DNA of 64,000 nt from Thermodesulfobacterium geofontis OPF15. Lineage in GTDB: Bacteria; Desulfobacterota; Thermodesulfobacteria; Thermodesulfobacteriales; Thermodesulfobacteriaceae. Position 1 is the first letter of the stretch, and each line of letters begins with the position of its first letter. The notes under the pieces are model-generated. The model did no database searches. It had not been told where the DNA came from and saw nothing but the letters and a program-made list of their open reading frames with translations. Of this stretch, positions 1-64,000 are shown piece after piece. The DNA lies in assembly GCF_000215975.1 (NCBI RefSeq), contig NC_015682.1, forward strand, positions 682,001-746,000, written 5' to 3'. The position numbers were made by a program, and so were the translations under genes.

Positions 1-1548
1 TGGGAAATTAACTTTTATAGTTCCAGTAATTACATCAACTGATGGTCTTTGAGTAGCCACTAAAAGGTGTATTCCTGCTGCTCTTGCCATTTGAGCAAGC
101 CTTGTAAGAAGTGTTTCTACCTCTTTTAAAGAAATAAGCATAAGATCTGCTAATTCATCAATAATTAACACAATATAGGGCAATTTTTCTTCAAAATTTT
201 CATTATAAGACTCAAGATTTCTTGCCCCCACTTCTTCAAAAATAGCATATCTTCTTTCCATCTCATTAACCAACCATCTTAAAGCTTTAGTTGCGGTTTT
301 AGGATCCAAAACTACAGGATGAAGTAAATAGGGAATTCCCTCATATACTGAAAGTTCAATTCTTTTTGGATCTATCATTAGAAATTTAACTTCCTGAGGG
401 GTGCTTTTATAAATAAGACTTAAAATTACGCTATGAAGAAAGATGCTTTTCCCTGAGCCAGTGCTTCCTGCTATCAAAAGATGAGGAAGCCTTCTTAAAT
501 CAGTTATAACAGGGTTTCCTGAAATATCCTTCCCAAGGGCAATAGTTAAGGGGGAGTCAGAATTTTTAAAAGCTTGGCTTTGAAGAATTTCTTTTAGATA
601 AACCAGCTCTCTTTTAGGATTTGAAATCTCAATTCCCACTACATCTTTTCCAGGGATAGGTGCTATAATTCTTACGCTCTTTGCTGAAAGTCCTAAAGCA
701 AGATCATCTGCTAAACTGAGAATTCTACTCAGTTTTATTCCAGGAGCAGGTTTAAATTCAAAAACTGTAATTACTGGGCCAGGATTAATTCCCACAATTT
801 CGCCTTCAACCCCAAATTCTTTTAACTTTGATACTAAAATAAGTGCCCTTTCTTTAAGTTCTTCAGGTCTTACATGATGAGAAAATTTAGGAATATCATT
901 TAAAAGCTCTAAGGGAGGAGGGATGATTTTTTTTGTTTCCCTTGCTTTTAAAACCTTTTCAGGTTCTAAAGATTTAGTAGGTTCTAAGGGCTGACTAACT
1001 TTTTCTATTTCTGAGTCTTTTTTAAATTTTGAAATTTTTTTCATTTTATCAGATAAATTTTTGGGAATCCCGAAGCCAAGAAATAAGATTAAGATAAGAA
1101 AGAATCCAAGTAATAAAAAGAATCCAGGTAAACCTAAATAATAAATTATTAAAGAGGAAAACTCGCCTATTAAGCCTCCATTAAGAGGATATTTTCCTAA
1201 AAGATAGGTAGTTTTTAAACCGGTATTTTGAAATAAAAAAGAGGAAATTAAAGAAAGTAAGACAAGAGTAAGTAAAAAAATGCTAACTATTCTTTTTAAA
1301 GAAATTTCTATAAAATATGCTAAAAGGCTAAATAAAAGAAATGGGGGGATAAGGAGAGCGAAAAAGCCAAATAAAAAAAAGGCTAATGATGCTAAGTAGG
1401 CACCTAAGAGACCTCCCAGATTTTTAACTTCTTCAGCTCCAGAAACACCTATTCCAGGATCATAGGGATTATAAGAATAAATTGAGATGGTAACAAATAG
1501 GATTCCCAAAAATAAGCTTATATAAATTAGTCCCTTTTTAAAAAACAT
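1..1548 (-). CDS. ftsK: DNA translocase FtsK, partial (5' part)
   Basis: Not closed inside the window: 516 codons are open from the ATG at 1548 to the left edge. The N-terminus has several hydrophobic membrane segments within about the first 150 residues, then a charged linker, then the translocase motor. The Walker A motif GSTGSGKS lies near residues 361-368 (DNA about 445-468) and the Walker B region reads VLIIDELADLM. The final visible residues match the ARAAGIHLLVATQRPS motif of FtsK/SpoIIIE ATPases. FtsK is a septum-anchored hexameric pump that moves chromosome termini apart at division. The DNA-reading gamma domain would lie beyond the left edge. It is divergent from the Spy-like gene. 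Confidence 0.93.
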   Translation of the reverse strand, partial: MFFKKGLIYISLFLGILFVTISIYSYNPYDPGIGVSGAEEVKNLGGLLGAYLASLAFFLFGFFALLIPPFLLFSLLAYFIEISLKRIVSIFLLTLVLLSLISSFLFQNTGLKTTYLLGKYPLNGGLIGEFSSLIIYYLGLPGFFLLLGFFLILILFLGFGIPKNLSDKMKKISKFKKDSEIEKVSQPLEPTKSLEPEKVLKARETKKIIPPPLELLNDIPKFSHHVRPEELKERALILVSKLKEFGVEGEIVGINPGPVITVFEFKPAPGIKLSRILSLADDLALGLSAKSVRIIAPIPGKDVVGIEISNPKRELVYLKEILQSQAFKNSDSPLTIALGKDISGNPVITDLRRLPHLLIAGSTGSGKSIFLHSVILSLIYKSTPQEVKFLMIDPKRIELSVYEGIPYLLHPVVLDPKTATKALRWLVNEMERRYAIFEEVGARNLESYNENFEEKLPYIVLIIDELADLMLISLKEVETLLTRLAQMARAAGIHLLVATQRPSVDVITGTIKVNFP

Positions 1549-1570
1549 ACTTTAGCAATTAATTTTAGTA

Positions 1571-1591
1571 TAAATTAGCCTAAATATCAAC
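1571..1591. repeat. 21-bp direct repeat, left copy
   Basis: This 21-base stretch beginning TAAATTAGCC is identical to 5982-6002. The bases on either side differ between the copies. The pair encloses the Spy-like gene, the autotransporter and its terminator. This copy sits about 22 bases upstream of the ftsK start codon. Confidence 0.85.
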
Positions 1592-1620
1592 TAATCTGCA
1601 AAGCAACCTTAAATTGTTAT

Positions 1621-1690
1621 TTTTTAAAAATTTTCTTAAAATTTTAAAAAATTTAAAAAAAAATTTAAAAAAAAATTTAAAAAATTTAAA
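1621..1690. other. A/T-tract region, probably curved DNA
   Basis: Blocks of AAATTTAAA recur with TTT at 1652, 1664, 1676 and 1685, spacings close to one helical turn. Such phased tracts bend DNA and can act as an upstream element for a promoter; the promoter-like TTGACA at 1733 follows. This is sequence pattern plus inference, with no coding potential seen. Confidence 0.4.
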
Positions 1691-1732
1691 CGTATTTAGC
1701 ATTTAAATTCCAAAAATAGCTAAAAATTTTTA

Positions 1733-1760
1733 TTGACAATTTTTATGATTTTATAATAAT
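1733..1760 (+). promoter_or_regulatory. Putative promoter of the Spy-like/autotransporter pair
   Basis: TTGACA at 1733-1738 is followed after 16 bases by AATAAT (1755-1760). A better -10 match, TATAAT (1752-1757), gives only 13 bases. Transcription would start roughly 20 bases before the TTG start codon at 1791. Confidence 0.5.
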
Positions 1761-1790
1761 GATACTATATTTAGATTAAGGGAGAAAAAC

Positions 1791-2282
1791 TTGACAGAAT
1801 TTTCAAAGATTAGCTCAATTCTTAAGAATTCGCTTTTTTTGTCAAAGTCGTTATTTAAGACCTTTGGTTTAGTTTTAATTTTAGTAATTAGTTTAGTAAT
1901 TAATGCTTATTCACAGGAGGGGGGTAAGGGAGCTGGAGGTAGTGTTCAAGGAAGAAAAACAATCCTTGATTTTAAGCAAGAGCTAAAGCTAACAGAAGAT
2001 CAGGTGAAGTCCATAAAGAAGATAATAGATGAGTTTGAGACGAAGAACAGACCTTTATTGGAAAAACTTATAGCCCTTGATAAGGAGCTTAAGGAATTGC
2101 TTGAGAAAGAAGGGGATTTGGGTGAGATAAAGAAGAGGATAAAGGAGATTTATAGCTTAAGGGCTGAGATGGTTATTAATGAAATAGAGGCAGGAAGAAA
2201 GATTGATAAAATTTTAAATAAAGAGCAGAAGGAGAAATGGAAGCAAATAAGAAGTAGTGGTATTAAAAGGCAAGGAGGGTAA
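1791..2282 (+). CDS. Spy/CpxP-like periplasmic LTXXQ protein
   Basis: 163 residues from a TTG start behind GGGAG. The N-terminus is basic, then a hydrophobic core (about residues 26-38) ends in NAYS, a likely Sec cleavage site. The mature part is charged and helical, with an LTEDQ motif near residue 64 and a second LNKEQKEKW near the end. This is the pattern of Spy/CpxP periplasmic chaperones and metal-resistance sensors. It lies 2 bases upstream of the autotransporter, so the two are surely co-transcribed; a role in holding the passenger or barrel in the periplasm is a reasonable inference. Codons are strongly biased to AAG/GAG/AGG, unlike most genes here. Confidence 0.75.
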   Translation: MTEFSKISSILKNSLFLSKSLFKTFGLVLILVISLVINAYSQEGGKGAGGSVQGRKTILDFKQELKLTEDQVKSIKKIIDEFETKNRPLLEKLIALDKELKELLEKEGDLGEIKKRIKEIYSLRAEMVINEIEAGRKIDKILNKEQKEKWKQIRSSGIKRQGG

Positions 2283-2284
2283 GA

Positions 2285-5200
2285 ATGAATTGGAAAAGGT
2301 TATTATGGGTATTGGTGTTTCTTATTCTTTTAGTTAGCGGGGTTTATGCCACGGAAAAAATAGGGGTTTCAATTCCACCAAGTGAATCTACCTATACTCA
2401 AAATAATCCAATTAACAACGCTACTGATACTTCAGGCGGACCGACTTATGGAATTTATGTTGAGAATGCAACAGACCCATTGGCTCTAACGGTTAATGCA
2501 ACAGTAAATTCTAATGCAGCAAATTCAGATGGATCAAGTTATGCCTATGGTGTTTATACAGATAGTCGACTCTTTAGCAATCTAGTTATAACAGAAAATG
2601 GAAATATTAATGCAAATGCAACTGGAGCAACTAGGGCAGGTGCTTATGGAGTATGTTATTTAGGGGTTGATAATGGCGCTCTTAATAACGCTGGAACAAT
2701 AAGTGCCACAGCGAAGGTAGGGGATGCAGAGGGAGATTACTCTTGGGTTATGGCATCTGCTGAAGGGATATTTGAAGCATATGTTTATGACGCCTCATTG
2801 AGTTTTACCAATACTGGCAACATAAATGCGGTAGCAGAGACAGGAAATGCAGTAGGGAATTATACTTATGCTGTGGCAGGTGCTCGTGGAGTATATTTTT
2901 GGGTTTATGATTATGGCACTTTTAACATTAATAACGCTGGGACGATAAGTGCCACAGCGAAGGTAGGGAATGCTACAGGAGAAGGGTATTATGATGGATG
3001 TTTTTGTTATGGGGTTAGTGCATATGCTAATGGGATAGGTGTATCTGTTTATGACGCCTCATTGAGTTTTACCAATACTGGCAACATAAATGCGGTAGCA
3101 GAGACAGGAAATGCAGTAGGGAATTATACTTATGCTGTGGCAGGTGCTCGTGGAGTATATTTAGGGGATGTTTATGGCACTCTTAACATTGAGAACAGTG
3201 GAACGATAAATACTACAGCGAAGGTAGGGAATGCTATAGGAGAGGGGTCTTATGTTCGTGCTGCTGATGCTGTAGGTGTTTTTGCAGAGGCAGATGAAGG
3301 AGCAGTAGACTTCTTTATAAATAAAGGTGAGATAAAAGTTAATGTGCAGGCAGGAAGCGCAATAGGTAATAATTCTCAGGTTGAGGCAGATTATATAAGT
3401 GGAGTTGTGATTCTGGGTCCAGTAAATAACTTTCTTAATACTGGAAACATTTTAGTTTCAGTTAATGTTGGAAATGCCTCAGGAACTGGAAGCTCGGTAA
3501 CTACAGTTTATTTTGGTCCTGGGTGGAATGCAGGAGTATATGGAGTCTATATTGGGGATAATGTTGATGTAATTAACTTTACCAATTTGGGTAATATAGG
3601 TGTAGCAGTTAAGGCAGGAAGTGCAATTGGTGATAATTCTGAAGTAATTTCTGGTTGGGCTCTTGGTGTAGATATTGGAGGGGATGATCCTAGTAAAGTT
3701 GTTAATTCCTTTGTAAACAATGGAACTATAAGTGTTTCAGTCTCTGCTGGAGATGCTAAAGGAACTAACTCAACAGTATGGGCTTTTGCAGGTGCTCCGG
3801 TTTGGGTTGATTATAGCACTGTTAACAGTTTCAAAAATACCGGAACAATAATTTCTACAGGACAAGCAGGAAGCGCCTTAGGTAATGGTTCTACAGTTTA
3901 CATGACTGATTTTGGCAATGGATTTTTGGGTAAAGTAGGGAATTTCACTAATGAAGGCAAAATTATCACTAAGATTTCAGCTGGAGATGCAGTTGGAACT
4001 GAATCTTATTTGATAATAGATGAAGATGTATATGCTTCTGCCTATGGTATATTTTTTGCTGATGTGGTAAATAATTTTCTAAACAAAGGACAAATTTATG
4101 TTGAAGCTTCAGCTGGGAATGCTTTAGGAGCAAATTCTACAGTATATGTTGGAAGTGTATATGGCGTTTCATTTGAAGGAGGAGTTGGGAACTTTACAAA
4201 TGAAGGAACTATTTATGTTGGAGCCTCTGCGGGAAGTGCATCGGGAGATAATTCTACGGTAAAAATAGAAGGGGTTTTAGGTGTGTTTGCTTATGATGTA
4301 AGCTCTGGGTCTCTTGTAAACAAGGGACTTATTCAGACTTCAGTTAAGGGCGGTTCGGGGTCAGAAATTTCTAAAGTAGTCGGATTAGTTTTAGAGGGAG
4401 CTTCCCATACAACATTTTCAAATGAGGGGACAATATATGTGAATGTTGATGCTCCAAAAGCGAAGTCGGTGCAAGACATAGCTGGTATTGTGATAAGTGG
4501 ATCTTCGAATGTGACGATTTCTAATCCAGGCACGATAGCGGTTAGCGTGATAGCCCCAAGCAGTGCTATAAACAATATAAGGACTTTATACATAGAAAAT
4601 TCAAAAGTAACACTCAAAGATAAATTTGCGCTTATGTTTGGGGCACCTGGCACTGGTCCAGCTACTGCACCAATATATGTGGATGCTAACTCCACGCTTG
4701 ATCTAAATAAAGCAACCTTGGTTGTTAGGATTTGGAACAATGATGCCTCTTCAATTGTCGCGAACACACCATATGCATTGATAGAATATAACGGCACGGT
4801 GAATGGCAAGTGGGGAGGATTAGAGAGGGGTTATGCCAATCCGGTAATCGATGTCAACTGGTATAACGCGTCCACTGATAAGGATGCGAAGATCATCTTT
4901 AAGTATAATGCTTTGAACGTTCCAGAGCAAGCTATGTCACCTGTGAGCAGTATAATGGCGGGTTCTTTCATAAATTCTTTCATTTCAGGATTGTTCTTAG
5001 AGTATTTACCCATAACTTCGCCTATATATTTGGCAAAAGCGGTTAGCGATATGCCGCTTGGGTATGGATTGGGTGGGGCGACATATCGTGGCGGTATGTG
5101 GTTTATACCTGTTTATACCAAGGTTAAGGCAAGCGACCTTGGGTTTGATGCCGACGCCTATGGATTTAACCTTGGGTTCGGCGGTTTCTTGACAAGGGAC

Positions 5201-5917
5201 CTTTCCCTTGGTCTCTATGCAACCTATGCAAGGACAGATATTGATTACAGCATAACTGGAGCAAAGAGTGGGGATGTAGACCTTTTTGCTGTAGGTATGA
5301 CTGGAAGATGGACCTTTATGAAGGATGCATACTTGAGGTTTAATGTTAACGGGTTTAAGACAAACAACGACTATGAGGGTAGGACAGGGCTAAACTATGA
5401 GATGAAGGAGAAGGCGAGCTATCATGTTAAGGGAATGGAAGGAGAGGTGATGGTAGGGAAGGTATACAGGGGCAGAATAGCGTTAATACCTGAGGTAGGG
5501 TTTAAGTATAACTATTATAACCCTGATAGTTTTTGGACGAAGGCTTACAGTGCAACAGGAAGAGTTACGGCATGGGATAGGTATTATGACCCAGATTCAA
5601 AGCATGTGTGGAAGGTGGTAGCAGGGGTGAATGTAGTTGGGGATACGAAGTGGGGAGGCAATCCTGTGAGGCTCTATCTTATGGGTAAGGTAGAGCAGGC
5701 ATTGAGCAAGAATGAGGTAGAGGTTATTAATTACATGAGGAGTGACCCAACGAGGTATAAGCTCACAAAGAGCATAAACAAGACGACATTTATTGGGCAG
5801 GTGGGAGCAGATGTAAGCTTGACGAAGAACCTTGGGCTTGAGATTTCAGGAAGAGGGGACTTTAACGGAGATTACTCAGGCTATACAGGAAAAGTAATGT
5901 TAAGATATAGCTGGTAA
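2285..5917 (+). CDS. Autotransporter (type Va) outer-membrane protein
   Basis: 1210 residues. A Sec signal peptide covers about residues 1-22 (cut after VYA). The passenger (about 23-900) is built of repeats of the type FxNxGxIxVxxxAGxAxGxxS, rich in Asn, Gly, Ser and Val and typical of a beta-helix. The last 280 residues or so form an autotransporter beta-barrel with alternating aromatic strands, ending in an aromatic residue (RYSW) as the Bam machinery requires. No protease or other catalytic motif is visible in the passenger, so adhesion or surface coating is the likely role. Part of the passenger is duplicated almost perfectly at DNA level (2783-2898 and 3047-3162). Codon style shifts toward G-ending codons from about 4900 on. 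Confidence 0.88.
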   Translation: MNWKRLLWVLVFLILLVSGVYATEKIGVSIPPSESTYTQNNPINNATDTSGGPTYGIYVENATDPLALTVNATVNSNAANSDGSSYAYGVYTDSRLFSNLVITENGNINANATGATRAGAYGVCYLGVDNGALNNAGTISATAKVGDAEGDYSWVMASAEGIFEAYVYDASLSFTNTGNINAVAETGNAVGNYTYAVAGARGVYFWVYDYGTFNINNAGTISATAKVGNATGEGYYDGCFCYGVSAYANGIGVSVYDASLSFTNTGNINAVAETGNAVGNYTYAVAGARGVYLGDVYGTLNIENSGTINTTAKVGNAIGEGSYVRAADAVGVFAEADEGAVDFFINKGEIKVNVQAGSAIGNNSQVEADYISGVVILGPVNNFLNTGNILVSVNVGNASGTGSSVTTVYFGPGWNAGVYGVYIGDNVDVINFTNLGNIGVAVKAGSAIGDNSEVISGWALGVDIGGDDPSKVVNSFVNNGTISVSVSAGDAKGTNSTVWAFAGAPVWVDYSTVNSFKNTGTIISTGQAGSALGNGSTVYMTDFGNGFLGKVGNFTNEGKIITKISAGDAVGTESYLIIDEDVYASAYGIFFADVVNNFLNKGQIYVEASAGNALGANSTVYVGSVYGVSFEGGVGNFTNEGTIYVGASAGSASGDNSTVKIEGVLGVFAYDVSSGSLVNKGLIQTSVKGGSGSEISKVVGLVLEGASHTTFSNEGTIYVNVDAPKAKSVQDIAGIVISGSSNVTISNPGTIAVSVIAPSSAINNIRTLYIENSKVTLKDKFALMFGAPGTGPATAPIYVDANSTLDLNKATLVVRIWNNDASSIVANTPYALIEYNGTVNGKWGGLERGYANPVIDVNWYNASTDKDAKIIFKYNALNVPEQAMSPVSSIMAGSFINSFISGLFLEYLPITSPIYLAKAVSDMPLGYGLGGATYRGGMWFIPVYTKVKASDLGFDADAYGFNLGFGGFLTRDLSLGLYATYARTDIDYSITGAKSGDVDLFAVGMTGRWTFMKDAYLRFNVNGFKTNNDYEGRTGLNYEMKEKASYHVKGMEGEVMVGKVYRGRIALIPEVGFKYNYYNPDSFWTKAYSATGRVTAWDRYYDPDSKHVWKVVAGVNVVGDTKWGGNPVRLYLMGKVEQALSKNEVEVINYMRSDPTRYKLTKSINKTTFIGQVGADVSLTKNLGLEISGRGDFNGDYSGYTGKVMLRYSW
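2783..2898 (+). repeat. Passenger repeat, copy 1 (116 bp exact)
   Basis: These 116 bases are identical to 3047-3162, offset 264 bases (88 codons). Flanking segments around 2690-2735, 2930-2980 and 3195-3245 are also near copies (the ATAAGTGCCACAGCGAAGG block). The passenger therefore grew by in-frame tandem duplication. Confidence 0.92.
3047..3162 (+). repeat. Passenger repeat, copy 2 (116 bp exact)
   Basis: Exact copy of 2783-2898 in the same reading frame. Perfect identity over 116 bases points to a recent duplication or ongoing gene conversion within the passenger. Confidence 0.92.
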
Positions 5918-5943
5918 GATTTTTTTAGTTTATGTTTTTTTAG

Positions 5944-5968
5944 AGCCCGCCTTGTGCGGGCTTTTTTT
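5944..5968 (+). terminator. Rho-independent terminator after the autotransporter
   Basis: The stem AGCCCGC / GCGGGCT (5944-5950 with 5956-5962) closes a 5-base loop and is followed by a run of T. It lies 27 bases past the autotransporter stop codon and separates it from tRNA-Val. Confidence 0.95.
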
Positions 5969-5981
5969 ATTATTAGCCACT

Positions 5982-6002
5982 TAAATTAGCCTAAATATCA
6001 AC
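5982..6002. repeat. 21-bp direct repeat, right copy
   Basis: Identical to 1571-1591. It lies between the autotransporter terminator and the tRNA-Val promoter. Confidence 0.85.
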
Positions 6003-6028
6003 CTAAGAGATATTTAAGAAGTTTAATC

Positions 6029-6056
6029 TTGACATCTTTTGAAAATTTGTTATGTT
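6029..6056 (+). promoter_or_regulatory. Promoter of tRNA-Val
   Basis: TTGACA (6029-6034), a 16-base spacer and TATGTT (6051-6056). The expected start point is just ahead of the tRNA at 6071. Confidence 0.7.
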
Positions 6057-6070
6057 ATCTTAAATAAGAA

Positions 6071-6145
6071 AGGCGCGTAGCTCAGTGGAAGAGCGCTTGC
6101 TTGACATGCAAGAGGTCGGCGGTTCGATCCCGCCCGCGCCTACCA
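6071..6145 (+). tRNA. tRNA-Val (anticodon GAC)
   Basis: The 75-base cloverleaf closes with a perfect 7-bp acceptor stem (AGGCGCG with CGCGCCT). The anticodon stem is CTTGC/GCAAG around loop TTGACAT, giving anticodon GAC. The T-arm is GGCGG-TTCGATC-CCGCC. CCA is encoded. The terminator at 5944 insulates it from the gene before, and thrS begins 32 bases after it, so read-through into thrS is possible. Confidence 0.96.
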
Positions 6146-6177
6146 TAATCTTTTCTTGAGGAGTTATAGGTTAAATT

Positions 6178-8115
6178 TTGAAAATTAAAATCAAAGGTCT
6201 GGGAGAATTTCAACTTACTCCTGGCATACCCTTAAAATCTCTTATTCCAGAAATCAAAAAAATAAGCTCTAATTTACCTGTAGGTTTTAAGTATAATCAA
6301 GAATACATAGATTGGCATTTTTCTTTTAATGAAAAGGATTTAGAAAACTTAGAACTTGAGCCTATTTTCCCCTCAGATGAAGAAGCACTCATATTTTTAC
6401 GCCATACAGCTTCCCATGCGCTTGCTCAAGCAGTAAAAGAACTTTTTCCTGGAGCAAAACTTGGTATAGGTCCACCCACAGAAGATGGCTTTTATTATGA
6501 TATCTATTATGAAAAACCCTTTAATGAAGAGGATTTACAAAAGATAGAAGAAAGAATAAAAGAAATAATTAAAAAAGATCTTCCCTTAGAGAGAAAAGAA
6601 ATTCCAAAAGAAGAAGCAAAAGAGCTTTTTAAAAATTTAAAAGAAGATTTTAAGCTTGAATTAATTGAAGAACTGCCTGATAGTAAGGTTTCTATCTATT
6701 CTCAAGAAAATTTTATAGATCTCTGTAAAGGTCCTCATCTTCTTTCAACAGGAGAAATAAAAGCAGTTAAACTTCTTTCTGTAGCTGGAGCTTACTGGAG
6801 AGGAAATGAAAAAAATCCCATGCTTTGGAGAATTTACGGAACTGCTTTCTTCTCAGAAGAAGAATTAAAAGCCTACTTAGATAGGCTTGAAGAGATTAAG
6901 AAAAGAGACCATAGAAGACTGGGTAAAGAGCTTGAACTCTTTACTATTGAAGAAGATATAGGTCCTGGGCTTGTAATCTGGCTTCCTAAGGGAGCTATTA
7001 TAAGAAATATTATAGAAAATTTCTGGAAAGAGGTTCATTTAAAAAGGGGTTATCAATTAGTTTATACTCCCCATATTGCCTTAAGAGATTTATGGAAGGT
7101 TTCAGGGCACTTAGATTTTTATATAGAAAATATGTTTCCTCCAATGGAACTTGAAAATAGAGCCTATCAATTAAAACCTATGAACTGTCCCTTTCATATT
7201 TATGTATATAATCAAAAAAGAAGAAGTTATAGGGAATTTCCCATAAGATATTGTGAGCTTGGAACTGTTTATCGTTTTGAGAGAAGCGGAGTTTTACACG
7301 GGCTTTTAAGGGTTAGAGGATTTACTCAGGATGATGCCCATATTTTTTGTAGAGAAGATCAATTAGAAGAAGAACTTATTCAGGTTTTAGATTTGGTAAT
7401 ATATTTTCTTAAAGTTTTTGGTTTTTCCGAGTATAAAATTTTCCTTTCTACAAGACCTGAGAAATTTGTAGGATCTCCAGAAATATGGGATAAAGCTGAG
7501 TCTGCACTTAAGTCTGCACTTGAAAATAAAGGTCTTGAATATGAGATAGACCCTGGAGAAGGGGTTTTTTATGGTCCAAAAATTGATCTAAAAATTAAAG
7601 ATGTTTTAGGAAGGTTTTGGCAATGCTCAACCATTCAAGTAGATTTTAATATTCCAGAAAGATTTGACATTGTTTATATAGGAGAGGATAATAAATTTTA
7701 TAGACCCATTATGATTCATAGGGCTTTACTTGGGTCTTTAGAAAGATTTTTGGGGGTTCTTATTGAAAATTATGCAGGTGCCTTTCCTTTTTGGATATCA
7801 CCAGTTCAGATTAAAATTTTAACTATTACTGATAGAACTATTAGCTATGGAGAAAAAATTGTAGATATTTTAAGAAAAGAAGGTTTTAGGGTAGAGACTG
7901 ATTTTAGAAATGAAAAATTAAACTATAAAATAAGAATAGCCCAGCAAGAAAAAGTTCCTTATATGATTATTCTCGGAGACAAAGAAGAAAAAGACGAGGT
8001 TATTAGTGTGAGAACAAGAAAGGGAGAAGTGATTAATAATATAAAATTAGAAGAATTCATAAACAAAATAAAACTTGAAAATCAGCCAGAATATCTATTA
8101 AATGAATCATCGTAG
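6178..8115 (+). CDS. thrS: Threonine--tRNA ligase
   Basis: 645 residues, full length for ThrRS. It has an N-terminal TGS domain (about 1-60), the editing domain with H76xxxH80 and its later SVAGAYWRG segment, and a class II catalytic core with motif 2 (YRFERSGVLHG) and motif 3 (HRALLGSLERF). A C-terminal anticodon-binding domain follows. MNCPFH supplies the zinc-site cysteine. The start is TTG at 6178, chosen because the TGS fold begins there; a weak TAGG lies 7 bases upstream. ThrRS charges tRNA-Thr and removes mischarged serine. thrS followed by infC is a widespread gene pair. Confidence 0.97.
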   Translation: MKIKIKGLGEFQLTPGIPLKSLIPEIKKISSNLPVGFKYNQEYIDWHFSFNEKDLENLELEPIFPSDEEALIFLRHTASHALAQAVKELFPGAKLGIGPPTEDGFYYDIYYEKPFNEEDLQKIEERIKEIIKKDLPLERKEIPKEEAKELFKNLKEDFKLELIEELPDSKVSIYSQENFIDLCKGPHLLSTGEIKAVKLLSVAGAYWRGNEKNPMLWRIYGTAFFSEEELKAYLDRLEEIKKRDHRRLGKELELFTIEEDIGPGLVIWLPKGAIIRNIIENFWKEVHLKRGYQLVYTPHIALRDLWKVSGHLDFYIENMFPPMELENRAYQLKPMNCPFHIYVYNQKRRSYREFPIRYCELGTVYRFERSGVLHGLLRVRGFTQDDAHIFCREDQLEEELIQVLDLVIYFLKVFGFSEYKIFLSTRPEKFVGSPEIWDKAESALKSALENKGLEYEIDPGEGVFYGPKIDLKIKDVLGRFWQCSTIQVDFNIPERFDIVYIGEDNKFYRPIMIHRALLGSLERFLGVLIENYAGAFPFWISPVQIKILTITDRTISYGEKIVDILRKEGFRVETDFRNEKLNYKIRIAQQEKVPYMIILGDKEEKDEVISVRTRKGEVINNIKLEEFINKIKLENQPEYLLNESS

Positions 8116-8190
8116 GCTCAAGTTACAATCTAATTTCTTTATAAATCTAATTTTTAAAAAATTAAAAACATTTTGAGGAGGAAAGGGGGG

Positions 8191-8718
8191 ATGCAGAAGG
8201 ATTTAAAGAAAAAGTATAGAGTTAATGAACAAATTAAAGCAAAAGAGGTGAGGTTGATTGATCCTAATGGAAAACAGATAGGGATTGTTCCTCTTTCTGA
8301 AGCATTAAGATATGCAGAAGACTATGGGCTTGATCTTGTTGAGATTGCGCCAACTGCTAATCCTCCGGTATGTAAAATTATGGATTTTGGAGAATTTTTA
8401 TATCAAGAAGCAAAAAAGGCAAAGGAAGCTAAGAAAAAGCAAAAACAAATAGAGATAAAAGAAATAAAACTGAGTCCAAAAACAGACAAACATGATCTCG
8501 AGGTGAAAATAAGACATATTCTTAGATTTCTTGAAGATGAAAACAAAGTTAGAATAAGAATTGTTTTTAAGGGAAGAGAAATTGCTCATCCTGAGATGGC
8601 AGATAGAGTTTTACAAGCTATCCTTGAAGCAGTTAAAGATAAAGCTCAGATTGAAAGCCCACCAAAAATAGAAGGAAAACAGATGATAACAGTTATTGCT
8701 CCTATATTGAAAAAATAA
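8191..8718 (+). CDS. infC: Translation initiation factor IF-3
   Basis: 175 residues from the ATG at 8191, which follows a strong GGAGGAAAGGGGGG. An upstream in-frame TTG at 8173 would place this ribosome site inside the coding region, so it is rejected. The N-terminal domain opens with YRVNEQIKAKEVRLID and GLDLVEIAP, the C-terminal domain has KEIKLSPKTDKHDLEVK, and a lysine-rich linker joins them. IF-3 binds the 30S subunit and checks the start codon. The usual rpmI-rplT partners do not follow; the next gene is convergent hisH. Confidence 0.96.
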   Translation: MQKDLKKKYRVNEQIKAKEVRLIDPNGKQIGIVPLSEALRYAEDYGLDLVEIAPTANPPVCKIMDFGEFLYQEAKKAKEAKKKQKQIEIKEIKLSPKTDKHDLEVKIRHILRFLEDENKVRIRIVFKGREIAHPEMADRVLQAILEAVKDKAQIESPPKIEGKQMITVIAPILKK

Positions 8719-8722
8719 ATTT

Positions 8723-9349
8723 TTAAGGGTTCCATTCACAGAACTGTTTTAAAATTTGTAATCCCGGTTTTCCGCTTTTTTCAGGATGAAATTGGACTGC
8801 TACTAAATTTTTATAAGCTATAGCAGAAGAAAAATTAACCCCATAAAAGGTTATTCCACAGATAACCTCTTTATCTTCAGGGATTACAAAATAACTATGT
8901 ACAAAATAATACTCATAATCAGGATCAAGTCCTTTAAATACAGGATGTTCTTTAACCCAGTTTACTTTATTCCATCCCATATGAGGAACTTTAAGTACTT
9001 CTTCTTTCCAAAGAAGAGGTTGTGGAAATTTTACTACTTTTCCTTTCAAAAGTCCTAAGGTTTTAGTCCCTCCATCTTCTTCGCTAAATTCAAAAATGAT
9101 TTGTGTGCCTAAGCATATACCTAAAATAGGAACCCCTTTAAAAAAGGATTCTTTTAAAAATTCATCTAAGTAAAATTTTTTAAGACTTTCCATAGCACTT
9201 TTTGCAGCACCAACCCCTGGGAAAATTATTCTTTCTGCTTTTTTAAGCTCTTTGATATCAGAAGAAATAAAGCATTTATAACCTAAATAAGCTAAAGCTC
9301 TTGCTACACTGGTTAAATTTCCTGCTAAATAATCAATTATTCCTATCAT
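8723..9349 (-). CDS. hisH: Imidazole glycerol phosphate synthase, glutaminase subunit HisH
   Basis: 208 residues, class I glutamine amidotransferase. The nucleophile Cys lies in GICLGTQ, and the His/Glu pair in VQFHPEKSG; the oxyanion region reads PGVGAA. HisH makes ammonia from glutamine for HisF in histidine synthesis. It overlaps the gene before by 4 bases (ATGA) and closes a minus-strand operon with scpB and a radical SAM gene. hisF is not in the window; hisB lies far away at 35612. Confidence 0.95.
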   Translation of the reverse strand: MIGIIDYLAGNLTSVARALAYLGYKCFISSDIKELKKAERIIFPGVGAAKSAMESLKKFYLDEFLKESFFKGVPILGICLGTQIIFEFSEEDGGTKTLGLLKGKVVKFPQPLLWKEEVLKVPHMGWNKVNWVKEHPVFKGLDPDYEYYFVHSYFVIPEDKEVICGITFYGVNFSSAIAYKNLVAVQFHPEKSGKPGLQILKQFCEWNP

Positions 9350-9774
9350 AAAAGACTCCTCAAAAGTTCTTCTAACTTTTTTAATTTTTCTTTCTGAAAA
9401 TTGGGTTTCTGAGTTTTAAAAATTTTAATCCAATTTTCAATTTTTTCTAAGCCAAGCTTAAAATCATCTTCTAAACCTTCTTTTTCTGCAAAATTTTTAA
9501 GTCTTCCTAAATTAACTATAGCTCTTTTAATACCTCTATAAAAAGGCTTTTCAATATTTTCTGGTGTAAGGTCTCTTTTAATAATTTCTAAATATCTTTC
9601 AATGACAGCTCTTTTTAAAACTAATAATTCTTCTTCATTAAGAATTAATCCTAAACCTTTTGGAGGAGGTTCAGTTAGATAAAAATAGCTATTCCAGAAA
9701 AAAACCTCTGGAATTTCTCCACCTTCGTATTTGATAATTTCAGCTTCACGTAAAACTTCATCCTTTACAGACAT
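9346..9774 (-). CDS. Hypothetical helical protein
   Basis: 142 residues of unknown family. It is acidic and lysine-rich, has no signal peptide or membrane segment, and looks mainly helical. A central FYRGIKRAIVNLGRL segment stands out. It lies between scpB (5-base gap) and hisH (4-base overlap), so it is translationally coupled to both. It is not ScpA, which is longer and has different conserved ends. No function can be assigned. Confidence 0.7.
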   Translation of the reverse strand: MSVKDEVLREAEIIKYEGGEIPEVFFWNSYFYLTEPPPKGLGLILNEEELLVLKRAVIERYLEIIKRDLTPENIEKPFYRGIKRAIVNLGRLKNFAEKEGLEDDFKLGLEKIENWIKIFKTQKPNFQKEKLKKLEELLRSLL

Positions 9775-9779
9775 CTATT

Positions 9780-10307
9780 TTATTCAGAAAGTTTTTTAAG
9801 TTCTTCAAGGGGTGGAAGATCTTCTAAGGATTTAAGCCCAAAATATTCTAAAAAGAATTTTGTAGTGCCATAAAGAGCAGGTCTTCCCGGAAGTTTTTTC
9901 TTTCCTACTATTTCTATAAAATCGTTTTCCAAAAGAATTTTTAAGGAACTGCTTACATCTACACCGCCTCTTTTTGCTGAAATCTCAGCCCTGGTTATAG
10001 GTTGGAAATAAGCTATTATAGCAAGAGTTTCAAGGAGGGCTTTAGTCCATCTAAATTTTTTGGGTTTAAGTAGCTTTTTTATATAATCAGCTACCTCTGG
10101 AATTGTTTCTATTCTATATCCATCTGCTACTTCAACTAATCTTACACCCCTTTCTAAATAATCCTTTTTTAACTCTTCCAAAATTTTCTTAACTTCAGAA
10201 ATTGGAAGATTATCACAAATCTCAGAGATTTCTTTTGGTTTTAAGGATTTTCCTGCACAGAATAAAAGGGCTTCTATAACTTTTTTGTAAAACTTAAAAT
10301 CTTTCAT
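9780..10307 (-). CDS. scpB: Segregation and condensation protein B
   Basis: 175 residues with two winged-helix domains. Family marks are the opening IEALLFCAGKSL, the central ETLAIIAYFQPITRAEI and the C-terminal GRPALYGTTKFFLEYFGL. ScpB dimers join ScpA and the kleisin bridge of SMC in chromosome condensation. The gene directly abuts the radical SAM gene upstream with no gap. scpA and smc are not in this window. Confidence 0.95.
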   Translation of the reverse strand: MKDFKFYKKVIEALLFCAGKSLKPKEISEICDNLPISEVKKILEELKKDYLERGVRLVEVADGYRIETIPEVADYIKKLLKPKKFRWTKALLETLAIIAYFQPITRAEISAKRGGVDVSSSLKILLENDFIEIVGKKKLPGRPALYGTTKFFLEYFGLKSLEDLPPLEELKKLSE

Positions 10308-11258
10308 TTATTCAACTATAAAAAATTTTTTTCCTTCATGTAGTTTTTCTTTTACTTTATCTTGGGAGATAAAAATTTTTAAAATATCTTCAAGCACCTC
10401 TTTTTCAATTTTTAAGGCTGAGGAAAGTTCTTCTAAAGTAGAAGGGCGCCTTTTAAGATAGTTAAAAATTATTTCTTTAATTTTTTCTTTTTCTAAATCT
10501 TTAAAGGTTTCTACAGCTTTTTCAAGCCTTTCTTTATCTACTATAATTTCTACCCTTTCTCCCAGAAATTCTGCAATTTTTTTCAATTTTTCAAAAGAAA
10601 GAGGCTTTGCTTTCTCAAAAGCAGGGGGTCTTACAACAGTATTTAATTGAACTTTATGAGGATTTATGTAATCTATAGCTGATTTTAAATCTTTTAAATC
10701 CTTTTCTGAATCATTTATTCCTTCAACAAAAAGTATCTCAAGCCACATTTCTCCTTTCATTTCCTCTCTCAATTTTTTTAAGTTCTCAATAATAGTTTTT
10801 AATTCTATTTTAGGATGGGGACGATTAATTTTTTTAAAAGTTTCAGGATTTCCTGCATCAAGTGAGGGCAAAACTATATCTACCTCTGCAAGAGCTGATC
10901 TTATAGAAGGTATATCTAAAAGAGTAGCATTGGTTAAAACAGCTACAGGTTTTTTAATAATTTTTTTAGCTAATCTTAAAGCTTTTTCAAAATGAATATT
11001 TAAGGAAGGTTCCCCACTTCCTGTAAAAGTAAGAACATCAAAAGTATCCTCTATTTCCTTAGCCTGAAGTATAGATCTTTCTATTAAATCCCAAGGATAA
11101 TATTCTTTTCTCTCTAAGGTCAAATTTGTTGTTTTTCCTACTTCACAATAAATACAATTCATGGTACAGACTTTCTTAGGAACCAATTCAATTCCTAAGG
11201 ATCTACCAAGTCTTCTTGATTTTACTGGACCAAAAATTAAGGTTTCTTTTTCAATCAA
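10308..11258 (-). CDS. Radical SAM protein (COG0731-like) with C-terminal winged-helix domain
   Basis: 316 residues. A CxxxCxxC cluster motif (CTMNCIYC, about residues 32-39) binds the 4Fe-4S cluster for radical SAM chemistry. Other family marks are FGPVKSRRLGRSLGIE at the N-terminus, TFTGSGEPSL (the glycine-rich SAM strand) and LNTVVRPP. The last 60 residues or so look like a winged helix (YLKRRPSTLEELSSAL). This matches the uncharacterised COG0731 family, related in its core to wybutosine-type enzymes. The substrate is unknown. It heads the minus-strand operon with scpB and hisH. Confidence 0.85.
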   Translation of the reverse strand: MIEKETLIFGPVKSRRLGRSLGIELVPKKVCTMNCIYCEVGKTTNLTLERKEYYPWDLIERSILQAKEIEDTFDVLTFTGSGEPSLNIHFEKALRLAKKIIKKPVAVLTNATLLDIPSIRSALAEVDIVLPSLDAGNPETFKKINRPHPKIELKTIIENLKKLREEMKGEMWLEILFVEGINDSEKDLKDLKSAIDYINPHKVQLNTVVRPPAFEKAKPLSFEKLKKIAEFLGERVEIIVDKERLEKAVETFKDLEKEKIKEIIFNYLKRRPSTLEELSSALKIEKEVLEDILKIFISQDKVKEKLHEGKKFFIVE

Positions 11259-11322
11259 TTTTTAAATACCCCTCTTAAGTTTTTAAAACAAAAATAGTAT
11301 AATATAAAAATTAGCTTAGAAA

Positions 11323-12186
11323 ATGTATTTACTAATTACTCCAAACAGACTTACTCTTTTAAGAATTTTTCTTTTACCCTTCCCGTGTTTACTCCTTCTT
11401 TCAGAGTCTTATTCAGCTAAAATAGGAGCTTTGGTAGCTGGTTTTTTGCTTGGGATTACTGATTATTTAGATGGTATTTTAGCAAGAAAATATAAAAAGG
11501 TTACTTCAATTGGAGCCATCCTTGATCCCATTGCAGATAAAATTTTTGTTTCTTCAGTTTATTTAGTTTTAGTTTATTTAAATTATTTTAGTTTTTTACC
11601 TGTATTTTTAATTATATTAAGAGAAATTCTTGTTTCCTTTTTAAGGAGCTGGTTTCCAGATAAAATAAAGGTTTCAAAAATTGCAAAATTAAAAACACTC
11701 TTCCAAATGAGTTTTGCAGGTTTTGCTGTTCTCTTATACATTCATTTTCCTTCTTTTAAATCTCTCATCAATCTTTTCTTATGGATAATAGCCATTTTTT
11801 CTTATATAAGTGCTATACCTTATTTTCATAGAGTTTGGTATAAGATAAAAGAATTTAGAAAAAATTTAAAAAATTTTTTTATATCTTTTCTTTCTTTAAT
11901 TTACCCTTTGGGATTGCTTCTAAGCTTTCCCTTAGCTAAAAACCTTTTCTGGATTAATATAATTTCTCTTTCTTTCTTTTTCTTTAAAAGGGGATTAGTC
12001 AAAAGTTCTCCCAAATGGGCTTATGAAAAAATCTGGCTTTCTTTTTTTATTGCTCTTTTATTAATATTAGAATATATATATTTTAAAAGCCTATTTTTTT
12101 CTTTGTGGTTAATTTTAATAATAAGTTTTTTAAGGGACGGTTTTAAGAGTTTAAAATTTATGTGGAGGATTTTAAAGCTTCAATAG
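11323..12186 (+). CDS. pgsA: CDP-alcohol phosphatidyltransferase (PgsA-like) with extra C-terminal membrane region
   Basis: 287 residues. The CDP-alcohol phosphotransferase signature DxxDGxxARx8GxxxDxxxD is complete (DYLDGILAR to LDPIADK, about residues 47-72). NRLTLLRIFLLP at the N-terminus is typical of PgsA, which makes phosphatidylglycerol phosphate in the inner membrane. PgsA proteins are usually about 180-200 residues. This one carries roughly 100 more, very hydrophobic and phenylalanine-rich, probably three further membrane helices of unknown role. Its 3' end overlaps rpe tail to tail by 29 bases. Confidence 0.85.
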   Translation: MYLLITPNRLTLLRIFLLPFPCLLLLSESYSAKIGALVAGFLLGITDYLDGILARKYKKVTSIGAILDPIADKIFVSSVYLVLVYLNYFSFLPVFLIILREILVSFLRSWFPDKIKVSKIAKLKTLFQMSFAGFAVLLYIHFPSFKSLINLFLWIIAIFSYISAIPYFHRVWYKIKEFRKNLKNFFISFLSLIYPLGLLLSFPLAKNLFWINIISLSFFFFKRGLVKSSPKWAYEKIWLSFFIALLLILEYIYFKSLFFSLWLILIISFLRDGFKSLKFMWRILKLQ

Positions 12187-12829
12187 CTTTTGCATAATCT
12201 TTTTCTCCAAAAATAGCAGAGCCTGCAACAAGAATTTTTGCCCCAGCTTTTATTACTTCAGGAGCTGTTTCTGCATTAATTCCTCCATCAACCTCTATTA
12301 AAGTATTAAGTCCTCTCTTTTCTATTAACTCTTTAAGTTCTTTAATTTTAGAAAGACAATTTTTAATAAATTTTTGCCCACCAAAACCGGGATTAACAGT
12401 CATTATTAAAACATAATCAAGGTCTTCAAGAACATATTTTATTATTTCAAGAGGAGTATGAGGATTTAAAGCAACTCCAGCCTTTTTGTCAAGCTCTTTT
12501 ATTTTCCATATGGCTCTATGTAGATGCTTAGTTGCTTCGGCATGTATAGAAATCCAGTCTGCTCCAGAATCTGCAAAATCTTTTATATACCTTTCCGGAG
12601 ATTCAATCATGAGATGGACATCAAATATAAGATTTGAATGAGGACGAATAGATGAGATTACAAGAGGTCCAAAGGTAAGGTTAGGAACAAAAAGTCCGTC
12701 CATCACATCTAAGTGTAAAAGATCTGCACCTGCTTTTTCTACAGCTTTCACTTCTTGGGCTAATTTTGAAAAATCAGCAGAAAGAAGAGAAGGAGCGATA
12801 AGAATTTTTTTATTTAGATTGGGTGTCAT
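12158..12829 (-). CDS. rpe: Ribulose-phosphate 3-epimerase
   Basis: 223 residues, a complete (beta/alpha)8 barrel. Motifs seen are APSLLSADF at the start, HLDVMDGLFVPNLTFGP with the metal-binding His and Asp, VHLMI, MTVNPGFGGQKF and VDGGIN. It interconverts ribulose 5-phosphate and xylulose 5-phosphate in the pentose phosphate cycle. The start overlaps the preceding unknown gene by 20 bases, suggesting coupling; the end overlaps pgsA on the other strand. Confidence 0.97.
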   Translation of the reverse strand: MTPNLNKKILIAPSLLSADFSKLAQEVKAVEKAGADLLHLDVMDGLFVPNLTFGPLVISSIRPHSNLIFDVHLMIESPERYIKDFADSGADWISIHAEATKHLHRAIWKIKELDKKAGVALNPHTPLEIIKYVLEDLDYVLIMTVNPGFGGQKFIKNCLSKIKELKELIEKRGLNTLIEVDGGINAETAPEVIKAGAKILVAGSAIFGEKDYAKAIEALKSST

Positions 12830-13214
12830 CTTTTTTAAAAGGAAAGGGTATAATTTTTTTATCAGTATCTATTTTGGTAGATTTTAAAGACAAGGCAGAA
12901 CTTTCTAAAGGGGCATTGCTAAAAATATGAGGTAAAAATGCTTGGTAATATTTTAAAAGATTTTCGGGTATCTGAAGAGTATACCAAATTATTTGAGTTC
13001 TTTGGATGGTAAAATAAGGTAAACCAAGTAATATAGGAACCAACCCCTTTTCTTCAATACTCACTAAAGCTGGCCACTCAACCTCAAAAAATTCTCTTTT
13101 TTCAAGCACAAATTTTAAGGTTTCATAGACAGGATTGAAACATACAAGTCCAAGATATAAACCTGTTTGAGTTTGAAAAAGGACTGGTTTTTTTGCTACA
13201 GGACTTTCATTCAT
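12810..13214 (-). CDS. Hypothetical protein upstream of rpe
   Basis: 134 residues, family not recognised. There is no signal peptide. The middle is rich in hydrophobic and aromatic residues (GLPYFTIQRTQIIWYTLQIP) but not clearly membrane-spanning, and the C-terminus is polar. It shares a 20-base overlap with rpe, so the two are likely co-translated. It is divergent from lysA. Real coding is supported by operon position and length rather than by homology. Confidence 0.6.
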   Translation of the reverse strand: MNESPVAKKPVLFQTQTGLYLGLVCFNPVYETLKFVLEKREFFEVEWPALVSIEEKGLVPILLGLPYFTIQRTQIIWYTLQIPENLLKYYQAFLPHIFSNAPLESSALSLKSTKIDTDKKIIPFPFKKDDTQSK

Positions 13215-13273
13215 ACTTTTATTTTATTATTTTTTTTCTTTTTCTCAAGTGAAAGCTTAATTTTATATCTTTC

Positions 13274-13301
13274 TTGACAAAGAAAAGGCTTAAAGTATTA
13301 T
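13274..13301 (+). promoter_or_regulatory. Promoter of the lysA-queA-MFS operon
   Basis: TTGACA (13274-13279), a 16-base spacer and TATTAT (13296-13301), 31 bases ahead of the lysA start codon. Both hexamers are close to sigma-70 consensus. Confidence 0.75.
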
Positions 13302-13331
13302 AAAGGGCTATAAAAAGAAAAGAGGGAAAAT

Positions 13332-14588
13332 ATGCATTACTTTGGCTACAAAAATGGAGAGCTTTACTGTGAAGAAGTTCCTGTTAAGAAAATTATAGAG
13401 GAAGTAGGAACTCCAGTTTATATTTACTCAGCTAAAACTATAAGAAGACATTATAAAGTTTTTGAAGAATCTTTTTCAGAGGTAGAGCATTTAATTTGTT
13501 ATTCTGTCAAGGCTAATTCAAATATAGCTATAATTTCTCTTTTAAGGCAACTTGGAAGTGGAGCAGATGTTGTTTCTGCAGGGGAATTAAAAAGAGCCTT
13601 GAAGGCAGGAGTTCCACCTAAAAAAATCGTTTTTTCTGGAGTAGGGAAAACACCAGAAGAAATAGAATTTGCTCTTTCAGTTGATATTTTAATGTTTAAT
13701 GTGGAAAGTTTAGAAGAACTTGAAGTTTTGGGAGAAATTGCAAAAAAACTTAATAAAAAAGCTCCTTTTGCTTTAAGAATAAATCCTGATGTGGATCCCC
13801 AAACTCATCCTTATATTTCTACAGGGCTTAAAAAAAGCAAATTTGGGATACCTGAAGAATTTGCAATTTCTGCTTATAAAAAAGCAAAGAAGAATCCATA
13901 TCTTCAACCAGTAGGAATTGATGCTCACATCGGTTCTCAAATAACCTCTCTGGCTCCTTTTGTAGAGGCACTAAATAGATTAAAAAAAATCTGGGAAGCT
14001 CTGATAGATCTTGGTTTTGAGCTTAAATATTTAGATATTGGAGGTGGTTTAGGAATAATTTATGATGATGAAGAACCACCCTTACCTCAAGAATATGCAG
14101 ACGCTATTATAAAAGAAGGAAAAGATTTAAAAGCTACTATAATTTTAGAACCTGGGAGAGTGATAGTTGGTAATGCAGGGATTTTGGTTACCAAGGTGCT
14201 TTATACTAAGGAGAACACACTAAAAAAATTTGTTATAGTTGATGCAGGAATGAACGATTTAATAAGACCAGCTTTTTATCAAGCCTATCATAAAATTGTT
14301 CCTGTTGAGGAGAAAAATTCAGAATATGAAGTAGTTGATGTGGTTGGTCCTATTTGTGAAAATAGTGACTTTTTTGCTAAAGATAGGAAACTTCCTAAGC
14401 TTCAAAGAGGAGATTTTCTTGCTATAATGAGTGCTGGAGCTTATGGATTTGTTATGAGTTCAAACTATAATTCAAGACCCCGCGTTCCTGAAGTTTTAGT
14501 AGATGGTGATACCTATTATATAATAAGAAGAAGAGAAACTATAGAAGATCTTTTGGCTCTTGAATCCATTCCTGCAAGATATCTTTAA
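13332..14588 (+). CDS. lysA: Diaminopimelate decarboxylase
   Basis: 418 residues, fold-type III PLP enzyme. The PLP lysine is K60 in CYSVKANSN. Other marks are HIGSQI, the phosphate-binding GGGLGI, EPGRVIVGNAG, the catalytic Cys in GPICENSDFF, and GAYGFVMSSNYNSRPR. It makes L-lysine from meso-diaminopimelate in the cytoplasm. The ATG at 13332 follows GAGGG. queA begins 3 bases after its stop. Aspartate kinase of the same pathway is at 40543-41784. Confidence 0.97.
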   Translation: MHYFGYKNGELYCEEVPVKKIIEEVGTPVYIYSAKTIRRHYKVFEESFSEVEHLICYSVKANSNIAIISLLRQLGSGADVVSAGELKRALKAGVPPKKIVFSGVGKTPEEIEFALSVDILMFNVESLEELEVLGEIAKKLNKKAPFALRINPDVDPQTHPYISTGLKKSKFGIPEEFAISAYKKAKKNPYLQPVGIDAHIGSQITSLAPFVEALNRLKKIWEALIDLGFELKYLDIGGGLGIIYDDEEPPLPQEYADAIIKEGKDLKATIILEPGRVIVGNAGILVTKVLYTKENTLKKFVIVDAGMNDLIRPAFYQAYHKIVPVEEKNSEYEVVDVVGPICENSDFFAKDRKLPKLQRGDFLAIMSAGAYGFVMSSNYNSRPRVPEVLVDGDTYYIIRRRETIEDLLALESIPARYL

Positions 14589-14591
14589 TTC

Positions 14592-15641
14592 ATGGTTCTT
14601 ATTCCCAAGGAATTTGATATAGAAACCTATAATTATAAACTCCCAGAAGATCTTATTGCTTATTATCCTCCCAAAGAGCGCACCGAATCGAAACTTTTAG
14701 TAATTGATAGAAAAAAAGAAGAATTTTATTTTCACGAAAAATTTTCAGAAATAGAAAATTACTTAAAAGAAGGAGACCTTTTGATTTTAAATAATACAAA
14801 AGTTTTTCCTGCAAGGATTAAAGGAAAAAAAGCAACAGGTGGAGAAGTAGAATTACTTTTGTTTCAAAAACCAGAGGGTTTTATCTTTACAACCTCAGCT
14901 TTGATAAAGGGAAAAAGAATTAAAAAAGGGCAAGAATTTAAAGTAAATGATGCTATAAAAATTAAAGTATTGGAAAAATATGAAGGAGGTAAATTTTTAG
15001 TAGAGCTTAAAAGTAAAGAATATAAGCTTGAAGAGCTTATTTATAAATATGGGAAAGCACCTTTGCCACCATACATAAAAAGGGAGCCAGAAGATATAGA
15101 TTTAGAAAGATATCAAACTGTATATGCTGAAAAAGAGGGCTCTATTGCAGCACCAACTGCTGGATTCCATTTTGATGAAATTTTACTTACTAAGTTAAAG
15201 GAAAAAGGTGTTATTATAAAATATATTACTCTTCATATAGGTTATGGAACATTTGCTCCTATTAAGGTAAAAGATATAAGAAAACATAAAATAGAGCCTG
15301 AATATGTTGAAGTAGATGAAGAGGTTATTTCTGAAATAAAGTTAGCTCAAGCCGAAAAAAGAAGAATTATTGCAGTAGGAACAACAGTAGTGAGAACCCT
15401 TGAGTTTATTGCAAGAAAAGGATTTATTCCTTATAAAGGTTTTTGTGATCTTTATATTTATCCAGGGTTTAATTTTCAAGTAGTTTCAGCGATGATTACC
15501 AATTTTCATCTCCCTAAATCTTCTCTTCTTCTTTTAGTTTGTGCTTTTGCTGGAAGATCCTTAATTTTTAAAGCCTATGAAGAAGCTATTAAAAGAAAAT
15601 ATCGATTTTATTCTTATGGAGACGCAACTTTTATAATATAA
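14592..15641 (+). CDS. queA: S-adenosylmethionine:tRNA ribosyltransferase-isomerase
   Basis: 349 residues, full length. Diagnostic segments are YxLPEDLIAYYPPKERTESKL, LILNNTKVFPARIKG, GSIAAPTAGFHF, HIGYGTFAPIK and MITNFHLPKSSLLLLV. QueA moves the ribose of SAM onto preQ1 in the tRNA wobble position, giving epoxyqueuosine. It follows lysA by 3 bases with almost no ribosome site of its own, so it is likely coupled. Other queuosine genes are not in the window. Confidence 0.97.
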   Translation: MVLIPKEFDIETYNYKLPEDLIAYYPPKERTESKLLVIDRKKEEFYFHEKFSEIENYLKEGDLLILNNTKVFPARIKGKKATGGEVELLLFQKPEGFIFTTSALIKGKRIKKGQEFKVNDAIKIKVLEKYEGGKFLVELKSKEYKLEELIYKYGKAPLPPYIKREPEDIDLERYQTVYAEKEGSIAAPTAGFHFDEILLTKLKEKGVIIKYITLHIGYGTFAPIKVKDIRKHKIEPEYVEVDEEVISEIKLAQAEKRRIIAVGTTVVRTLEFIARKGFIPYKGFCDLYIYPGFNFQVVSAMITNFHLPKSSLLLLVCAFAGRSLIFKAYEEAIKRKYRFYSYGDATFII

Positions 15642-15649
15642 AAAATAAA

Positions 15650-16801
15650 ATGACTTACAAATCTCCTCTTTATTTCGTAATTTTACTTGGTCTTGTTAGT
15701 CTTTTTTCTGATATGACCTATGAAGGAGCAAGAAGTATTACTGGTCCTTATCTTTTTTACTTAGGTGCAGGGGCTGCAGTAGTTGGATTTGCTTCAGGTT
15801 TTGGAGAATTTATAGGTTATGGTCTAAGACTTTTTTCTGGCTGGCTTGCAGATAAAACTAAGAAGTATTGGGGTTTGATGTTTATAGGATATGCTTTAAA
15901 TCTTCTTTCAGTTCCTGCGCTTGCTTTGGTTAACTCATGGGGACTTGCTGTGCTATTAATTATTTTAGAAAGAACTGGAAAAGCTTTAAGAACTCCTGCA
16001 AGGGATACGCTTCTTTCCTATGCTACTTTTAAAATGGGAAGAGGATTAGGTTTTGGAATACATGAGGCTATGGACCAAATAGGTGCTTTTGTAGGTCCTC
16101 TAATCGTTGCTTTAGTTTTTTATCTAAAAATGGGATATAAACCTGCTTTTTTAGTTTTATTAATTCCTGCTCTTATAGCCCTTTCACTTCTTACTTTTGC
16201 CAGAATAATTTATCCAGCTCCTCAAAAGTTTGAAAAAGGTTTCTTAGAGTTAGAAACTAAAGGGTTTTCTAAATCCTTTTGGTGGTATCTTTTAGGAATG
16301 TGCCTTGTAGGAGCAGGTTTTGTAGATTTCCCTCTTATAGGATATCATTTAGAAAAGACTTCTATTCTTTCCAAAGATTGGATTCCAATTCTTTATGCCT
16401 TAGCTATGGGAGTTGATGCTTTCTCAGCAATTTTCTTAGGTCTTCTTTTTGACAGAATAGGGCTTAAAGCGGTAATTCTTGCTATTATTCTTTCCTTGGG
16501 TGCTATTCCACTAACTTTTTTAGGAGGAATTATTTTAATTTTCTTAGGGATGATTTTGTGGGGTATAGGGCTTGGAGCTCAAGAGTCTATTATGAGAGCT
16601 GTTATTGCTCAGCTTGTGCCTATAGAAAAAAGAGGCGTTGGCTACGGTATTTTTAATACTTTTTTTGGACTTTTTTGGTTTGTAGGAAGCTTTCTCTTAG
16701 GTTTTCTTTATGATTTTTCTATCTTAGCTTTAGTTGCTTTTTCAGTCACTTTTCAAGCTTTATCTATCCCCTTCATCCTAAAAGTAGCTAAAACAGCTTA
16801 A
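15650..16801 (+). CDS. MFS transporter
   Basis: 383 residues with about 11-12 hydrophobic membrane segments. The loop after segment 2 is LFSGWLADKTKK, a form of the MFS loop motif, and the segment repeated in the second half reads IFLGLLFDRIGLKAV. ERTGKALRTPARDTLLSYA is shared with a clade of uncharacterised bacterial MFS proteins. Substrate unknown. It starts 8 bases after queA and ends the operon begun by lysA. Confidence 0.85.
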   Translation: MTYKSPLYFVILLGLVSLFSDMTYEGARSITGPYLFYLGAGAAVVGFASGFGEFIGYGLRLFSGWLADKTKKYWGLMFIGYALNLLSVPALALVNSWGLAVLLIILERTGKALRTPARDTLLSYATFKMGRGLGFGIHEAMDQIGAFVGPLIVALVFYLKMGYKPAFLVLLIPALIALSLLTFARIIYPAPQKFEKGFLELETKGFSKSFWWYLLGMCLVGAGFVDFPLIGYHLEKTSILSKDWIPILYALAMGVDAFSAIFLGLLFDRIGLKAVILAIILSLGAIPLTFLGGIILIFLGMILWGIGLGAQESIMRAVIAQLVPIEKRGVGYGIFNTFFGLFWFVGSFLLGFLYDFSILALVAFSVTFQALSIPFILKVAKTA

Positions 16802-16814
16802 ATATAAAACTCTC

Positions 16815-16843
16815 TTGACAAGATAAAGAAATAATATTACTTT
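16815..16843 (+). promoter_or_regulatory. Promoter of the RCKP gene and xth
   Basis: TTGACA (16815-16820) with a weak -10 TACTTT after 17 bases (16838-16843). A TAATAT lies nearer but at too short a distance. Confidence 0.5.
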
Positions 16844-16886
16844 AAATTTTTTAGAAAATAATAAAATTTTCAGGAGGAGGTTAAAA

Positions 16887-17039
16887 ATGGCAGTTTGGAA
16901 ATGTAATTCCTGTGGAGCAACAAAAGAAAGTAGATGTAAACCCAAAAAATGTCCTCAGTGTGGAGCTGAAGGAAGTATGGTTAAAGAGGAAGCTAAAGAA
17001 GATACACCTAAGAAAGGTGCTAAAAGAAAGAAGAGTTAA
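16887..17039 (+). CDS. RCKP-type rubredoxin-like small protein
   Basis: 50 residues from the ATG at 16887, preceded by a strong AGGAGGAGG. Four cysteines form a rubredoxin-like knuckle pair: C6xxC9 in WKCNSCG, then C17 in SRCKPKKC and the pair CPQCG. The RCKP signature followed by KxCPxCG defines a small family common in anaerobic deltaproteobacteria and relatives, presumed to bind Fe or Zn. The tail is lysine-rich. It lies 8 bases ahead of xth and likely shares its transcript. Redox or nucleic-acid-associated roles are both possible; none is shown. Confidence 0.85.
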   Translation: MAVWKCNSCGATKESRCKPKKCPQCGAEGSMVKEEAKEDTPKKGAKRKKS

Positions 17040-17047
17040 AAATATTT

Positions 17048-17851
17048 ATGCTTGTTGGTACTTGGAATATAAACTCAATCAAAATAAGAAAAGAACAAGT
17101 TGAAAAATTACTCTCAGAAAGATCTATTGATATTTTAGCCCTTCAAGAAACAAAGGTAAAAACAGAAGAATTTCCTACTTTTATTTTTAAAAAATTAGGA
17201 TATGAAGTTTATCATCAGGGAGGAAAAGGAAGAAATGGAGTAGCAATACTTTCTAAATTTAAGGCTGAAGAAATTATAATAGGATTTAAGGGATTAAAAG
17301 AAGAAGATCAATTTCCAGATGTTAAAGAAAGAATAATTGGGGTGAAATTTTCATCTCCAAATATAAAAGAATATTGGGTATTTTCTGTTTATATACCTAA
17401 TGGAAGCCCTGTTAATTCCGATTACTACTTTTATAAGCTTCAATTTTTGTGGAAATTTAGAGAATTTTTAGAAGCAAATTTTTCTGTAGATCATCCTCTT
17501 ATTATTATGGGAGATTTTAATGTAGCACCAGAAGAAATAGATGTATATGACCCAGAGATATTAAGAGAAAGTATCTGTTTTACAGAGAGAGAAAGAAAAG
17601 CTTTCAAAGCACTTCTTGGATTCGGATTAGTAGATGCTTTAAGATTGAAATATCCGGAAAAAAGCGGGATTTTTACCTGGTGGGATTATCAATTTTCAGC
17701 TTTTAATAAAAATCAAGGAATGAGACTTGATCATATTTTAATCACATCAGTTTTAATTGATAAATTAGAAAATGTATGGGTAGAAAAAATTCCAAGGAGT
17801 TGGAAAAAGCCTTCTGACCACGCCCCAGTTTTAGCTGAGTTTAAGATATAA
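17048..17851 (+). CDS. xth: Exodeoxyribonuclease III
   Basis: 267 residues of the endonuclease/exonuclease/phosphatase fold. Conserved pieces are GTWNINSI (metal-site Asn), LALQETK (metal-site Glu), GRNGVAILSK, IMGDFNVAP (Asp/Asn), a TWWDYQ segment, GMRLDHIL and the catalytic PSDHAPV. ExoIII cuts at abasic sites and trims 3' ends in base-excision repair. It is convergent with the nrdD operon, only 2 bases apart. Confidence 0.96.
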   Translation: MLVGTWNINSIKIRKEQVEKLLSERSIDILALQETKVKTEEFPTFIFKKLGYEVYHQGGKGRNGVAILSKFKAEEIIIGFKGLKEEDQFPDVKERIIGVKFSSPNIKEYWVFSVYIPNGSPVNSDYYFYKLQFLWKFREFLEANFSVDHPLIIMGDFNVAPEEIDVYDPEILRESICFTERERKAFKALLGFGLVDALRLKYPEKSGIFTWWDYQFSAFNKNQGMRLDHILITSVLIDKLENVWVEKIPRSWKKPSDHAPVLAEFKI

Positions 17852-17853
17852 AA

Positions 17854-18054
17854 TCATAGAGTTTCCCAATTTAAGCAATTTGGACAAACCCAAGTAACTC
17901 CTGTTCTGGTAAAAAGTTTTTGATGTTCTATAAAACATCTTTGACATATCGTAAATTCACAATGAGTGCATATATAACAGAGTGGACTTTCCTCTCCACA
18001 AAAATCACAAATACCAGGAGCAAGCTTTTTCTTTTTTCTTTTTTCCTTTTCCAT
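17854..18054 (-). CDS. Small cysteine-rich zinc-binding protein
   Basis: 66 residues with at least ten Cys or His in zinc-knuckle spacing: CDFCG, CYICTHC, CQRCF and CPNCL, plus a His near the middle. The N-terminus is very lysine-rich. The cross-brace spacing resembles RING, B-box or treble-clef folds, but no known family is recognised. It is the last gene of the nrdD operon, 17 bases after the glycyl-radical gene. A role in metal or redox handling of the reductase is only a guess from position. Confidence 0.7.
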   Translation of the reverse strand: MEKEKRKKKKLAPGICDFCGEESPLCYICTHCEFTICQRCFIEHQKLFTRTGVTWVCPNCLNWETL

Positions 18055-18071
18055 CCTAAGTGCATCTAAGA

Positions 18072-18254
18072 TTAAATTTTTGAACCAGCTTTTATTTTCA
18101 AATAACTATCAATTTTTACTGTTTTTCTTTCTTTAAATTCTTGCTGTTTTCCTAAATTCCAGTTTTGAATAGGTCTAAAATATCCAACTACTCTTGAATA
18201 AATTTCACAGGGAATAGCCTTAATTTTTTTAGTTTCCTCTTTTATTTTTTCCAT
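18072..18254 (-). CDS. Separate glycyl-radical domain of class III ribonucleotide reductase
   Basis: 60 residues. The stretch CEIYSRVVGYFRP (from C16) followed by NWNLGKQQEF is the conserved C-terminal end of NrdD, normally fused to the large chain. The RVxGY motif holds the glycine that carries the stable radical, here G24. The gene has its own strong GGAGGAGGG site between the nrdD stop and its ATG at 18254, with a 20-base gap, so it is made as a free polypeptide. Just before the break nrdD ends its zinc-ribbon half (CPIHGY and HEFCPYP), so the ribbon seems shared between the two chains. Identification of the motif is firm; function in trans is inferred. Confidence 0.85.
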   Translation of the reverse strand: MEKIKEETKKIKAIPCEIYSRVVGYFRPIQNWNLGKQQEFKERKTVKIDSYLKIKAGSKI

Positions 18255-18274
18255 TTTTTAACCCTCCTCCATTT

Positions 18275-21200
18275 TTAAGAAATTTTTTTATAGGCTTTTT
18301 CTGGCAATTTAGTTAATAAAGAGAGCGGAACTTCTATCTCAATTCCAAACTTTTCTATTTCTTCATCCTTATGAGGATAAGGACAAAATTCGTGTTTTCC
18401 AGGAAGATATCCATGGATAGGGCATACAGAAAAGGTAGGTGTGATTGAGAAATAGGGTAGTCTAAAATTTTCAACTATAGTTCTTACCAAATCTTTCACA
18501 ATTTTTCTATCTGCTATTTCCTCTCCCACAAAAAGATGAACTACTGTGCCACCTGTGAAAAGAATCTGCAAATCGTCTTGATGGGTAAGAATTTCAAATA
18601 TATCATCCGTATAATTTACAGGTAAATGACAAGAATTAGTATAATAGGGAGCAGAATCAGTGCCAGCTGTTTTTATTCTGGGAAACTTCTTCTTATCTAT
18701 TTTAGCAAGTCTGAAGCTTGCTCCCTCAGCTGGCGTCGCTTCAAGGTTATAAAGATTTCCTGTTTCTTGTTGAAAATCTGCAAGTTTATCTCTCATAAAT
18801 TTTAATACCTTTATAGCAAACTGTTTTGCACTCTCATCATAGATTGGTTTACCTAAAAAGTTAAGACACATTTCATTCATTCCAACAACTCCAATAGTAG
18901 AAAAATGGTTTGCCCAGTATTGTCCTCTTGCTTGTTTAACACTTTCTAAATAAAATTTTGAGTAAGGATAGAGCCCCTTCTCAGTAAAATCTTCTATTAC
19001 TTTTCTTTTAATTTCTAAAGAAATTTTAGCTAAATTCATTAAAGATTCCAATCTTTCAAAGAATTCTTCCTCACAAGTAGAAAGATAACCAATCCTTGGA
19101 AGATTAATGGTAACCACACCTATTGAACCTGTAAGGGGTGCTGCTCCGAACAATCCACCACCTCTTTTTCTTAATTCTCTTTGATCCAGACGAAGCCTAC
19201 AACAATTGAATGAAATTTGTCCTAAAGAATGAACAAAAAGATGATTTCTTTCAAGTTCAATGTCATAAAATTCTTTTAATTCTTCATACTTTCGAATTTT
19301 TATTTCTTCTACTCTCACTAAATAGATATCACTATTTTTAATCTTTAAGCTTTCCTCAGTATGGGCATTATATTTTTCTTTCACTTCTGCTTTTGAATGT
19401 TGTAGATAAATTCCTTGGCTTTTCTCTTCTACTTTATAAGTCACTGGTTTTCCAATAAGAGAAAAAAGCAAAACTAAATCTCGAGACAATTCTAAATCGT
19501 TCAAATGAATTTCTTTCCTTCTTTCGTAGCCATCACCTCTGAAATAGAACTCAAGAAAACTTTCAATGACACTTTTCGGACTATTAAATAAAATTTGAGG
19601 CAATCTTCCATATTTCCTGAAACCTGCTCTGTAAAGCTTTCTTGCTATTTCGGCATTATACACATAGAGGTAGTAAGTATTATATCGTGGATCCTGCTTC
19701 TTATAAGTAGGGAGATTAAACACTTTTCTAATCAAACATTTAATCTCTTCTAAATTTTTCTGGTCTCCAGTTTTGAAAGTAAATTGCATCCCTCTTGGTT
19801 CGCCAAAATGAGTAGATCCTTTTCTACTTTCGAATAAATAATTCCCGTCTACTACAAAATAGCCTAAGATTTTAGCTAAATCCTCATCCAACACAAGATC
19901 CTCAATTTTTTGATACTCCTTGGAGAAAATACTTTCATCTGCTCGTTTAAGGGTTAAAAGATAGTCTCCTTTTTGAAGATCTTTTGCAAATTTCATTTTG
20001 ATTCCTTCTGGTGTATAAACTGGAACAGGATGCTTAAAAGAAAAGAGAGAAAATTTTCCATCTTCTGTAATAACTTCCACAGCTTTGTCATCTTTAATTT
20101 TTAAAAATCTTTTTACTGGAACCCATTCTAATTTTAAAGTTTGGGGATTTAAAGATAAAACTTCCAAATTTCCTTCTTTTTTGCATTCTGCCCATCCCTC
20201 TTCATCAAATTCACCGTTTTTGTAATTTTCAGCCACTTCTTTAATTGAAAGTCTTTTTATTTTCTTTGAATTTCTAATTAAAATTTCTTCGTTTGCTTCC
20301 AAACACATACTCCTTGCATCTTCTGGATCCATATCTGAATTGACAAAATTTGCAAAATAAGGTATTCCGTACTTTCTTGTCATCTCCCAGAGAGGCTCAT
20401 ACTCCGGATTATCCCAATCAAAATCTTTCGTTATGTTATAAGTAGGTATGGGGAAGGTAAAAATTCTTCCCTTAGCATCTCCTTCCATCATCAGTTCGCA
20501 AAAAGCTCTATTTATCATAGACATCTCTTTATGAAATTCTTCATATACTTCATCCTTAGGTTTCCCTCCTAAGATTACATTAGTATTTGCAAAAAGTTTT
20601 GAAGGCTTTAAATCAAAAGTAAGATTGGTAAAAGGCACTTGAAATCCTGTTCTTGTTGGCACATTCATATTGAACAAAAACTCTTGCATACATTGTTTTA
20701 CATCCTCATAACTCAACTTGTCATATCTTACAAATGGAGCTAAAAGTGTGTCAAAGTTAGAAAAAGCTTGTGCACCTGCGCAATTTCCACACCACAAAGC
20801 TTTTCCATTTCTTCTTACATAAAGAGTATGGTTTGGCACTTCTAAACAAAAAACCTTTCCTGAATATTTTATTTTTTTGATGCCTGGGTTTGAAGAAACT
20901 TTAGTAAATTTATCTTTCCATATAGGAAGAAAATGGTTTCTATAATCAAAATTCTGAGCAGAAACAAATTTAAATGAATTTTCACCTTTTTCTTTAACAA
21001 GCATTCGATGCCCTGGAGTAACCAAAAGATCAACCTCATCTCCTTTAAAATGATAAAGCTCACCGTCAAAATCATACTCGTAAAACCTATAAGGTTCTTG
21101 AAGCTCAATTTCATTAGTCTCTGGATTTAAAGTAAAAACCTTCTCACCTGGTTTTACTTCATAAAAATATTTCCAACCATTTTCAGTAAGAACTTGGGTG

Positions 21201-21880
21201 TCTTCGCTATAACATTCACCTTGTAATGTATACATAAAATTTACTATTTGACCTAATGCTGCCCTAAAATGTTTAGGGGGTTTGCTTTCTACCTTTCCAG
21301 AAACCCCACCAAAACCTTTTAGTAACAAATCATAAAGATCCCATCCACAGCAGTAAGCTCCAAGAATTCCAAGATCATGTATATGAAAATCTCCTTCTTT
21401 ATGAGCCCTTGCAACCTCTTCTGGATAAAGTTTTTCTAACCAATAACGAGCAATAATAGAAGAAGACACATGAAAGTTTAGTCCTTGAAGACTGAATCCC
21501 ATGTTAGAATTTTCTTTTACTCTCCAATCTTCTTCACCCAAATATTCTTCAATTAAATTTGTTCCATCAACTAAAGCCTTTCCAATTTCTCTTGCTTGAC
21601 GCCTTTTTTCACGATAAAGGATATAGGCTTTAGCAACTTCATGAAAACCCATTTCCATTAAAGTTTTTTCAACTACATCTTGAATGGTTTCTACATGAGG
21701 AATGTCTCCCTTCTTAAAATATTGCCTATAAAGATAAAGAGCCACAGCATCAGCAACTCTTTCAGCATCAGCTTTAGTGCCTATATTGGTAGCCTTCATA
21801 GCTTTATAAATAGCATTGATAATTCTAAACCTTGAAAAGGGAACCACCTTACCACTTCTTTTTCTAACTAATGGCTCCAT
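18275..21880 (-). CDS. nrdD: Anaerobic ribonucleoside-triphosphate reductase large chain with two inteins
   Basis: 1201 residues, about 690 after removal of two inteins (residues 223-366 and 526-892). The N-terminal ATP-cone (VRKRSGKVVPFSRFRI) gives allosteric control. Extein motifs typical of NrdD are DFHIHDLG, YTLQGE joined to CAGAQAFSNFD, FPIPTYNI, DARSM joined to CCRLRLD, GSIGVVTINLPRIGYL, NLEATPAEG and FTGGTVVHLF. The enzyme reduces ribonucleotides to deoxyribonucleotides without oxygen. It lacks the C-terminal RVxGY radical motif, which is on the next gene. The start ATG at 21880 has GGAGG 5 bases upstream. No nrdG activase is in the window. NrdR boxes control the promoter. Confidence 0.95.
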   Translation of the reverse strand: MEPLVRKRSGKVVPFSRFRIINAIYKAMKATNIGTKADAERVADAVALYLYRQYFKKGDIPHVETIQDVVEKTLMEMGFHEVAKAYILYREKRRQAREIGKALVDGTNLIEEYLGEEDWRVKENSNMGFSLQGLNFHVSSSIIARYWLEKLYPEEVARAHKEGDFHIHDLGILGAYCCGWDLYDLLLKGFGGVSGKVESKPPKHFRAALGQIVNFMYTLQGECYSEDTQVLTENGWKYFYEVKPGEKVFTLNPETNEIELQEPYRFYEYDFDGELYHFKGDEVDLLVTPGHRMLVKEKGENSFKFVSAQNFDYRNHFLPIWKDKFTKVSSNPGIKKIKYSGKVFCLEVPNHTLYVRRNGKALWCGNCAGAQAFSNFDTLLAPFVRYDKLSYEDVKQCMQEFLFNMNVPTRTGFQVPFTNLTFDLKPSKLFANTNVILGGKPKDEVYEEFHKEMSMINRAFCELMMEGDAKGRIFTFPIPTYNITKDFDWDNPEYEPLWEMTRKYGIPYFANFVNSDMDPEDARSMCLEANEEILIRNSKKIKRLSIKEVAENYKNGEFDEEGWAECKKEGNLEVLSLNPQTLKLEWVPVKRFLKIKDDKAVEVITEDGKFSLFSFKHPVPVYTPEGIKMKFAKDLQKGDYLLTLKRADESIFSKEYQKIEDLVLDEDLAKILGYFVVDGNYLFESRKGSTHFGEPRGMQFTFKTGDQKNLEEIKCLIRKVFNLPTYKKQDPRYNTYYLYVYNAEIARKLYRAGFRKYGRLPQILFNSPKSVIESFLEFYFRGDGYERRKEIHLNDLELSRDLVLLFSLIGKPVTYKVEEKSQGIYLQHSKAEVKEKYNAHTEESLKIKNSDIYLVRVEEIKIRKYEELKEFYDIELERNHLFVHSLGQISFNCCRLRLDQRELRKRGGGLFGAAPLTGSIGVVTINLPRIGYLSTCEEEFFERLESLMNLAKISLEIKRKVIEDFTEKGLYPYSKFYLESVKQARGQYWANHFSTIGVVGMNEMCLNFLGKPIYDESAKQFAIKVLKFMRDKLADFQQETGNLYNLEATPAEGASFRLAKIDKKKFPRIKTAGTDSAPYYTNSCHLPVNYTDDIFEILTHQDDLQILFTGGTVVHLFVGEEIADRKIVKDLVRTIVENFRLPYFSITPTFSVCPIHGYLPGKHEFCPYPHKDEEIEKFGIEIEVPLSLLTKLPEKAYKKIS
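19205..20305 (-). mobile_element. NrdD intein 2, with LAGLIDADG homing endonuclease
   Basis: Residues 526-892 (367 aa). It starts with Cys in CLEANEEIL and ends SFN before Cys+1 (CCRLRLD), so splicing restores the NrdD motif RSMCCRLRLD. Two dodecapeptide motifs are visible, LGYFVVDGNY (about 672-681) and EFYFRGDGY (about 777-785), each with the catalytic acidic residue. The endonuclease therefore looks intact and the element potentially mobile. The insertion point is beside the active-site cysteine region. The penultimate residue is Phe rather than the common His. Confidence 0.9.
20783..21214 (-). other. NrdD intein 1, mini-intein without endonuclease
   Basis: Residues 223-366 (144 aa). It starts CYSEDTQVLTENGW (Cys1), includes a block-B-like TPGHRMLV, and ends LWCGN before Cys+1 of CAGAQAFSN. 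Splicing restores QGECAGAQAFS of NrdD. The length leaves no room for a homing endonuclease, so it would be splicing-competent but not self-mobile. The penultimate residue is Gly instead of the usual His. Confidence 0.9.
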
Positions 21881-21895
21881 ATTACCTCCATTTTA

Positions 21896-21943
21896 ATACA
21901 ATATTTTGTGGTACTTTTAAATTTTTGCTACAAAATATTGTAT
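21896..21943 (-). promoter_or_regulatory. Pair of NrdR boxes upstream of nrdD
   Basis: Two 16-base sites, 21896-21911 (core ACAATATTTTGT) and 21928-21943 (core ACAAAATATTGT), lie in opposite orientation with centres 32 bases apart. By eye they agree with the NrdR consensus ACACWATATATWGTGT at about 13 and 12 of 16 positions, and three helical turns is the known spacing for NrdR pairs. The distal box overlaps the -10 hexamer, which fits repression. Confidence 0.85.
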
Positions 21944-21964
21944 CAGATTTTTAAAATATGTCAA
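21937..21964 (-). promoter_or_regulatory. nrdD promoter
   Basis: On the minus strand TTGACA (21964-21959), a 16-base spacer and TACAAT (21942-21937). The -10 lies inside the distal NrdR box. The remaining stretch up to ffh at 22152 is AT-rich; I see no clear gene in it and only weak promoter-like matches for ffh. Confidence 0.8.
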
Positions 21965-22151
21965 AAATTAATTTTGGCAAATAATCGGATTAATTATAAT
22001 TTTTTAAAATTTTATTTTAAGTTATTTTTGAGCTATTTATAATTTTTTGTTTTTTTATTAAATTTTACTTAGAGCTATAAAGATTTTTAATTTGGCAGAT
22101 TTTTAAAAATACTTGTAAAAAATAAAAAAATGGTTTAACTTTTCAAAAGCT

Positions 22152-23480
22152 ATGTTTGAAAGTTTAAGTGATAGATTAGAGTCAGTTTTTAAAAAATTTA
22201 GAGAAAAAGGGAAACTTGATTCTGATGATATAAAAAAAGGATTAAGAGAGGTTCGTTTAGCTTTATTAGAAGCAGATGTAAATTATAAAGTAGTTAAAGA
22301 TTTTATAAGCCGTGTTGAAAATAGAGCTCTTTCTTCTGAGGTAATTGAAAGCTTAACTCCTTTTCAGCAAATAATAAAAATAGTCTATGAAGAGCTTGTA
22401 AAAACTTTAGGAGGAGAAGCAAAAGGATTAGATCTTGGAGGTGCCAAACCAGCTAAAATCCTTTTAGCTGGACTTCAAGGTTCTGGTAAAACTACAACTG
22501 CAGCTAAACTTGCAAAATTTTTAAAAAAGAAGGGTCATCATCCTTTACTCGTTTCTGCCGATATTTATCGTCCTGCAGCAATTGAGCAATTGAAAATTCT
22601 TGCTCAAAAAGTTGAAGTCCCCTTTTATGAACCAAAGTCTAACGAAAAACCTTTAGAGATAGTTAAAAATGCTATAGAAATGGCTAAAGAAAATGGAAGA
22701 GACATTGTTATTATTGATACTGCAGGAAGACTTCATATTGATGAAGATTTAATGCAAGAGCTTATAGAACTGAAAAAGACTTTTAATCCTTCAGAAGTTT
22801 TACTTGTTGCTGATGCAATGATGGGACAAGATTCGGTAAATGTAGCTAAAATCTTTAATGAAAGGGTAGGGTTAACAGGTATAATTCTTACCAAAATAGA
22901 AGGAGATGCCAGAGGAGGTGCAGCTCTTTCTATAAAAGAGGTTACAGGATGTCCTATCAAATTCTTAGGAACTGGAGAAAAACTTGATGCCTTTGAGGTA
23001 TTTTATCCAGAAAGACTTGCAGGAAGAATCCTTGGAATGGGAGATATACTTACTCTTATAGAAAAAGCTCAAGAAGCCTTTGATTTAAAGAAGGCTAAAG
23101 AATTAGAAAGAAAAATAAAAAAATTAGAGTTTGATCTGGAAGATTTGAGGGAACAACTTCGACAAATGAGAAAGCTTGGTTCAGTGAAAGATTTACTTGA
23201 GTTTTTACCTGGTATAGGGAGAAAATTAAATGAGATAGAATTTGATGAAAAAGAGCTTATAAAAATGGAAGCTATTATAAATTCTATGACTAAAGAAGAA
23301 AGAAAAAATCCGAGAATTATAAATGCAAGTAGAAAAAGAAGAATAGCTAAAGGAAGTGGTACTACAGTACAAGATGTGAATAAACTTTTGAGAAGTTATG
23401 AAGAAATGTTAAAATTGCTTAAGCAAATGAGAGCTCCTGGTAGATTTCAAAGCATGATAAGAAGACTTATAGGAATGTAA
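22152..23480 (+). CDS. ffh: Signal recognition particle protein Ffh
   Basis: 442 residues. The N domain (LRLALLEADVNYKVVKDF type) is followed by the GTPase G domain with GLQGSGKTT, DIYRPAAIEQL, DTAGR and TKIEGDARGG, then a C-terminal M domain that binds 4.5S RNA (GSGTTVQDVNKLL). It targets membrane and secreted proteins cotranslationally with FtsY. The start ATG has only a weak ribosome site. It leads a translation-related cluster with rpsP, khpA, rimM and trmD. Confidence 0.97.
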   Translation: MFESLSDRLESVFKKFREKGKLDSDDIKKGLREVRLALLEADVNYKVVKDFISRVENRALSSEVIESLTPFQQIIKIVYEELVKTLGGEAKGLDLGGAKPAKILLAGLQGSGKTTTAAKLAKFLKKKGHHPLLVSADIYRPAAIEQLKILAQKVEVPFYEPKSNEKPLEIVKNAIEMAKENGRDIVIIDTAGRLHIDEDLMQELIELKKTFNPSEVLLVADAMMGQDSVNVAKIFNERVGLTGIILTKIEGDARGGAALSIKEVTGCPIKFLGTGEKLDAFEVFYPERLAGRILGMGDILTLIEKAQEAFDLKKAKELERKIKKLEFDLEDLREQLRQMRKLGSVKDLLEFLPGIGRKLNEIEFDEKELIKMEAIINSMTKEERKNPRIINASRKRRIAKGSGTTVQDVNKLLRSYEEMLKLLKQMRAPGRFQSMIRRLIGM

Positions 23481-23555
23481 TTTAAGATTGCCAAAAATAA
23501 AAGAGATGTTAAAATAGAAAAACTTCTAAAATTATATTTAAGGAGGGGAAGATAA

Positions 23556-23813
23556 GTGCCTGTAAGAATTAGATTAATGAGATTTGGCAGAAAGAAAAGA
23601 CCCTTTTACAGAGTTGTTGCTGCAGATTCCCGTGCACCAAGAGATGGTAAATTTTTAGATATTTTAGGTTACTATGATCCTTTAAAAGAACCTTTTGAAT
23701 TTAAAGTAGATGAAGAGAAAGTAAAAAAATGGCTTGAAAGAGGGGCTGAGCCTACAGAAACAGTAAGAGCCCTTTTAAAAAGGATAGGGATAAAAGTGGA
23801 TAAGGAAGCCTAA
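23556..23813 (+). CDS. rpsP: 30S ribosomal protein S16
   Basis: 85 residues from a GTG start with AGGAGGGG upstream. The opening [21 protein letters not shown], the central LGYYDP and the end VRALLKRIG are characteristic of S16, a 5'-domain protein of 16S rRNA. It is the first ribosomal gene of the classic rpsP-khpA-rimM-trmD order. rplS, often the last member, is absent here. Confidence 0.98.
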
Positions 23814-23840
23814 ACAAGAGAGCTGAAAAGGGGGTCAGGA

Positions 23841-24080
23841 ATGAGTAAACTTAAAGACTTAGTGGAGCATATTGCTAAGGTACTGGTGGATAATCCAGAT
23901 GCTGTACAAATTAATGAAATAGAAGGAGAGCAGACTTCTGTAATTGAACTAAAGGTAGCAAAAGAAGATCTTGGAAAGATCATTGGAAAAGAAGGAAGAA
24001 CAGCAAAGGCAATTAGAACTATTCTTGGAGCTGCTTCAAGTAAGCTTCGTAAAAGGGTAGTGTTAGAAATTATTGAATAG
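23841..24080 (+). CDS. khpA: KH-domain RNA-binding protein KhpA
   Basis: 79 residues, essentially one KH domain. The RNA-gripping GxxG loop is [16 protein letters not shown]. This small family (formerly YlqC) sits between rpsP and rimM in very many bacteria and works with KhpB in RNA control and cell-size regulation in Gram-positives. Its stop codon TAG shares one base with the GTG start of rimM. Confidence 0.93.
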
Positions 24081-24595
24081 TGCTAATACCTGTTGCTAAA
24101 GTATTAACTACTCACGGATTAAAAGGAGAGTTAAAAATCTCTCCTTTACTTTCTCATTCAGAAATTTTCTTCAAAATAAAAAAATTTTATCTTCATAAAA
24201 ATAAAGAAAGCCCTTTAGAAATAGAGAAAATAAGGAAAGGACCAGGTTATAATATCTATCTTGTTAAATTTAAAAATGTAGATTTTGAAGAAGCTCAAAC
24301 ATTAATAAAAAAAATACTCTATATTGATCCTGAAGAACTTCCGGCTTTAGAAGATGACGAATTTTATTATTATCAAATTATTGATTTTGAAGTAAAAGAT
24401 ATTAATAATTTTTCTTGGGGGAAAGTTAAAGAGATAATGCCTATGGGAGAATATGAACTTATCTTAGTTAAAAATGAAAAGGGGGAAGAATTTTATATTC
24501 CTTTGGTAAAAGAATATGTAGAAGAGGTGGATTTTAATTCTAAAATTATTCGAGTAAAAGATATAAAAGATCTGGTTGAGAGTCAAAAGATTTAA
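24080..24595 (+). CDS. rimM: Ribosome maturation factor RimM
   Basis: 171 residues from a GTG start that overlaps the khpA stop by one base. The N-terminal domain opens PVAKVLTTHGLKGELKI; the C-terminal PRC-barrel-like half has YYQIIDFEV and EFYIPLVKEYVEEVD. RimM helps 30S maturation, binding S19 near the 16S head. It is between khpA and trmD as in most bacteria. Confidence 0.95.
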   Translation: MLIPVAKVLTTHGLKGELKISPLLSHSEIFFKIKKFYLHKNKESPLEIEKIRKGPGYNIYLVKFKNVDFEEAQTLIKKILYIDPEELPALEDDEFYYYQIIDFEVKDINNFSWGKVKEIMPMGEYELILVKNEKGEEFYIPLVKEYVEEVDFNSKIIRVKDIKDLVESQKI

Positions 24596-24612
24596 CATTT
24601 GCATCTTATGCA

Positions 24613-25908
24613 ATGCAAATAGATGTAATAACGATCTTTCCTGAATATTTTGAATCACCTTTAAAAATTGGTCTTCTTGGTAAGGCTTTAAAAAAAGGGA
24701 TTATAAAAATAAATCTATATAACCTTCGGGACTTTACCGAAGATAAACATAAGGTAGTTGATGACGCACCATTTGGCGGTGGAGAGGGGATGGTTTTTAA
24801 ACCTGAGCCTCTTTATAAAGCAATTTCTCATATTAAAAATTTAGACCCCTCAGCTTGGATAATATATCTTTCTCCACAAGGAGAAGTTTTAAACCAAAAA
24901 ATAGCTGAAAGGCTTTCTAAAAAGGAACATCTTGTTCTTATATGTGGAAGATATGAGGGAATTGATGAAAGGATAAGGGCTAATTTTATTGATGAAGAGA
25001 TTTCTATAGGTGATTATGTAGTTTTTGGAGGAGAAGTAGCAAGTTTGGTTCTCATAGAAACTTTAGCAAGACTTATTCCTGGAGTTGTTGGCAAAAAAGA
25101 TTCAGTTGAAAAAGAATCTTTTTCAACTGGGCTTTTAAAATATCCCTGTTATACTCGCCCAAGAAATTTTATGGGATATGAAGTTCCAGAAATTCTTTTA
25201 AGTGGAAATCATGCTGAAATAGAAAAATATAGAAGAAAGCTCTCCTTAGAGATAACCCTTAAAAGAAAACCCTATTTATTTAAATCAGTAGAACTTACAG
25301 AGGAAGATAGAAAATTTTTAGCAGAACTATTAAAATCTCAACGCCTTTATATTTTTTTAGTTCATTATCCAGTTTTTAATAAAAAGGGAGAAAAAATAGC
25401 TTCAGCTATAACTAATCTTGACCTTCACGACTTATCAAGACTTGCAAGGACTTACGGGGTAAAAGGTGTTTTTATTATTCAGCCCTTAGAAGATCAAAGA
25501 AAATTGGCAGAAGAATTAATTGAATATTGGTTAAATAAAAAGGGAGCTCAATATAATCCTTTAAGAAAATCAGCTATAGAGCTTATAAAATTATTTGAAA
25601 CTTTAGATTCAGCTATTTCAGAAGTAGAAAAAATAGAAGGTGAAAAACCGGTACTTTTAGGGACAGATGCCTCTCCTAAAAGAAAGTATATAAGCTGTGA
25701 AGAGGTAAGAAAGATTTTATGGGAAAAACCTGTGGTGTTGGTTTTAGGAACAGCTTGGGGTCTTTGTGATGAGGTGCTTGATAGATGTGATTACTTTTTA
25801 GAGCCTATTTGGGGAAGACTTGATCCTTATAATCACCTTTCGGTTCGCTCTGCAGCCTCTATTTTTATAGACAGAATTCTTGGTATTTACAGTTTTTATA
25901 AAAAATAA
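24613..25908 (+). CDS. trmD: tRNA (guanine37-N1)-methyltransferase fused to a second SPOUT-type RNA methyltransferase
   Basis: 431 residues; TrmD alone is about 240. Residues 1 to about 240 are TrmD: MQIDVITIFPEYF, VDDAPFGGGEGMV, the knot segment ICGRYEGIDER and SIGDYVVFGGE. It methylates G37 of tRNAs that read CNN-type codons. Residues from about 243 (DNA about 25339) form a second domain with IFLVHYPVFNKKGE, VVLVLGTAWGL and YNHLSVRSAASIFIDRILG. That matches the PF09936 (TM1570-like) RNA methyltransferase family, usually the separate gene just after trmD. I see no frame break at the joint. The target of the second domain is unknown. Confidence 0.93.
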   Translation: MQIDVITIFPEYFESPLKIGLLGKALKKGIIKINLYNLRDFTEDKHKVVDDAPFGGGEGMVFKPEPLYKAISHIKNLDPSAWIIYLSPQGEVLNQKIAERLSKKEHLVLICGRYEGIDERIRANFIDEEISIGDYVVFGGEVASLVLIETLARLIPGVVGKKDSVEKESFSTGLLKYPCYTRPRNFMGYEVPEILLSGNHAEIEKYRRKLSLEITLKRKPYLFKSVELTEEDRKFLAELLKSQRLYIFLVHYPVFNKKGEKIASAITNLDLHDLSRLARTYGVKGVFIIQPLEDQRKLAEELIEYWLNKKGAQYNPLRKSAIELIKLFETLDSAISEVEKIEGEKPVLLGTDASPKRKYISCEEVRKILWEKPVVLVLGTAWGLCDEVLDRCDYFLEPIWGRLDPYNHLSVRSAASIFIDRILGIYSFYKK

Positions 25909-25913
25909 AATTA

Positions 25914-25932
25914 TCGCACTTACGAAGTGCGA
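25914..25932. promoter_or_regulatory. Perfect hairpin/palindrome ahead of the copper genes
   Basis: TCGCACTT-ACG-AAGTGCGA gives an 8-bp perfect stem with a 3-base loop, ending at the AAAGGAGGG ribosome site of the copper chaperone gene. It is not followed by T residues, so it is unlikely to be a terminator. It could be an operator or an RNA hairpin that modulates translation. The 9-mer AAGTGCGAA recurs at 28349, upstream of the biotin carboxylase gene. Confidence 0.6.
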
Positions 25933-25943
25933 AAGGAGGGTTT

Positions 25944-26153
25944 ATGTCTTATAAGATAGAGATTAAAATAACAGGGATGAGTTGTGAGCATTGTGTAAAA
26001 AGAGTAAAAGAAGCTTTATCAAAAATTGAAGGGGTAAAGGAGGTATCTGTAGATTTATATTCAGCAAAGGGATACATAATTAGTGAAAAAGAAATACCCC
26101 TTAGTCTTATAAAGGAGGTTTTGGAAAGGGAAGGATATGGAATTAAAGAATAG
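25944..26153 (+). CDS. copZ: Heavy-metal-associated (copper chaperone) protein
   Basis: 69 residues, a single HMA domain. The metal site GMSCEHC has the usual CxxC, followed by VKRVKEALSKIEGV. It would carry Cu(I) in the cytoplasm to the ATPase encoded 13 bases downstream. A strong AAAGGAGGG precedes the ATG. Copper is inferred from the CPC motif of the neighbour. Confidence 0.9.
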   Translation: MSYKIEIKITGMSCEHCVKRVKEALSKIEGVKEVSVDLYSAKGYIISEKEIPLSLIKEVLEREGYGIKE

Positions 26154-26166
26154 TTAAGGAGCTTAT

Positions 26167-28320
26167 ATGGAAAATAAAGAATATAAAAGATCTTTTATAG
26201 TAACAGGGTTAACCTGTATAAATTGTGTTCGAAGAGTAGAAAAAGCTTTAAAAAGTATTGAGGGGGTTAAGTTTGCTTCGGTAAATTTAGCTACCTCAAC
26301 TGGATTTATAATTTCAGAAAGAGAAATTACTTTTAAGGAGATTGAAGAAGCTGTTAAGTCTGCAGGTTATGGAGTTTCAGAAGAGAAATTAGAGGATATA
26401 GAAAAAAAGCGGTATTCACAAAATAAAAAGAACTTAATCATTGCTTGGTTTTTTACGGGTCCTTTAATCATTTTAATGAGTTTACATATGTTTTCTCATC
26501 ATAAAATTCCTTACTTTTCCTTTTTAGAGGCTTTTTTAGGTGGTGCAGTTATTTTTTATGCAGGGAAAAGTACTTTAAGAAGTGCTTACATAGCTCTTAG
26601 TCATAAACATTCCAATATGGATGTTCTTGTGTCTATAGGAGCTTTTGTATCTTGGCTAACTTCAATTTTAGAGATCCTAAGATTTCCTATAATGTCTTTT
26701 GGTGCTTTAGGTGCCATGATAATGGCATTTCATGTTACAGGAAGGTTTATTGAAACCTACATTCGGGATAGAGCTGCTAAAGAATTAAAGGATCTTCTAA
26801 AATTACAAGCCAAAGAAGTAAGGATTTTAGAGGGGGAAAGTGAAATATATGTTCCTATTAAGGCAGTTAAAAAGGATTCTATAGCGGTAGTTAAACCTGG
26901 AGAAAAAATTCCTATTGATGGAATTATAATTGAGGGTAAATCTCTTATAGATGAATCCACAATTACTGGAGAACCTATTCCTGTTTTAAAGAAAAAAGGA
27001 GATGAAGTTATAGGTGGGGCTTTTAATTTATCAGGACCTTTAAAGATAAAAATTACTCAGGTAGGAGAAGATACTTATCTTTCAAAAATGATCAAATTAA
27101 TTTTGGAAGCTCAGGGGACAAAAGTTCCTATCCAAGCTTTTGCAGATAAAATTACTAATATATTTGTGCCTTTAGTGATAATTTTATCTATTTTGTCTGC
27201 AACCTTTTGGTATTTTAATTTTTATAAACTTTATCCTTATTTAGAAAAAATTAAAAATTTTTTACCATGGATAATCTTAACTCATAATTCCTTATCCTTT
27301 TCTGTTTTTGTTTTTATTTCTACTTTAATTATTGCGTGTCCTTGTGCACTTGGATTAGCAACCCCTATGGCACTTATAAAAGCTACTGGATTGGCAGGAA
27401 AAAAGGGACTTTTGATAAAAAATGCAGAGGCTATTCAAACCTCAAAGGAACTTAAAGTAATTCTTACTGACAAAACAGGAACATTAACAGAAGGAAATCC
27501 AAAGGTAGTTGAGCACAATTTAAGTGAAGAACTTCTTAAAATAGTTGCAAGCATTGAGAAAAATTCTCATCATCCTTTAGCTAATGCAATAAGTAAACTC
27601 ACAGAAAATTATTTAGAAATAGAAAAAATAGAAGAAATTGCAGGAGAGGGGATAAAGGGGGTTTACAAAGGTAAAGAATATTTCATTGGGAAACCCAAAG
27701 ATGATAAAATTTATGAATCCCTTTTAAAAGATGGAAAGATAATTATAGAAGTAAGAGAAAATAATAAGATTTTAGGTTATTTAGCTATAGAAGACCCTAT
27801 AAGAGAAGATTCTTATAAAGCTATTCAAAAATTAAAATTTCTGGGAATAAAAATAGTTATGGTAACAGGAGACAATTATGAAACTGCAAATTTTGTTGCC
27901 AAAAAACTTGGTATAGAGGAAGTCTTTGCTCGCATAAAACCTGATGAAAAGCTTAATATAGTTAGAAAATATCAAGGTTTAGAGAATAAAGTAGCTTTCA
28001 TAGGTGATGGAATAAATGATGCGCCAGCTTTAAAAGGAGCAGATATAGGGATAGCTATAGGTTCAGGAACAGATCTTGCTATAGAAAGTGCAGATATAAT
28101 AATTATTAAAGGAGGGATTTCAAAAGTGGTTGATATGGTTATTCTTTCTCAAAAAACCTTCTCTATAATAAAACAAAATTTATTTTGGGCATTTTTTTAT
28201 AATTTAATAGCTATACCCATTGCTATGATGGGATTTTTAAACCCGCTCATAGCTGAGATAGCTATGATTTTTAGTTCTATAAATGTTACTTTAAATTCTT
28301 TAAGAATAAAGGTTCTTTAA
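26167..28320 (+). CDS. copA: Copper-translocating P1B-type ATPase
   Basis: 717 residues. An N-terminal HMA domain has C17xxC20 (GLTCINC). The core has about eight membrane helices, the transport motif CPCALGLATPM near residue 390, the phosphorylation site DKTGTLTEG, HHPLANAI for nucleotide binding, TGES-type STITGEP and the hinge GDGINDAPAL. CPC marks the Cu(I)/Ag(I) subgroup that exports copper across the inner membrane. An insert between two membrane segments (about residues 345-375) is lysine-rich and slightly long. Confidence 0.94.
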   Translation: MENKEYKRSFIVTGLTCINCVRRVEKALKSIEGVKFASVNLATSTGFIISEREITFKEIEEAVKSAGYGVSEEKLEDIEKKRYSQNKKNLIIAWFFTGPLIILMSLHMFSHHKIPYFSFLEAFLGGAVIFYAGKSTLRSAYIALSHKHSNMDVLVSIGAFVSWLTSILEILRFPIMSFGALGAMIMAFHVTGRFIETYIRDRAAKELKDLLKLQAKEVRILEGESEIYVPIKAVKKDSIAVVKPGEKIPIDGIIIEGKSLIDESTITGEPIPVLKKKGDEVIGGAFNLSGPLKIKITQVGEDTYLSKMIKLILEAQGTKVPIQAFADKITNIFVPLVIILSILSATFWYFNFYKLYPYLEKIKNFLPWIILTHNSLSFSVFVFISTLIIACPCALGLATPMALIKATGLAGKKGLLIKNAEAIQTSKELKVILTDKTGTLTEGNPKVVEHNLSEELLKIVASIEKNSHHPLANAISKLTENYLEIEKIEEIAGEGIKGVYKGKEYFIGKPKDDKIYESLLKDGKIIIEVRENNKILGYLAIEDPIREDSYKAIQKLKFLGIKIVMVTGDNYETANFVAKKLGIEEVFARIKPDEKLNIVRKYQGLENKVAFIGDGINDAPALKGADIGIAIGSGTDLAIESADIIIIKGGISKVVDMVILSQKTFSIIKQNLFWAFFYNLIAIPIAMMGFLNPLIAEIAMIFSSINVTLNSLRIKVL

Positions 28321-28388
28321 GAATAAAAATGGCATGTTATAGTTTAAAAAGTGCGAACTTAAAATTATTGAAATAGCAGGAGGGAAAA

Positions 28389-29843
28389 ATGAGGAAAATT
28401 AAAAAAGTTCTTATTGCTAATAGAGGGGTTCCAGCCGTAAGAATTATGAATACTTGTAGAGATAAAAGAATAAAAACAGTTGCTATTTATAGCACACCTG
28501 ATAGACTTTCCTACCATGTATTTTTAGCAGATGAAGCAGTTCATATTGGAGAGGGTCCTCCTCAGGAATCTTATCTAAATATGGAAAAAATTATTAAAGC
28601 AGCTTTAGAAAGAGGTTGTGATGCTATTCATCCAGGATGGGGTTTTTTAGCAGAAAATCCAGATTTTGCAGAAATGGTTGAGTCAGCTGGTCTTATTTGG
28701 GTGGGACCTCCTGCAGAGGTAATTCGTTTAATGGGAGATAAAATAAGAGCAAAAAAAATTGCTCAAAGAGCTAATATTCCAACAATTCCAGCATTATTGA
28801 AAGTAAATACAGTAGAAGATATTCTTAAATGGATGGAGGAAGAAGAAATTGAATTTCCTATAATGATTAAAGCAGCCGCAGGTGGTGGTGGGAAAGGAAT
28901 GGTAAGGGTTGATAGAAAAGAGGCACTTCCTTTATCTCTTGAAAAGGCTAAATCTGAAGCCAAAAAAGCTTTCGGAGACGATACCGTTTTTGTAGAAAAA
29001 TATATTCAAGGAGGAAGACATATTGAAGTTCAAATATGTGGAGATAAATATGGAAAAATAGTTCATCTTTACGAAAGAGAATGTACTATTCAGAGAAGGA
29101 ATCAAAAAATCTTAGAAGAGGCTCCCTCTCCAAGCATTAATGATGATTTAAGACAAGAAATATGCTTTACTGCTATAAGGTTTATGAGAGAAATTGGCTA
29201 TTCCTCTGTCGGAACAGTAGAATTTTTGTTTGATCCTAAAACTAAAAAATTTTACTTTTTAGAGGTTAACACAAGACTTCAAGTAGAACATGGAATAACA
29301 GAACTTGCAACAGGACTTGATATAGTAGGTCTTATGTTTGATATTGCAGAGGGTAAAAGACTTCCTTTTTCTCAGGAAGATATCGTTCCTAACAGACATG
29401 CTATTGAAGTAAGAATTAATGCAGAAGACCCCAAAAATTTTAATCCTTCCTTTGGAACTATTACCAGACTTGAAATTCCACAAGGACCAGGCATAAGAGT
29501 ATCTTCTGGAGTTTATGAGGGAGCAGAAGTTCCACCTTATTATGATTCTCTTATAATGCTTGTCATGTCCGCAGGAGCAGATAGAAACGAAGCAATAAGA
29601 GTTATGGATAGAGCATTAAGTAGAGGATTGAGAGTGGAAGGAATTAAAACTACAGCTCCTTTGCTTTTGAGTATTATTAGACATCCAGAATTTATTAAAG
29701 GAAATTTTTCAACTAGATTTATTGAAGAACATTATGAAGAGTTGCTTTCTATGTTTAAAGAAAAAACTCCTGATGATGAAGTATTAAAAATAGCTCAATA
29801 TATAGCTGAAATATCAGCTCTCGGACCCCAGAGTTGGATGTAA
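28389..29843 (+). CDS. pycA: Pyruvate carboxylase subunit A (biotin carboxylase)
   Basis: 484 residues of the ATP-grasp biotin carboxylase family. Motifs are ANRGVPAVRI at the start, HPGWGFLAENP, IKAAAGGGGKGMV (ATP lid), YIQGGRHIEVQ, ERECTIQRRNQK and EVNTRLQVEHG. It carboxylates biotin with ATP and bicarbonate. The next gene, 19 bases on, is a carboxyltransferase with a biotin domain, which assigns this as PycA of a two-subunit pyruvate carboxylase rather than AccC. Small changes such as VPAVRI for the usual IAVRI are seen. GGAGGG precedes the ATG. Confidence 0.88.
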   Translation: MRKIKKVLIANRGVPAVRIMNTCRDKRIKTVAIYSTPDRLSYHVFLADEAVHIGEGPPQESYLNMEKIIKAALERGCDAIHPGWGFLAENPDFAEMVESAGLIWVGPPAEVIRLMGDKIRAKKIAQRANIPTIPALLKVNTVEDILKWMEEEEIEFPIMIKAAAGGGGKGMVRVDRKEALPLSLEKAKSEAKKAFGDDTVFVEKYIQGGRHIEVQICGDKYGKIVHLYERECTIQRRNQKILEEAPSPSINDDLRQEICFTAIRFMREIGYSSVGTVEFLFDPKTKKFYFLEVNTRLQVEHGITELATGLDIVGLMFDIAEGKRLPFSQEDIVPNRHAIEVRINAEDPKNFNPSFGTITRLEIPQGPGIRVSSGVYEGAEVPPYYDSLIMLVMSAGADRNEAIRVMDRALSRGLRVEGIKTTAPLLLSIIRHPEFIKGNFSTRFIEEHYEELLSMFKEKTPDDEVLKIAQYIAEISALGPQSWM

Positions 29844-29862
29844 GAAAAGAAGGAGGTGGGGC

Positions 29863-31929
29863 ATGAGTTATATATTTGTAAAACCAGGAATGAGCCCAAA
29901 GGAAATAGTTAAAAAAGTAAGGGAACTTCCAGGAGTATGTTTTGTTTCTGTAGGTATGAGAGATGCAGGGCAATCGGATTATAAAAATCGTTTAAGAATG
30001 TATGATCTTAAAACTTTAGCTCCTTATTATAATGAAATGGGGCTTTTTGCAGCAGAATGTCATGGTGGAGCAAGATGGCATGTTGGAATAATGAATAGGA
30101 GAGAGAGTCCCTTTGAAGAAATAGAAATTTTGAGAAAGCTTATGCCTAATGTTTTACTTCAAACACTTATTCGTGAAACTAATATGTGGGGATATCGTCC
30201 TTATCCTAAAAATATAATTGAATATGTAGTTGAAAGGGTAGATATTGATGTGTGGAGATGTTTTTCTTTTCTCAATGATGTCAGAAATATGAGAACAGTT
30301 GCAGAAGTGGTTATGAAAAGGGGTAAACTTTTTGAACCAGCAATTTCTTATACTGTTGCTCCATGGTTTGATACTAAATATTATATGAAAGTGGTAGATG
30401 AAATTGTTGCTCTTTGCGGAGGTACAGATGAAATAATCTTATGTATTAAAGATATGGCAGGTGTTGGTACAGTTACTTCTATAACAGAATTGATAGATGC
30501 TATAAAACAAAAGTATCCAGATTTAGTGATTAATTATCATAGACACATTACAGATGGACTTGCAATGCCAGTTTTACTTGCAGCAGCTAAAGCAGGAGCA
30601 AAAATCCTTGATGTAGAGGAAGATACCTTAGTAAGATTTTATGGTCATCCGCCAATTTTAGGAGTAGAAGCTTTGTTAAGAGAGCACGGAATTCCGGTCA
30701 ATTTAAATAGAAAAATAGCAGAAAAGGCTGTAGAAAAAGTAAGGGAGTGGATAAGAGATTATGAATGGGCAGAATCACCTTTTAAAGGATTTGATCACAT
30801 GGTAACTAAACATAAAATGCCTGGAGGGGCTTTCCCAAGTTCATTTGAACAAGCTGAAAAAGGAGGATTTTTACATTATATGCCTTATATTTTAAGAGTA
30901 ATGTCTCTCTATAATCAAATTGTAAAATATTTTGATGTAACTCCAGGTTCACAAATTACTTGGGTAACCTGTTGTGGTATAGTAAATAGATACGCTAAGG
31001 AAGCTGGAGAAGAAGGGGTAAAACATGTAATAAGACTTCTTGAGAAATTTGTAGAGGAAAAAAACCAAGATTTTTCTGCTATGGAACCAGAAGAACAAGA
31101 AGAGTTATTGCAATTATTTAGAAATGCTCCTGGTGATTTTAAAAATTTAATTCTTGGACACTATGGTAGACTTCCTGTAGGCTGGCCTGATGAATGGGTT
31201 TATAAAAGCACCTTCGGAGATGAATGGCAAGAAAAAATTAAAGAAAGAAAAGAAACATCGCCCTTAGAGGCAATTCCAGACGAAAATTTAGATATTTTAA
31301 GAAAACAACTTGAAACTGAGCTTGGAAGACCAGCTACAGAGGAAGAATTTATCCTTTATTTAATGCATCCCAAAGATGCTATTGATTTTATTAAATTTAG
31401 AGAAAAATATGGAGATGCACCGTTAGTTTTACCTACTAAGGTTTGGAGAGAAGGACTCAAAAAACCAGGAGATAAAGTAGAATTTGAATATGAAGGAAAA
31501 CCTTACTGCATTGAACTTGTTTCTATAGGTGCAGAAAACGATGGGGTTATTCATGTAGTTTTAAAGGTAAATAATAAAACAAGAGTTTTTGAGGTGAAAA
31601 CACCAAAAGCCAAAAAAGAAGAAATTAGAAAAGCAGTTAAACCAAATGAAATAGGAGCTCCTATTAGTGGAACTGTATGGAGAATAGGGAATCCAAAAAG
31701 AGGAGCTCTTAAGCCAGGAGATATTGTGCATAAAGGTGAAGAAATTGCAAATTTAGAATCTATGAAAATGGAAAATCCCATCATTGCACCCTTTGATGCT
31801 CAAATAGTAGAAATCTGTGTTAAGCTCAATCAGAGGGTAGAAGAAGGACAACTTCTTTTTGTATTACAACCTATTGAGACTGCAAAAATTGAAGAGCCTG
31901 AAGTTAGAATAGAAAACCTGCCCCATTAA
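29863..31929 (+). CDS. pycB: Pyruvate carboxylase subunit B / oxaloacetate decarboxylase alpha-type protein with biotin domain
   Basis: 688 residues. A carboxyltransferase barrel (about 1-300) is followed by the conserved carboxylase domain and a C-terminal biotinyl domain with ESMKMENPI, biotin on K635. IKDMAGVGTVTSITELI and YHRHITDG carry barrel metal-site residues. Paired with PycA it makes oxaloacetate from pyruvate to fill the citric acid or reductive cycle. The sequence alone cannot exclude a sodium-pump decarboxylase alpha chain, but no beta or gamma subunits are nearby and a biotin carboxylase is, favouring carboxylation. Confidence 0.88.
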   Translation: MSYIFVKPGMSPKEIVKKVRELPGVCFVSVGMRDAGQSDYKNRLRMYDLKTLAPYYNEMGLFAAECHGGARWHVGIMNRRESPFEEIEILRKLMPNVLLQTLIRETNMWGYRPYPKNIIEYVVERVDIDVWRCFSFLNDVRNMRTVAEVVMKRGKLFEPAISYTVAPWFDTKYYMKVVDEIVALCGGTDEIILCIKDMAGVGTVTSITELIDAIKQKYPDLVINYHRHITDGLAMPVLLAAAKAGAKILDVEEDTLVRFYGHPPILGVEALLREHGIPVNLNRKIAEKAVEKVREWIRDYEWAESPFKGFDHMVTKHKMPGGAFPSSFEQAEKGGFLHYMPYILRVMSLYNQIVKYFDVTPGSQITWVTCCGIVNRYAKEAGEEGVKHVIRLLEKFVEEKNQDFSAMEPEEQEELLQLFRNAPGDFKNLILGHYGRLPVGWPDEWVYKSTFGDEWQEKIKERKETSPLEAIPDENLDILRKQLETELGRPATEEEFILYLMHPKDAIDFIKFREKYGDAPLVLPTKVWREGLKKPGDKVEFEYEGKPYCIELVSIGAENDGVIHVVLKVNNKTRVFEVKTPKAKKEEIRKAVKPNEIGAPISGTVWRIGNPKRGALKPGDIVHKGEEIANLESMKMENPIIAPFDAQIVEICVKLNQRVEEGQLLFVLQPIETAKIEEPEVRIENLPH

Positions 31930-31954
31930 AAATTTACAAAAGGAGGTATAAAGA

Positions 31955-32737
31955 GTGAAAATTTTTAAATTACTTACGGTTGTTATTCTATTTGTGATAA
32001 TGTTTTTTTATAATGCCTTAGCAGAAGAATATGTTACAGAGGTAAAAGAAAGAACCTTAATTCTTCCTCATTGTAATAAGCTAATAGGAATTATAGCTGC
32101 TAAAAGTTTTAAATGTAAAGCTGCAGCTTGCCAAGGAGGAAAAATTGTTTTCGGGAGAGATTTTGTAATTGAAACAACTCCTCAAGCTTTGGGAGATGGT
32201 CTTGCTGATATGTTAGTTACTGCTCTTGCAAATACAGGGTGTTTTAAAGTAGTTGAGAGAGAGGTTTTAGAGGAAGTAAAACAAGAACTTGAACTAATGG
32301 GAGTTACTCCCAAACAAACTTTAAAGGCTGCAGATTTTATTATAACAGGCGCAGTAACTGCTTTGGAGTTAAATGCTTCAGGAGCAAGTGGTGGAGGATT
32401 AATTATTCCTCTTCCTTGGAAATTTGGAGGAGGGTTAAAACTTGGAAAAGCAAAAGCTCATATAGCTCTTGATATGAGAATAGTTAGAGTTAAAGATGCT
32501 GAGATACTTTCTGCTAAAACAGTAGAGGGGAAGTCAGAAAGATGGAAATTCGGAGTTGCAGCAGGGGGTCTTTTTGGAAGTACAGTAGGTGGTGGTTGGT
32601 TTGAAGCAGTTAAAAATACACCCTTAGAAGAGGCAACTAGAGACCTTATAGCTCAAGCAGTAACCTTAATTGTAAATGAATTAAAATCACAAGCTCCTAA
32701 TGTAATTATTGAACAAAGAGAAATAAAAGGTGAATAG
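31955..32737 (+). CDS. CsgG/HfaB-family secretion or envelope protein
   Basis: 260 residues from a GTG start behind AGGAGG. A signal peptide ends ALA before EE. The body resembles CsgG: GLADMLVTALANTGCFKVVERE, then ADFIITGAVTALE and ALDMRIVRVKDAEIL. CsgG forms the outer-membrane pore for curli. Here the lipobox cysteine expected for CsgG is missing, and no csgA, csgB, csgE or csgF are near. Four cysteines in residues 38-60 are an added oddity. A general CsgG-like envelope role is the safest call. Confidence 0.75.
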   Translation: MKIFKLLTVVILFVIMFFYNALAEEYVTEVKERTLILPHCNKLIGIIAAKSFKCKAAACQGGKIVFGRDFVIETTPQALGDGLADMLVTALANTGCFKVVEREVLEEVKQELELMGVTPKQTLKAADFIITGAVTALELNASGASGGGLIIPLPWKFGGGLKLGKAKAHIALDMRIVRVKDAEILSAKTVEGKSERWKFGVAAGGLFGSTVGGGWFEAVKNTPLEEATRDLIAQAVTLIVNELKSQAPNVIIEQREIKGE

Positions 32738-32759
32738 GAATATTTAAATTTTTAGAAAC

Positions 32760-32787
32760 TTGACAAATTAAAAATTTGTCATAAAGT
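32760..32787 (+). promoter_or_regulatory. Promoter of rplM-rpsI with overlapping dyad
   Basis: TTGACA (32760-32765), a 16-base spacer and TAAAGT (32782-32787). The dyad TGACAAAT-TAAAA-ATTTGTCA (32761-32781) covers the -35 and spacer. This could be an operator or just a hairpin-prone symmetry. Confidence 0.65.
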
Positions 32788-32820
32788 TAAGGTGCTTTAT
32801 TAAAAATGGGAGGGAAAGTT

Positions 32821-33267
32821 ATGTCCTCAATTTTTACTACCCAAACCCCTTGGGTAAAAAAAGAGGAAATTAAAAGAGAATGGTATATAGTTGATGCCAA
32901 AGATAAAATATTAGGAAGACTTGCTTCAAAATTAGCTTATATATTGCAAGGAAAACACCGCCCAGATTATACTCCTCATGTAGACCAAGCTGACTTTATA
33001 GTAGTAATTAATGCTGAGAAAATAAAACTTACAGGAAAAAAGCTTGATCAAAAAGTTTATTGGCGCCATTCTGGATATATGGGAGGTCTTAAATTGGAAA
33101 CTGCTCGTAAACTTTTAGAAAGGAAACCAGAGCAGTTAATTTATTTAGCAGTAAAAAGAATGCTTCCAAGAAATAGGATGAGAAAAAAGCTTTTAAAAAA
33201 GCTTAAAATATATGCAGGAGAAAGTCATCCCCATACAGCCCAAAATCCTAAACCTTTAGAAATTTAG
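32821..33267 (+). CDS. rplM: 50S ribosomal protein L13
   Basis: 148 residues from the ATG at 32821. An in-frame ATG at 32806 lies before the GGGAGGGAAAG ribosome site, so it is rejected. L13 marks are [52 protein letters not shown] and [12 protein letters not shown]. It binds 23S rRNA early in 50S assembly. rpsI follows, the standard pair. Confidence 0.97.
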
Positions 33268-33282
33268 GAGGTGGGAAATAAA

Positions 33283-33672
33283 ATGGAAAGAATTTATGCT
33301 ACTGGGAAAAGGAAAACAGCAGTGGCAAGAGTTTGGATATTCCCTGGAAATGGAGAGGTAATTGTAAATGATAAACCATATAAAGAATATTTTTATGATC
33401 ATATTGTAGCTGAAGATATTATTTTAGCTCCCTTCAGAATTTGTAATCTTCTTGGGAAATTTAATGTAAAATGCACAGTTGAAGGTGGAGGAAAATCAGC
33501 CCAGGCTGAAGCTATAAGACATGGGATAGCCAGAGCTTTAGTTTCTTATATGCCAGATTTAAAACCTATCCTCAAAAAAGCTGGATTTCTTACTCGTGAT
33601 CCTCGAGAAAAAGAGAGAAAGAAATACGGACTTAGAGGAGCAAGAAGAGGACAACAATACTCTAAACGTTAA
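33283..33672 (+). CDS. rpsI: 30S ribosomal protein S9
   Basis: 129 residues from the ATG at 33283, 9 bases after TAGGAGG; an earlier GTG at 33271 overlaps that site and is rejected. It has the S9 opening YATGKRKTAVARVW, the middle VEGGGKSAQAEAIRHGIARAL and the basic end GLRGARRGQQYSKR, whose tail reaches the P-site tRNA. argC starts 6 bases later. Confidence 0.97.
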   Translation: MERIYATGKRKTAVARVWIFPGNGEVIVNDKPYKEYFYDHIVAEDIILAPFRICNLLGKFNVKCTVEGGGKSAQAEAIRHGIARALVSYMPDLKPILKKAGFLTRDPREKERKKYGLRGARRGQQYSKR

Positions 33673-33678
33673 ATTTTT

Positions 33679-34713
33679 GTGGTCAAAGTAGCTATCATAG
33701 GAGCAACTGGATATACAGGTTTAGAATTAATTAGACTTGCTGAAAACCATCCTTATCTTAATATTTCACTAATTACTTCAAGAGACAAAGCTGGCAAAAG
33801 TTTAAAAGAAGTTTTTAACTGGAGTGGGAAGTACGCTAATTTAATATTTAAAGAGCCAGTTATTGAAAAAATTACAAATGAAGTAGAATTAGCATTTTTA
33901 TGTGTTCCCTCTGGAGAAGCACAGCAATTTGCTTATGCTTTTCTTAAAAAAGGAATAAAAGTTATAGACTTTTCAGCAGACTTTAGATTTAAAAATGTTC
34001 AAGTCTATGAAACTACTTATAATCTAAAACATGCTTATCCTGAGCTTTGTGAAGAAGCAGTATATGGATTAACTGAAATTTTTAGAGAAGAAATAAAAAA
34101 GGCTGACCTTGTTGCTAACCCGGGATGCTATCCAACCTCAGTTTTGTTACCTTTAATTCCTTTGATAAAAAATGAGCTTATAGAAAAAGAGCCTATCATT
34201 ATTGATTCTAAAAGTGGAACCTCAGGAGCAGGAAGAAAATCAGAAAATTATTATAGTTTTTGTGAAGTTAATGAGGATTTTAAAGCTTATAAAATTGCTG
34301 CCCATAGACACACTCCAGAAATAGAAGAGAAACTCAGTTTATTTGCCGGTAAAAAAATTAAAAGTGTATTTACTCCCCATCTTTTACCTCTAAATAGAGG
34401 CATTTTTTCTACTATTTATGTAAAATTTAAAACTAAAATAGAAGAGATTCATAAGTTTTTAAAAGAATTTTACAAAGAAAGCCCCTTTATTGAGGTAGTT
34501 CCTTTAGGAGAGATTCCAAGAATTGCAGAAGTAAAAGGTACCAATCTTTGTAAAATAGGTATTTTTGAGGATAAAAAAAGAGAATGGGGGATAATTGTTT
34601 CAGTGATAGATAATCTTATAAAAGGAGCAAGTGGACAGGCAATTCAAAATTTTAATCTTATGTTTGGATTTCCTGAAGATACAGGTCTTCCTAAAACACC
34701 TTTATTTGTGTAA
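33679..34713 (+). CDS. argC: N-acetyl-gamma-glutamyl-phosphate reductase
   Basis: 344 residues from a GTG start. NADP-binding IIGATGYTGLELIRL opens the protein. The catalytic cysteine is C150 in VANPGCYPTS. KSGTSGAGR and AAHRHTPEI complete the active site. It performs the third step of arginine or ornithine synthesis. It sits directly behind rpsI and is probably on the same transcript; other arg genes are not in the window. Confidence 0.96.
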   Translation: MVKVAIIGATGYTGLELIRLAENHPYLNISLITSRDKAGKSLKEVFNWSGKYANLIFKEPVIEKITNEVELAFLCVPSGEAQQFAYAFLKKGIKVIDFSADFRFKNVQVYETTYNLKHAYPELCEEAVYGLTEIFREEIKKADLVANPGCYPTSVLLPLIPLIKNELIEKEPIIIDSKSGTSGAGRKSENYYSFCEVNEDFKAYKIAAHRHTPEIEEKLSLFAGKKIKSVFTPHLLPLNRGIFSTIYVKFKTKIEEIHKFLKEFYKESPFIEVVPLGEIPRIAEVKGTNLCKIGIFEDKKREWGIIVSVIDNLIKGASGQAIQNFNLMFGFPEDTGLPKTPLFV

Positions 34714-34734
34714 AAAGCTTTTAAAATAAAAACT

Positions 34735-35541
34735 ATGTCTGAAATTAATATTAGAAATATTCGGATATTTATAGCTTATGACGGAACAAATTACTTAGGT
34801 TGGCAAGTTCAGCCAAAAGGGCCTACTATCCAAGGAATAATCCAGGAAGCCCTTTCCAAAATTTTAGGACACAAAGTAAAACTTAAATCTGCAGGGCGAA
34901 CAGATACAGGGGTACATGCACTTTATCAAGTAGCACATTTTTTAACTACCTCAGATAGACCCCTTGAAATTATTTTTAGAGCTGTTAATGCTATGTTGCC
35001 TAAGGATATAGTGGTTTGGAAGTTGGAAGAAGTGGATCTTAAGTTTCATTCACAAAGAGAAGCACTTAAAAAAACTTATGTTTATTATATTTACAATTAT
35101 CCTATAAGAAATCCTTTAGTAAGACTTTATTCTTGGTGGGTCCCTGAGAAACTCAATTTATCTGCAATGAAAGCTTGTTTACCTTTAATAATAGGGGAAA
35201 AAGATTTTGCAAGTTTTAGAAAATCAGGAACTGATATAAAAACTACAGTCAGAACTATATATGATGCCAAATTTAAAAGGGTTCCTGGAAAAAAACATAT
35301 GATAGCTTTTGAAATAATTGGTAGAGGATTTATGAGATATATGGTAAGAAATTTAGTTGGTGCTTTGGTTGAGGTAGGTAAAGGAAATCTTACGATAGAA
35401 GATTTTCAAAAAATTTTAGAAGCAAAGGATAGAAGCCTTGCTCCACCTCCTGCTCCGCCTCAAGGACTAATTTTAAAAAAAATAGAATATCCAAAAATTA
35501 AGATTATAGATAGTTATCCCAAATTTAAGGTAGATTTATAA
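34735..35541 (+). CDS. truA: tRNA pseudouridine(38-40) synthase
   Basis: 268 residues. The catalytic aspartate is D57 in SAGRTDTGVHA. Other marks are IAYDGTNYLGWQ, the family tyrosine near YYIYNYP, and FEIIGRGFMRYMVRNLVG. TruA makes pseudouridine in the anticodon arm. There is no strong ribosome site before the ATG, only 21 bases after argC, suggesting coupling. Confidence 0.96.
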   Translation: MSEINIRNIRIFIAYDGTNYLGWQVQPKGPTIQGIIQEALSKILGHKVKLKSAGRTDTGVHALYQVAHFLTTSDRPLEIIFRAVNAMLPKDIVVWKLEEVDLKFHSQREALKKTYVYYIYNYPIRNPLVRLYSWWVPEKLNLSAMKACLPLIIGEKDFASFRKSGTDIKTTVRTIYDAKFKRVPGKKHMIAFEIIGRGFMRYMVRNLVGALVEVGKGNLTIEDFQKILEAKDRSLAPPPAPPQGLILKKIEYPKIKIIDSYPKFKVDL

Positions 35542-35611
35542 ATAAAGGCTTTATTTTTTAGAAAAAAAATTTATACTTTTTTAAATTTAAATAAATTGTA
35601 GGAGAGCTTAA

Positions 35612-36196
35612 ATGGATTTAGTAAGCAGAAAAAGAAGCACTTTGGAGACAGAAATTAATATAAAATTAGACTTAAGTGGGAAAAATTTAGAAAAAAGCAT
35701 TATAGATACAGGAATAGGGTTTTTAGATCATATGCTTGAGCTTTTTTCTTTTCATTCTGGTATTAAACTTCAAATAAAAGCAAAGGGTGATTTGAAAATA
35801 GATTTGCATCATACTGTTGAAGATATAGGAATTACTTTAGGAGAAGCTTTAGATGAAGCCCTTTCTGATAGAAAAGGGATTGCTCGCTATGGAGAAGCAA
35901 CTATCCCAATGGAAGAAGCTTTAAGTCAAGTAGTAATAGATCTTGCCAAAAGACCTTATTTTTATTATGAAGTTAATTTTCCTACTGAGAAAATAGGAAA
36001 TTTTGATACAGAACTTCTTGAGGAATTTTTAAGGGCTTTAGCTATCAATGGAAAATTTACCTTACATGTAAGAAATTTTTATGGAAAAAATACTCATCAC
36101 ATTGCAGAAAGTATTTTTAAGGCTTTAGCCTATGCACTTAAAAAAGCCATTAAACCTATAGAAGTAGATATACTTTCTACAAAAGGCACTCTTTAA
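35612..36196 (+). CDS. hisB: Imidazoleglycerol-phosphate dehydratase
   Basis: 194 residues, a monofunctional HisB with no phosphatase domain. The manganese-binding motifs are FLDHMLELFSFHSG, DLHHTVEDIGI, and the second-half equivalents ALAINGKFTLHVR and NTHHIAESIFKA. It performs the sixth step of histidine synthesis. It ends the plus-strand run that starts at rplM; hisH of the same pathway is at 8723. Confidence 0.97.
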   Translation: MDLVSRKRSTLETEINIKLDLSGKNLEKSIIDTGIGFLDHMLELFSFHSGIKLQIKAKGDLKIDLHHTVEDIGITLGEALDEALSDRKGIARYGEATIPMEEALSQVVIDLAKRPYFYYEVNFPTEKIGNFDTELLEEFLRALAINGKFTLHVRNFYGKNTHHIAESIFKALAYALKKAIKPIEVDILSTKGTL

Positions 36197-36202
36197 TAAG
36201 AT

Positions 36203-36712
36203 TTAAATTATTTCTATATTTCTTTCTTTAAGAAAAACCTTCCAGCTTTCAGGTAAAAATTTAGAGGAAAATTTTAGATTATATTTGATTAAAGGATAAA
36301 CTAAGGCTTTATTTAAAACTTTTTGAGTAGAAGGAGAAGGTATAACTAAAATCATATAAAAAATAGTTATAAAAAGCATACCCTTTATAAATCCTAAGAT
36401 AGCACCTAAAATGTAATCTGCAGCAGTTAAATTTAATTTTCCTAAAATACTAAGAATAATAAATCCTAATATTACAAAACTAAAGTAAATTAATAAAAAG
36501 GCTACAATAAAGCTTAATACAGGTAACACTTTTGGATGGGAAGTGGTGAGAGCTCCTACATAAGGACTAATTTTTAGGGAAAGCCATCCAGAATAAAAAA
36601 AAGCGACTATCATTCCTATAAAAGAAAAGATAACTCTTACAAAGCCAGATAAAAACCCTCTTATAACAAAATAAGCTAAAAATCCTAAGGCAAAATAATC
36701 AAACCATATCAT
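36203..36712 (-). CDS. CvpA family membrane protein
   Basis: 169 residues with four to five hydrophobic membrane helices. The opening DYFALGFLAYFVIRGFLSGF and the middle AADYILGAILGFIKGML match CvpA/colicin V production proteins. Members affect envelope homeostasis and secretion in other bacteria, by unclear means. It is the last gene of the minus-strand operon, one base after cysS. Confidence 0.85.
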   Translation of the reverse strand: MIWFDYFALGFLAYFVIRGFLSGFVRVIFSFIGMIVAFFYSGWLSLKISPYVGALTTSHPKVLPVLSFIVAFLLIYFSFVILGFIILSILGKLNLTAADYILGAILGFIKGMLFITIFYMILVIPSPSTQKVLNKALVYPLIKYNLKFSSKFLPESWKVFLKERNIEII

Positions 36713-36713
36713 G

Positions 36714-38186
36714 TTATTCTACATACCAAAAAGTTTCTGTTCTTGTATCTTTTAAAATTATACCTAAATTTTTTAATTCGTCTCTAATTTTATCAGCTAA
36801 AATAAAATTTTTTTCTTTTCTTGCAGATTCTCTTTTTTTCACAAGGTCTTCTATTTCCTTTAAGTCCTTTTTAATAATTTTAAGTTTTCTTTTTCTTTCT
36901 GTATTCCAAAATTCATCAGGTTCTCTTTCTCCAATTCCTAATATTTTTCCAGAAAGATCTCTTATCTTTTTTTCTATTTTTTCTAATAGGAGAACCTCTT
37001 CTGTGGTTAAATTAGGAGTTTTGGTTATAAAATTATAAATTTCATTTTCAAAACTAAATAAATGTCCCAAAGCTAAGGCGGTATTAAAATCATCAAGAAG
37101 TGCAGAAATAAAATTGTTTTCAAAATCCTTTAATCCTTTTTCTAATTTTCTTGCTTTTTCAGAAAGAAGTCCTTCTTTTAAAGGTTGAGCTTTTTTAAGC
37201 CAATATAAAGTTTCATAGAAGCGATAAATTGCTTTTTCCATGTTTTTTATATTTTCTTCTCTATAATCTAAGGGACTTCTATAATGAGTTGAAAGAAGAA
37301 AAGCTTTTATTACTTCTGGATGAAAAGTTTTTAAAAGATATTCCATAGTTACATAATTTCCGAGGCTTTTAGACATTTTTTCGCCTTTAACAGTAATAAG
37401 ACCGTGATGAATAAAGTATCTTGCAAATTGTTTTTCAGTTGCTCCTTCACTTTGTGCGATTTCATTTTCATGATGAGGAAAGATGAGATCAAGTCCACCT
37501 CCATGAATGTCTATGGTTTCTCCTAAATATTTAAGAGCCATTGCTGAACATTCTATATGCCAGCCAGGACGACCTTTCCCCCAAGGGCTTTCCCAAAAGG
37601 GTTCTCCAGGTTTTGCTGATTTCCATAAAGCAAAGTCCAAAGGATTTTTTTTCTTTTCAGAAACTTCAATTCTTACCCCTGCAATTAATTCCTCAATTTT
37701 TCTTCCAGAAAGTTTTCCATAAGAAGGGAATTTAGTTACCTCAAAATATACATCTCCATTACTTTGATAAGCAAGCCCTTTTTCAATAAGTTTTTCTATT
37801 AAACTTATAATCTCTGGTATATGTTCTGAGGCTCTGGGCTCGTAAGTAGGTTTTAAAAGTCCTAAAGCTTGGGTAACCTTTTCATATTCCTCTATATACT
37901 TTTGAGTTAATTCTTTCCAAGGTATACCTTCTTTATTTGAACGATTTATGATTTTGTCATCAATATCAGTTATATTTCTTACATATATTACTTCATATCC
38001 AAGATACTTAAGCAATCTATAAAATACGTCAAATATTACAGCTGATCTCGCATGCCCAAGATGAGAAGAATCATAAGCAGTAATTCCACAAACATACATA
38101 GTAACCTTAGGAGGATTTAAAGGAATAAAATCTTCTATTTTTTTAGTTAGGGAATTATAAATTCTTAAGGTTTTAAAATTCTCCAT
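36714..38186 (-). CDS. cysS: Cysteine--tRNA ligase
   Basis: 490 residues, class I synthetase. The zinc site begins VCGITAYDSSHLGHARS, which also holds the HIGH-type motif. PGWHIECSAMA supplies further zinc ligands, HHENEIAQSE the His pair, and GEKMSKSLGN the KMSKS loop. The C-terminal DALR/anticodon part ends near the stop. It is 2 bases after the CooC-like gene. Confidence 0.97.
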   Translation of the reverse strand: MENFKTLRIYNSLTKKIEDFIPLNPPKVTMYVCGITAYDSSHLGHARSAVIFDVFYRLLKYLGYEVIYVRNITDIDDKIINRSNKEGIPWKELTQKYIEEYEKVTQALGLLKPTYEPRASEHIPEIISLIEKLIEKGLAYQSNGDVYFEVTKFPSYGKLSGRKIEELIAGVRIEVSEKKKNPLDFALWKSAKPGEPFWESPWGKGRPGWHIECSAMALKYLGETIDIHGGGLDLIFPHHENEIAQSEGATEKQFARYFIHHGLITVKGEKMSKSLGNYVTMEYLLKTFHPEVIKAFLLSTHYRSPLDYREENIKNMEKAIYRFYETLYWLKKAQPLKEGLLSEKARKLEKGLKDFENNFISALLDDFNTALALGHLFSFENEIYNFITKTPNLTTEEVLLLEKIEKKIRDLSGKILGIGEREPDEFWNTERKRKLKIIKKDLKEIEDLVKKRESARKEKNFILADKIRDELKNLGIILKDTRTETFWYVE

Positions 38187-38188
38187 TT

Positions 38189-38944
38189 CTAATCAAAAAG
38201 TTTTTCAAAAAGTTCGTAAGCAGAAGATTTTAACTTGCTTTTCCATTCAAAAACAGGTACTCTCTTTAACTCATATTCTAAAAGAGTAGCATCTTGAGGA
38301 AGAAAGCCTAAAAATTTTATTTCTTTTTTTTCTATTATTTCTTTAACATGTTTTTCAAGTTCATCTTTTTGGTCTTCTGGGCATAAGTTTACTACTAACC
38401 ATATATTTTCTGCTTTAATTTTTAAATTTTTAGTTAAATCTACAATTCTTCCAGCTGTAAAGATACCTCTTATACTTGCATCTGAAACTATTATAAGATG
38501 TTCCATTTCTGTAAGATTAAGCCTTGAAATATGTTCCATTCCAGCTTCATTATCTATTACTATATAAGAATAGGCACGCATAAGTTTTTCTAAAGCAGTT
38601 GAAAGAAAACTATGCACAGGACAATAACATCCCGAAGTTTCTGGATAACCTATCACTAAAAGATCAAAATATTTATTTTCTACAAGAATTTGATGAATTT
38701 TCATTTCTGTATAATCATAACGAGACATAAAATCTGGCACTTCACTCTTTAACAGGCTTTCTCTTACTTCACTAAGAGTAGTTTCTACCTCTATACCTAA
38801 AAGCTCATTAAGATTGAAATTAGGATCTGCATCTACAGCAAGTATTGGAACCTTATTTTTATGAATTAAGAAATCAATTAAAATTGCAGATAAAGTAGTT
38901 TTTCCAGTACCTCCCTTACCTACAAAAGAAAATCTAATAGGCAT
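38189..38944 (-). CDS. CooC-like P-loop ATPase (nickel-insertion type)
   Basis: 251 residues, a MinD/ParA-like deviant Walker ATPase: GKGGTGKTT near residues 9-17, DADPNFN and VIDNEAGMEHISR. A CxC motif (SGCYCPVHSF) lies where CooC and AcsF dimers bind nickel. CooC loads Ni into carbon monoxide dehydrogenase, so this hints at a CODH or acetyl-CoA pathway elsewhere. It lies between cimA (6 bases) and cysS (2 bases), an odd setting with no CODH genes nearby. Confidence 0.85.
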   Translation of the reverse strand: MPIRFSFVGKGGTGKTTLSAILIDFLIHKNKVPILAVDADPNFNLNELLGIEVETTLSEVRESLLKSEVPDFMSRYDYTEMKIHQILVENKYFDLLVIGYPETSGCYCPVHSFLSTALEKLMRAYSYIVIDNEAGMEHISRLNLTEMEHLIIVSDASIRGIFTAGRIVDLTKNLKIKAENIWLVVNLCPEDQKDELEKHVKEIIEKKEIKFLGFLPQDATLLEYELKRVPVFEWKSKLKSSAYELFEKLFD

Positions 38945-38950
38945 AAGGAT

Positions 38951-40543
38951 TTAGTTTCCCTTTTTGTCAAGAAAAAGTTTATAAGTATAAGAATCTATTA
39001 AAGCTTGACAGCTTGCTTCAAGAATATCTGTAGATACACCTACTGTTCCCCATTTTTTGTCTTTACTTCTGGAGATAATAAGAACCCTTACTTTAGAAGC
39101 AGTTCCTGGAAGACCAGGTAAAACTCTTACTTTATAATCTTCTAATTCCATTTCTTTTATTTGAGGATAAAATCTTTCTAAAGCTTTTCTCAAAGCATTA
39201 TCAAGGGCATTAACAGGTCCGTTTCCTAAAGCAGCAGTATGTTCAACTTCTCCTACTCCTGGAGGAACTCTTACTAAAACTGTTGCCTCTGCTTTTGGAA
39301 AGTGTTGATCTATTTTTAAATCAAAAACTTTATAGCTTAAAAGTTCAAAATATTGTTTTGGTTCTCCCATCAATCTATAAATGAGAAGTTCTAAGGATGC
39401 CTCAGCAGCTTCAAATTCATATCCTTCAGCCTCTAAGTTTTTGATCTCTTCAACTATTTTGTTTAAAAGAGGACTGTCCATTTTAAGATCAATCCCAAAT
39501 TCTCTTGCTTTATAAATGATATTGCTTTTCCCTGAAAGTTCTGAAACTAAAACTCTTCTTACATTGCCTACTGCTAAAGGATCTATATGTTCGTAAGTTC
39601 TTGGTGATTTAAGAACTGCAGATACATGGACTCCACCTTTATGAGCAAAAGCTGATCTTCCTACAAAAGGAAGACGTGAAGGATGAGGAAGATTTGCTAT
39701 CTCAAAAACATATTTAGAAACCTCAGTTAATTTATGTAAATTTTCTGCACAACTACAATGATATCCCATTTTTAAAACAAGATTCGGAATAATAGAACAA
39801 AGATTCGCATTTCCACATCTTTCACCAATACCATTTATGGTTCCCTGAACCTGGACAGCACCTAATCTAACAGCTTCTAAACTATTTACTACTGCACATT
39901 CTGAATCATTATGAGCATGGATTCCAAAATTAAAACCCCTTCCTAATCTCCTCTTAACTTCTTTTATAATTTCTACCATCTCAAAAGGAAGAGTTCCTCC
40001 ATTAGTGTCACAAAGGATAATACAGTCTGCACCAGCAGATTTTGCTCTTTTTATGGTTTCTATAGCATAATCTGGATCTTCTTTAAATCCATCAAAAAAG
40101 TGTTCTGCATCATAAAAAACCTTTTTAACATTTGCTTTTAAAAACCTTATTGAATTTGAAATAATTTCTAAATTGGTTTCTAAATCAACTTTTAGAGCAT
40201 CTTTTACATGAACAGTCCAAGATTTCCCAAAGATAGTAACTACAGGTGTTTTAGCAAGTAGAAGTTGTTTTAAATTTTCGTCTGTTTCTGGATTTTTTTT
40301 AGGATGATGGGTGCTTCCAAAAGCAACAATTTTTGCATGCTTTAAATTATAATTTCTAATTTCTTTAAAAAATTGTAAATCCTTTGGGTTTGAACCAGGC
40401 CACCCCCCTTCAATATAATCTATCTTAAATTCATCTAATTTTAAAGCAATTCTTATTTTATCTTCTAAGGAAAAATTAACTTCTTCTGCTTGTGCTCCAT
40501 CTCTTAAAGTAGTATCGTAAATTTCTACTTTTCTTTTAGCCAT
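38951..40543 (-). CDS. cimA: (R)-citramalate synthase
   Basis: 530 residues. The HMGL-type barrel has [24 protein letters not shown], the metal-site [10 protein letters not shown] and GERCGNANL, followed by a LeuA-like dimer/regulatory domain with [12 protein letters not shown] and [23 protein letters not shown] and the length place it with the CimA branch rather than LeuA. It condenses pyruvate and acetyl-CoA to citramalate, giving isoleucine without threonine. Its start overlaps the lysC stop by one base (TAATG). Confidence 0.93.
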
Positions 40544-41784
40544 TATCCGATTTTTTCCTCCTTAACAAAAAGTTCCTCTCCTAAATTAAAAGCTTCATGT
40601 AAAGCTCTTACAGCTAATTCAGTATATTTTTCATCTATTACACAAGAAATTTTTATCTCAGAAGTAGAGATCATCATAATATTTATACCATGTTTTGCAA
40701 GGGTTTCAAACATCTTAGTTGCAACTCCATAATGAGTTCTCATTCCTGCACCAACTATAGAAACTTTTGCTATTTTATCATCTCCTTCAACCCTTTCAGC
40801 ATTTAGTTCCTTAGCAACCTTTTCAATAATTTCCAAAGCTTGCTTATAATCTGTTCTTGGAACAGTAAAAGTAATATCAGCTTTTCCATCTGGATGAGAA
40901 GTTTGTATAATCATATCTACGATAATTCCTTTTTCTGCAATAGGTCTAAAAATTTTAGCAGCAACTCCAGGTCTATCTGGGACCCCATAAATACTTATTC
41001 GTGCCTCATTTCTACTATAAGTAATTCCTGAAACAACTACTTTTTCCATTTCTTCATCCTCCTCAATTATTAAAGTCCCTTCTGCATCAGTAAAACTTGA
41101 TCTTACAACAAGTGGCACCTTGTAAATCATAGCAAGTTCGACAGATCTCATTTCTAAAACTTTAGCACCACTACTTGCCATTTCTAACATTTCTTCATAA
41201 GAAATTTTCTTTAATTTTTTAGCATTACTTACAATTCTGGGATCAGCAGTAAAAACACCTTCTACATCTGTATAAATTTCGCAAAGATCAGCTCCTAAAG
41301 CTGCAGCAAGTGCAACTGCAGTAGTATCAGAACCCCCTCTACCTAAGGTAGTAATATCACCTGTTTCTGTAACTCCCTGAAATCCTGCAACAATTACAAT
41401 ATATCCCTTTGAAAGGTAGTCTTTTATTTTTTCTGTTTTTATCTCTTTAATTTTAGCTTTTGTATAAAGTTCAGTAGTATAGATAGGAACTTGATAACCT
41501 AATAAAGCGACAGCAGGATAACCGAAGCTATGAAGCATTATGGAAAGGAGAGCAGAACTTACCTGTTCACCAGTAGAAATGAGAAGATCGAGCTCTCTTA
41601 AAGGTGGATTTTCCATTATTTGTTTAGCTAAATTTATAAGTCTATCAGTTTCTCCAGCCATTGCAGAAACAACTACCACCAGATCATGTCCTTGTTTTTT
41701 ATAGTTAATAATTCTTTCAGCTACAGCTCTTATCCTTTCTAAATTAGCAACTGAAGTCCCACCATATTTTTGTACTATTAACAT
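40543..41784 (-). CDS. lysC: Aspartate kinase
   Basis: 413 residues. The kinase part opens [16 protein letters not shown] and includes [12 protein letters not shown] and [17 protein letters not shown]. Two ACT domains follow from about residue 265 ([18 protein letters not shown] and [16 protein letters not shown]), expected to sense lysine or threonine. It makes aspartyl phosphate for lysine, methionine and threonine. It is translationally coupled to cimA and follows the small J-domain gene by 3 bases. Confidence 0.96.
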
Positions 41785-41787
41785 AGT

Positions 41788-42084
41788 CTACCTCTTTTTA
41801 CCCCAAATAGGATCTTCTCCAAATCTATTTAACCACCAATCTTTTGGATCCAAATCAATTTCTTTAGCTTCTAAATCAATTAAATAATTATCGCAATATT
41901 CCATAAGAATTTCATAGGCATAATTAAGCTTCTTTATTAATTCTTCACTTCCTCCATGATCAGGATGATACTCTTTTGCTAATTTTCTGTAATTTTCAAT
42001 AATTTCCTTTCTGGTAGTTTTTTTGGGAAGTTTTAAAATTTTTCTTGCTTCTTCAATTTCTTCCCATTTACTTTTAGTAAACAT
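41788..42084 (-). CDS. Small J-domain protein
   Basis: 98 residues. The J-domain has EARKILKLPKKTTRKEI, then YRKLAKEYHPDHGGSEE with the HPD tripeptide that stimulates DnaK ATPase. The rest is a short acidic tail with WWLNRFGEDP. There is no substrate-binding domain. It is the first gene of the operon with lysC and cimA. A dedicated client cannot be named. Confidence 0.88.
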   Translation of the reverse strand: MFTKSKWEEIEEARKILKLPKKTTRKEIIENYRKLAKEYHPDHGGSEELIKKLNYAYEILMEYCDNYLIDLEAKEIDLDPKDWWLNRFGEDPIWGKKR

Positions 42085-42261
42085 CCTTAAAATTTTATAA
42101 TAGTTTTTTTAAAAAAACAAGAAAAGGAGAAGAAAAATTGTAATTACATTTTAAAATGTCAATTGGTAAACTGTTTTTTCCACTACTACTGTATTAATTA
42201 AACTTGACCAATTTTAATAATAATATAAATAAAAAAAATTTTAAAACAGAAAGGTAATTGG

Positions 42262-42321
42262 ATGAAAGTTTTGCAATATAGGGTTTTACTTAGAAAGGAA
42301 CCAGAAGAAATAAAAATTTAG
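42262..42321 (+). pseudogene. Possible remnant of a HicB-like antitoxin gene
   Basis: A 19-codon reading frame, MKVLQYRVLLRKEPEEIKI, follows an AAAGGT site. Its first 15 residues look like the N-terminal strand of HicB antitoxins (YRVLLRKEPEGG type), but the frame stops where the conserved GCxxxG part should come. A TTGACC (42204) lies upstream. The match is short, so this is a suggestion. The rest of 42085-42325 is AT-rich with nothing further recognised. Confidence 0.35.
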
Positions 42322-42325
42322 TAAA

Positions 42326-42853
42326 TTAAGGGCAAAAACAGGGATAATACCATAATGGATACCAATAAGGACACCACCAAAAATAATGTGGATAGGTTTC
42401 TATTTGAACTCTAAATTCTTCTTTCCAAAGGTGAAAGGCTTTTCCTTCAAGAACTGGGAATTTATAAGATTTTTCTCCAATTTTTCCATCTCTTAATTCT
42501 TTAAAAACTCCAGCAACGGTAATTAGTTTCCCGGGAGTATAAATAGCACAGTCTAAAAATTTGGGAGTTTCAACTAAAAATCTACCCTCAGATGAAGTAT
42601 CAGCTTGTGGTTTCCCTTCTAAATCTAAAGGAAATTGAACTATTTCTAAGAGAGTAAAGTCTTCTTTATTAAAACAGCTTACAATTCTTCCACCCCATAA
42701 GATTTGAGAGCCTTTATAATTTTCAGGAGAACTTAAAACCTGAGATAGGTTAATCTCTTTTTTAACTGGGATTTCGCTAAATTCTTTTGGTAAAGTAGCA
42801 CATCCCTGAAGAATAAGAACCAAACTAACTAATAAAAGTAAACTCCTAAACAT
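42326..42853 (-). CDS. Slp-family outer-membrane lipoprotein
   Basis: 175 residues. The lipobox LQGC gives a lipidated Cys at about residue 17. The body matches Slp: VLSSPENYKGSQILWGGRI, then LEIVQFPLD and GRFLVETPKFLDCAIY. The C-terminus is rich in Trp, Tyr, Pro and Cys, typical of this family. Slp is a starvation-linked outer-membrane lipoprotein in enterobacteria; its mechanism is unclear. It is divergent from the TonB receptor gene. Confidence 0.85.
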   Translation of the reverse strand: MFRSLLLLVSLVLILQGCATLPKEFSEIPVKKEINLSQVLSSPENYKGSQILWGGRIVSCFNKEDFTLLEIVQFPLDLEGKPQADTSSEGRFLVETPKFLDCAIYTPGKLITVAGVFKELRDGKIGEKSYKFPVLEGKAFHLWKEEFRVQIETYPHYFWWCPYWYPLWYYPCFCP

Positions 42854-42988
42854 ATAAAAATAATACTACCCTCAAAATTTTTTTCAAATATTAAAAACAA
42901 TTCAAAAATGAGAGTTCCTGAATTTTAAAATATAAAGTGATATATAAATCATTTTTTTGTTATAAAATTTAATAATTTTGAAAATTTC

Positions 42989-43036
42989 CTGAAATTAATA
43001 ATATCATATTGACAATAATAAAATTTCAGTTATAAA
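42989..43036 (+). promoter_or_regulatory. Promoter of the TonB-receptor operon within an inverted repeat
   Basis: TTGACA (43009-43014), a 16-base spacer and TATAAA (43031-43036). Inverted arms CTGAAATT (42989-42996) and AATTTCAG (43022-43029) lie on either side of the -35, with centres 33 bases apart, about three turns. This resembles a regulator site; no cobalamin riboswitch motif was seen. Confidence 0.6.
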
Positions 43037-43068
43037 AATTTTTATAAAATATTATGAAGGAGGTGATT

Positions 43069-45357
43069 ATGGGAAAAAAGTTTTTGATAAAATCCATAAT
43101 TTTAGGATTAATAACAAATTTTTTACTTCCTATTCCAGTTATAGGGGAGGAGGTAAAGGAGGAAAAGGTTAAGAAGGCTGAGGAGCTTCCTGAGGTTGTG
43201 GTTACTGGTGAAAAAATTATTACTCCTACCAAAGAAACTGCAGAAACTGTCTTTACAGGAACAGGAATTACTAAAAAGGGAATTGAACTTTCAGGAGAGA
43301 AGGGAAGTAGCAACGTATGGTCTGTCTTAAATTTTTTACCTGGGGTACTTTTTGAAAGCCCTGATCCAACAGGTATATCTTCTACCCAAAGGACTATTAT
43401 CATAAGAGGGGTAAGCGGGTCTTTGGGTACTATGTCTGTTGAGGGGGTTCCTGTTTATGGAGGGAACCCTATTGGTCCAAGGGAGTATATTTTTGATTTA
43501 GACAACCTTGAGACGATCAATGTTTATAAAGGGGTTAGTCCTGTTGACCTTGGGACAGGCGCTGGGACAAGAGGTGGAACGGTTGAGCTAAAACCTAAAT
43601 GGGCAAAAGATAAGTTAGGGTTTGAGTTTAAACAAAGCTTAGGTATGAATGATTATACTAAGACCTATGCAAGGATAGATTCAGGGAAAATAACCCCTTT
43701 AGGAACAAAATTTTCTCTTTCCTATTCTTATACTGAAGCAGACAAATGGAGAGGAAAAGGAGAAATAGGTCCGAGAAATAATGTAAACTTTACTTTTGTT
43801 CAGCCAATAGGAGATAGAATTAACATAAAGTTTTGGGCAAATTATAACGATATTAAGCATCACAAATATGCTTCCCTTTCTTATCAAGATGCTAAAAGGG
43901 ATAGATGGTTAGACTATAATGAAGACTTTACAGGTGATCCCCAAAAAGACTGGTATTATTACAAGTACCAGAAAATCGGATGGACAAACTATGACTATTA
44001 TGGTTTTATAGATGTAAAGTTGTTAGATAGCCTTATGCTTCAATTGAAACCCTATTACAGAGATGAAGAGAAAGATGATTGGAGTGGAAACTCAAGGATA
44101 CCAGGTCCTGGAGGGCAAAGACCAGGATTAACCTGGAGTGGATGGGAGGTTAAAAGAAAGGGAATCTTAACTCAGCTTATTTTTGATTTTAAGTTGGTTA
44201 AAGGTATTTTAGGTTATAATTATGAACGTCAAGAATGGGATGATAGACCTTCAAAAAACTATTGGTTAAACCCTGACGGTAGTTTGACTTTTATTGGATG
44301 GGGTAGGTTTACAAAAAGCATCTCAGATGGCTTTTCTTCAAGTCCTTATTTTAAGCTCTCAGGAAATATTGGTAAATTAAATTGGCAGGGAGGAATAGCA
44401 TATATAAAGAAAAAAGATGGTAAAAGCGAAGGGTACATTACTCAATATAACGGAACAACCCCTTACTTAGTAAGAGAACCGAAACTTGATTATGGTGGGA
44501 GAAGTTATTCTGCCTGGGTTCCTTCCTTTGGTCTTTCTTATGCTTTTAACGATAAGATAGAAGTCTATACAAGCTTTGGCAAAACCTTTCAAACACCTTA
44601 TATGTATATGCCGATAGTAAATCTTTATTACCGTCTCTATAATAAGTTTAAAAAGATGGGTATAACCTTAGATGACCTTTTTAACGATTACAAATGCGAA
44701 GAAACCTATAATTGGGATTTGGGATTAAGATTTAGAACAGAAAAATTTGAGCTATATCCTACTATTTTTTATTCGAAGCATAAGAATTTAAATACCCCAT
44801 TTACCCCGGGATGGAAAGACCCAGATGATCCGACAAAACCTTTAATCGACCCTCAAACTGGAAGACCTGTAAGTTTTAATACTTTCATCGGTAAGGCAAA
44901 AGGTTATGGGTTTGAGCTTGCTTCAACCTTTTATTTAACGGATAAAATTGCCTTTTTCTTTAACCCATCTTATGTGAAGATGAAATATGATGGAGATATT
45001 GTGAGCGGTGGGACGGTTTATCCTGTTGATGGAAAACAGGTAATAGGTGTGCCCGAACGGATGTTAACCACTGGGCTCATAGCAAGGTATAAAGGCTTTG
45101 AAATAACCCCCAGATTTAGGTATGTAGGTAGTTACTATGGAGATTTTGCACGCACTGAAAAGGTTGCAGGATACGAAGTTTTTGATTTCTTAGTTTCTTA
45201 CAACAAAGAGGAGATAAAGAGCCTTAGACTTAAAAACGTAAGATTAAGTCTTGAGATTGATAATCTTTTTGATAGAAGATATATTTTTGGTACCTCAAAT
45301 AGTTATTATCCAGGGGTGCCCTTTACTGTATTTGGCTCAATATCTTTTAGTTTTTAA
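43069..45357 (+). CDS. TonB-dependent outer-membrane receptor
   Basis: 762 residues from the ATG at 43069, which follows the near-perfect AAGGAGGTGATT; an in-frame ATG at 43054 lies upstream of that site. After a signal peptide (about 1-23) comes a TonB-box-like ELPEVVVTG, then a plug domain (VWSVLNFLPGVLF, IIIRGVSG, VDLGTGAGTRGGTVEL) and a 22-strand-type barrel ending FGSISFSF. It imports large ligands using TonB energy. The substrate cannot be read from sequence, but an exported tetrapyrrole methylase follows in the operon, suggesting a tetrapyrrole or metal chelate. No tonB, exbB or exbD is in the window. Confidence 0.92.
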   Translation: MGKKFLIKSIILGLITNFLLPIPVIGEEVKEEKVKKAEELPEVVVTGEKIITPTKETAETVFTGTGITKKGIELSGEKGSSNVWSVLNFLPGVLFESPDPTGISSTQRTIIIRGVSGSLGTMSVEGVPVYGGNPIGPREYIFDLDNLETINVYKGVSPVDLGTGAGTRGGTVELKPKWAKDKLGFEFKQSLGMNDYTKTYARIDSGKITPLGTKFSLSYSYTEADKWRGKGEIGPRNNVNFTFVQPIGDRINIKFWANYNDIKHHKYASLSYQDAKRDRWLDYNEDFTGDPQKDWYYYKYQKIGWTNYDYYGFIDVKLLDSLMLQLKPYYRDEEKDDWSGNSRIPGPGGQRPGLTWSGWEVKRKGILTQLIFDFKLVKGILGYNYERQEWDDRPSKNYWLNPDGSLTFIGWGRFTKSISDGFSSSPYFKLSGNIGKLNWQGGIAYIKKKDGKSEGYITQYNGTTPYLVREPKLDYGGRSYSAWVPSFGLSYAFNDKIEVYTSFGKTFQTPYMYMPIVNLYYRLYNKFKKMGITLDDLFNDYKCEETYNWDLGLRFRTEKFELYPTIFYSKHKNLNTPFTPGWKDPDDPTKPLIDPQTGRPVSFNTFIGKAKGYGFELASTFYLTDKIAFFFNPSYVKMKYDGDIVSGGTVYPVDGKQVIGVPERMLTTGLIARYKGFEITPRFRYVGSYYGDFARTEKVAGYEVFDFLVSYNKEEIKSLRLKNVRLSLEIDNLFDRRYIFGTSNSYYPGVPFTVFGSISFSF

Positions 45358-45371
45358 ATAGGAGGTGGATC

Positions 45372-46193
45372 ATGAAAAAATTCAGAAAAATTTTACTTTT
45401 AAGTCTTTGTTTTTTGGTTTTCAGTTTTTCTATAGCCCAGGCAGAGGGTAAACTTTATCTGGTTAGCACTGGTGTGGGAGACCTTGATAATCTAACTTTA
45501 AGAGCTTATGAGGTTATCAAAAAAGCTGATATCGTTTTTTGCAGTAAGTGGACTTGTGAGAGGGTAAAGGATTTGATCAAAGGAAAAGAAGTTTATGACG
45601 CAGGGTTTGGAATTTTTCATCTCTTTTATCGAAAAGACAAAGAAACCCCTTCGTCTGAGATAAAAGCTCATGAGTTTAACATAGAAGAAAAAAAGAAAGA
45701 GCTTGAAAAGATAACCAAGATAATAAGAGAGGCGGTAAAACAAGGTAAAATTGTAGCTGTACTTGAAGACGGAGACCCAACCATTTATGGTCCTCACATC
45801 TGGTATATGGAGGCTTTTAAAGATCTTAATCCAGAAATTATACCTGGTGTAAGCTGTTTTAACGCCGCAAACGCAGCCATAAAAAGAAGTATTACCGGAG
45901 GAAGGGCAAAAAGTGTAACCCTTGCTTCTGGTTTTTCTGAGCTTGAAAGCCTTGCTAAAACAGGAACTAACCTTGTTATTTTTACCATGAGAATAAAAGA
46001 TATCACAAAAGTTTTAAAAAAGATTGAAAAATATTATTCACCTAAGACCAAAGTAATTTTTATGCTTTATGCAGGCTATAAAGATAAGGAAAGAGTTATA
46101 ACGGGAACCTTTGAAGACATTTACGAAAAAATTAAAAATATCCAACTACCTTTTGAATACTTAGTTTATGTGGGGGACTTTGGTGAAATCTAA
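45372..46193 (+). CDS. Tetrapyrrole (corrin/porphyrin) methylase family protein with a Sec signal peptide
   Basis: 273 residues. Residues 1-24 are a classic signal peptide: basic MKKFRK, a hydrophobic core and an IAQA cleavage site. The methylase fold starts immediately after: KLYLVSTGVGDLDNLTLRA is the SAM-binding opening of the CobA/CbiF family, followed by VAVLEDGDPTIYGP and EIIPGVSCFNAANAA, both family motifs. ATG at 45372 has AGGAGG 7 bases upstream, and no ATG, GTG or TTG start lies between the signal and the domain. Members are normally cytoplasmic because they need SAM. It sits 14 bases behind the TonB receptor. Periplasmic localisation is strongly predicted; catalytic activity there is open. 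See findings. Confidence 0.85.
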   Translation: MKKFRKILLLSLCFLVFSFSIAQAEGKLYLVSTGVGDLDNLTLRAYEVIKKADIVFCSKWTCERVKDLIKGKEVYDAGFGIFHLFYRKDKETPSSEIKAHEFNIEEKKKELEKITKIIREAVKQGKIVAVLEDGDPTIYGPHIWYMEAFKDLNPEIIPGVSCFNAANAAIKRSITGGRAKSVTLASGFSELESLAKTGTNLVIFTMRIKDITKVLKKIEKYYSPKTKVIFMLYAGYKDKERVITGTFEDIYEKIKNIQLPFEYLVYVGDFGEI

Positions 46194-47526
46194 TGAGTTA
46201 GCAGAGCTGAAAAATAATTCTATTTCTGAAAAAGAGAGCTTTAGGTTAATAAGGGAGATCGGGCTTTTCCCTGCTGTTATGCTTGTTGTAGGAAACACTA
46301 TAGGAACAGGAATCTTTACCACTTCTGGGTTTGTCATAAAGGAGCTTAAAGACCCAGGGGCTCTTCTTTTGGTATGGATTTTGGGAGGTTTGATTGCTCT
46401 TTTTGGAGCTATTAGTTATGCTGAACTTGGGAAGATGTTTCCTCGGGCAGGGGGAGAGTATACTTTTTTAAGAGAAAGCTTTGGTGAAGTTTTTGGATTT
46501 CTTGCTGGATGGATTTCGCTTATCGTTGGTTTTTCAGCCCCTATCGCAGCAACTGCTATTGCTTTCTCAAAATACTTTTTAGAACTTTTCCATTTGCAAA
46601 CCTTTGAGGTAACTTCTAAACTTTTAGCTATTTTAGTAATTTTATTTCTTTCCTTTGTTCATACGCAAAAAATTAAGATTGGTGCTAATTTTCAAGCAGG
46701 GATTACTCTCTTTAAAATCTTTTTTCTTTTTGCTTTTATCTTTTTGGGGTTTTTATGCATTAAAGAAAATTTAAACACCCTTGGGATGAAAAGTTTAATT
46801 CCTAAAAAAGAAACTATTTTAAGTTTAAACTTTCCTGTTTCCCTTATTTATGTGATGTATGCTTATAGTGGGTGGAATGCTGCAACTTATGTAGGAGAAG
46901 AAATTAAGAATCCTCAGAGAAACATCCCTTTAGCCCTTTTGTTAGGAGTTTTGTTAGTGGTGGTTTTGTATGTTGGGATAAATATTCTTTATGTTAGAGC
47001 CCTTTCTGTTGAAGAGATGTCTGGGGTTGTAGAGATAGGAGCTAAGACTGCAGAAAAGATTTTTGGAGGAAAGCTATCTTTTCTTTTTACTGCGGGAATT
47101 ACTTTGGGGCTTCTTTCGGTTTTAAGTGCTATGATAATTGCTGGACCAAGAGTATATTACGCCATGGCAAGGGATGGGGTATTTTTTAAAGTATTCTCAA
47201 GGGTTCATCCAGAAAAGAAAACGCCGATTTTTTCAATCCTTCTTCAGGCAATGATTGCCATTTTTATGGTTTTAACCTCAACCTTTGAAGCCCTTCTTCT
47301 TTATATAGGTTTTACTTTGTCTTTGTGCGCAAGTTTAACGGTTTTAGGTTTTATGAAGCTTAAAAAGAAGTTTATTTTTCCAGCCTTTGCTTTTATTTTA
47401 GCTAATCTTTGGATGATGATTTTTGCCATCTTAACTAAACCTTTAACCCTTTTGGCAGGTTTTTTAACTATTTTAGCAGGTTTTGTTTTATATCAGTTTA
47501 AGTTTAATCAAAAATTAAAAATTTAA
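46183..47526 (+). CDS. APC-superfamily amino acid/polyamine permease
   Basis: 447 residues from the GTG at 46183, chosen for the GGGGG 6 bases upstream; an in-frame ATG at 46168 lacks a ribosome site. The family opening VMLVVGNTIGTGIF is followed by about 12 membrane helices, with FPRAGGEYTFLRESFG and YSGWNAATYVGEEIKNPQRNIP. It probably moves an amino acid or related amine across the inner membrane. The start overlaps the methylase end by 11 bases, so it is in the same operon. A role linked to SAM or methionine handling is only conceivable. Confidence 0.9.
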   Translation: MKSNELAELKNNSISEKESFRLIREIGLFPAVMLVVGNTIGTGIFTTSGFVIKELKDPGALLLVWILGGLIALFGAISYAELGKMFPRAGGEYTFLRESFGEVFGFLAGWISLIVGFSAPIAATAIAFSKYFLELFHLQTFEVTSKLLAILVILFLSFVHTQKIKIGANFQAGITLFKIFFLFAFIFLGFLCIKENLNTLGMKSLIPKKETILSLNFPVSLIYVMYAYSGWNAATYVGEEIKNPQRNIPLALLLGVLLVVVLYVGINILYVRALSVEEMSGVVEIGAKTAEKIFGGKLSFLFTAGITLGLLSVLSAMIIAGPRVYYAMARDGVFFKVFSRVHPEKKTPIFSILLQAMIAIFMVLTSTFEALLLYIGFTLSLCASLTVLGFMKLKKKFIFPAFAFILANLWMMIFAILTKPLTLLAGFLTILAGFVLYQFKFNQKLKI

Positions 47527-47537
47527 GGAGGTTAGCT

Positions 47538-48251
47538 ATGAAAAGGGCAGGATTAATTTTATTTTTAGTTTTAATTATGTTTTTATTTGCAACCCCGGGT
47601 TTTTCTCATATACTTTGGATAGAAGAGACTAACGGTAAGTTTAAAGTTTTTTGGGGACATATCGGTAAACCAGAGTTTTATGACCCAAAAAATATAAAAG
47701 AGATTAAAGGTTTTGATAAAAAGGGGAAATCTATAAAGCTTAAAAAAGAAGTAGTTGATAACCAACTTATTCTTTTAGCTGAGAAAAAGCCATCTTTAAT
47801 TCTTGCTTCCATGGAAGGTGTTTATTTGGTTACTACTCCAGAAGGTAAAAAAAGGATGGATAAGACCGAAGCTCAGAAGCAAGGATTACAAGTAATAGAA
47901 AGTTTTTATGCCCTTCAATCCACCAAGGCTATTTTTGAAGATTCAGTGCTCTTAAAGAAACCTTTAGGGCTAACGCTTGATCCGATCTTTGTGGAAACTC
48001 CATATAAAGGAAAGGATGAGGTGGCGGTTAAGGTTTTATATGAAGGAAAGCCAGCTGAAGGCGTAATCATTTTTAATCCGTATCATAAAGAGTTAGCTAA
48101 AACAGATACCAAAGGAATGGCAAGGATAAAGGTTGAAGACCTTAAGATGAAAGAAGGATATTATGCCTTGGTGTGTTTTTATAAAGTTAAGATTTCAGAC
48201 CCAAAAGCTGAGTATTTATGGCTTATAACCTCTTTAACCTGGCAGAGATAG
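47538..48251 (+). CDS. DUF4198 (NikK-like) periplasmic protein
   Basis: 237 residues. Signal peptide to about residue 23 (PGFSH). The mature start HILWIEE and the C-terminal LDPIFVETPYKGKDEVAVKVLYEGKPAEG, then the TDTKGMARIKV carboxypeptidase-regulatory-like fold, match DUF4198. Such proteins are the NikK or similar periplasmic partners of nickel and cobalt ECF transporters and also occur next to TonB receptors. A His directly at the mature N-terminus could bind metal. It is 11 bases after the permease and leads into the NikL-like gene. Confidence 0.82.
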   Translation: MKRAGLILFLVLIMFLFATPGFSHILWIEETNGKFKVFWGHIGKPEFYDPKNIKEIKGFDKKGKSIKLKKEVVDNQLILLAEKKPSLILASMEGVYLVTTPEGKKRMDKTEAQKQGLQVIESFYALQSTKAIFEDSVLLKKPLGLTLDPIFVETPYKGKDEVAVKVLYEGKPAEGVIIFNPYHKELAKTDTKGMARIKVEDLKMKEGYYALVCFYKVKISDPKAEYLWLITSLTWQR

Positions 48252-48273
48252 ATTTTTGTTGAGGAGATAAAAA

Positions 48274-48723
48274 TTGAAAAAAGGTCTCTTTTTATTGTTT
48301 TTAATAGGGCTATGTTTTTCGAAGACACTTTTTGCTCATGAGGTTAATTATCAGGTAAAGGGGGCTCAGGGGGTTTGTGTTAGTTTCTTTTTTGCAGGTG
48401 GAGAGCCAATGGATTATGCAGAAATAGAAGTTTATGCACCCGGGGAAAAGATACCTTTTCAGAAGGCAAGAACTGACAGAAACGGAATTTTTTGCTTTAT
48501 GCCTGATAAAAAGGGTGTTTGGAAAGTTATAGCTAAGGGAGAAACAGAGCATGGACTACATGGAGCAGAGGTTGAGGTGAAGGTTAAAGAAGATTTAAGC
48601 ATTGAGGGGTTTAAAAAGCCTCTCGTTGCTACTTATACCAAGGTTTTTATCGCCTTTGGGATTGTTGGATGGCTTATCGGATTAGCAGGTATTTATTTAT
48701 TTTTGAAAGAAAAGAAGAAATAA
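48274..48723 (+). CDS. NikL-like membrane-anchored periplasmic protein
   Basis: 149 residues from a TTG start behind GAGGAG. The signal peptide ends FA before HEVNYQV. The middle is a small beta-sandwich domain with GGEPMDYAEIEVYAPGE and TDRNGIFCFMP. One C-terminal membrane helix (about 124-144) ends in KEKKK. This is the layout of NikL-type partners of NikK in nickel uptake systems; again the mature chain begins with His. No NikMNQO genes are near. Confidence 0.8.
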   Translation: MKKGLFLLFLIGLCFSKTLFAHEVNYQVKGAQGVCVSFFFAGGEPMDYAEIEVYAPGEKIPFQKARTDRNGIFCFMPDKKGVWKVIAKGETEHGLHGAEVEVKVKEDLSIEGFKKPLVATYTKVFIAFGIVGWLIGLAGIYLFLKEKKK

Positions 48724-49026
48724 CTGATATTACCTTTAATAACACACAAAATAAGTAGGTTCTTGGTTTTTCTTATTACTGATGGGAAAGCAAATGTTTC
48801 TTTAACTGGAAAGCCTGTTTTTGAAGAACTTCAGAGTCTTTGTAATCTTTTAAGTGGTATTTCTTCTGCCGATTTTGTAGTTATAGATACAGAAAAGAAA
48901 AATAAGTTTATAAGGATGGATATTGCTTTTAAGATTGCAGAATGGCTTAATGCAAGGTATTATTTAATTGAAGATTTAAAAGCAGATAGTCTTTTAGCTA
49001 TTGCAAGGGCTTATAAGAATATATAA
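48724..49026 (+). pseudogene. C-terminal fragment of a ChlD/BchD-type chelatase VWA domain
   Basis: The frame is open directly from the NikL stop at 48723, and a start TTG at 48763 gives 87 codons. VFLITDGKANVSL, VVIDTEKKNKFIRMD and ARYYLIEDLKADSLL are the last strands and helices of the VWA domain of magnesium or cobalt chelatase D subunits, normally 600-plus residues. The match seems to extend upstream of the TTG, where no start codon or good ribosome site exists. I read it as the 3' stump of a deleted gene; expression of a stand-alone 87-residue protein cannot be excluded. Confidence 0.7.
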
Positions 49027-49045
49027 ATTATGGGAGGGTGAGAAT

Positions 49046-49612
49046 ATGCCATTTCCAAGAACTTGGAGTGAAGAATTAATAGCTGAATGGTTACAATTAA
49101 GAGGTTATTTAGTAGAAATTGGAATTCCTATAAGTTCTCCTAAGGCAGGAGGTAGAAATGAGGCTGATGTAGTTGATGCAAAATTTAGAGATGGTATTTT
49201 AGAAATCATTCATGTAGAAGTTGGTACTCTACCTGGAGGAGCTGAGCAAAGTAAAGAAACTTTTCGAAAGAAATTTTCGGAGGAGGTTCGAGATAGTATA
49301 GTTAATTATTTTGCACAAAGACTTGAGATTAAAACTTTTGAGAATGTTAATTATAAAGGTATATGTGTACTTGTATATGCTTCCAGACCTACTTTAGAGG
49401 CTCTTTTAAATTTTGTTAAAGAAACTAAAAAAGAGGTCGAAATTAAGGAATTATCCGAATTTATAAAAGATGAAATTATTCCAACTATTCAAAATTGGAA
49501 AAAACATCCTCCACATAGTCCCAAAACGCGAGGAAAAGAGATCACTTTACCAGAAAGCCATTGGTTATTGCAATTGATAGATTATTTAGACAGGAAGCAG
49601 TTACTAAAATAA
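49046..49612 (+). CDS. Hypothetical protein, possible PD-(D/E)xK nuclease fold
   Basis: 188 residues from the ATG at 49046 (GGGAGGGTG upstream). WSEELIAEWLQLRGYLVE, then RNEADVVDAKF and LEIIHVEVG, follow the alpha-beta-beta order of PD-(D/E)xK nucleases (E...D...ExV), but the catalytic Lys is replaced: EVG in place of ExK. No partner methylase is nearby. It lies just behind the chelatase stump, breaking the metal-gene theme, and may mark the insertion or deletion that truncated that gene. The family assignment is tentative. Confidence 0.5.
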   Translation: MPFPRTWSEELIAEWLQLRGYLVEIGIPISSPKAGGRNEADVVDAKFRDGILEIIHVEVGTLPGGAEQSKETFRKKFSEEVRDSIVNYFAQRLEIKTFENVNYKGICVLVYASRPTLEALLNFVKETKKEVEIKELSEFIKDEIIPTIQNWKKHPPHSPKTRGKEITLPESHWLLQLIDYLDRKQLLK

Positions 49613-49618
49613 AAAGCC

Positions 49619-50455
49619 ATGATAAAAGTTGAAGGGCTTGTTAAACATTATGGGAAGATAAAGGCGGTTGATGGGATAAGTTTTGAGATAAAACAAGGCG
49701 AAATATTTGGACTCCTTGGTCCAAATGGAGCAGGGAAAACAACTACAGTAAAGATTTTGACTACTTTAACCAAACCTGATGCTGGAAAATGTTTTATCAA
49801 CGGTTTTGATGTTATAAAAGAGCCTTATGAAATTAAAAAATTTATCGGGGTTGTTCCACAGGAAAACAACTTAGATAGAGACTTAACGGTTTACGAAAAT
49901 CTTTTTATTTATGGAAAACTTCATAAAGTAAAGGATTTAAAGGTCAAGATCAAAAACTTATTAGAGATGATGGGACTTTGGGAAAGGAAAGATACATTGG
50001 TTTCTAAGCTTTCAGGTGGTATGCAAAGAAGACTTCTTCTTGCAAGGGCTTTACTTTCAGACCCGAAGGTTTTATTTTTAGATGAGCCTTCTATAGGTCT
50101 TGACCCTCAGATAAGAAGACACCTTTGGGAAATAATAAAAAAGGCAAAAGCAGAAGGAAAAACAATTTTTCTCACTACTCACTATATAGAAGAAGCAGAA
50201 TCACTTTGTGATAGAGTTGGGATTTTATCTAAGGGAAAGCTTATTGCCTTTGGTGCCCCTTCTGAACTTAAAAAATCTGTCGGGAATTTTACAGTAGAAT
50301 ATTATATGGACAAAGAAGGAAGTATAAAGCTTTGGATGTTTAAAACCAAAGAAGAAGCCTATGAATTTGCTAAGAAAAATGATCTTCCTTTAGTTATAAG
50401 GGAGACTAACTTAGAGGATGTGTTTATTAAGCTTACAGGAGAAAGAATAGAATAA
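49619..50455 (+). CDS. ABC transporter ATP-binding protein (ABC-2/DrrA type)
   Basis: 278 residues. Walker A is GPNGAGKTTT, the Q-loop GVVPQENNLD, the signature KLSGGMQRRLLLARAL, Walker B VLFLDEPSIGLDP and the switch TTHYIEEAE. The C-terminal extension after residue 215 is typical of DrrA/NatA exporters. It energises the permease whose start overlaps its stop by one base. Substrate unknown; the location hints at an exported metal ligand or modified product. Confidence 0.92.
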   Translation: MIKVEGLVKHYGKIKAVDGISFEIKQGEIFGLLGPNGAGKTTTVKILTTLTKPDAGKCFINGFDVIKEPYEIKKFIGVVPQENNLDRDLTVYENLFIYGKLHKVKDLKVKIKNLLEMMGLWERKDTLVSKLSGGMQRRLLLARALLSDPKVLFLDEPSIGLDPQIRRHLWEIIKKAKAEGKTIFLTTHYIEEAESLCDRVGILSKGKLIAFGAPSELKKSVGNFTVEYYMDKEGSIKLWMFKTKEEAYEFAKKNDLPLVIRETNLEDVFIKLTGERIE

Positions 50456-51192
50456 TGGACTGGTATCCTGTATTATTAAGAGAACTTATAATTTTTAAAA
50501 GAAGGCTTTTAAAATTTGGATATCTTTTGTCTGCAATGATGCTTCCTATAATTTATTTTGTGGTTTTTGGACTTGGTCTTGGAAGGATGGTTCAGATAGG
50601 AGGTAAAAGCTATCTTAGTTTTCTTATTCCAGGACTTGTTGCAATGACTTCAATGACAAACTCTTATACCTGGATTGCAAATTCTTTAAATCTCAATCGC
50701 CTTTATTTTAAAACCTTTCAAGTGCTTTATTTAGCTCCTATTTCTTATAGTGCTATAATTATCGGAGAAGTACTTGCAGGGATGATAAAAGGGCTTTTTG
50801 CTGCAAGTTTAATTATTGCAGTTGGATTTTTAACCTGTCCTAATTTTGGTTTAACCTTACCTTTTATAGTAGCTCTTTTTCTAAACTGTTTTTTGTTTGC
50901 AAGCCTTGGTTTTGTAGTAGGCATGTTAAGTAAAGGGCATGAAGAAACTGCAACCTATTCTAATTTTTTTATTTTACCGATGGGATTTTTCTGCGGAACC
51001 TTTTTTCCCATAGAGCGTATTCCTGATTTTTTAAAACCTATAGTTTATCTTTTCCCACTTACTTATACCAATATTCTTATAAGAAAAGAAGTTTTTGATA
51101 ATATTGCTTTAATCTCTATTTTAGTGCTTATTTTTTATAGTTTTATTTTATTTGGCTTAGGTCTTAGAACTCTCAAAAATTATAGTGAGTAA
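50455..51192 (+). CDS. ABC-2 type transporter permease
   Basis: 245 residues with six hydrophobic helices. Family marks are the amphipathic start LLRELIIFKRR, YFVVFGLGLGRM, the SYLSFLIPGLVAMTS segment and GFFCGTFFPIERIPDFLKPI. Together with the preceding ATPase it forms a two-gene exporter of the DrrAB/NodIJ type. It ends the plus-strand run from the TonB receptor. Confidence 0.9.
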   Translation: MDWYPVLLRELIIFKRRLLKFGYLLSAMMLPIIYFVVFGLGLGRMVQIGGKSYLSFLIPGLVAMTSMTNSYTWIANSLNLNRLYFKTFQVLYLAPISYSAIIIGEVLAGMIKGLFAASLIIAVGFLTCPNFGLTLPFIVALFLNCFLFASLGFVVGMLSKGHEETATYSNFFILPMGFFCGTFFPIERIPDFLKPIVYLFPLTYTNILIRKEVFDNIALISILVLIFYSFILFGLGLRTLKNYSE

Positions 51193-51200
51193 GCCTTTAA

Positions 51201-51755
51201 TTATTTAAAATAATCGCTTTCTTTAAATACTTCTGCAGTAAAAAGGTAAATTTTAGCTTCAGGGCTTTTATAACAATCTGGAGGTAGCCCAGCCTTTAAA
51301 CAAACATGTTCTAAAAAGGTTTTTTTATCCCAACCATATTCTACTGGGACCTGAGGAAGTAAAACCCCTCTGTGTGCTCCCTTTACTAAGTAAATACCAT
51401 GTTTACCAACTTCTACTTCCTTAAGGGTTCCCTTTTTTAAAGGTGAAAGTACAGAAATTTCTATTTCTATTAGAGGAAGTTCTTTAGCTTCCAGGGGAGC
51501 AAACCTTGGGTCCTTAAAAGCAGCCTCTATTGCCATTTTTTGTATAGTTTCGTAAAGAGGATAGAGAGGTTCAAGAATTCCTATACAACCTCTAAGATGC
51601 TTTTCCTTTAATAGAGTAACAAAAGCTCCCCTTTTTTCCCATAAATTCTTGAATTTTTTAGGAGGAACCTCAATTTCATAATCTCCAGAAAAATATCTTT
51701 CTAAAGTTTTTCTTGCCAGTTTTAAAGAATATTTTTTTTCTTCTTCACTAAGCAT
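51201..51755 (-). CDS. AMMECR1 domain protein (AmmeMemoRadiSam system protein A)
   Basis: 184 residues, a single AMMECR1 domain. Marks are KRGAFVTLL, the invariant LRGCIGILEP, AAFKDPRFAPL, EIEISVLSP and the late KIYLFTAEVF. In many bacteria it occurs with Memo and a radical SAM protein; those partners are absent here. Its start overlaps the stop of the DsbC-like gene by one base (TAATG). Function unknown. Confidence 0.9.
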   Translation of the reverse strand: MLSEEEKKYSLKLARKTLERYFSGDYEIEVPPKKFKNLWEKRGAFVTLLKEKHLRGCIGILEPLYPLYETIQKMAIEAAFKDPRFAPLEAKELPLIEIEISVLSPLKKGTLKEVEVGKHGIYLVKGAHRGVLLPQVPVEYGWDKKTFLEHVCLKAGLPPDCYKSPEAKIYLFTAEVFKESDYFK

Positions 51756-52525
51756 TATTTAAATTTTTGTAAAATGTAACTTTCTGGTAATACATTAGTA
51801 ATCATTTCGCCATCCGGGAATATGAAAGTAGGGGTTCCTCTTACTTTTAGCTCATTAAGAAGAAAACTAATATTCTGATTTATCTTTTCTTTACCTTTTT
51901 CACAAAGGTTTGAGTTTTTATAACCTTCCATTAATTCTTTAAATCCTTTATTATCGCATATTAGAGATATGGCTTTAGACTTAGCATCTGGATGAAGAGC
52001 TTCTATGGGTAAAAGAATTACTTTAACAGTAAGTTTCCCCTCTTTTACTAATTTATTTAAAATATCCTCTGCCTTTTTACAATGAGGACAATCTGGATCA
52101 GTAATGAAATATACTACGTTTTTAGAATTTCCATAAGTAAAATCTACCATTTTATCAAGTTTTGAAAGTTGCTCTTTTGAAAGAACTTTTTTATTTAGGT
52201 CCTGAAGTTTTTCTTGAGTCAGATTTCTAAGAGTTTTTATCTCAAGGATGCTTCCAGTAATAATATATTTTCCAGTAAGATTTGTATAAAAAAGACCTTT
52301 TTCTTCATTAGGAAGTTTAACCACCACCTCACATAAACCCTCTACAGGAGAAGGTTTTACTGTTTCAACTTTTATACCAGGTTGAATAGCATCAAGACTT
52401 TTTTGAACTGAATCTCTTTTAGGACAATTTTGAGAGGAACTACTAACTTTTTGACAGGAAATTAAAAAAGAAAAACCCAAACAAAAAATCATTAAACTTT
52501 TTAAAATCCAGAAATAATTTTTCAT
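51755..52525 (-). CDS. DsbC/DsbG-like thiol:disulfide isomerase, lipoprotein
   Basis: 256 residues. A lipobox LISC gives a lipidated Cys near residue 24. The dimerisation-like half is followed by a thioredoxin fold with the active site DPDCPHCKK and the cis-proline RGTPTF. Other conserved pieces are YITDPDCP-type spacing and the helical insert with two further Cys. It would fix mispaired disulfides or reduce proteins in the periplasm. It sits in a minus-strand operon with a nitroreductase and an FMN protein. Confidence 0.88.
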   Translation of the reverse strand: MKNYFWILKSLMIFCLGFSFLISCQKVSSSSQNCPKRDSVQKSLDAIQPGIKVETVKPSPVEGLCEVVVKLPNEEKGLFYTNLTGKYIITGSILEIKTLRNLTQEKLQDLNKKVLSKEQLSKLDKMVDFTYGNSKNVVYFITDPDCPHCKKAEDILNKLVKEGKLTVKVILLPIEALHPDAKSKAISLICDNKGFKELMEGYKNSNLCEKGKEKINQNISFLLNELKVRGTPTFIFPDGEMITNVLPESYILQKFK

Positions 52526-52548
52526 ATAAAGACCCCCTTTTTAATAGA

Positions 52549-53076
52549 TTATATTTCTTTTAATAAGAAATGTTCAAGAGGATATCTTCCTGCCCTTTTG
52601 CTTTTATCATCAGAATAACCAAGAGCAACTACTGCACATAGCTCATATCTATCTTTTTCTAAATCCAAAATTTCTTTTACTTTATCTTCATTTTTTAAAA
52701 TTTCTCCTAACCAACAACTACCAAGTCCAAGAGCATAAGCTGAAAGAAGCATATTTTCGATACAAGCTCCAGCTGATTGATGATCTTTTATTTGATGATA
52801 CATATCTCTTTTATCAAGAAAAACAGCTATTAAAACAGGAGCTTGTTTAATGATATAAGCAGAAGTGGTTAATTCAGCAAGTTTTTCTTTTATTTCTTTA
52901 GACCAAATAACAACAAATCTCCAAGGTTGATTATTGTGTCCAGAAGGTGCCCATATTCCAGCTTCAAGAATTTTATAAATTTTCTCCTTTTCAGGGATTT
53001 TATCAAGATATCTTCTTATACTTCTTCTTCCAAAAATAGCTTTAAAAACTGCTTCTTGAAAAGCTTCTTCTTTCAT
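52549..53076 (-). CDS. Nitroreductase family protein
   Basis: 175 residues. The FMN-binding segments are FGRRSIRRYLDKIPE, APSGHNNQPWRFVV, and LGLGSCWLGEI with VVALGYSDD near the end. It is a short FMN-dependent oxidoreductase of unknown substrate. The start ATG at 53076 lies within the flavoprotein gene upstream (35-base overlap), which suggests coupling between the two flavin enzymes. Confidence 0.88.
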   Translation of the reverse strand: MKEEAFQEAVFKAIFGRRSIRRYLDKIPEKEKIYKILEAGIWAPSGHNNQPWRFVVIWSKEIKEKLAELTTSAYIIKQAPVLIAVFLDKRDMYHQIKDHQSAGACIENMLLSAYALGLGSCWLGEILKNEDKVKEILDLEKDRYELCAVVALGYSDDKSKRAGRYPLEHFLLKEI

Positions 53077-53761
53077 AATATTCCTTATAGGAGGTTTCTT
53101 TTAAATTGGATATTTCTTTCAATACCTCTTTTCTAATATCCTCCAACAAAATTTTATCATCTTTATAAGTTAATAAAGCTTTTTCTCCTTTTAAAACCTT
53201 TATCATTTTAGTAATTAGAAGACCTATATTAATAGCATCCATTAAAGCTTTATCATCCCAGATAGCTTTTTTTCCGTTGTGAGAATAGGCAATTCCCCAG
53301 GGAGGAATTATCGCTCCCATAGAGGTTAAGGTAGTGATTAAATATCCGCAGGTTGAGATAGTTCCTGCATCAGCTCCTACTGCTATAGCTCCTACCACTT
53401 TTCCTTCCATATAACTTGGTTCTCCATAGCTTACCATATTTTCAAGACATGTCATCCTATCAATTAAATTTTTTAAAAGCCCAGACGGAGCAAACCAATA
53501 AACAGGAGTTGAAAAAATTAACCCTTCAGCTTGATTTATCTTTTCTAAAATGAATTTCCCAAAATCGTCAAAAATGCAGGGGAATTTACAGACAGGCTCT
53601 TCATTATTAATACATCCTATACAAGGTTTAATTTCTCCATCATATACGCTGACAATTTCAGTTTTAGCACCCTCCTTTTCTGCAGCCTTTAAAGCTGAAA
53701 GAAGAAGTTGTGCTGATCCTCCATCTTTATGAGGTGAGCCTAAAATTCCTAAGACCTTCAT
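53042..53761 (-). CDS. Flavodoxin-like NAD(P)H-dependent FMN reductase / iron-sulfur flavoprotein-like
   Basis: 239 residues from the ATG at 53761, which overlaps the speE-like stop (TAATG) behind GGAGGGAGG. The FMN-binding opening is VLGILGSPHKDGGSAQ. A cysteine group PCIGCINNEEPVC..PC resembles the cluster region of iron-sulfur flavoproteins. STPVYWFAPSGLLKNLIDR completes the flavin pocket. The C-terminal 60 residues are helical. It likely transfers electrons in anaerobic metabolism; the partner is not known. Confidence 0.82.
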   Translation of the reverse strand: MKVLGILGSPHKDGGSAQLLLSALKAAEKEGAKTEIVSVYDGEIKPCIGCINNEEPVCKFPCIFDDFGKFILEKINQAEGLIFSTPVYWFAPSGLLKNLIDRMTCLENMVSYGEPSYMEGKVVGAIAVGADAGTISTCGYLITTLTSMGAIIPPWGIAYSHNGKKAIWDDKALMDAINIGLLITKMIKVLKGEKALLTYKDDKILLEDIRKEVLKEISNLKETSYKEYYERRSFSRSSF

Positions 53762-54666
53762 TATTTTAAAACCTCCCTCCAAAATTTTGGAAGTCCAAAA
53801 GAAGCTTTATGAACTTCGTGAGTATAGTAATAAGTATTGGGTATTTCTTTCCACTTTGGTATTTCTGGATTTGCGTAAGGAGATCTCATTAAATAGGCAT
53901 TATCTCCTCCAAAAGAAGGGATGTTTGCTCTATAACAATAAATCTCTTTTTCAGGATAAACTTTTTTAAAAATTTTATAGGTTTCAATTAAAATATTTTT
54001 CATAGTAAAAGGAGTTCCACATTGCTGAACGACAATTCCTTTAGGACAAATTTTATAAACCATTTGATGAAAATCTATTCCAAAAAGTGCATGAGATAAT
54101 TCTTGGGTGATTCCTTTTTCACTTATATCTGGATCTGTAGAGTCTATTATTACCAAATCAAAAATCTTTCCTTCATCTTTATATTTTTTAACCATTTCAT
54201 AAGCATCTGCTACAATAAGCTTTAGTCTTGGATCTTTTGGATTTTCTGGAAGAAGTTCTGGAAAATATTTTTCTACTATTTTTGGAATATGGGGGTCTAT
54301 ATCTACAATAATGACTTCTTCAATTTCTGGATATTTAAGAAGCTCTCGAGCAGCTCCATAATCTCCTCCACCACAAATAAGAACTTTTTTAATTGAATTT
54401 TCAGGAGAGCCCTGCACAGGGATATGAACTAAAGCCTCATGATAAATAAATTCGTCTCTTGAAGTAAATTGGAGATTATTATTTATAAAAAGCATTCTTC
54501 CCCAAAATTTATTTTCTAAAACGTATATATTCTGTAAATCTGATTTCCCATAAATAATTCTTCCTATATAACCGAATACATAATCTACATTAACAAATTC
54601 AGCAAAAAAAACTCTTACTCCTTTGTCCTCAGTAAAAAGGGCATCAGCCATTATTTCTTTAACCAT
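53761..54666 (-). CDS. speE: Spermidine synthase-like aminopropyltransferase
   Basis: 301 residues. After an N-terminal beta region with LFINNNLQFTSRDEFIYHE comes the Rossmann core: VLICGGGDYGAARELLKY, VDIDPHI, IVADAYEMV and VIIDSTDPD. These are the SpeE steps for binding decarboxylated SAM and the amine. GGGDYG in place of GGGDGG and QCGTPFT in place of the usual QxxSP leave the exact amine open; thermophiles also use agmatine. It heads the operon with two flavin enzymes and DsbC. Confidence 0.85.
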   Translation of the reverse strand: MVKEIMADALFTEDKGVRVFFAEFVNVDYVFGYIGRIIYGKSDLQNIYVLENKFWGRMLFINNNLQFTSRDEFIYHEALVHIPVQGSPENSIKKVLICGGGDYGAARELLKYPEIEEVIIVDIDPHIPKIVEKYFPELLPENPKDPRLKLIVADAYEMVKKYKDEGKIFDLVIIDSTDPDISEKGITQELSHALFGIDFHQMVYKICPKGIVVQQCGTPFTMKNILIETYKIFKKVYPEKEIYCYRANIPSFGGDNAYLMRSPYANPEIPKWKEIPNTYYYTHEVHKASFGLPKFWREVLK

Positions 54667-54745
54667 AAAGAACTCCTGTTTGGGAAATTTCTTTGAAGAC
54701 TAAAAAAATTTTAATCATTTTGAAATAGTTTGTCAATAAAATAAG

Positions 54746-55660
54746 TTAAAGACCAGTACTTTTAAGTTTTTCTATCAAATTTTTTTGTTCTGAAGTTAAT
54801 TTATCAGGAATTTTTGGTTGTAAAACTACATATAAATCTCCTTGCGAACCTCCTTCTAAAGGCAATCCCAACCCCTTAAGTCTTAATTTAGCTCCTGGCT
54901 TGATTAAAGGAGGAACCTTTGCTCTTACCTTTTTTCCATCAGGAGTTGTTACCTCTATCTCATCACCTAATAAAAAACTTGTAAGAGGGATTTCTTTTTC
55001 AATAATAATATTACCATCCTCCACCCTATAACCAGAATCAGGAACTATTCTTACTCTGAAAAGATATTCCTTAGTTTTTCTACCTTCTTTTCTTTTAATC
55101 CTTAAGATTTGTCCATCCTTTACACCCTTAGGGATTTTTATTTTTATAGTTTCAAAGGTTCCAGGTAGAATAACTTCCTTTTCTCCTCTTTTTAAAATGT
55201 CTTCTATAGTTAAAGGTAAATCCATTTGAATTGTTTCATACACTTCTCCAAATGGTGAAAATTCCTCCTCTCCAAAATAGGTTCCAAAAAGGTTGCTAAA
55301 TAAATCTCCTAAATCAAAAATAAAAGTTTTTCCTCCCCTTCTATTTCTTTTAAAAAACCCCCCTAAATCTATTCCTAAATCTCTAAAAACGCTTTCAAAA
55401 TCAAATCCTTTAAAGATATCCTCAGTAGTATATCTTCTTTCAAACTCTGCAGAACCATACATATCATATAATCTTCTTTTTTCAGGGTCAGAAAGAACTG
55501 CATAAGCTTCGTTTATTTCTTTAAATTTCTCCTCAGCTTCTTTATTACCACGATTTCTGTCAGGATGATATTTCATTGCAAGGCGTCTATAAGCTTTTTT
55601 TATTTCCTCTTGAGTTGCATTTCTAGGAACTCCAAGAATTTCATAATAATCCTTAGGCAT
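54746..55660 (-). CDS. DnaJ-type co-chaperone without zinc finger (CbpA-like)
   Basis: 304 residues. The J-domain (1 to about 65) reads [22 protein letters not shown], with HPDRN. A Phe/Gly-rich region follows, then two C-terminal peptide-binding domains ([18 protein letters not shown] and [20 protein letters not shown]). There is no CxxCxGxG zinc finger, so it is a type II J-protein. It would deliver misfolded clients to DnaK. Confidence 0.92.
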
Positions 55661-55731
55661 AAATTAAACACCTCCTAATGGAAGGCTTTTAATTAAAAAA
55701 TAAATTTATATAAGAAAAAATCAAGAAAAAA

Positions 55732-56295
55732 TTAGTCTGTAGGAGGAAGTCTCCTTTTAGAAGTGGGGAAAGGTAAAATATTTTCTAAAGCTTTTAATGT
55801 TTCTTCTGAAACCCTTATTTGTTTAAAAACTTCGATTTTTGCTTCTTTTATGGCGGTTTTCCAAAATTCATCTCTTTCAAAATCTCTGCTTTCATAATCA
55901 TACTCGTAATATACTTCTTTAATTCCTGCCCCTGCAAGTAGTTTTAAACATACATAACAGGGAGCTAAGGTACAATAAATGCTTGCTCCCTCTACAGAAA
56001 TTCCAAATCTGGCTGCCTGAGCTATAGCATTTGCTTCTGCATGAGTTGATCTACAGAAATTATACTTATCTATATCAGGAACACCTTTTTCTCTTCTAAA
56101 GCAGTAATTGGATCCTTTGTCTGTGCAATGCCAAGCACCAGGCATTGGACCATTATAACCAGTTGCTAAAATTCTTTTATCTTTTACAATCACAGCTCCT
56201 GTAGGACGAGAATTACAACCTGAACGTAAAGCTACAATTTTTGCAATAAGCATGAAATATTCATGCCAATTAGGTCTATAGATCCTATCATCCAT
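55732..56295 (-). CDS. dCMP deaminase
   Basis: 187 residues from the ATG at 56295, 2 bases after the glyA stop. A longer frame reaches into glyA, but its first 34 residues are basic low-complexity and the deaminase family starts at RPNWHEYFMLIA. The zinc site is THAEANAIAQ plus CTLAPCYVC; CNSRPTGAVIVKDKRILATGYNG is typical. It makes dUMP for thymidylate synthesis, which fits the folate enzyme GlyA beside it. The ribosome site is weak, implying coupling to glyA. Confidence 0.93.
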   Translation of the reverse strand: MDDRIYRPNWHEYFMLIAKIVALRSGCNSRPTGAVIVKDKRILATGYNGPMPGAWHCTDKGSNYCFRREKGVPDIDKYNFCRSTHAEANAIAQAARFGISVEGASIYCTLAPCYVCLKLLAGAGIKEVYYEYDYESRDFERDEFWKTAIKEAKIEVFKQIRVSEETLKALENILPFPTSKRRLPPTD

Positions 56296-56297
56296 TT

Positions 56298-57536
56298 TTA
56301 TTTTTTGTAAAAGGGAAATTTTTTGCAAATTTCTCTTATCTTTTCTCTTATTTTTTTTCTCAAATCCTCTTTGTCTGGATTTTTTAAAACTTCGCACATA
56401 TAATGAGCTACTTCTTCGACTTCGGTTTCTTTCAAACCTCTTGTAGTTATAGCAGGTGTTCCTATTCTTATACCACTTGTTATTCTTGGAGGACGGGTAT
56501 CAAAGGGGATAGAATTTTTATTTACTGTAATTCCTGCTTCCTCTAAAATTTTTTCTGCCTCGGCTCCAGTAAGACCTTTTATGGAAACATCTACTAAAAC
56601 AAGATGGGTATCAGTTCCTCCAGAAATAACTCTAAAACCTTCGTTTTTAAAAACCTCAGCAATTACCTTAGCATTTTTGACTACCTGTTGTTGATAAGAT
56701 CTAAATTCAGGCTGTAAAGCTTCTTTAAAACAGACAGCTTTTGCAGCTATAATATTCATGTGAGGACCACCTTGAATTCCAGGAAATACAGTTTTATCAA
56801 TTATTTTAGCATATTTTTCTTTACAAAGAATAAAACCTCCTCTTGGGCCTCTCAAAGTTTTATGAGTAGTTGAGGTTACAAAATCTGCATAAGGAACAGG
56901 AGAAGGATGAATACCTGCAGCAATAAGTCCTGCAATATGAGCCATATCAACCATTAAATAAGCTCCCACTTCTTGAGCTATTTTAAAAAAGGCCTCAAAA
57001 TCTATAATCCTTGGATAAGCACTTGCACCAGCTATTATGAGTTTTGGTTTATGCTCTAAAGCAATAGCTCTAACTTCCTCATAATCAATCATTTCAGTTT
57101 CTTTAGAAACTCCATAATGAACAATTTTGTAAAATTTGCCAGAAAAATTAACCCCTGCTCCATGTGAAAGATGTCCTCCATGTGAAAGATTCATAGAAAG
57201 TATAGTATCCCCTGGATTTAAAATAGCAAAATAAACCGCCATATTTGCTTGGGTTCCTGAATGAGGTTGTACATTAGCATGTTCAGCTCCAAAAAGTAGT
57301 TTTGCCCGTTCAATAGCAAGCTTTTCAACTTCATCAACATTTTCACACCCTCCATAATAGCGAGAAAAGGGATAACCCTCTGCATATTTATTCATTAAGC
57401 AAGAACCCTCAGCTTCCATTATAGCCATATCTGCTAAATTTTCAGAAGCTATCATTTCTAATTGATATTCCTGTCTATCTATTTCTTTTTGAATTAAATT
57501 CCATATTTCAGGATCAACTTCTTTCAGAAAAGACAT
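56298..57536 (-). CDS. glyA: Serine hydroxymethyltransferase
   Basis: 412 residues. Marks are [57 protein letters not shown]-type spacing, [12 protein letters not shown] and the PLP-lysine region [15 protein letters not shown]. It converts serine and tetrahydrofolate to glycine and methylene-THF. Slightly shortened loops fit a thermophile. The neighbouring dCMP deaminase shares the thymidylate theme. Confidence 0.97.
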
Positions 57537-57579
57537 TAGCTCCTCCTATTTTTAAAATTAATTTCATTTTATCAAAAGA

Positions 57580-58500
57580 TTAAAAAATTTCTTCAACTTT
57601 AAAAACTCCTTCCTTTTGAGCCTTATTAAAGCGTTTCAAATTTTTCCATATTATATAACTAAATAGAGATAAAACCAAAGAAAAACCTGGAATAAGAATT
57701 GACCAAAAATGAGATATTTTCAAAAAAAAGATGAAAACGGGTGAACTTATGAAGATGCATAGAAATAATATAAAAAGATATTTAAAAATTTTTTCAAATT
57801 TAAAAGGATTTCTTAATACAAAAGGTATGGTCAATAACTCCCTAATAACTTCAAAGGTTCTTTTAAGACCATAATGAGTTTTTCCATATAATCGTGGTCT
57901 ATCAATAACAGGTATCTCGAAAACCTCTTCATTTTTTACTCCAAAAACAGCAGGTATAAATCGATGAAAACCATGGGGAATTTGGAATTTTTTAGGTATA
58001 GGAGAAAGATAAGCTTTTAAGGAACAACCATTATCCCTTACTTTAAGACCTGTAACTACACTTATAAGCCAATTTGCAACCCGAGAAGGTAAAATCCTTG
58101 TTAAAAAGGGTTCTTTTCTTTTTACTCTATAACCTGTAACTACCCTATAACCTTCCTCTAATTTTTCAATAAGATCTTTTATATATTTGGGGTCATTTTG
58201 TCCATCTCCATCCATAGTTACAATAATATCACCTGTTGCATAATAAAAACCAGCGGTAAGACCTGCTGCTTGCCCTCGTTGCTTATCCATATTAAGAATT
58301 CTTAAATGGGAATCTAAATTTTTTAAATTTTTAAGAACATCTAAGGTATTATCACTACTTCCATCATTTATAAATATAATTTCGTAATTATAACCTTTAT
58401 TTTGATGCAAATCTTCTAAAACCTTTTTAGTTTCTTCGTATACTATAGGAATATTTTTTTCTTCGTTGTGAACAGGAATAACTAAGGATATTTTCCTCAT
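57580..58500 (-). CDS. Glycosyltransferase family 2 (dolichol-phosphate mannosyltransferase-like)
   Basis: 306 residues. The GT-A core opens SLVIPVHNEEKNI, has INDGSSDNT and the DxD-type MDGDGQNDP, then YRVKRKEPF and DNGCSLKAYL. Two C-terminal membrane helices (about 235-255 and 265-285) anchor it. This layout matches polyprenyl-phosphate sugar transferases that feed envelope glycan synthesis. Acceptor and sugar are unknown. It is a single gene on the minus strand. Confidence 0.88.
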   Translation of the reverse strand: MRKISLVIPVHNEEKNIPIVYEETKKVLEDLHQNKGYNYEIIFINDGSSDNTLDVLKNLKNLDSHLRILNMDKQRGQAAGLTAGFYYATGDIIVTMDGDGQNDPKYIKDLIEKLEEGYRVVTGYRVKRKEPFLTRILPSRVANWLISVVTGLKVRDNGCSLKAYLSPIPKKFQIPHGFHRFIPAVFGVKNEEVFEIPVIDRPRLYGKTHYGLKRTFEVIRELLTIPFVLRNPFKFEKIFKYLFILFLCIFISSPVFIFFLKISHFWSILIPGFSLVLSLFSYIIWKNLKRFNKAQKEGVFKVEEIF

Positions 58501-58635
58501 TTTGAGAAATTATAACTCAATTTTTAATTTATTTAAACCTTTTGATTAAAAATTTTATTTTGTCCGATAAAATCTTTTAAATTCAGCAAAAATGTGATAA
58601 GATAGAAGCATTTAAAAGGCTTATTAAATCTAAAT

Positions 58636-59016
58636 ATGAAATGGTTTTGTCCTTTTTGTTGGCAAAAAGTAGAAGAAGATACTCAAGTTTGCCCAAACTG
58701 TAGGAAAGATTTGACTAAATTTAGCACTTTAGATTTTGATGAAAAGCTCATTCTTGGGCTTAATAGTCCTATAACACAAAATAGAATGTTTGTAATAGAA
58801 GTCCTTGGAAAAAGAAAATGTGAAAAAGCAGTTCCCAAACTTTGTAGGATGCTTTTAGAAGAGAGGGATATTTTTGAACTTTTGGAAATTGCTAAAGCTC
58901 TTTTTAAAATAGGGACATCAGAAGCCTTAGATTGTCTCAAAAAAGCAAAAATAAAATTAAAGAAAAATTCTACGTTCCAAAAATATTTAGAAAAAGTTTT
59001 AAATTTAGAATCTTAA
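58636..59016 (+). CDS. Zinc-ribbon protein with HEAT-like repeats
   Basis: 126 residues. The N-terminal zinc ribbon is WFCPFCWQKV then VCPNCRKDL (C5, C8, C20, C23 approximately). The rest is helical, with a HEAT-like repeat pattern in QNRMFVIEVLGKRKCEKAVPKL and the next helix pair. It likely mediates protein contacts. The 3' end overlaps the convergent HAD gene by 12 bases. Confidence 0.75.
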   Translation: MKWFCPFCWQKVEEDTQVCPNCRKDLTKFSTLDFDEKLILGLNSPITQNRMFVIEVLGKRKCEKAVPKLCRMLLEERDIFELLEIAKALFKIGTSEALDCLKKAKIKLKKNSTFQKYLEKVLNLES

Positions 59017-59475
59017 GGTTGCTTTAAGTCTTAGCGGATTTAAAAGAAGGTCAAGTCCATCAAGAATAGATTTTACTAAAATATCGGCAGAACATAGAGC
59101 TTCTACTGAACAACCTTCCTCAAGAAGCACTGCAACTCCAATCTTTGCTACTTTAAGCATTTTTCTATCATTATTTCCATTTCCAAAGGCTATTACTTTA
59201 TCTGCTCCAAGATTTTTAACAAACTTTTCCTTTTGTAGGTCTTGATCTTTTCCTTGTAAAATGTGAATTTCACAATTTATTCCAGAGAGTGCTTCTTTTG
59301 CCTTTCCAAAGGTATCTGCAGTTAGCACATGGATTTTTAAAAATTCTGAGATTTTGTTTAGTCTTTCTTTTACACCTGGGATAAGTTTTCCATCAACAGA
59401 TAAGGTTCCGGTGAAATCAGTTACCAAATGTTCAAGCCTTACCAATCCAAAACCAGGTATTTCAAGTTCAAACAT
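59005..59475 (-). CDS. HAD-family hydrolase, soluble P-type-ATPase-like
   Basis: 156 residues. The nucleophile region is LVTDFTGTLSVDG (D20), followed by the Thr motif VLTADTF and the acidic motif IAFGNGNNDRKML. There is no cap domain. This family (COG4087) resembles the P-domain of P-type ATPases with no membrane part. The substrate is unknown; small phosphorylated molecules are usual for HAD enzymes. Confidence 0.88.
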   Translation of the reverse strand: MFELEIPGFGLVRLEHLVTDFTGTLSVDGKLIPGVKERLNKISEFLKIHVLTADTFGKAKEALSGINCEIHILQGKDQDLQKEKFVKNLGADKVIAFGNGNNDRKMLKVAKIGVAVLLEEGCSVEALCSADILVKSILDGLDLLLNPLRLKATLRF

Positions 59476-59717
59476 AAGTCCCGCTAAAATTTTTAACAGC
59501 TTGGTTAATAAACTTATGAGCCTCTTCCAGCTACTTAAACCTTTCTTATATCAGCCTATACCCTAAGATCATGAAGAACAAGTGCAACCCTCCCAATTAC
59601 TGCATATTTTATTTTTATAGCTAAAGTTAAAATTTTAAAATATAATTTAATCTTAATATAATAAAACATTATCCAAATACACCAAGTATTTTAGGCATTT
59701 TATCTCTTATTATCCCT
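59476..59717. other. Gene-free stretch before the str promoters
   Basis: No convincing gene is seen in about 240 bases. The part up to about 59610 is less AT-rich than its flanks and has short open pieces on the minus strand broken by stops (for example AVIGRVALVLHDLRV then stop), which could be debris of an older gene. I do not recognise a family. Confidence 0.4.
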
Positions 59718-59745
59718 TTGACCAAATTCAAAAAAATGGTATAAT
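59718..59745 (+). promoter_or_regulatory. str operon promoter P1
   Basis: TTGACC (59718-59723), a 16-base spacer and a consensus TATAAT (59740-59745). Confidence 0.7.
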
Positions 59746-59784
59746 ATTAAAACTTCTAAAAGTAAATGATTTAGACAAAAGCCC

Positions 59785-59812
59785 TTGACAATATAGTAAA
59801 AAGTATTATATA
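59785..59812 (+). promoter_or_regulatory. str operon promoter P2
   Basis: TTGACA (59785-59790), a 16-base spacer and TATATA (59807-59812), about 40 bases ahead of the rpsL start codon. With P1 it makes a tandem promoter, common for ribosomal operons. Confidence 0.75.
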
Positions 59813-59854
59813 GAGTTTTGCCAAAAATTTTTAGAAAATTTAAAGAGGGGAAGT

Positions 59855-60226
59855 ATGCCGACTATTAACCAGTTAGTAAGATTGGGAAGAGGTAAGAAAA
59901 TTAGAAAATCAAGAGCTCCTGCTTTGCAGGGGTGCCCTCAAAAAAGAGGGGTTTGTGTAAGAGTTTATACAGTAACACCAAAAAAACCTAACTCTGCTTT
60001 GAGAAAAGTTGCTAGAGTAAGACTTACTAATGGAATAGAAATTACTGCTTATATTCCTGGTATTGGACATAATTTGCAGGAACATTCAGTAGTATTAGTA
60101 AGAGGTGGGCGTGTAAGAGATTTACCTGGAGTAAGATATAAAATTATAAGAGGAGCTTTGGATGCAGCAGGGGTACAGAATAGAAGAAAATCTCGTTCTA
60201 AATATGGAACACCAAAACCTAAATAA
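59855..60226 (+). CDS. rpsL: 30S ribosomal protein S12
   Basis: 123 residues. The start [14 protein letters not shown], the streptomycin-site loop [16 protein letters not shown] (with the K43-equivalent) and the second loop region [17 protein letters not shown] are all intact, so no classical streptomycin-resistance change is seen. S12 monitors codon-anticodon pairing. GAGGGG precedes the ATG. First gene of the str operon; rpoB and rpoC are not directly upstream. Confidence 0.98.
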
Positions 60227-60233
60227 AGTTTAA

Positions 60234-60722
<489 letters not shown>

Positions 60723-60747
60723 TATTTTTCTTTTATAAAAATAAAAA

Positions 60748-60776
60748 TTGACAATAAGGAGTTAAGATAATATTTT
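60748..60776 (+). promoter_or_regulatory. Possible internal promoter before fusA
   Basis: TTGACA (60748-60753) with TATTTT after 17 bases (60771-60776) in the rpsG-fusA gap. The -35 is perfect, the -10 weak. Confidence 0.4.
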
Positions 60777-60807
60777 TGTTTTTTTTAAACATAGGTAAGG
60801 TGAAAAG

Positions 60808-62892
60808 ATGACGCCAGAGGAATTAAAAATTTTAAAAACAACAAGAAATATAGGCTTTGTTGCACATATTGATGCTGGTAAAACTACTACTACAGAAAGG
60901 GTGCTTTATTACACTGGAAAAACTTATAAAATTGGTGAAGTAGATGAAGGTACAGCAACAATGGATTTCTTGCCTCAGGAACAAGAAAGAGGTATCACTA
61001 TCACTTCTGCTTGTACTACTACTTTTTGGAGAGGACATAGAATAAACATTATTGATACACCAGGGCATGTGGATTTTACTATTGAAGTAGAAAGAAGTTT
61101 GAGAGTTCTTGATGGAGCAGTAGTAATTTTTTGTGCTGTTGGAGGAGTGGAACCTCAATCAGAAACCGTTTGGAGACAGGCAAATAAATACAAAGTTCCA
61201 AGATTGGCTTTTATTAATAAAATGGATAGAACAGGTGCAAATTTTGAGAGAGTTGTAGAACAGATTAGACAAAGATTAGGAGCAAATCCATTGCCTATTC
61301 AAATTCCTGTAGGACAAGAGAGTGATTTTGTAGGGGTAGTAGACCTAATAGAAATGAAAGCTATCATCTGGGATGAAGAATCCTTAGGTGCTAAGTATCA
61401 TTATGAGGAAGTTCCTGCCTACTTAAAAGATAAAGCTGAAGAATATAGAATAAAAATGATTGAAACCTTAGCAGATATAAATGATGAAATTATGGAAAAA
61501 TATTTAGAAGGAAAAGAGATATCTCCTGAAGAAATAAGAAAAGCTATTAGAGAAGCAACTATTAATTTTAAAATTGTACCTATTTTATGTGGAGCAGCTT
61601 TTAAAAATAAAGGAATTCAACCTTTGCTTGATGCTATTATAGACTATCTTCCTTCACCTCTTGATATTCCACCTGTAAAGGGAGTTAATCCGGATACAGG
61701 AGAAATAGAAGAAAGACCTACAGATCCAGATGCTCCCTTAGCTTGTTTAGCTTTTAAAATAATGACAGATCCTTATATAGGAACGCTAACTTTTTTAAGA
61801 ATCTATTCAGGAAGATTAGAAAGTGGAATGTCAGTATATAATTCTACCAAAAGAAAAAAAGAAAGAATAGGGCGTTTGGTAAGGATGCATGCTAATCAAA
61901 GAGAGGAAATTACAGGAGCTTTTGCAGGAGATATAGTTGCTGCTATAGGTTTGAGAGTAACTACTACAGGAGATACATTATGTGATGAAAATCATCCTAT
62001 AGAACTTGAAAAACTTGAAATTCCAGAACCTGTTATTTCTGTAGCAGTTGAACCTAAAACTAAAGCTGATCAAGAAAGACTTGCTCTTGCATTACAAAAA
62101 ATAGCTATAGAAGACCCGTCCTTTAGAGTAACTGTTAATCATGAAACAGGACAAACCCTTATTTGGGGAATGGGAGAATTACATTTAGAAATCATTATAG
62201 ATAGACTTCTGAGAGAATTTAAAGTAGGCGTTAATGTTGGCAAACCAGAAGTAGCTTATAAAGAAACTATTACAACTTCTGCTGAAGCAGAAGGAAAATA
62301 CATTAGACAAACTGGTGGAAGGGGTCAGTATGGACATGTAAAATTGATTGTAGAACCAAATCCTGGTAAAGGATTTCATTTTGTTTCAGAAATTGTAGGA
62401 GGAGTTATTCCTAAAGAATTTATACCTGCTATAGAAAAAGGTGTAAGAGAAGCCACTCAAGAGGGAGTTTTAGCAGGATATCCAGTTGTTGATGTTAAAG
62501 TAAGACTTGTTGACGGAAGCTATCATGAAGTAGACTCTTCTGATCTTGCTTTTGCTATTGCAGGTTCTTTAGCATTTAAAGAAGCTTGTAAAAAAGCTAA
62601 TCCAGTTTTATTAGAACCTATTATGAAAGTAGAAATTGTAGTTCCTGAAGAATATTTAGGAGATGTATTAGGGGATATCTCTTCACGTAGAGGGAAGGTT
62701 GAGAGTATGGATATGAGAGGGAATGCAAGAGTTATTTTGGCTTTTGTTCCTCTTGCAGAAATGTTTGGATATGCTACAACTTTAAGGTCTCTTACTCAAG
62801 GAAGAGGAACTTTTATTATGCAATTTTCTCACTATGAAAGAGTACCTGCTCAGTTAGCAGAAAGTATTATAAAAAAGGCCAAAGGATTATAA
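60808..62892 (+). CDS. fusA: Elongation factor G
   Basis: 694 residues, full length. G1 [18 protein letters not shown], switch [17 protein letters not shown] and NKMDRTGA form the GTPase; domains II to V follow with [14 protein letters not shown] (domain IV) and [21 protein letters not shown]-like domain V sequence. It drives translocation and, with RRF, recycling. Codon use is A-ending like most genes here. tuf starts 22 bases later. Confidence 0.98.
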
Positions 62893-62914
62893 AATTTTTT
62901 AGGGAGGAGAGGAG

Positions 62915-64000
62915 ATGGCGAAGGCTAAATTTGAGAGGAAGAAGCCTCATTTAAATGTAGGGACTATTGGGCATATTGATCATGGGAAGACCACATTAAC
63001 GAGTGCGATAACGAGGGTGTTATCAACGAAGGGATTAGCAAGGTGGGTTCCATTTGATGAGATAGACAAGGCACCTGAGGAGAAGGCAAGGGGTATAACG
63101 ATACAGCTTGCGCATGTGGAGTATGAGAGTGAGAAGAGGCATTATGCGCATATAGATTGTCCTGGTCATGCTGATTATATAAAGAACATGATAACTGGTG
63201 CAGCGCAGATGGATGGGGCAATACTTGTTGTTGCAGCAGATGATGGACCTATGCCTCAGACGAGGGAGCATGTATTGCTTGCAAGGCAGGTTAATGTTCC
63301 GTACATATTGGTATTTATGAACAAGATTGACATGGTAGATGATCCTGAGTTATTGGATTTAGTTGAGTTAGAGGTTAGGGAATTACTTACGAAGTATGGA
63401 TTTCCTGGTGATGAGGTACCGGTTATAAGGGGTAGTGCTTTGAGAGCGCTTGAGTGTGGGTGTGGTAAGGAGGAGTGTCAGTGGTGTGGGGCTATATGGC
63501 AGTTGGTGAAGGCGATGGATGAGTATATACCTGAGCCAATAAGGGATGTAGACAAGCCGTTTTTGATGCCTATAGAGGATGTATTTAGTATAAGTGGTAG
63601 GGGAACGGTTGTGACGGGTAAGGTAGAGAGGGGAGTGCTTAGGCCTGGGGATGAGGTTGAGGTGGTAGGGCTTAGGCCGACGATTAAGACGGTTGCAACA
63701 AGTATTGAGATGTTTAGGAAGATACTTGATGAGGCATTACCTGGTGATAATATAGGGATACTTTTGAGGGGAGTAGGGAAGGATGATGTAGAGAGGGGTC
63801 AGGTGGTAGCGAAGCCTGGTAGTATAAAGCCGCATATTAAGTTTAAGGCTGAGGTATATGTGTTGAAGAAGGAGGAGGGAGGTAGGCATACGCCATTTTT
63901 TAGTGGGTATAGACCGCAGTTTTATTTTAGGACGACAGATGTTACAGGGGTTATAAAGTTACCTGATGGGGTTGAGATGGTGATGCCTGGTGATAATGTG
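62915..64000 (+). CDS. tuf: Elongation factor Tu, partial (3' end cut)
   Basis: 362 codons from the ATG at 62915 (AGGAGAGGAG upstream) to the right edge. GTPase motifs are [25 protein letters not shown] with the catalytic His85, and MNKIDMVD. Domain II begins near [12 protein letters not shown] and domain III near FKAEVYVL; about 40 residues are missing. A four-cysteine insert [11 protein letters not shown] (C181, C183, C188, C191) replaces the usual short loop before the AMDEYIPEP helix. Codon use is markedly G-ending (AAG, AGG, GAG) and GC-richer than adjoining fusA. Confidence 0.97.
63455..63487 (+). other. Four-cysteine insert in EF-Tu
   Basis: [11 protein letters not shown] (CxCx4CxxC) occupies residues 181-191 in the G domain, where E. 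coli EF-Tu has a short acidic loop (GDAEWE type). The spacing is suitable for a Zn or Fe-S site. It is in frame, with intact sequence on both sides. Confidence 0.85.

Follow-up and report, generated by a model that had tools for sequence, protein, structure and literature searches.

A TonB-linked branch of TP_methylase proteins with predicted export signals in Thermodesulfobacteriota, putative periplasmic components of metal-chelate uptake

Proteins of the TP_methylase family (PF00590), among them CobM/CbiF and CobA/SUMT, are treated as cytoplasmic enzymes of cofactor synthesis. Tetrapyrrole handling on the other side of the inner membrane is exemplified by CbiK-P of Desulfovibrio vulgaris, a periplasmic cobaltochelatase (PMC4063343). 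For delta-proteobacteria, nikK and nikL have been proposed to encode periplasmic components belonging to the nickel transporter NikMQO (PMC545781). The locus analyzed here belongs to a branch of PF00590 proteins from Thermodesulfobacteriota, i.e. sulfate reducers and their relatives, which carry predicted export signals and are tied to TonB-dependent receptors.

The window, i.e. the whole stretch of 64 kb that was analyzed, corresponds to bases 682001-746000 of a genome of 1.63 Mb made up by one contig. An ORF at 45372-46193 on the plus strand, starting with ATG and coding for 273 aa, encodes the TP_methylase protein, whose closest named relatives are found in Thermodesulfobacterium species. 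The features of the unit are the following:

43054-45357, plus strand: TonB-dependent outer-membrane receptor (Plug and barrel), first gene of the unit (PF00593 E 4e-27, PF07715 E 2.5e-9)
45360-45365, plus strand: Shine-Dalgarno AGGAGG for the signal-peptide start, located in the sequence 6 nt upstream of the ATG
45372-45443, plus strand: predicted Sec signal peptide MKKFRKILLLSLCFLVFSFSIAQA (n/h/c pattern and A-x-A; pattern in nearly all complete relatives)
45444-46190, plus strand: predicted mature TP_methylase-fold domain (PF00590 E 5e-40; AlphaFold2 model with pLDDT 72, CobM/CbiF at Z 17.5)
46168-47526, plus strand: APC-superfamily inner-membrane transporter, amino-acid permease type (PF13520 E 9e-54)
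47538-48251, plus strand: DUF4198 (NikK-like) protein with signal-like N-terminus (PF10670 E 5e-9)
48274-48723, plus strand: NikL-like accessory protein of nickel/cobalt ECF transporters (NF058648 E 4.5e-12, 46 bits, below the cut-off of 100)

The five genes (receptor, exported domain, APC permease, DUF4198, NikL) are separated by 14, -26, 11 and 22 nt; an alternative start of the permease gene is possible at the GTG at 46183. The order of the first four is the same in every Thermodesulfobacterium-type locus examined, while the upstream genes differ. The receptor scores 131 bits with the NCBIfam TonB-siderophor model (cut-off 223), and matches only FhuA, weakly, in the PDB. A gene for an Slp-family outer-membrane lipoprotein (42326-42853, minus strand) is divergent from it; relatives have other genes at this place. 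Past the unit, the ORF at 48763-49026 matches only the last 70 residues or so of a putative cobaltochelatase/magnesium-chelatase D family (positions 575-641 of 641 in TIGR02442), and is apparently the remnant of a chelatase gene; the ORF at 49001-49609 (203 aa) has no match in Pfam or NCBIfam. A riboswitch search with Rfam over the 64-kb window returned a tRNA as sole match, and footprinting of the region 5' of the receptor in relatives aligned AT-rich sequence only.

The translation of the ORF starts with MKKFRKILLLSLCFLVFSFSIAQA followed by EGKLYLVSTGVGD. The predicted N-terminus, MKKFRKILLLSLCFLVFSFSIAQA followed by EGKLYLV, features a basic n-region, a core of 11 residues with a mean Kyte-Doolittle value of 3.2 and an A-x-A site, cleavage being predicted between AQA and EG (residue 25 is Glu). 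Since the PF00590 match spans residues 27-250, the domain begins about 2 residues past the predicted cleavage site. The direct joining of a signal peptide to a methylase fold, and an AGGAGG correctly placed for the signal-peptide start, had been noticed earlier from the sequence, and both observations hold. The same note had stated that no ATG, GTG or TTG lies before the domain, and this has to be corrected: an in-frame TTG is found at codon 15 (45414), within the hydrophobic core and devoid of a Shine-Dalgarno sequence. The next start-like codon, GTG at codon 35, is already in the domain. Of the 322 ATGs in the window that open a reading frame running on for 60 codons or more, only 15 pass a crude signal rule; as few ATGs pass, and the signal recurs in a phylum-wide clade, its presence is more than a chance event.

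The TP_methylase domain is complete, and matches the Pfam model with 138 bits against a cut-off of 27.8 (E 5.2e-40). The best curated NCBIfam models are cobM_cbiF and those of uroporphyrinogen methyltransferases, and every cut-off is missed (84 vs. 260 bits for cobM_cbiF, 69 vs. 185 bits for cobA). The CobA/CbiF-type fold proposed earlier is borne out by an AlphaFold2 model, built on a 6-row alignment of the window protein with sequences from related loci and having a pLDDT of 72, for which CobM/CbiF is the top match (Z 17.5, with 214 residues superposed at an rmsd of 3.5), followed by CobA, CysG and CbiL; the Foldseek E value is 2e-14. Only three PF00590 proteins are encoded by the same genome, the exported one, a CobA-HemD-like fusion and an RsmI-like protein, the last two named from length and position in the tree. 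The reading as a displaced enzyme of cobalamin synthesis is therefore rejected, the genome having no other corrin methylases and the cytosolic paralogs belonging to other branches. Two exported copies and two other PF00590 proteins reside in G308, a genome whose sequence may be incomplete.

Relatives were monitored in 297 genomes of the phylum. Matches at E 1e-10 were found in 73 of them, strong full-length matches in about 30 (our count from the match table); within the genus, the exported protein is present in 7 of 14 genomes (E <= 1e-100). No relative was detected at E 1e-13 among 398 genomes of one other phylum, searched with no positive control. A clade profile made from 53 exported-type domains assigns 235-346 bits to exported-type ORFs, with one contig-cut fragment (L107) at 158, and at most 137 bits to the other TP_methylases of the phylum. 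Nearly all complete ORFs of the exported type have a hydrophobic N-terminal stretch in front of the domain, L077 being the doubtful case that may really have no signal; homologues devoid of a signal, named earlier as evidence that would speak against export, were looked for and, this possible exception aside, did not turn up. Non-exported TP_methylases mostly begin within about 5 residues of the first strand. Of 56 exported-type ORFs, 43 pass the crude signal rule, whereas no true cytosolic ORF does; the sole passing ORF labelled cytosolic is the L107 fragment. Most of the misses are contig-cut, masked, or fail the rule because of a charged residue. A maximum-likelihood tree sets the 58 exported domains apart from the others by a single branch (support 83/86, recovered in 78% of bootstrap trees), and they form one clade with moderate support.

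Domain fusions were observed in relatives. In L051 the order signal-DUF4198-TP_methylase is found in a single chain, both domains scoring over the cut-off. Five sequences feature a tandem pair of TP_methylase domains behind the signal, and in twelve about 340 residues separate signal and domain. In L065, the one scanned of the twelve, this stretch is an Oxidored_molyb domain; the other eleven look alike. A CxxCH haem-c motif is found upstream of the TP_methylase domain, at a similar position, in 9 of these 12 fusions. Covalent attachment of c-type haem takes place outside the cytoplasm, in the periplasm, and the TP_methylase domain on the same chain should hence be outside as well. The signal of L049 ends with LLWTIGC, a lipobox-like sequence. 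Signals occurring clade-wide against none in cytosolic paralogs, together with the fusions, uphold the export of the protein suggested earlier, as far as it can be predicted from sequence; an artefact of start-site choice is ruled out by the same two observations.

A TonB receptor lies within 3 genes of 36 of 44 domain-bearing genes, on the same strand in all 36. In 39 loci, the receptor was found near the exported domain in 35, the APC permease in 21, DUF4198 in 18, NikL and ExbB/ExbD/TonB in 9 each, and CbiM/CbiQ in 2, whereas 176 genes located farther out include one APC permease and no receptor. The tie to TonB noticed at the single locus recurs in the tabulated neighbours, and the predictions of export and of a TonB link are strongly supported for the whole clade. 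In the subgroup to which the window protein belongs, DUF4198 is constant, NikL nearly so.

Other subgroups keep different company. Cytochrome c assembly genes adjoin exported TP_methylases in L042, L058, L062 and L068, and three of these four loci also have a second conserved membrane protein there, a hint that this subgroup handles haem. FmdE-domain proteins are found beside exported TP_methylases at L076:4724-5488, L042:2545-3276 and L052:10358-11038; the one in L076 has a signal-like N-terminus, so that export at this locus may extend to a second family of cytoplasmic type. In L069, two putative heavy-metal chelation proteins of the DUF364/DUF4213 type (3938-4747 and 9605-10363) are interleaved with two exported fusions.

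The connection to nickel and cobalt comes from the distal part of the unit, where the NikK-like DUF4198 and NikL-like genes follow on the same strand at 11 and 22 nt. In L007 the row reads exported domain, DUF4198, exported domain, APC, NikL, CbiM, CbiQ, ABC ATPase, and L049 is similar. The CbiM/CbiQ/ABC core is absent from the window; the only CbiM of the genome (C1:1315404) is about 0.59 Mb away and adjoins another, strong DUF4198 gene. The genome has nikR. A scan for NikR operators 5' of receptors and domains with a delta-type motif gave 7 sites against 5.8 expected, no excess over chance; the genus may use another motif.

Residues of the cleft were monitored according to the SAM-site, substrate and active-site roles described for NirE (PMC4731766), to the numbering of which the window protein and the clade were mapped by our motif alignment. 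The GDP motif is retained, with Gly in 57, Asp in 51 (Asn in 7) and Pro in 57 of the 58 exported domains, and so are, throughout the clade, PGxS and the C-terminal Gly; the equivalent of Thr133 is Ser or Gly. In the window protein Val replaces the Pro of GPGD, and Thr the equivalent of Met186. The substrate-site residues are changed. At the Arg100 equivalent, at least 55 of the 58 exported domains have a hydrophobic residue (Val130 in the window protein). At the Glu114 equivalent, 41 of the 58 have Trp and another 12 have Tyr, Phe or His (Trp144 in the window protein), whereas all 10 cytosolic paralogs have Arg and Glu at the two positions. At the Cys57 equivalent, 33 of the 58 exported domains have Cys, and the cytosolic paralogs have Tyr or Phe. 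Retention of the SAM-site motifs along with alteration of substrate-site residues indicates that the cleft is under selection and the substrate has changed, a pattern compatible with a binding protein as well as with an enzyme whose specificity has shifted.

We hold, with about even confidence, that the protein would be a periplasmic component which binds or processes the cargo of a TonB-dependent uptake system for metal chelates. The receptor would bring the chelate into the periplasm, a nickel or cobalt one in the subgroup of the window, possibly a metallo-tetrapyrrole or a similar planar chelate. The exported domain would bind it in its interlobe cleft, and then hand it over or modify it; NikK and NikL would deliver the metal to an ECF transporter, for example NikMQO, and the APC permease would transport the carrier molecule or some other product. 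Points against this reading are that CbiM/CbiQ adjoin only 2 of the 39 loci and NikL only 9, that the NikR scan gave no excess of sites, and that the support for monophyly is moderate. A nickel or cobalt chelate is the likeliest cargo in this subgroup because of the company of DUF4198, NikL and CbiM. The TP_methylase fold makes a tetrapyrrole-like chelate attractive, and the cargo is perhaps a metallo-tetrapyrrole, the tetrapyrrole part being read from the fold only.

Given the neighbours of the other subgroups (cytochrome c assembly, FmdE, DUF364, solute-binding proteins), the cargo may vary. The same periplasmic binder could accordingly serve something other than nickel or cobalt, i.e. haem or another tetrapyrrole, a molybdenum or tungsten species, or an organic chelate, depending on the subgroup. 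The cytochrome c assembly genes next to four relatives, the fusions of others to molybdopterin-type domains with CxxCH, and the solute-binding, FmdE and DUF364 proteins near still others speak for this alternative, which we nevertheless regard as rather unlikely for the window protein, such contexts being absent from its own subgroup.

An active periplasmic methyltransferase, reached by SAM or another donor and methylating the imported molecule, with the APC permease perhaps acting as a SAM/SAH exchanger, is a less probable alternative. The SAM-site motifs retained clade-wide fit an active enzyme equally, CobM/CbiF is the closest fold, and the permease is near the domain in 21 loci and almost missing farther out; but the Arg and Glu of the cytosolic paralogs are replaced, the window protein departs from NirE at Met186 and at the Pro of GPGD, and we know of no supply of SAM to the periplasm. 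Binding or processing with no SAM turnover is for this last reason likelier than methylation. The more specific version, a SAM-dependent enzyme with a dedicated APC exchanger which methylates an incoming metallo-tetrapyrrole or similar chelate, is to be rated lower still. Least credible by far is a cytoplasmic domain, the hydrophobic N-terminus being an uncleaved anchor or bypassed via the internal TTG at codon 15, as this codon sits within the core with no Shine-Dalgarno sequence, the positive n-region predicts the remainder outside, signals are clade-wide, and DUF4198 and CxxCH fusions place the chain outside.

The periplasmic binding or processing component preferred here makes the exported TP_methylase a named candidate for the import of scarce nickel, cobalt or tetrapyrroles, and raises the question whether a SAM-type pocket can function beyond the cytoplasm or has been put to another use there. 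Under automatic best-match annotation these proteins would pass for cobalamin methyltransferases, and B12 synthesis would be overstated in genomes devoid of it. In a literature search covering subscription journals only in small part, no work was found that connects a tetrapyrrole methylase either to TonB and a signal peptide or to nickel and the periplasm, and 'tetrapyrrole methylase' and 'TonB' were co-mentioned in only one paper, on a stress response of Porphyromonas. Fold and uptake parts are already known; that literature yielded no description of an exported methylase branch linked with uptake by TonB.

The window protein shares with CobM/CbiF and CobA/SUMT the fold, the domain length and the SAM-site motifs. 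It differs because it carries an export signal, as judged from its sequence, falls below all NCBIfam cut-offs, has the substrate-site Arg and Glu replaced, and is encoded outside any cobalamin locus. CbiK-P, too, is a periplasmic protein of a sulfate reducer and belongs to a family that handles tetrapyrroles (PMC4063343), but has a type II chelatase fold, whereas the window domain is TP_methylase along its whole length. With the NikMQO-NikK-NikL system the exported-domain loci have in common the genes for NikK-like DUF4198 and a NikL-like protein, to which L007 and L049 add CbiM/CbiQ; the system as set out in the available portion of its description (PMC545781) includes neither an exported TP_methylase nor an APC permease, and these set the present loci apart.
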